Counted from the stretch's first letter, positions 1 through 16,561 are shown. The stretch is DNA of 16,561 bases from Gemmatimonadota bacterium (GCA_002712305.1 PATE01000120.1:1-16561); one strand, 5' to 3'. Numbers and translations: made by a program. Notes: a model not told the origin generated them from the sequence alone.

Positions 1-54
1 TATTCCGTATATTGACCACAAAATAGCCAACCATTAACGAGGAGCCAACCCACC

Positions 55-364
55 ATGAGACTAATCACAGCCATAGCCGCACTGGCCCTGCTGGCCGGGA
101 GCATGGACGTTGAAGCGCAGAAGAGAGGCAAGGTTCGGCAAGCCCGGGGACTCGGACGATGACGCCCCGCAGATCGCCCCTGCCCCACGGGTCAGCCCCC
201 CCGTGCCCGCATTCGTGATCGGCTTCACCTCGCCACCTGATCCCCAGGCTCACGGTCTCCGAGCTGATAGCGGCCACGCAATATTACCTCCTGCCAAAGG
301 CTTAAAAGAAAGTGGCGAACTCGCTGCCGCTCATGCGCGCGCCTCGCCAAGATTCAGCCCATAG
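55..364 (+). pseudogene. Short secreted-protein ORF, probably frameshifted
   Basis: A GAGGAG ribosome-binding site (39-44) lies 10 bases before an ATG at 55. The literal product is 35 residues, ending at TGA 160-162. It starts like a classical signal peptide: MRLITAIAALALLAG followed by a small-residue region and Ala-Gln, so it would be exported. In the neighbouring frame, from about 134 to 364, the sequence has strong G/C third-position bias and reads as an acidic then proline-rich segment (GDSDDDAPQIAPAP, PPVPAF). Dropping one G from the GG at about 133-134 joins the two frames without a stop (AQKRGK then FGKPGDSDDD). I therefore read this as one secreted Pro-rich protein with an indel, ending by 364. 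No domain is recognised. The last 34 bases overlap the opposite-strand gene, so the true 3' end is uncertain. Alternatively only the 35-residue peptide is real. Confidence 0.4.
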
Positions 365-694
365 GACTCAGCCAGCCGCCGGGACACAATCTCGATCATT
401 GACTGCCCGGACGACTCGCTCTCCACTCTCAACGCATCCAGCACACCCGTCGACTCTTGGACCATCTGCCCAAAACACGCCGCCCACCGTCCCGATCGTT
501 TCCCGTGTCCAACCGAGTTCGGCCATCAGTGACAGGCTCACCTTGCCGATGGCATCCGGGTTGTCACGTGGCGGCCCTTGAACGGGTGCCGGATTCGATG
601 CGACCTTGGCCACCTTCTTTGCGCTCTTACGCTTGGAAGCCTTCTTCGTGGATGCCTTGGTGGTCTTCTTCGCAGTAGACGCTTTTTTCGCCAT
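331..694 (-). CDS. Histone H1-like lysine/alanine-rich protein, frameshifted
   Basis: The start ATG (692-694) has an AGGAG site at 703-707, 8 bases away. The first 32 or so residues are a basic low-complexity tail of Lys-Lys-Ala/Ser/Thr repeats (TAKKTTKASTKKASKRKSAK), typical of bacterial H1-like nucleoid proteins that bind DNA non-specifically. A Pro-rich linker and an amphipathic helical region follow (SLSLMAELGWTRETIG). As sequenced, the frame runs on to a stop at 368-370 (108 residues), but after about position 480 the coding bias moves to another frame reading GQMVQESTGVLDAL and ending in YGLNLGEARA at TGA 331-333. Removing one T from a T4 run (A4 on the plus strand, 472-475) merges them into a product of about 120 residues with a helical C-terminus. 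I interpret it as one gene with a homopolymer indel. The C-terminal domain is not recognised; the nucleoid role rests only on the tail. Confidence 0.6.
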
Positions 695-725
695 CAGATA
701 TTCTCCTGCGGGGGGATCGATGTGC

Positions 726-784
726 TGTCACGTGCATCATATTGGAAAGTGAGGCTTGTCGGTCGAATTCAGCCATGTCACGTG
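726..784. repeat. Direct repeats of TGTCACGTG
   Basis: TGTCACGTG occurs at 726-734 and 776-784, exactly 50 bp apart, in the gap between the sulfatase stop and the H1-like start. A third identical copy lies at 562-570 inside the H1-like gene. The core CACGTG is palindromic. The two intergenic copies lie 32 and 82 bp upstream of the H1-like start codon, where an operator could sit. No protein is known to bind them here, and chance is not excluded. Confidence 0.3.
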
Positions 785-792
785 GACAAACC

Positions 793-2211
793 CTACTGCA
801 TGTCTGGTGAGCCCAGGAAACCTGCCATCCTCTGACGAAACCGCGTTCTCAGGGGATCATTGGTGCACGCCATCTGGGCGTCGAGTCTGGCTGCCAGGTG
901 GTGCCTGACCTCGACCGACGCCGGATCATCGATCAGATTGGCCGTCTCCCCCAGATCTGCATGCAGATCGTACAACTCGTCCCGATCCGACAGATTTACC
1001 GCCAGTTTGTGGGTCGGCGTGCGCACCATCTTGAGTTCCGTATCACCTGCCTGTGTTGCGAGATACTCGCAGAACACCTCGTCGGGCCAGTCGCCCGGCG
1101 GCTTCCCATGTATCCAAGGCAGGATGCTGCGTCCATCCACCTGGGCAGGCGGGGCGCCGCCGACCTCGAGCAGTGTCGGCATCAGATCGATGTGGCTAAC
1201 CATCGCGTCGCAGGTTCGGCCGGCATCGATGACCCCAGGCCAGCGGGCGATGAGGGGGATACGATACAGTTCGTCGTACGGAACGGCTCCCTTCTGTAGT
1301 AGCCCGTGTCCGCCACCCATCTCGCCGTGGTCAGACGTAAAGATCACCAGTGTCGACGACGTGAGACCCAATCGGTCGAGAGATTGCAGAACACGTTCGA
1401 TCTGGTGTTCGAGCAGCGTGATCTGTCCGTAGTAGGCGGCCAGGATGCGCGCATAGTGAGCCCAATCATCAGAAGGGGCACACCACCGCTGTCGGAGCCA
1501 GCGGTACCCGTAGTGCGGTGTCTGCGGCCGATCCTGGAAATTGCCCCAGGGTGGAATGGCGGCCGACTCATACATCGAGTGATACGGTTCGGGCAGGTAG
1601 TGAGGATAGTGGGGGCCGAAATAGTTCAATTGCAGACAGAACGAAGTATCCTGCTCGGCATATTGTTCGAGAAGACTGATCGCAGCGTCCGTGCGCCCAA
1701 CCTCCGGGTATTGATCCAACGGACGCGGGACTCGAGCGGCCATCGGTTTGGTCTTGTCGTATCCGAGCCGGACGGTGGACTCCTCCTCCAACTCGACCCC
1801 CTCGGGCCACCACTCATGCCAGCCTTCCCCGGGTTCATCGTCAGCAAAACCCCAGTGCTGGGGCCCCCGAGATCGCCCGCTGTGCCATTTGCCGACGTAG
1901 CTGGTCCGGTAGCCCACCTGACTGAGAGATGCGGCGAAGCTTGGCAGATGCTGAGGCAACTCCGTCACCGATGGAATCCGCGTATTCGTCAGATTCGTCA
2001 TCGTGTGATTGTGAGGGAGAAGGCCGGTCAGCAGGGATGCTCTGGCCGGGGAGCAGAGTGCCGTCGGCGTGAAGGCATGGCGAAACAGCATACCCTCCTC
2101 TGCGAGTCGATTCGTGGCCGGTGTGTGGCAGATGGTGTTCCCATTGGCTGCCAACGAATCGAACCGCTGCTGATCGGTGAGAATCAGCAGAATATTGGGC
2201 GAATCAGACAT
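793..2211 (-). CDS. Type I sulfatase (arylsulfatase-like, family S1)
   Basis: This 472-residue protein of the alkaline phosphatase/sulfatase superfamily hydrolyses sulfate esters, probably on a carbohydrate. The N-terminus is the classic sulfatase opening (PNILLILTDQQR, metal ligand D13). The signature C53-S-P-A-R57 followed by ASLLTG is the site where Cys is converted to formylglycine by a sulfatase-modifying enzyme, which is not encoded in this window. Other expected active-site blocks are GKWH (107-110), FGPHYPH (199-204, two His), SDHGEMGGGHG (293-303, metal-binding Asp and His) and a Lys at 307. Length is normal for S1. I see no signal peptide, so a cytoplasmic location is likely as annotated. 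It follows the enolase-like gene by 22 bases, without a strong ribosome-binding site, so it is probably co-transcribed and coupled. The substrate is unknown; choline-sulfatase-type and glycan sulfatases share these motifs. Confidence 0.93.
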   Translation of the reverse strand: MSDSPNILLILTDQQRFDSLAANGNTICHTPATNRLAEEGMLFRHAFTPTALCSPARASLLTGLLPHNHTMTNLTNTRIPSVTELPQHLPSFAASLSQVGYRTSYVGKWHSGRSRGPQHWGFADDEPGEGWHEWWPEGVELEEESTVRLGYDKTKPMAARVPRPLDQYPEVGRTDAAISLLEQYAEQDTSFCLQLNYFGPHYPHYLPEPYHSMYESAAIPPWGNFQDRPQTPHYGYRWLRQRWCAPSDDWAHYARILAAYYGQITLLEHQIERVLQSLDRLGLTSSTLVIFTSDHGEMGGGHGLLQKGAVPYDELYRIPLIARWPGVIDAGRTCDAMVSHIDLMPTLLEVGGAPPAQVDGRSILPWIHGKPPGDWPDEVFCEYLATQAGDTELKMVRTPTHKLAVNLSDRDELYDLHADLGETANLIDDPASVEVRHHLAARLDAQMACTNDPLRTRFRQRMAGFLGSPDMQ

Positions 2212-2233
2212 CGTGCAGACTCAGCTCTGGCGT

Positions 2234-3478
2234 TCAAGCGGTGTCTCGCTCGAGGACCATGCCTTCCTGTTCGACACGTTCGAACATGGCTCTGTATTCG
2301 GGCGAACCATCGTCATCCCAGTATTCAGTTTCGATCGGCGCATCGTAGCTCAGGGAGATCTCGCGACGACAATCGGGCCGAACCATGAAAATCGACTCCT
2401 GCGTGTCGGCGAGATTGTACATCCAGGTGCCGTCGCTAAGACGAGATTTGATGATCCACTTGGGCTGCTCAGGCAACTTGAGCGCCGAGAGTCGATCCAA
2501 CGCCTTGCGATTGAGCGTCACCCCGAGCCCAGGCACTTCGGACACGCGCAGATGGCCGCTCTTCGGCTGCGGGTATTCGTCGACCACATCCTCACTCCAC
2601 GTCTCACAGTCACTGAAGAAGTGGAAGTTCCCCGTCGGGGCCGCCGCCATCATATGGCAGGTCATGGCACGCGTGATATTGCCGCCCATGTTCTGCAGCA
2701 TGAAGGGAATGTCTCCGGCGGCGAAGAGTCCCGCCTTGCGCATGGCGTCGCCAATGCGCGCATGGCCGAGCATATAGATGTCGGCCGCGCCCATGAGTAC
2801 TTCGTAGGTCGCGCCCAACGGACAGTGATGCAAAACGACGGGTAGAGGCGAGCGCTTGCGCAGTTCGATGTAACCGGGAAGATCTTGTGCGGGCAGGGCG
2901 TCCTCGAAGCAGCCGGCGATCGGGTACTGTGCCAGCTTGTCGCACAGTTCGAACATATGATCCGTCGTGCCGTGCATGGTGAAGTCGTAGTGAACCTTGA
3001 AGCCGGGTGGCGCCACCTTCTGCATCGCTTCGGTCTGGTCAATCACATTCTCGAAGGGTGACAGGTGGAACTTGAGCCACGTGTATCCCTGGGCGGAATA
3101 CTGCCGCACGGCTTCGGCCATCCGCTCGGGGTGCGTCGACACGGTCCAACTCCCCACTGGAACCCACGAACGATACTTCTGGCCGAACAGCTTGTAGACA
3201 GGAACTCCCGCCGCCTTGCCCATCAGGTCGTACATCGCCGTTCCGAGGCCCAGGGACACCTCGTCTCCCACGTGATCGAAGGGACTGGTGCCGATGTAAT
3301 GGTCGATCGTCTCCTGCGGTTCGGTAGATCCTGACTCGCCCAGTCCCACGAGTCCATCGTCGGTATGAACCACGTAGATCGTGCGTGACGTGGGACCGTA
3401 GTAATGATTGAGTTGATACGAGATCCAGTCGACATACGGCGAGGCGATGCGATGGACCTCGATGTCGGTGACTTTCAT
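2234..3478 (-). CDS. Enolase-superfamily protein (mandelate racemase/muconate lactonizing type), divergent active site
   Basis: The open frame reaches back to 3721, but I start at ATG 3476-3478 (MKVTDIEVHRIASPY), preceded by GGAGAG at 3485-3490; the upstream part is low-quality sequence. That gives 414 residues, the usual family size. The N-terminal capping domain (about 1-110) contains GLVGLGESG; a TIM barrel follows (about 110-330) with GSWTVS, YTWLKFHLS, KVHYDF and GCFEDALP. By family alignment from memory, K136 matches the first Lys of the KxK pair and H138 the second; D165 and E192 match the first two Mg ligands. The third ligand (Glu in mandelate racemase) appears to be H218, and the His-Asp dyad positions appear to be Q262 and G238. 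A sugar-acid dehydratase or epimerase role is therefore uncertain. It leads an operon with the sulfatase, divergent from the SGNH operon. Confidence 0.85.
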   Translation of the reverse strand: MKVTDIEVHRIASPYVDWISYQLNHYYGPTSRTIYVVHTDDGLVGLGESGSTEPQETIDHYIGTSPFDHVGDEVSLGLGTAMYDLMGKAAGVPVYKLFGQKYRSWVPVGSWTVSTHPERMAEAVRQYSAQGYTWLKFHLSPFENVIDQTEAMQKVAPPGFKVHYDFTMHGTTDHMFELCDKLAQYPIAGCFEDALPAQDLPGYIELRKRSPLPVVLHHCPLGATYEVLMGAADIYMLGHARIGDAMRKAGLFAAGDIPFMLQNMGGNITRAMTCHMMAAAPTGNFHFFSDCETWSEDVVDEYPQPKSGHLRVSEVPGLGVTLNRKALDRLSALKLPEQPKWIIKSRLSDGTWMYNLADTQESIFMVRPDCRREISLSYDAPIETEYWDDDGSPEYRAMFERVEQEGMVLERDTA

Positions 3479-3479
3479 G

Positions 3480-3532
3480 GTGCTCTCTCCAGATGAGCCT
3501 GCACAGCGGGCATGCCGGTCCAAGGAGAGCAC
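3480..3532 (-). promoter_or_regulatory. Possible leader hairpin covering the enolase-gene ribosome-binding site
   Basis: GTGCTCTC at 3480-3487 and GAGAGCAC at 3525-3532 are perfect 8-bp inverted repeats separated by 37 bases. In the minus-strand transcript the 3' arm lies immediately before the AUG (3478) and includes the GGAGAG ribosome-binding site. Folding would hide the start site. The loop contains a further GGCATGCC palindrome. Function is inferred from geometry only, and the GA-rich arm can pair in two registers. Confidence 0.3.
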
Positions 3533-3662
3533 ACGCGGCGTGCGCGTCAAGATATCCAGATCGAAGGTGTGGCAGATCAACGTTTCTTCTTGCGAGCAGC
3601 CTCTGTCCATCTCACCTTGTGGGCTAGATGCCTGATGCATAACTCGAGACAGACGAGGATCG

Positions 3663-4394
3663 GTGAAACAAGACTGGCATAACAAGGAATTCGAGTGCCT
3701 GGTCACTCTCGGAGAAAGCACGACGGCAGGAGGCTGGTCCAGTTCACGCGAACGCTGTTGGGCGTCTCGATTGTCGGTTTTGATCAGCGACGTGCAGTCT
3801 CAGCCTGTGCGTTTGATCAACTCGGGGATCGGCGCCAATGTCATCTCGACTCGCAGTCCCTCCTACGAGCACAGTGGCAAACCGGCGGGCCTGGAGCGAC
3901 TCGAGAAACACGTGTTCGAACACAGACCTGATCTGCTCATCGTCAGCTACGGTCTGAACGATGCTCGCGGCGGAACACCCCTGGCGCAGTTTGCCGAAGA
4001 TCTTTCGATCCTGGTCGGACGAGTCCGTGACAACTGTGCCCCCCTGATCGTGTTGCCAGGGCCCTATTTTATGACCGATTTCAGCGTCGGAGGGCAAGTG
4101 TGGTCCCATGCGGACCTGCGGCTGTTCGAGCAGTTCAACAGACAGATCGCTTCGGTGGCCGATACCTTGGATTGTCTGTTCGTCGACCTGCTCGCCGGGT
4201 ATGATCGAACGCCCTGGCTCGTGCATCACGATGGTGTGCACGCCAACGACCTTGGCCACCTCGTCGTCGCCCATCGGATTTTCGAGAAACTCCTGCAGAA
4301 CTGCTCTGGTCTAGCACGAAACACGCAGGCACTGGAAGAATCGATTCCGCCCTGGCGTGACGAATCCACCTTGCAGGCTGACTACGGCCACTGA
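3663..4394 (+). CDS. SGNH/GDSL-family hydrolase
   Basis: A 243-residue SGNH-fold esterase or lipase, a family that removes acyl or acetyl groups from lipids and glycans. All four conserved blocks are visible: block I G17-E18-S19 (GES in place of GDS, nucleophile S19), block II G55 in INSGIGANV, block III N99 in YGLND, and block V D190-G-V-H193 completing the catalytic triad. There is no signal peptide, so it is probably cytoplasmic. The start is GTG at 3663 with GAGG at 3655-3658; no better start exists before the GES motif. It is the first gene of a four-gene plus-strand operon and lies 24 bases before the TIM-barrel gene. A carbohydrate esterase role fits the neighbouring sulfatase and glycosidase-like genes, but the substrate is unknown. 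Confidence 0.88.
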   Translation: MKQDWHNKEFECLVTLGESTTAGGWSSSRERCWASRLSVLISDVQSQPVRLINSGIGANVISTRSPSYEHSGKPAGLERLEKHVFEHRPDLLIVSYGLNDARGGTPLAQFAEDLSILVGRVRDNCAPLIVLPGPYFMTDFSVGGQVWSHADLRLFEQFNRQIASVADTLDCLFVDLLAGYDRTPWLVHHDGVHANDLGHLVVAHRIFEKLLQNCSGLARNTQALEESIPPWRDESTLQADYGH

Positions 4395-4418
4395 ACGCGG
4401 TCACCGATCGAGGGAAAC

Positions 4419-5618
4419 ATGCTCAAGCGCGGGTCATCGGGTGGGATCTACATCCATCCCTGGGACATCACGGACGAGGGTATCGACGACTGTTATGACT
4501 TTCTGGATCAGTCGTGTGGGCTCAACGAACTGTTCGTCGCCGCCGCATATCATGCGAGTACGTTCGTTCTACCACACAATCCGAAACGGTTGGTTCGCTG
4601 GGATGACGGGGGGATCTACTTTACACCGAAACATGCCCGCTGGGGAGACACCTCCATCCAACCAGCCCTCGGCTCGGGTGTCGACTCCGACTCCTATCTG
4701 ACCCAGATCGTCGACAAGGCACGCGACCGGGATTGGGGCGTGTTGTTCTTTGTCGTCTTCCATTACTCCGTCCCCTTACCGACCCGGTACCCTCACACGT
4801 GCTGCATCGACGCGCTGGGTGAACCACATCGCACCTACCTTTGCCCATCCAATCCAGATGTGCGCAGCTACGACCTGGCCCTTGTAGAGGAACTGCTGGA
4901 CACCTACTCAGGAGATGGCATCCGTCATGAGTCCCTCGGATTCGGTGGCTGGAATCAGATCGCCCTGTGTAACAAGGTGGAGGTTTTGCCTACTCCCCGT
5001 GACCAGTTCCTTCTCAGCCTCTGTTTCTGTGAGCACTGCGTCTCGAGGGCCCACGAAGAAGACGTCGACGCCTTGTCCCTGCGTGGTTCGATCCGCGACC
5101 ATCTCTATCGGAGTCTGCCACAGAATCCCACCGAGTGGGATGATTCAGCCCCAGATGAGCAGTGGGCTCGCAACGTCTTTGGCGGACAGCTTTGGAGATA
5201 CCTAGATGTGCGCTGCCATACTGTGAGCAGTCTCTTCGGCGAGGTGCAGAATCTGTGCAATTCGCATGACGCGGCGTTCATGCCCTTTGGCACTCGCAAT
5301 GACCGGGATGTCATGGCCTGCAATGACTACTCGCTCATGTACCCGCATCTGAAACGGGTCAGTCTGGGCGCAACAGGCAACGATCCGGTCGCCCAGCGAA
5401 CCAGCCTGCAGGCGGCCATCGAAGAGGTTCCACACCACGCCGAGCCGGAGATCATGCACAACCAGCGAAGCTTTGACAGTTCCCCCAAACTGACAGAGGC
5501 CGTAATGCTTGCCCGAGACGTGGGCATCCGCCATCACTCTTTCCACTACTACGGCATGAGCCGTCGGCACGAGTTGGAATGGATCGGTGATTCTCGTGAC
5601 GCCTGGGCAAAGGGGTAG
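4419..5618 (+). CDS. Glycosidase-like TIM-barrel protein with CxC-x2-C motif
   Basis: A 399-residue protein I can place only loosely. It opens with a beta strand and a TIM-barrel-like start (GGIYIHPWDITDEGIDD), and alternating hydrophobic strands and helices (NELFVAAAYHAS, WGVLFFVVFHYSVP, DGIRHESLGFGGW) resemble putative glycoside hydrolases of the GHL10 or alpha-amylase-like type. E171, after the DGI strand, and nearby Asp residues are candidate acids. A C202-F-C204-E-H-C207 cluster sits in the segment after that strand; similar FCxC-type motifs recur in uncharacterised glycosidase-like proteins and could bind a metal. There is no signal peptide. The start ATG has GAGG at 4410-4413. It is translationally close to its neighbours, 24 bases after the SGNH gene and 2 bases before the propeller gene. 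Activity on a glycan is an inference. Confidence 0.65.
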   Translation: MLKRGSSGGIYIHPWDITDEGIDDCYDFLDQSCGLNELFVAAAYHASTFVLPHNPKRLVRWDDGGIYFTPKHARWGDTSIQPALGSGVDSDSYLTQIVDKARDRDWGVLFFVVFHYSVPLPTRYPHTCCIDALGEPHRTYLCPSNPDVRSYDLALVEELLDTYSGDGIRHESLGFGGWNQIALCNKVEVLPTPRDQFLLSLCFCEHCVSRAHEEDVDALSLRGSIRDHLYRSLPQNPTEWDDSAPDEQWARNVFGGQLWRYLDVRCHTVSSLFGEVQNLCNSHDAAFMPFGTRNDRDVMACNDYSLMYPHLKRVSLGATGNDPVAQRTSLQAAIEEVPHHAEPEIMHNQRSFDSSPKLTEAVMLARDVGIRHHSFHYYGMSRRHELEWIGDSRDAWAKG

Positions 5619-5620
5619 CG

Positions 5621-6658
5621 ATGATACCTCCACACACGGTTTCCAACGACCCGGGCACGATCTGGGCCAAAGACACGAAGCCTGCCGTCGATACCCCACC
5701 CGATGGCGAGACCGATCCGGCCCCCGAAAGCGCCTGGCCTGCGTCGGCCGCGCGTACGGGGATCTATGGCGTCGTCACACCGCACGTGGTGCCGGCTGCC
5801 TCGGATGGTTGGCGGATGTACTACACCCAGATTCTTCCACGGCCTGGGTATCCGGCCGGTGCCAATGATTACGACAATGCCACGACGCGCATTCTGAGTG
5901 CCACATCAGCCGATGGCGTCACGTGGTCTCCCGAAGCGGGCGTCAGACTCACGGCCTCCCAGGGGGGCGCCGGTGACTATCGGGTGGTCTCCCCCGAAGT
6001 CGTCCCGTTGACCGACGGCAGCGAACGACTGCGCATGTACTTCGAGTGCAATCCGGGTGCCCAGTCCGTGGCCAGCTCCATCCGCAGTGCCCTGTCCGAC
6101 GATGGCGGCACGACGTGGGCCGTCGAACCAGGAGAGCGGTTTTCGGCCGGTGGCAGCTACAACTCGCCGCGGATCATCTTTCTCGACGATGGCCGCTGGC
6201 GTCTGTATTGCAGCGACCGCGGCGTGGGAATCGTCAGCGCCATCTCCGAGGATGGGGGCGTTACATTCGAACGCGAGGCCGGTGAACGGATCGTGCCGAC
6301 GACCTCCTACGAGGCCATGACGACCTTCGCCCCCGAAGTGCTGCGCATCACCGGTGGCGGTTACCGCATGTATTTCGCGGGATACAGCGCCATGGATTGC
6401 GCCCACGTGCTCAGCGCCACATCAGAGGACGGCCTCCACTGGGACAAAGAGCCCGAACCGGTCATCGCCCCAGGAGGGCCGTTGGATCGTTCGAAATGCT
6501 CGGAGATGTGTGTCATGCCCATCGAGACCAACGATGGACCTACCTTTCGGATGTTCTACGAAGCCTGCGATGGCACGGCCCCCGATGAGCGAGGGGTCTG
6601 GCGGATTATCTCTGCCACCGCTGGGCCTGCCACTTTGAGTGAGGAAGAGCGATCGTGA
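5621..6658 (+). CDS. Five-bladed beta-propeller protein, GH43/GH32/sialidase-like
   Basis: 345 residues made of about five repeats of one blade pattern: an R-M-Y-Y/F strand, then S-A-x-S-x-D-G-x-x-W, then E-x-G-x-R. Copies of the second element lie near residues 93-102, 156-166, 206-216 and 265-274, with a last partial one at 331; the aromatic strands are at 65-69, 138-141, 194-197, 249-252 and 310-313. The S-x-D-G-x-x-W element resembles the Asp-box of sialidases and strands of GH43, GH32 and GH130 five-bladed enzymes. I cannot assign the three catalytic acids with confidence, so it may be an enzyme or only a glycan-binding propeller. There is no signal peptide. The start ATG follows AAAGGGG with the previous stop only 2 bases away, and the last 4 bases overlap the next gene (GTGA), so it is coupled on both sides. 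Confidence 0.75.
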   Translation: MIPPHTVSNDPGTIWAKDTKPAVDTPPDGETDPAPESAWPASAARTGIYGVVTPHVVPAASDGWRMYYTQILPRPGYPAGANDYDNATTRILSATSADGVTWSPEAGVRLTASQGGAGDYRVVSPEVVPLTDGSERLRMYFECNPGAQSVASSIRSALSDDGGTTWAVEPGERFSAGGSYNSPRIIFLDDGRWRLYCSDRGVGIVSAISEDGGVTFEREAGERIVPTTSYEAMTTFAPEVLRITGGGYRMYFAGYSAMDCAHVLSATSEDGLHWDKEPEPVIAPGGPLDRSKCSEMCVMPIETNDGPTFRMFYEACDGTAPDERGVWRIISATAGPATLSEEERS

Positions 6659-7875
6659 GCCAATCGCCCGTCGCCGTCGGCCCACCCCGGAACCCGCTCC
6701 TTCTGCCCCAGATCGGCGACCCCCTGCTCGCACAGGTTCTGGAGCGGCCTTCCAGGGGGTTGGCTGAAGCGACTCGACCGAACTTCGTGCAGAATCCTCG
6801 ATCTCCTGTTCAGTGGACGGGGCCCGATTTCGACAAGATGGAGGACAGCCGTGAGCCACTGCTGGAATGGCCCTCGGTGCTGAGCCAGTTCAACGCCGAG
6901 GCCTTCCTGCGCGATGGAGCTTGTGTCCTTGAACGGGTCATGACACCGGCAGCCATCGAAGCCTGGTCTGAGGCCCTCTTACAAGGCCAGCAGTGCAATG
7001 ACCGACTGATTTCGGGTGATTGGACACAGATCGACTGGGCCGGCCTCGGGCGTACGCCCCCAAACACTGCGGTGACGACGGCGGACAGAGAAAAAGCCCT
7101 CGGTGGCAGTCAGACCATGCCGCAGAGCGACGACGAGGCGGGCGTCCAAACGTTGCGTCAGCACAGCGTTTTCGCCGAGTATTTCTCGGCTGGACACGTG
7201 GGTTTCCTCATGAATGTGATGACCCATCCGCAGATGCTCGACCTGCAGCGCCTGTGCCTGAAGGCCGAAACCGTGTACTTCGATCACAACCAGTTGCTCA
7301 CACGAGCACCGGGATACGCAGGCGGTGCCTGGCACAGTCACAAGATTGGCGCAGGCAACGACGACGGGGTCACCGTCGCCGATCTGGATGCCTATCGCCG
7401 ACAGCCGAATATCAACCTGACCCTCTGTTATCCTCAGGGATTCAGCGCTGATGCAGATGGCGGCCTCAAGTTGGTCAGCGGCAGTCACCTGTTCCGAGAT
7501 CCGGCCGGCTGTCGCGCTCCTGACGACGATGCTCTGCGGGCGGGCTGGCTCAAGGATCGCCGGCACCCCGTCACCGGCAGAGCGCTCGAAATCGAACATC
7601 TTGCCCTGCCTCCGGGCTCGATCGTCTGCTGCCTGTCTCACGCGGCCCACGCCGTCGCCCCAAAGGCACAGGATCGATCTACGAGGTGGTGCTCCCTGTT
7701 CTGTTATCGCAAGGCTGACGAGGAGAACGGGATCGTCCAGCCGCCGCACGCGGTGCCGCCCGTGTGGTCACTGAAAGCGCAGCGCGGCGAGTTGCCGGCA
7801 ACATTGACCCAGCTCGTGCAACACAGCTTCGACCGAGAACTCACAGGTGGACGCGTCGGCACGTTTGATCAGTAG
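6655..7875 (+). CDS. PhyH-like (phytanoyl-CoA dioxygenase family) protein
   Basis: A 406-residue protein starting with GTG in the overlap GTGA with the propeller gene. After a variable N-terminus of about 75 residues it reads FNAEAFLRDGACVLERVM (79-96), the standard PhyH opening, followed by a double-stranded beta-helix core with DHNQLLTR, WHSHKI (226-231), LTLCYP, GGLKLVSGSH (269-278) and SIVCCLSHAAHAVAP. Family members are Fe(II)/2-oxoglutarate oxygenases with an H-x-D...H iron triad and a distal Arg for 2-oxoglutarate. Here the first pair appears to be H227-S-H229, so His replaces the Asp ligand; the distal pair may be H332 and R344. Iron binding may be altered or lost. It is the last gene of the operon, 20 bases from the convergent M81 gene. 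The substrate is unknown; small-molecule hydroxylation is the family role. Confidence 0.78.
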   Translation: MSQSPVAVGPPRNPLLLPQIGDPLLAQVLERPSRGLAEATRPNFVQNPRSPVQWTGPDFDKMEDSREPLLEWPSVLSQFNAEAFLRDGACVLERVMTPAAIEAWSEALLQGQQCNDRLISGDWTQIDWAGLGRTPPNTAVTTADREKALGGSQTMPQSDDEAGVQTLRQHSVFAEYFSAGHVGFLMNVMTHPQMLDLQRLCLKAETVYFDHNQLLTRAPGYAGGAWHSHKIGAGNDDGVTVADLDAYRRQPNINLTLCYPQGFSADADGGLKLVSGSHLFRDPAGCRAPDDDALRAGWLKDRRHPVTGRALEIEHLALPPGSIVCCLSHAAHAVAPKAQDRSTRWCSLFCYRKADEENGIVQPPHAVPPVWSLKAQRGELPATLTQLVQHSFDRELTGGRVGTFDQ

Positions 7876-7895
7876 GCGCCACACAGATACCGCTG

Positions 7896-9368
7896 CTACC
7901 AGACGTCCTCAAAGGGATAGACCTTCCGCCGCAGATTCTTGAAGCGTCCCGCCACCGCCTCCGCCGAATGCACATTCGGTTCGGACACCACGTGGATGGC
8001 CCCCGACCACGCTTCGAATCCCGCACGAAAGTGTGCAGCTGACTTCACGCCGATATAGCGCATGTTCTGGGGGTCCAGCTCCATCGACCGCGCGAAGGCC
8101 GTGTCATAGGGCTGCTCGCGATGACTCACGACCAAGACGTGCACACCCTTCTGTACGAGATGAGCAGAGGGCCCCATGTTGCCCGCCAGACCTCGATTCC
8201 GAGGGCCGTCGTAGAGAAAGTGGCCGTCTCCGAGGGCGACGACGGTGGCCGTCATCTCCACCGGGTGGCCCTGGATCGGCGTGGACTTGCCACCCACTGT
8301 CAGTGTCAGTTCGGCCCCTACACCCGCCTGCTGGCACAGCGTGACCGCCTCGGGGTCGACCATGTAAAGGATGCAGGCATCCTGCAGATCCGCGTTGATG
8401 AAGGTCTGCAGCATCCCTGTGCTGTCGCCGGGCGCACCACCGCCGGTGTTGTCATTGCGGTCGGCGAAAATGACCGGATACGAGCCGGCTGTATCGGCCA
8501 GCGTCAATGCGTCTCGCGTAGACGGCATGACCAGCTGCCAGTCCGCACGCCGTTCCCACAACCACTGCCCGAGTTCATCAGCGTACGACTGGGCCAGCGC
8601 CTCGTCGTCGTCGGTGGCGATATAGACGGAAGCCCCCATGTCAGGGGTGTCGGCGAGAGGGAAACATGTGGCAATCGATCCGCAGATCACTCTGGGCCGC
8701 GCTTCGATCTCGTGCAGCAGCTCGATGGCTGATCGCATAGGCGGGTGGGCCGTCACCTGATTCATCCCCCAGGCAAGGGGGAGTTGGCACAGTGCCAGGG
8801 TTGGTCGCAACCCTTCACGGAGAATCCGATGCATCACGTCGACGCATTCTTTCCCGCGCTCCTGCTGATCGATTTCGGGGAAGGTCTCGTGGCCGATCAT
8901 GACATCGGCCATCTCCACCATCTGCCTCGAAACGTTGGAGTGGATGTCGAATTGGGCGACGATGGGCACATCCGGGCCCACCAGATCACGAACTGCCGCC
9001 AGCACATGTCCTTCCCCGTCGTCGATTCCTTCAACGACCATCGCGCCGTGCAGATCCATGAGGACACCGTCAATGATGCCGGCCGATCGCATGGCACCAA
9101 GCATCTCGGACAGGATCTCATCAAAGATCTCACGAGGCGTGGGTGCGCTGGGGTGCGCACTGGCGAAGATCGTCGGTATCAGCTCGAAGTCGTGGTCCGC
9201 GCAACCGTCGACGAATCCTCCGAGGGCCGTATTCGTGTCCGCGAACTTGTCCAACACCTGCTGACCACGCAGAAAACCAAACCGTCGGTTTCGGTAGCTC
9301 TCCCACGTGGTGGGGACCGTCGTGAAGGTGCTCGTCTCGTGATGAATCGTTCCGGTGACGATCCTCAT
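7896..9368 (-). CDS. M81-family metallopeptidase (microcystinase C/MlrC-like)
   Basis: The open frame extends to 9473, but MRIVTGTIHHETSTF at 9368 is preceded by AAGGGGAG and matches the family N-terminus, giving 490 residues, the usual size. The DUF1485 domain (about 1-290) carries E11 (HHETSTF), H107 (DLHGAM), D141 and H143 (FDIHSN), which match the zinc ligands reported for MlrC. The last family ligand, His in PHxD, appears to be E165 in ETFPEIDQQERG. The C-terminal MlrC domain begins near 300 with DNTGGGAPGD (306-315). MlrC cleaves linearised microcystin; most relatives have unknown substrates and occur in catabolic clusters. There is no signal peptide, so it is cytoplasmic. It is the last gene of the isomerase-epimerase operon, with a 106-base gap that may hold its own promoter. 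Hydrolysis of a small amide or peptide-like compound is inferred. Confidence 0.9.
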   Translation of the reverse strand: MRIVTGTIHHETSTFTTVPTTWESYRNRRFGFLRGQQVLDKFADTNTALGGFVDGCADHDFELIPTIFASAHPSAPTPREIFDEILSEMLGAMRSAGIIDGVLMDLHGAMVVEGIDDGEGHVLAAVRDLVGPDVPIVAQFDIHSNVSRQMVEMADVMIGHETFPEIDQQERGKECVDVMHRILREGLRPTLALCQLPLAWGMNQVTAHPPMRSAIELLHEIEARPRVICGSIATCFPLADTPDMGASVYIATDDDEALAQSYADELGQWLWERRADWQLVMPSTRDALTLADTAGSYPVIFADRNDNTGGGAPGDSTGMLQTFINADLQDACILYMVDPEAVTLCQQAGVGAELTLTVGGKSTPIQGHPVEMTATVVALGDGHFLYDGPRNRGLAGNMGPSAHLVQKGVHVLVVSHREQPYDTAFARSMELDPQNMRYIGVKSAAHFRAGFEAWSGAIHVVSEPNVHSAEAVAGRFKNLRRKVYPFEDVW

Positions 9369-9474
9369 GTGCTCCCCTTTGGCGTATCTGTAGTCATTTC
9401 CAGGACTGCCTCGACTTGTTTTGGGATGATCGGGATCCGTTTTCCTCCGATAGATTGGAACCCGCGCCTCCAAA

Positions 9475-10236
9475 TCACTTGTACTGCGCCAGATCTCCCT
9501 TGAAGGTCAGTCCGAGAAGCTCGACCGTCCGCTGAACATTGCACGTATCTCGTGCCTCCGGTGTTCCTACCACGTGCAGGACCTCATGCCCCATCGTTTT
9601 CGACTCTGCTGCGAGCCGGCAAGCCTCGGCCAGATCGTGCCGGCAGACGAGACCATTGCGGTAGCTCCCCGCCAGAGATTCACGATTGCGACCGATCTTC
9701 GCTCGGCTGTCGACGATGTAGTCAGGGCGCAAAACCACCGTCTTCATGCCATACGCATCGTGAAACTGCCGACACATCTCCTCTTGCAGACGTTTCTGAA
9801 TGCCGTATTGTGAACCCTCAGCGCTGCGCGTCTCGCCCGAGAAAAACTCGCCCTTGGGGTGAGCGACGCTGCAGGACCCCATATGCACGACCCGCTCGAT
9901 TTCACGCCGGTGCGCCGATTCCAGCACGTTCCACAAGCCCTTGAGATTCACCAGAAACGACTGGGTGTTGTCTTCCAATCGAAGTTCCGAGCGATAGGGA
10001 AAGTGGACGGCCAGATGAATGATGGCATCCACGTCCTCCGTTGCCGCGTGGACGAAGTCGAACTCGACGATGTCTCCGTAGTGCACATCCTCTCCGGGCC
10101 ACGTGCCATCAATGTCATTCCACTGATCCCAGCTTTCCGGCGAGAAGACGACGGCGCGGACGTCATGTTTGTCCTGCAGATTGGCCAGTACTGCACGCCC
10201 GGTCCAGCCTTCGGCACCAAAGACAGCGATTTTCAT
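9475..10236 (-). CDS. NAD(P)-dependent epimerase/dehydratase (extended SDR)
   Basis: A 253-residue extended short-chain dehydrogenase/reductase. The N-terminal Rossmann motif is MKIAVFGAEGWTGRAV (G7, G10, G13), with the NAD-side strand LAVHFPYRS near 75-83. The active site shows S121 in VVHMGSCS and Y144-x-x-x-K148. VVLRPDYIVD (167-176) is the usual strand before the substrate loop. At 253 residues it is shorter than UDP-sugar epimerases (about 310), so it may act on a small sugar or sugar acid, as uronate dehydrogenases of similar length do. The ATG overlaps the isomerase stop as ATGA (10233-10236), implying translational coupling. With the isomerase upstream and the M81 peptidase downstream it likely serves one catabolic route. 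The substrate is not readable. Confidence 0.88.
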   Translation of the reverse strand: MKIAVFGAEGWTGRAVLANLQDKHDVRAVVFSPESWDQWNDIDGTWPGEDVHYGDIVEFDFVHAATEDVDAIIHLAVHFPYRSELRLEDNTQSFLVNLKGLWNVLESAHRREIERVVHMGSCSVAHPKGEFFSGETRSAEGSQYGIQKRLQEEMCRQFHDAYGMKTVVLRPDYIVDSRAKIGRNRESLAGSYRNGLVCRHDLAEACRLAAESKTMGHEVLHVVGTPEARDTCNVQRTVELLGLTFKGDLAQYK

Positions 10237-11048
10237 GAGGATTCCCCTGTGAACACATCACGCAGATGAGCCGCCGCTTTGGCGATCGAGACCGGGCGAT
10301 CTTCCTCATCATCCCCTTCGTAGACGATGGAGATGCACCCGTTGTAGTCCACCGCCCTCAACAGACGACCGATTCGTGCATAGTCGAGGATCTCTTCTCG
10401 ACCACTGGCGATCTGATAAATCTTGCAGCGCACGTAGCTGGCAAAGGGCAGGGTCTGCTCGATGTAGGCATAGATGTCCACATTGGGATCCATGTCACCG
10501 AAGGCGCCGTGGGCTCCACGCCATTGCCCGGTGTCGACGACGAGGGAGAAATTGGCGTGATCCACCTCCTCGCGGATGCGTAACACGTCAGGTCCCGTCG
10601 CCGCCAGGTTGCGATTGTTGTGATTCTGCAGCGCCACCACCACCCCTCGCTCTGCCCCGTAGTCGCAGACCTCGCGCAGACAACGTGCCAGGGCTCCAAA
10701 GAGCGGCTCACGATCTTCGTCGTCCGTCGCCGACCAGCCAAAGACCCGGATCAGGGGTGCACCGAGGACCAGCGCCATATCGATCACAACCTTGGCTTCG
10801 GCCACCTTCGACCGCTGAAACTCCTCGTCTCCGGCGAAACCACCCCCCATGCCCAGATACCCCACCGGCAACCCGAGGTCGAGACACTGGCGTTTCATAC
10901 CGAGCAGGTAGTCCGTCTCCTGTGAGGCGAAGGCCCGCTGATGGAAGTCGACACAGTCGAGTCGCAACTCGTGACAGGTCTGGATAAAGTCCTCGACGCT
11001 GATCTCGGCTCCTTTGAAGCTGAGATAGTTACAGCCAATCTTGATCAT
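10233..11048 (-). CDS. Sugar phosphate isomerase/epimerase (xylose isomerase-like TIM barrel)
   Basis: 271 residues with the AP-endonuclease-2/xylose-isomerase-like fold: IKIGCNYLSF at the start, FIQTCHELRLDCVDFH, GYLGMGGGF, a helix then LGAPLIRVFGW, VVVALQNHNN, FSLVVDTGQW and ISIVYEG. Relatives interconvert or dehydrate free or phosphorylated sugars using a divalent metal held by Glu, Asp, His and Glu. Here the corresponding positions look like Q141, D172, K209 (in RCKIY) and E244, so the metal site appears altered; the Gln version is, as I recall, common in a subgroup from polymer degraders. The ribosome-binding site is a weak GAGAGAG before the ATG at 11046-11048. It is the first gene of a three-gene operon, transcribed from the repeat-bearing intergenic region at 11049-11218. 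Confidence 0.85.
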   Translation of the reverse strand: MIKIGCNYLSFKGAEISVEDFIQTCHELRLDCVDFHQRAFASQETDYLLGMKRQCLDLGLPVGYLGMGGGFAGDEEFQRSKVAEAKVVIDMALVLGAPLIRVFGWSATDDEDREPLFGALARCLREVCDYGAERGVVVALQNHNNRNLAATGPDVLRIREEVDHANFSLVVDTGQWRGAHGAFGDMDPNVDIYAYIEQTLPFASYVRCKIYQIASGREEILDYARIGRLLRAVDYNGCISIVYEGDDEEDRPVSIAKAAAHLRDVFTGESS

Positions 11049-11059
11049 CGCGCTCTCTC

Positions 11060-11118
11060 AATGGGTCACAGTTTCAGTGGGTCACAGTCTCAATTGGTCA
11101 CAGTCTCAATTGGTCACA
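11060..11118. repeat. 16-bp tandem repeat in a divergent intergenic region
   Basis: Three full units and one partial unit with consensus AATTGGTCACAGTCTC: 11060-11075, 11076-11091, 11092-11107, and 11 bases of a fourth at 11108-11118. The units differ at one to three positions, mostly in the first four bases; GGTCACA is invariant in all four. The array starts 12 bases upstream of the isomerase start codon and lies about 100 bp upstream of the 537-residue gene, so it could act as an operator cluster for either promoter or as a leader element. It may equally be replication slippage. Confidence 0.85.
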
Positions 11119-11218
11119 CCCATCAACATTGGGTAGTGTTGGCGCTCCTGCGATCCCTGCGGCCGCGAATCTATGATAGCACACGCAGCCCAACCATCGT
11201 GAACCCCAGGAAGCCCCC

Positions 11219-12832
11219 ATGAGCCGTGACAACGAAGTCATCTTCTACACCGATGGTCGACACTCCAACGTCTACATCTACGAACCTCCCATGGACAAAC
11301 GCCTCTATACGGCGCCCATCGACGAACTCGTAGACCTTGGGATCGACACGATCAGTTATGCCGTGGGTGACTGCCGCGTTCTGCTCTACGACACGAAAGT
11401 GGGCGAACGCTGGGGCCACAATCTGCGGCGGACGAATCACATCATCTGGTATCGTGCCGCCCTCAACGTGACGCAATTCGTTGAGGACGGCAACGACCCA
11501 CTGCAGGTCGTTTGCGATCGAGCTCACGAACTCGGGTTCACCTTCATCCCCAGTCTTCTGCTCGGTATGCAGCATCAGGAACCGGCCGAGATCAATGACT
11601 GTCGGTGCTCTGACTTCTGTTTCGAGCACCCCGAGTACCAGATCGGACCCGAACCCGACTTTCGACAGGCCCGTTGGGACGATCCGGCGAGATTCTCCTA
11701 CGCCATACCAGAGGTTCGACAGAACCGCCTCGACGTCATCGGAGAGCTCGTCTCCTCCTATGACACCGACGGCATCGAGCTCAACCTCATTGACTACGCA
11801 CCCTTCCTTGCCCGTCGCGAGATTCCTGAACACACGCAGACCTTCACCGATTTCGTTGGCGACGTAAGACGACTGTGTGACACCGCGGCAAAGCAGCAGA
11901 ATCGACCAAAGCGACTGATCGTACGCGCGGCCGCGAGTCTGGCAGGCTGCAAGGCCATCGGCATCGATCTGGAGGGCATGATCGGAGATGAGATGGTGGA
12001 TACGGTAATCGCCATGACTCCGCACTCCACGGGGCAGATGGAGCAGCACCCGGCAAGTGTGGCCGAACTGGTTCAGGCAACCAACGGCAAGAGCGTGAAG
12101 ATCGTGCGCGGCATCTCCACGGGGGTTAACCACGATGCCTTCCGGATGGCACCACGCGAAATGCTCGTCGCCCAGGTCGCCAATGGCTACGATGCCGGCG
12201 CCCAGGGCGTGTTCTTCTCCACCTACTACCCGAATGGATATCCCTACGCAGATGCGGATCTGGCCAATCTGCGCAACATGGGCCACCCGGAGCTACTCAC
12301 TCGCAAGGACAAGCACTACGCCGTGCGACAGGGGCCCAATGGTCCGGACGATACGCCCGGCGGCTACGACCAGCCCCATCCGCTACCCGTAGAACTCGAG
12401 GTCGGCAAGCCGGGTCCGTCGCAGACGTTGTATGTGAGTGATGACGTGGCTCCTGTGAAGGATGCAGGAGAGTTGTCCCGATGCGAGTTGCGTGTGCGCC
12501 TCGTATCTCTCATCCACGACGACACCTTCGACCTGTGGTTCAATGGCGTGCAGATCCCACGTGATCATCAGAACTGGGCCGACTGGACCTATTCGGTACG
12601 CCCCGTGCCGGGCAATCGCATGAACAGCCACTACTGGATTACCGTCGACCTGCTGCGTCTGGGGCCGCTGCCTCTGCAGGGCGACAACTCAGTCCGTGTC
12701 GATCTGACACACCACGATCCTCGGTGTGATCCGCCCGTGGTGTTGCACGACGTAGAGCTGATCATTCAGTATCGAGATCGTCGCCACGCGCCCCGCCGTG
12801 ACGAGTGGGCCTTCGATCCACGACAGGTGTGA
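11219..12832 (+). CDS. Large glycosidase-like TIM-barrel protein with C-terminal beta domain
   Basis: A 537-residue protein. Residues 1-370 look like a TIM barrel: LVDLGIDTISYAVGDCRVL, the strand FTFIPSLLLGMQ (107-118), YDTDGIELNLIDYAP (181-195; D184 and E187 are candidate catalytic acids), RLIVRAAAS (232-240), KIVRGISTGV, and GVFFSTYYPNG near the end of the barrel. This layout resembles putative family-10-like glycosyl hydrolases. A Cys cluster, C128-R-C130-S-D-F-C134, follows the third strand. From about 390 to 515 there is a beta-rich module (ELRVRLVSLIHDDTFDLWFN, SVRVDLTHHD) likely to be a carbohydrate-binding or accessory sandwich. There is no signal peptide. The ATG has AGGAAG at 11208-11213. 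It is 6 bases upstream of the 250-residue gene. Enzymatic activity is inferred. Confidence 0.68.
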   Translation: MSRDNEVIFYTDGRHSNVYIYEPPMDKRLYTAPIDELVDLGIDTISYAVGDCRVLLYDTKVGERWGHNLRRTNHIIWYRAALNVTQFVEDGNDPLQVVCDRAHELGFTFIPSLLLGMQHQEPAEINDCRCSDFCFEHPEYQIGPEPDFRQARWDDPARFSYAIPEVRQNRLDVIGELVSSYDTDGIELNLIDYAPFLARREIPEHTQTFTDFVGDVRRLCDTAAKQQNRPKRLIVRAAASLAGCKAIGIDLEGMIGDEMVDTVIAMTPHSTGQMEQHPASVAELVQATNGKSVKIVRGISTGVNHDAFRMAPREMLVAQVANGYDAGAQGVFFSTYYPNGYPYADADLANLRNMGHPELLTRKDKHYAVRQGPNGPDDTPGGYDQPHPLPVELEVGKPGPSQTLYVSDDVAPVKDAGELSRCELRVRLVSLIHDDTFDLWFNGVQIPRDHQNWADWTYSVRPVPGNRMNSHYWITVDLLRLGPLPLQGDNSVRVDLTHHDPRCDPPVVLHDVELIIQYRDRRHAPRRDEWAFDPRQV

Positions 12833-12838
12833 GGAATC

Positions 12839-13591
12839 ATGAAGGTCCTCGATTTCAACCGATCCCACACGATCGTCACGTCAGCGCAGGAGGGCGTAGA
12901 GATGAACACTTGTCGCAGTCAGGTTCTTGCCTCTTGCACACTGACTGACGACTCGCAACGACCCGTGACGTACTACCTGTGCAAGGAGTGTATCGGCGAG
13001 CACATGTACAAGGAGATCGGCATCGCCCAGGTGCCCACCTCTGAGGTCTGCACCATTTTCGGTGAACACGAGTCGTCGCTGCGAAAGAAGTTCGCCGACC
13101 ATAAAGACGACGTGATCCAGTCAGGCACCAACGATGTGAGTCGCAAGGGGTTCGCCGGCGGCGTCGCCTACTGGACAAATCTGAGGTTCTTGCTGAAGTC
13201 CGCCGAGGCTCGCCCTCTGAGGACGACAGATGACATCATCACCGCCACGCTCGGTGGCGAGAGCATGGTCGGCGTGACGACACTGGCCGACTCGAAGAAT
13301 GGCGGAGAGACCCGGCTCGAATACCCAATCCCCTACGTGAATGTGCACCGACCCGAGAACCGCTTTCAGGTGGACGTGGGGCCGATTCTGTATCCTGATG
13401 TAGCCTCGAACGAGCCGGCTCTCGTCGATCGCCTGCAATTCGCCTACGTGATGTACAACCAGCTGGAGGTCGCCGAATTCGCCCTGCGTGTGCCGACGGT
13501 CATCGGCGGCGATCTGTCCGTCGAGACACAGCACTACTCGCAGGTGGTGAAGGTGCCCGCTCGCAGCGAGCTCTTCGCCCTGGTCGAGTGA
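12839..13591 (+). CDS. Unrecognised 250-residue protein in operon with the TIM-barrel gene
   Basis: I do not recognise this protein. It begins 6 bases after the preceding stop, with GAGGA overlapping that stop as its ribosome-binding site, so it is very probably co-translated. It has a C48-K-E-C51 pair (YLCKECIGEH) plus Cys at 25, 33 and 71 in the N-terminal third, a mixed alpha/beta middle with no transmembrane segment or signal peptide, and strongly beta-like stretches in the second half (IPYVNVHRPENRFQVDVGP, RLQFAYVMYNQLEVAEFALR). The repeated VEV-type strands toward the C-terminus suggest a beta-sandwich. The tight coupling implies a role linked to the 537-residue TIM-barrel protein, perhaps as a partner subunit. 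Codon usage matches the neighbours, which supports it as a real gene. Confidence 0.75.
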   Translation: MKVLDFNRSHTIVTSAQEGVEMNTCRSQVLASCTLTDDSQRPVTYYLCKECIGEHMYKEIGIAQVPTSEVCTIFGEHESSLRKKFADHKDDVIQSGTNDVSRKGFAGGVAYWTNLRFLLKSAEARPLRTTDDIITATLGGESMVGVTTLADSKNGGETRLEYPIPYVNVHRPENRFQVDVGPILYPDVASNEPALVDRLQFAYVMYNQLEVAEFALRVPTVIGGDLSVETQHYSQVVKVPARSELFALVE

Positions 13592-13670
13592 GAATGGAGG
13601 CGTGGCCGGCCGGAATCGCTGCTTCTTTTCGGGCAGTGACGCCCAGGCCGGACATCCGAGCGGTCAGAAC

Positions 13671-13758
13671 GCGAAAAGACGAGACCGGCGTGGCACCCCG
13701 TATAACCGAAGTGCAGCACTCCGTATGTCCGGAGTGCGCCAATGGTCTCGCCTTTCGC
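13671..13758. repeat. Nested inverted-repeat structure in a gene-free gap
   Basis: The gap 13592-13782 holds no convincing gene. Within it GCGAAAAGACGAGACC (13671-13686) is the near-perfect reverse complement of GGTCTCGCCTTTCGC (13744-13758), with one indel and one mismatch. Inside lies a perfect hairpin, GCACTCCG (13716-13723) with CGGAGTGC (13730-13737). The interior also holds a 23-bp direct duplication (13698-13720 and 13721-13743) matching at 17 of 23 positions. It could be a structured RNA, a small mobile repeat or a recombination scar. Confidence 0.5.
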
Positions 13759-13782
13759 TGAAGCCCGACTTCGGACCACCAC

Positions 13783-14301
13783 ATGGGTGCCGTTTGGCCG
13801 CGTATGACCGCAACCCTCGCCGGCGAGCCAAAGACGAAGGAGCTTCGTCCCGATCGTGGCTTTTCATACAGACTCCTCGACGAGGAACTGGCGCAACGCT
13901 ATCGTGCCGAGCAACAGCAGAAAAAGATCGGCGGCATCTTTTCGAGCCTGTCGATCTTCCTCGCCTGTTTGGGATTGTTCGGCCTCGCCTCCTTTACAGT
14001 GCAGCAGCGCACCAAGGAGAGCGGCCTACGCCGAGTGCTCGGCGCCTCCACCACCGACATTGTCTCGCTGCTTACCTGGAACATCCTGCGATTGGTACTG
14101 GTCGCCAATGTTGTCGCCTGGCCGATCGCCTACTTCACCATGTATCGGTGGCTGCACAACTTTGCCTACCGCGTCGACGTGGGGGCCTGGACCTTTGTCG
14201 CCAGCAGTGCGCTGGTGCTGGTCGTGGCCGTCACGACCGTAGGTGGCCATGCGATCAGAGCAGCGCGGCGGAATCCGGCGGAGGCCTTGAGATACGAGTA
14301 G
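13783..14301 (+). pseudogene. C-terminal remnant of an FtsX/MacB-type ABC transporter permease
   Basis: 172 codons that match only the last part of the long (about 800-residue) permeases common in Bacteroidetes- and Acidobacteria-like genomes. Visible hallmarks are RPDRGFSYRLLDEEL (22-36), which precedes the last membrane block; a first transmembrane helix at about 50-71 ending in GLFGLASF; QRTKESGLRRVLGAS (75-89), the coupling-helix region; helices at about 98-118 and 134-155; and the terminal RRNPAEALRYE. In intact members this part forms the second half of the permease and works with a LolD/MacB-type ATPase. The N-terminal periplasmic domain and first helices are missing, no ribosome-binding site precedes the ATG, and no ATPase is adjacent. 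I call it a truncated remnant; a transcribed fragment cannot be excluded. The inverted repeat ends 24 bases upstream. Confidence 0.82.
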
Positions 14302-14468
14302 AGACCGAGGCGGTCAGAGACTCGCTTGCGCCCATGCTCAGAGGCGACTGGATGTTGGCCTTGTGCGATGCCGGGCGACACAGACCTTGCTGATATTCAC
14401 CCCGTCAGCCAATGTTGTCGGAAAGATAGTCCTGACGCAGACAGTTCATATCACGGAGCCATCCGAAG

Positions 14469-15365
14469 GTGCAGAGCCTCTGTTATGATTCGGCAAACTT
14501 CGAGCAGATCCGGGTCCTCGATACGTGGCGGCGGTATGCAGACCGCCTGACGTGGGGTCGAGGACAGTGCCTGGCGATTCTGGATGACGGATGCGACCTG
14601 TCTGCGCCGCAGTGGCAGGTCGAGATGCCCTGGGGCCGGAAAGTCATCGCGACCTATAACAGTATCGATGACAATGCCGACCCCACGCCCGTACCACCAG
14701 GATACCATGGCACGTCGGTGGGTTATCCGTCATCTCTCAATCATGAGGGAGTCCTGGGCATCGCCTACAACAACTTCGTTGCGCAGATACGGGCAATCTC
14801 GATCGTTCACCTATCGGGGCAGGGCGAGGCCGATACCATGGCGGCGGCACTGAATTGGGTGCTTGAACACCACCACGAATACAACATTACCACCGTCAAC
14901 CTGTCCCCCGTGGATGATGAGCGCCACCAAGACCCGCTGCCCACTCTGATCGACGGCCCTCTGCGGGCGCTCAAAGAGCAAGGGATCTGGGTGAGCGCGC
15001 CCTGCGGCAACAACGGCTACACAGACGGAATCTCATGGCCCGCCTGCCAACCAGACTGTTTCAGCATTGGTGCGACCAAACCGGGAGCGCATGCGGCCCA
15101 CCTGGATCGCTTTACCAATACCGACCTGCTGGTTGCCGCCGCAGCGACCTCGTCCTCCAACGCCAATGCCGCCGCCTGTTCGATGATCCTGCGAGAAGCG
15201 ATCGACGTCGGCGCTTATCCCTGGCAGGATCACGGCCCGACCTTGGCAGACGCCATGCTGGCGATCTTCCAACAGACAGGCGTCAGCATCGAAGATCCGC
15301 TTGTGCCAGCCACGTTTCACGAACTGGATCTGCTCGCTGCCGTGGGCCACGTGCTGGGCGGTTGA
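14469..15365 (+). CDS. Subtilisin-like serine peptidase (family S8), no signal peptide
   Basis: 298 residues of a subtilase-type catalytic domain. The Asp block is LAILDDGCDLSAP (D39), the His block GYHGTSVG (H80), the oxyanion block VSAPCGNNGY (N181), and the Ser block SSSNANAAA (S230), where SSSNA stands in place of the usual GTSxA. The four blocks come in the correct order and at reasonable spacing. There is no signal peptide and no I9 propeptide, so secretion by the usual route is unlikely and the protein may act in the cytoplasm or be a shortened derivative. The start is GTG 14469 with GGAG at 14455-14458; the next in-frame Met is downstream of the Asp block. It stands alone between the permease remnant and convergent genes. 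The altered Ser block leaves activity open. Confidence 0.82.
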   Translation: MQSLCYDSANFEQIRVLDTWRRYADRLTWGRGQCLAILDDGCDLSAPQWQVEMPWGRKVIATYNSIDDNADPTPVPPGYHGTSVGYPSSLNHEGVLGIAYNNFVAQIRAISIVHLSGQGEADTMAAALNWVLEHHHEYNITTVNLSPVDDERHQDPLPTLIDGPLRALKEQGIWVSAPCGNNGYTDGISWPACQPDCFSIGATKPGAHAAHLDRFTNTDLLVAAAATSSSNANAAACSMILREAIDVGAYPWQDHGPTLADAMLAIFQQTGVSIEDPLVPATFHELDLLAAVGHVLGG

Positions 15366-15429
15366 CCTTCCGACTCTGCGATGTCGTCTCCTTTGTCGCT
15401 TCCGTGTACGAGTACTATCGTGAGGAATG

Positions 15430-15818
15430 TTACTCGCCAGCGGCGCTGTTTCCGGCGCTGGCGAAGTAGAGTCCCGTCAACATCATGGCAAACTGGAACT
15501 CCATGCCGCCCATCGGATGGGTTTCGGACGCCATGAAAGCCCATTGTGGCCAGTGTACCATCATGATCGCACCCGCCATGACTGGTGCAATGAGCAGTCC
15601 ACCGAGGCTAGTCAGGATGTCCTTGCCGAAGACACTGTCAGCAGCAAGACACCTCCGCCCGTCTCCGTCAGCCGCCAGGGCCATGGGCATGCCACCCATC
15701 TTTTCCGCCGTTCCCTGCAGGTGCATGAACTTGCCCAGACCATGATAGAGGAAGATGCTGGCAGGTCCGATCCGCAGAAACCAATGAGCATGGGGGCCAG
15801 ACGATCAACGAAGTTCAT
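15430..15818 (-). pseudogene. DoxX-family membrane protein, interrupted by three frameshifts
   Basis: Starting at ATG 15816-15818 the frames read MNFVDRLAPMLIGF, then LRIGPASIFLYHGLGKF in a second frame, then LTETGGGVLLLT back in the first, then VFGKDILTSLGGLLIAPVM to the stop at 15430. Together they give about 130 residues with four predicted membrane helices and the DoxX hallmarks: YHGLGK after helix 1, GGG in helix 2, MAGAIMMVHWPQ in helix 3 and a final FAMMLTGLYFAS. Each junction is repaired by adding one base: near 15775, near 15671 and near 15637 (a GG read as G). DoxX proteins are small inner-membrane proteins linked to redox homeostasis. The gene lies 53 bases downstream of the luciferase-domain gene on the same strand. 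Three indels in 390 bases mean either real decay or poor base calling here. Confidence 0.75.
15434..15464. repeat. 9-bp inverted repeat at the convergent gene junction
   Basis: TCGCCAGCG (15434-15442) and CGCTGGCGA (15456-15464) are perfect inverted repeats around a 13-base loop. They lie in the last codons of the DoxX gene, 69 bp beyond the stop of the convergent peptidase gene. A strong GC hairpin here could slow polymerase from either side, but no T-run follows on either strand, so I do not call a proper terminator. Confidence 0.4.
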
Positions 15819-15871
15819 GCGATTCCCCGGCGAGTGAGTGTGTGGGTTTGAGAAAAACAATCGGGGGCTGT

Positions 15872-16479
15872 TCATTGCATCAGCAGGGCTGTGCTCACGC
15901 CGCGCGCCTGGTAGTAGGAGATCTGAGCAATGAGCCAGACCGTCTCGAGCTCCTTCAGGTCCCGCGCACCGTAGATCATGACATAGGTCGAGGTTTCTCC
16001 CGAGATCTCGTCATCGATCGGGTGGATGCCCCCCAACCCTTTCCCAGGGCAATCGTAGCGAACTCTGAGGGGAGCAGCATGTGCATGCTGCCATCTTCCA
16101 CCCTGTGCTGATGGGCAAACTCCAGAGACTCGCGAATAAACGCGCCATCAGGTCCCTCGGCGAAATCCGGCTCGAGTCGCCATCCCAATGATCCGAAAAG
16201 AGAGAAGGGTGTGGGCTCAAACTTGATGCCTGGCAAAGGGATGGCCGATGCCGTCATCGCCTGGACCATCTCCAACGGGGCATTCTGGCTGTGTTGCTGG
16301 TGCGGCACGCCGAGCGGAGTTTCGGGTGCGGGACCCTCTCTGTCCGGTGCCGCGTCGAGGGCGGCCGAGATTTCCTCGGGGGGGATGATGGGCAGCGCGT
16401 TTTCTGACGTCTGTGTCCAAGCCGCCGTGCTCACGATCAACATACAGGCAAGCACAGCAATGCGAGTTCACAGCGACAT
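15872..16479 (-). pseudogene. Secreted luciferase-domain protein (PF17648-like), frameshift and in-frame stop
   Basis: An ATG at 16477-16479 has GGAGG at 16491-16495 but meets TGA at codon 4 (16468-16470); the frame then continues as TRIAVLACMLIVSTAAW, a typical signal peptide, from a usable GTG at 16453-16455. The mature part has a Pro-rich linker, then GSLGWRLEPDF, ESLEFAHQHRVEDGSMHMLL and ALGKGWG. The literal frame ends at 15976 in unrelated sequence. After a C6 run on the plus strand (16029-16034) the alternate frame gives GIHPIDDEISG, TYVMIYGARDLKELETVW and a tail ending STALLMQ at the stop 15872-15874. The FAHxH...DGSxHMxLP...GWGxxHP...YGARDxxEL pattern matches, from memory, the bacterial and fungal luciferase-like domain family; actual light emission is not implied. 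It is exported if translated, and probably in operon with DoxX. Confidence 0.65.
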
Positions 16480-16561
16480 CCTGTATACAACCTCCACTAA
16501 ACCCGAAAGCCGGGCTCGTCTCTTGCACCAATCAGATGGTAGACGCAGGACACAGGATCCA

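Follow-up and report, generated by a model that had tools for sequence, protein, structure and literature searches.

The ectoine hydroxylase EctD, a PhyH-like Fe(II)/2-oxoglutarate oxygenase, holds its metal through His146, Asp148, and His248 (PMC2871039). The protein encoded at positions 6655-7875 of the stretch of DNA analyzed here (16,561 nucleotides in full, hereafter the window) resembles EctD in its double-stranded beta-helix, its WHS motif, its distal histidine, and the arginine of its last strand (Arg-259 in EctD). The two differ in that EctD has Asp148 where the branch of the family represented in the window (the HxH branch) has a histidine, and in that about 70 additional residues at the N-terminus, beyond the aligned range, make the window protein the longer of the two. 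The 2'-O-methyl nucleoside demethylases of the PHYHD1 type act on methylated ribose and keep the H-X-D...H motif (PMC12709175). Like the HxH branch they are relatives within PF05721, some of them from Poribacteria, but they retain the HxD that the HxH branch does not, and they are the nearest characterized sugar-directed precedent in the PhyH family. The three-histidine metal site predicted for the HxH branch is found on a double-stranded beta-helix in the 3-His cupins cysteine dioxygenase and Dke1, which, unlike what is expected for the HxH branch, are thiol and diketone enzymes from outside the PhyH family and do not depend on 2-oxoglutarate.

In Poribacteria, an expansion of the PhyH family to very many genes per genome has been described (PMC3909097). 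This abundance is paralleled by the 152 PhyH-family matches in the genome that contains the window. The passages of that study on the abundance of PhyH genes and their possible functions contain no mention of an HxH branch, and the open-licence literature searched yielded no account of a natural PhyH branch with a 3-His site.

The four-gene array and its genome

The window corresponds to contig C120 of a genome that totals 4.77 Mb and is split into 146 contigs. The named relatives of this genome are Latescibacterota MAGs, part of them filed under Gemmatimonadetes. Four open reading frames lie within positions 3663-7875:

3663-4394, plus strand: SGNH/GDSL esterase-like hydrolase, 243 aa, GTG start (Pfam Lipase_GDSL_2, E = 1.6e-20)
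4419-5618, plus strand: 399-aa protein, probably a GHL10-like TIM barrel (weak hhalign match to a GHL10 profile; paralogue on contig C27)
5621-6658, plus strand: beta-propeller hydrolase-like protein, 345 aa, with Asp-box-like motifs (BNR_2, 1.3e-7)
6655-7875, plus strand: PhyH-fold protein, 406 aa, with HxH for HxD and a predicted 3-His metal site (AlphaFold pLDDT 92.6; conserved motif)

Given that all four have orthologues elsewhere, they are genes. They are separated by gaps of 24 and 2 bases and then overlap by 4 bases, which matches exactly the closely packed, co-directional arrangement described in an earlier note on this DNA and upholds the coupling of the four genes claimed there. Tight packing of genes on the same strand is frequent in bacteria and is, on its own, a weak pointer to a common pathway. 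The apparent cytosolic location given in the same note also holds, as none of the four proteins has an evident signal peptide: in a hydropathy scan, the mean over 12 residues near the N-terminus is at most 1.2, with no strongly hydrophobic stretch. No substrate, product, or transporter was identified within the window.

The three hydrolase-like proteins

The esterase has the motifs GEST at residue 17, GLND at residue 97, and DGVH at residue 190, that is, the catalytic Ser, Asn, and Asp-x-x-His blocks of the SGNH/GDSL family. Residues S19, N99, D190, and H193 are invariant across eight orthologues, the Pfam score lies above the cut-off, and the closest PDB sequences are those of GDSL lipases and acetyl xylan esterases. 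The identity first proposed for this gene is thus borne out by the Lipase_GDSL_2 match and the invariant catalytic residues, and the protein has the sequence of a standard SGNH hydrolase with every catalytic block.

The propeller passes the BNR_2 cut-off marginally (31.7 versus 31.4), in agreement with the fold assigned to it before. When its profile is compared with the PDB, structures of GH117, GH32, GH43, GH130, and GH159 are preferred over sialidases, which points to hydrolases of these types. The likeness to the five-bladed propeller glycoside hydrolases (GH117, GH32, GH43, GH130) is one of profile similarity, through weak and partial matches of which the best reaches 2.3e-6.

The 399-aa protein has no family match in Pfam or NCBIfam. 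Its sole related Pfam neighbour is GHL10 (PF02638), for which it scores 11.5 bits, far under the gathering cut-off of 27.9, so that the TIM barrel assigned to it by the earlier note is plausible. In hhalign, it matches the profile of the GHL10-like protein encoded at 11219-12832 with a probability of 47%, and its paralogue on contig C27 (locus L066) adjoins GHL10 and AP_endonuc_2 genes. Given this weak match and the setting of the paralogue, a GHL10-like TIM barrel is the best guess for this protein. The paralogous cluster on C27 (L066:6171-15764) comprises relatives of the AP_endonuc_2, GHL10, TIM, and sulfatase genes together with a DUF4838 protein.

Fold and predicted metal site of the PhyH-like protein

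The 406-aa protein scores 15.3 bits against the Pfam PhyH profile (PF05721), for which the gathering cut-off is 22. The AlphaFold2 model built with a 39-sequence alignment reaches a pLDDT of 92.6 and a pTM of 0.91 and has the PhyH double-stranded beta-helix fold, with Z scores of approximately 17-18 to FtmOx1, SptF, and H11. The best solved structural matches are FtmOx1, SptF, EctD, and the proline hydroxylase H11, all of which are PhyH-like 2-oxoglutarate oxygenases; a chain of the trypanosomal RNA-editing complex (8fnc) is also among the matches. The H-x-D/E...H triad is absent, given that all 10 orthologues read H-x-H; their alignment has WHSH at the place of the WHxD of PhyH proteins. The residues of the predicted site are encoded as follows:

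7333-7341, plus strand: codons of His227-Ser228-His229, at the canonical HxD position (invariant in 10 orthologues; aligned on WHSD of EctD)
7648-7650, plus strand: codon of His332, predicted distal metal ligand (invariant in 39 homologues, including HxD sisters)
7684-7686, plus strand: codon of Arg344, predicted anchor of the 2-oxoglutarate 5-carboxylate on the last strand (invariant in 39 homologues; matches Arg-259 of EctD)

Searched against the PDB, the profile of the 39-sequence set places WHSH without a gap on the WHSD of EctD, while the profile of a single family (A1) gave no match there. In the 39-sequence alignment, every row has His332 and Arg344, and almost every row has His227 and His229. 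By DSSP, a strand of the model ends at His227, a short strand begins at His332, and the last strand begins at Arg344. By opening gaps, a PhyH profile made from HxD paralogues put a later aspartate, Asp236, at the ligand position. We discarded this candidate, as the other two HxH subfamilies do not conserve Asp236 and the alignments with the sister proteins and with EctD are gapless. From alignment and model, the protein is predicted to hold its metal at a 3-His site. Of the PhyH oxygenase described in the earlier note, the fold stands with confidence, but the iron-binding motif reads HxH instead of HxD, an alteration that had been overlooked.

The retention of Arg344 argues for 2-oxoglutarate as a co-substrate. 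In prolyl 4-hydroxylase, the replacement of Asp by His in D414H abolished activity (PMC2767507), so that a 3-His site cannot be assumed to support 2-oxoglutarate oxygenase chemistry, and the reaction may differ from a standard hydroxylation. The same loss of hydroxylase activity speaks for an alternative that we consider rather unlikely, in which the branch left oxygenase chemistry and uses its 3-His site, with Zn, Mn, Ni, or Fe, for a non-redox step on a sugar, such as the isomerization, lyase, or hydrolysis reactions of several 3-His cupins. Such an enzyme would fit with the replacement of HxD by HxH across the whole clade bar one row, with the varied reactivity and metal use of related cupin-fold 3-His centres (PMC4019311), and with the sugar-catabolic nature of the neighbouring genes. 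It fits poorly with the invariant arginine, which anchors 2-oxoglutarate in EctD-like enzymes and would be needless in an enzyme that does not use this co-substrate.

Members and origin of the HxH branch

The HxH motif is common to 38 sequences from Latescibacterota and Candidatus Poribacteria, the latter also containing orthologues of the PhyH-like protein. The exception within the clade is L134 (genome G020), which reads WRAH, with an arginine in place of the first histidine. In addition to the subfamily of the window protein, there are two further HxH subfamilies, one of approximately 390 aa (WHGH/WHAH) and one of approximately 250 aa (WHSH/WHTH), and the identity between the three is about 30%. 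A shorter member from the genome of the window (L122) scores 31 bits with the Pfam PhyH profile, past the cut-off, which ties the HxH branch to the PhyH family. At the ligand columns, sister proteins of the same phylum carry FHQD, and the two ligand positions align without an intervening gap. In a maximum-likelihood tree of 59 rows, the 38 HxH rows form one clade (support 99/94) beside the FHQD proteins, and this clade is recovered in 100% of 200 bootstrap trees; several distant HxD rows sit on long branches, and the placement of those rows is unsure. These alignments and the tree point to a single origin of the HxH branch, in which the metal-binding aspartate would have turned into a histidine.

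The near invariance of the site also bears on whether the branch is catalytic at all. A pseudoenzyme or binding protein that kept the fold for another role would explain the loss of the carboxylate ligand, and the RNA-editing chain 8fnc among the structural matches suggests that PhyH-like folds occur in non-metabolic settings. We regard this as improbable, given that the three histidines and the arginine are almost invariant over three subfamilies with only about 30% identity, whereas a dead site would be expected to drift. For a single-origin branch of Latescibacterota and Poribacteria that exchanged Asp for His, performs chemistry at a 3-His site, and serves sugar catabolism in the lineage of the window, we see even odds; the chemistry may be either oxidative or non-redox. 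The branch lies within an established fold family, and its function is one that we infer from sequence. With its intact arginine and a close HxD sister clade, it would allow a direct test of the role of the carboxylate, and likewise of how a new metal centre evolves. It also carries a warning for annotation, as PhyH-rich genomes include members whose chemistry cannot be presumed.

At least three HxH PhyH-like genes are present in the genome of the window, one per subfamily (6655-7875 in the window, G000:C6:17903-18949, and G000:C38:15797-16291). At the Poribacteria loci L074-L076, L079, and L080, the 3-His PhyH gene stands tail to tail with a PhyH paralogue of 31-35% identity, and the second PhyH paralogue in L074 and L075 is likewise HxH (WHAH).

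Conservation of the four genes

Each of the four proteins was searched against 60 relatives. In G001, the only other genome and species of the genus, the esterase, propeller, and oxygenase genes are adjacent (87%, 81%, and 79% identity, respectively), and the TIM gene is absent from both the cluster and the genome. The contig search found 23 oxygenase loci. The esterase and propeller genes are nearby only in G001, the remaining 22 loci have none of the other three genes next to the oxygenase, and the TIM gene accompanies the oxygenase orthologue at 0 of 23. Orthologues of the 399-aa protein, with 60-63% identity, occur among the 60 relatives only in four genomes of genus g4, which have no orthologue of the esterase, propeller, or PhyH-like gene. 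On the single contig of G018, relatives of the four genes lie at approximately 1.70, 4.23, 5.25, and 6.03 Mb, and on the single chromosome of the Poribacteria genome G064 relatives lie at approximately 1.57, 0.43, and 3.68 Mb. The earlier note had suggested that the four genes may form an undescribed pathway and had named rare co-occurrence elsewhere as the finding that would speak against it. This is what the neighbourhood comparison gave for the set of four, whose conservation as a pathway is not supported: the quartet is together in no other genome examined, three of the four are together only in G001, and their relatives are dispersed in G018 and G064.

The gap of 42 bases between the esterase and propeller genes of G001 resembles the opening bases of the TIM gene joined to its final ones. 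The chance of such a likeness is 0.003-0.006 with a local-alignment score and 0.013-0.025 with a stricter anchored global score. This constitutes moderate evidence that the TIM gene predates the split of the two species and was then deleted in G001. We also considered its insertion in the genome of the window; the possible scar, for which the statistics are modest, makes this less likely than a loss in G001.

A dedicated, undescribed four-enzyme pathway, reduced by loss of the TIM barrel in the sister species and by further losses elsewhere, would account for the tight spacing of the genes and for the scar, which suggests that the four-gene order predates the split. We find it very improbable, as outside the window genome and G001 not even one pair of the four genes stands side by side, the TIM orthologues are confined to a genus where the other three were not found, and the relatives lie far apart in G018 and G064. 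It is also improbable, though less so, that the four genes are mere neighbours with no common function, brought together by chance in a genome filled with paralogues, as its PhyH-family matches illustrate. The shuffled neighbourhoods are compatible with this; nonetheless, the esterase-propeller-PhyH order is kept in G001 at 79-87% identity, along with five flanking genes.

The wider, probably sugar-degrading cluster

The four genes are flanked by the following:

2234-3484, minus strand: enolase-superfamily protein, sugar-acid dehydratase-like, divergent neighbour (MR_MLE_C, 3.4e-23; orthologue of 89% identity beside the G001 cluster)
7896-9473, minus strand: MlrC/M81-family protein (DUF1485, 3.2e-92; not found in the G001 locus, L049)
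9475-10236, minus strand: SDR/epimerase-family dehydrogenase (Epimerase, 5.3e-23; 89% in L049)
10233-11048, minus strand: xylose-isomerase-like AP_endonuc_2 barrel, a recurrent neighbour of the PhyH-like gene (8.2e-20)
11219-12832, plus strand: GHL10-like hydrolase (GHL10, 6.4e-8; 88% in G001)

The cluster of G001 also keeps the AP_endonuc_2 gene at 91% and the 250-aa gene at 12839 at 71%. It thus holds the enolase, esterase, propeller, PhyH, SDR, AP_endonuc_2, and GHL10 genes and the gene at 12839 together, at 71-91% identity, without the TIM and MlrC genes. Across the relatives, a PhyH orthologue and an AP_endonuc_2 homologue are found no more than 10 kb apart in 6 genomes against 0.19 expected, far above chance, GHL10 pairs with the enolase in 10 against 0.48 expected, and GHL10 pairs with AP_endonuc_2 in 9 against 0.88 expected. 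The window and its sister G001 are among these counts, as are three g7 genomes of common ancestry, which means that the observations are not independent.

At the neighbouring loci, where genes were called with a simple codon score, the company of the PhyH orthologue varies. In G012, it is found with genes for an HpcH aldolase, an enolase-superfamily protein, a GHL10 protein, another BNR propeller, and an AP_endonuc_2 protein. In G007, it overlaps the gene of an MFS transporter by 4 bases, with a zinc alcohol dehydrogenase nearby and the enolase orthologue 4.6 kb away. In genus g7, it is the middle one of three overlapping PhyH genes (L054:8216-11066), of which the downstream one is HxD. Genes have been gained, lost, and reshuffled between related species, and the four genes are therefore no fixed unit. 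The better-conserved unit is the wider cytosolic cluster of enolase-superfamily dehydratase, SDR, xylose-isomerase-like barrel, and GHL10-like hydrolase, and the neighbourhood is a shuffling pool of sugar-catabolic genes rather than a fixed four-gene pathway.

The breakdown of a decorated sugar, as suggested in the earlier note, is plausible from this wider neighbourhood (dehydratase, SDR, AP_endonuc_2, GHL10, and sulfatase, with the MFS transporter of G007) but not from the quartet alone. We favour, with a probability of roughly 0.5, the reading in which the four genes make up the co-directional stretch of a larger, modular, cytosolic cluster for decorated sugars that includes a functional 3-His PhyH metal enzyme. 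The cluster of this Latescibacterota genome would most likely degrade a decorated sugar or glycoside, for example an acylated or otherwise modified one. The esterase and the two hydrolase-like proteins (propeller and barrel) would strip the decorations and split the glycoside in the cytosol, and the SDR, the xylose-isomerase-like barrel, and the enolase-superfamily enzyme would process the freed sugar oxidatively. The PhyH-like protein, with its 3-His site and the 2-oxoglutarate-type arginine retained, would act on the sugar or on its modification, most likely by oxidation; its metal, co-substrate, reaction, and substrate are those that we infer.

Further genes were observed in the window. A sulfatase with the CSPAR formylglycine motif is encoded at 793-2211 on the minus strand; it has no evident signal peptide and is thus possibly cytosolic. 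Next to it, at 368-694 on the minus strand, a 108-aa open reading frame with a Lys/Ala-rich, histone-H1-like N-terminus is a candidate gene. Towards the other end of the window, positions 13783-14301 encode the C-terminus of an FtsX-like permease (172 aa), which looks truncated, and positions 14469-15365 encode a subtilase-like protein with a weak Peptidase_S8 match.
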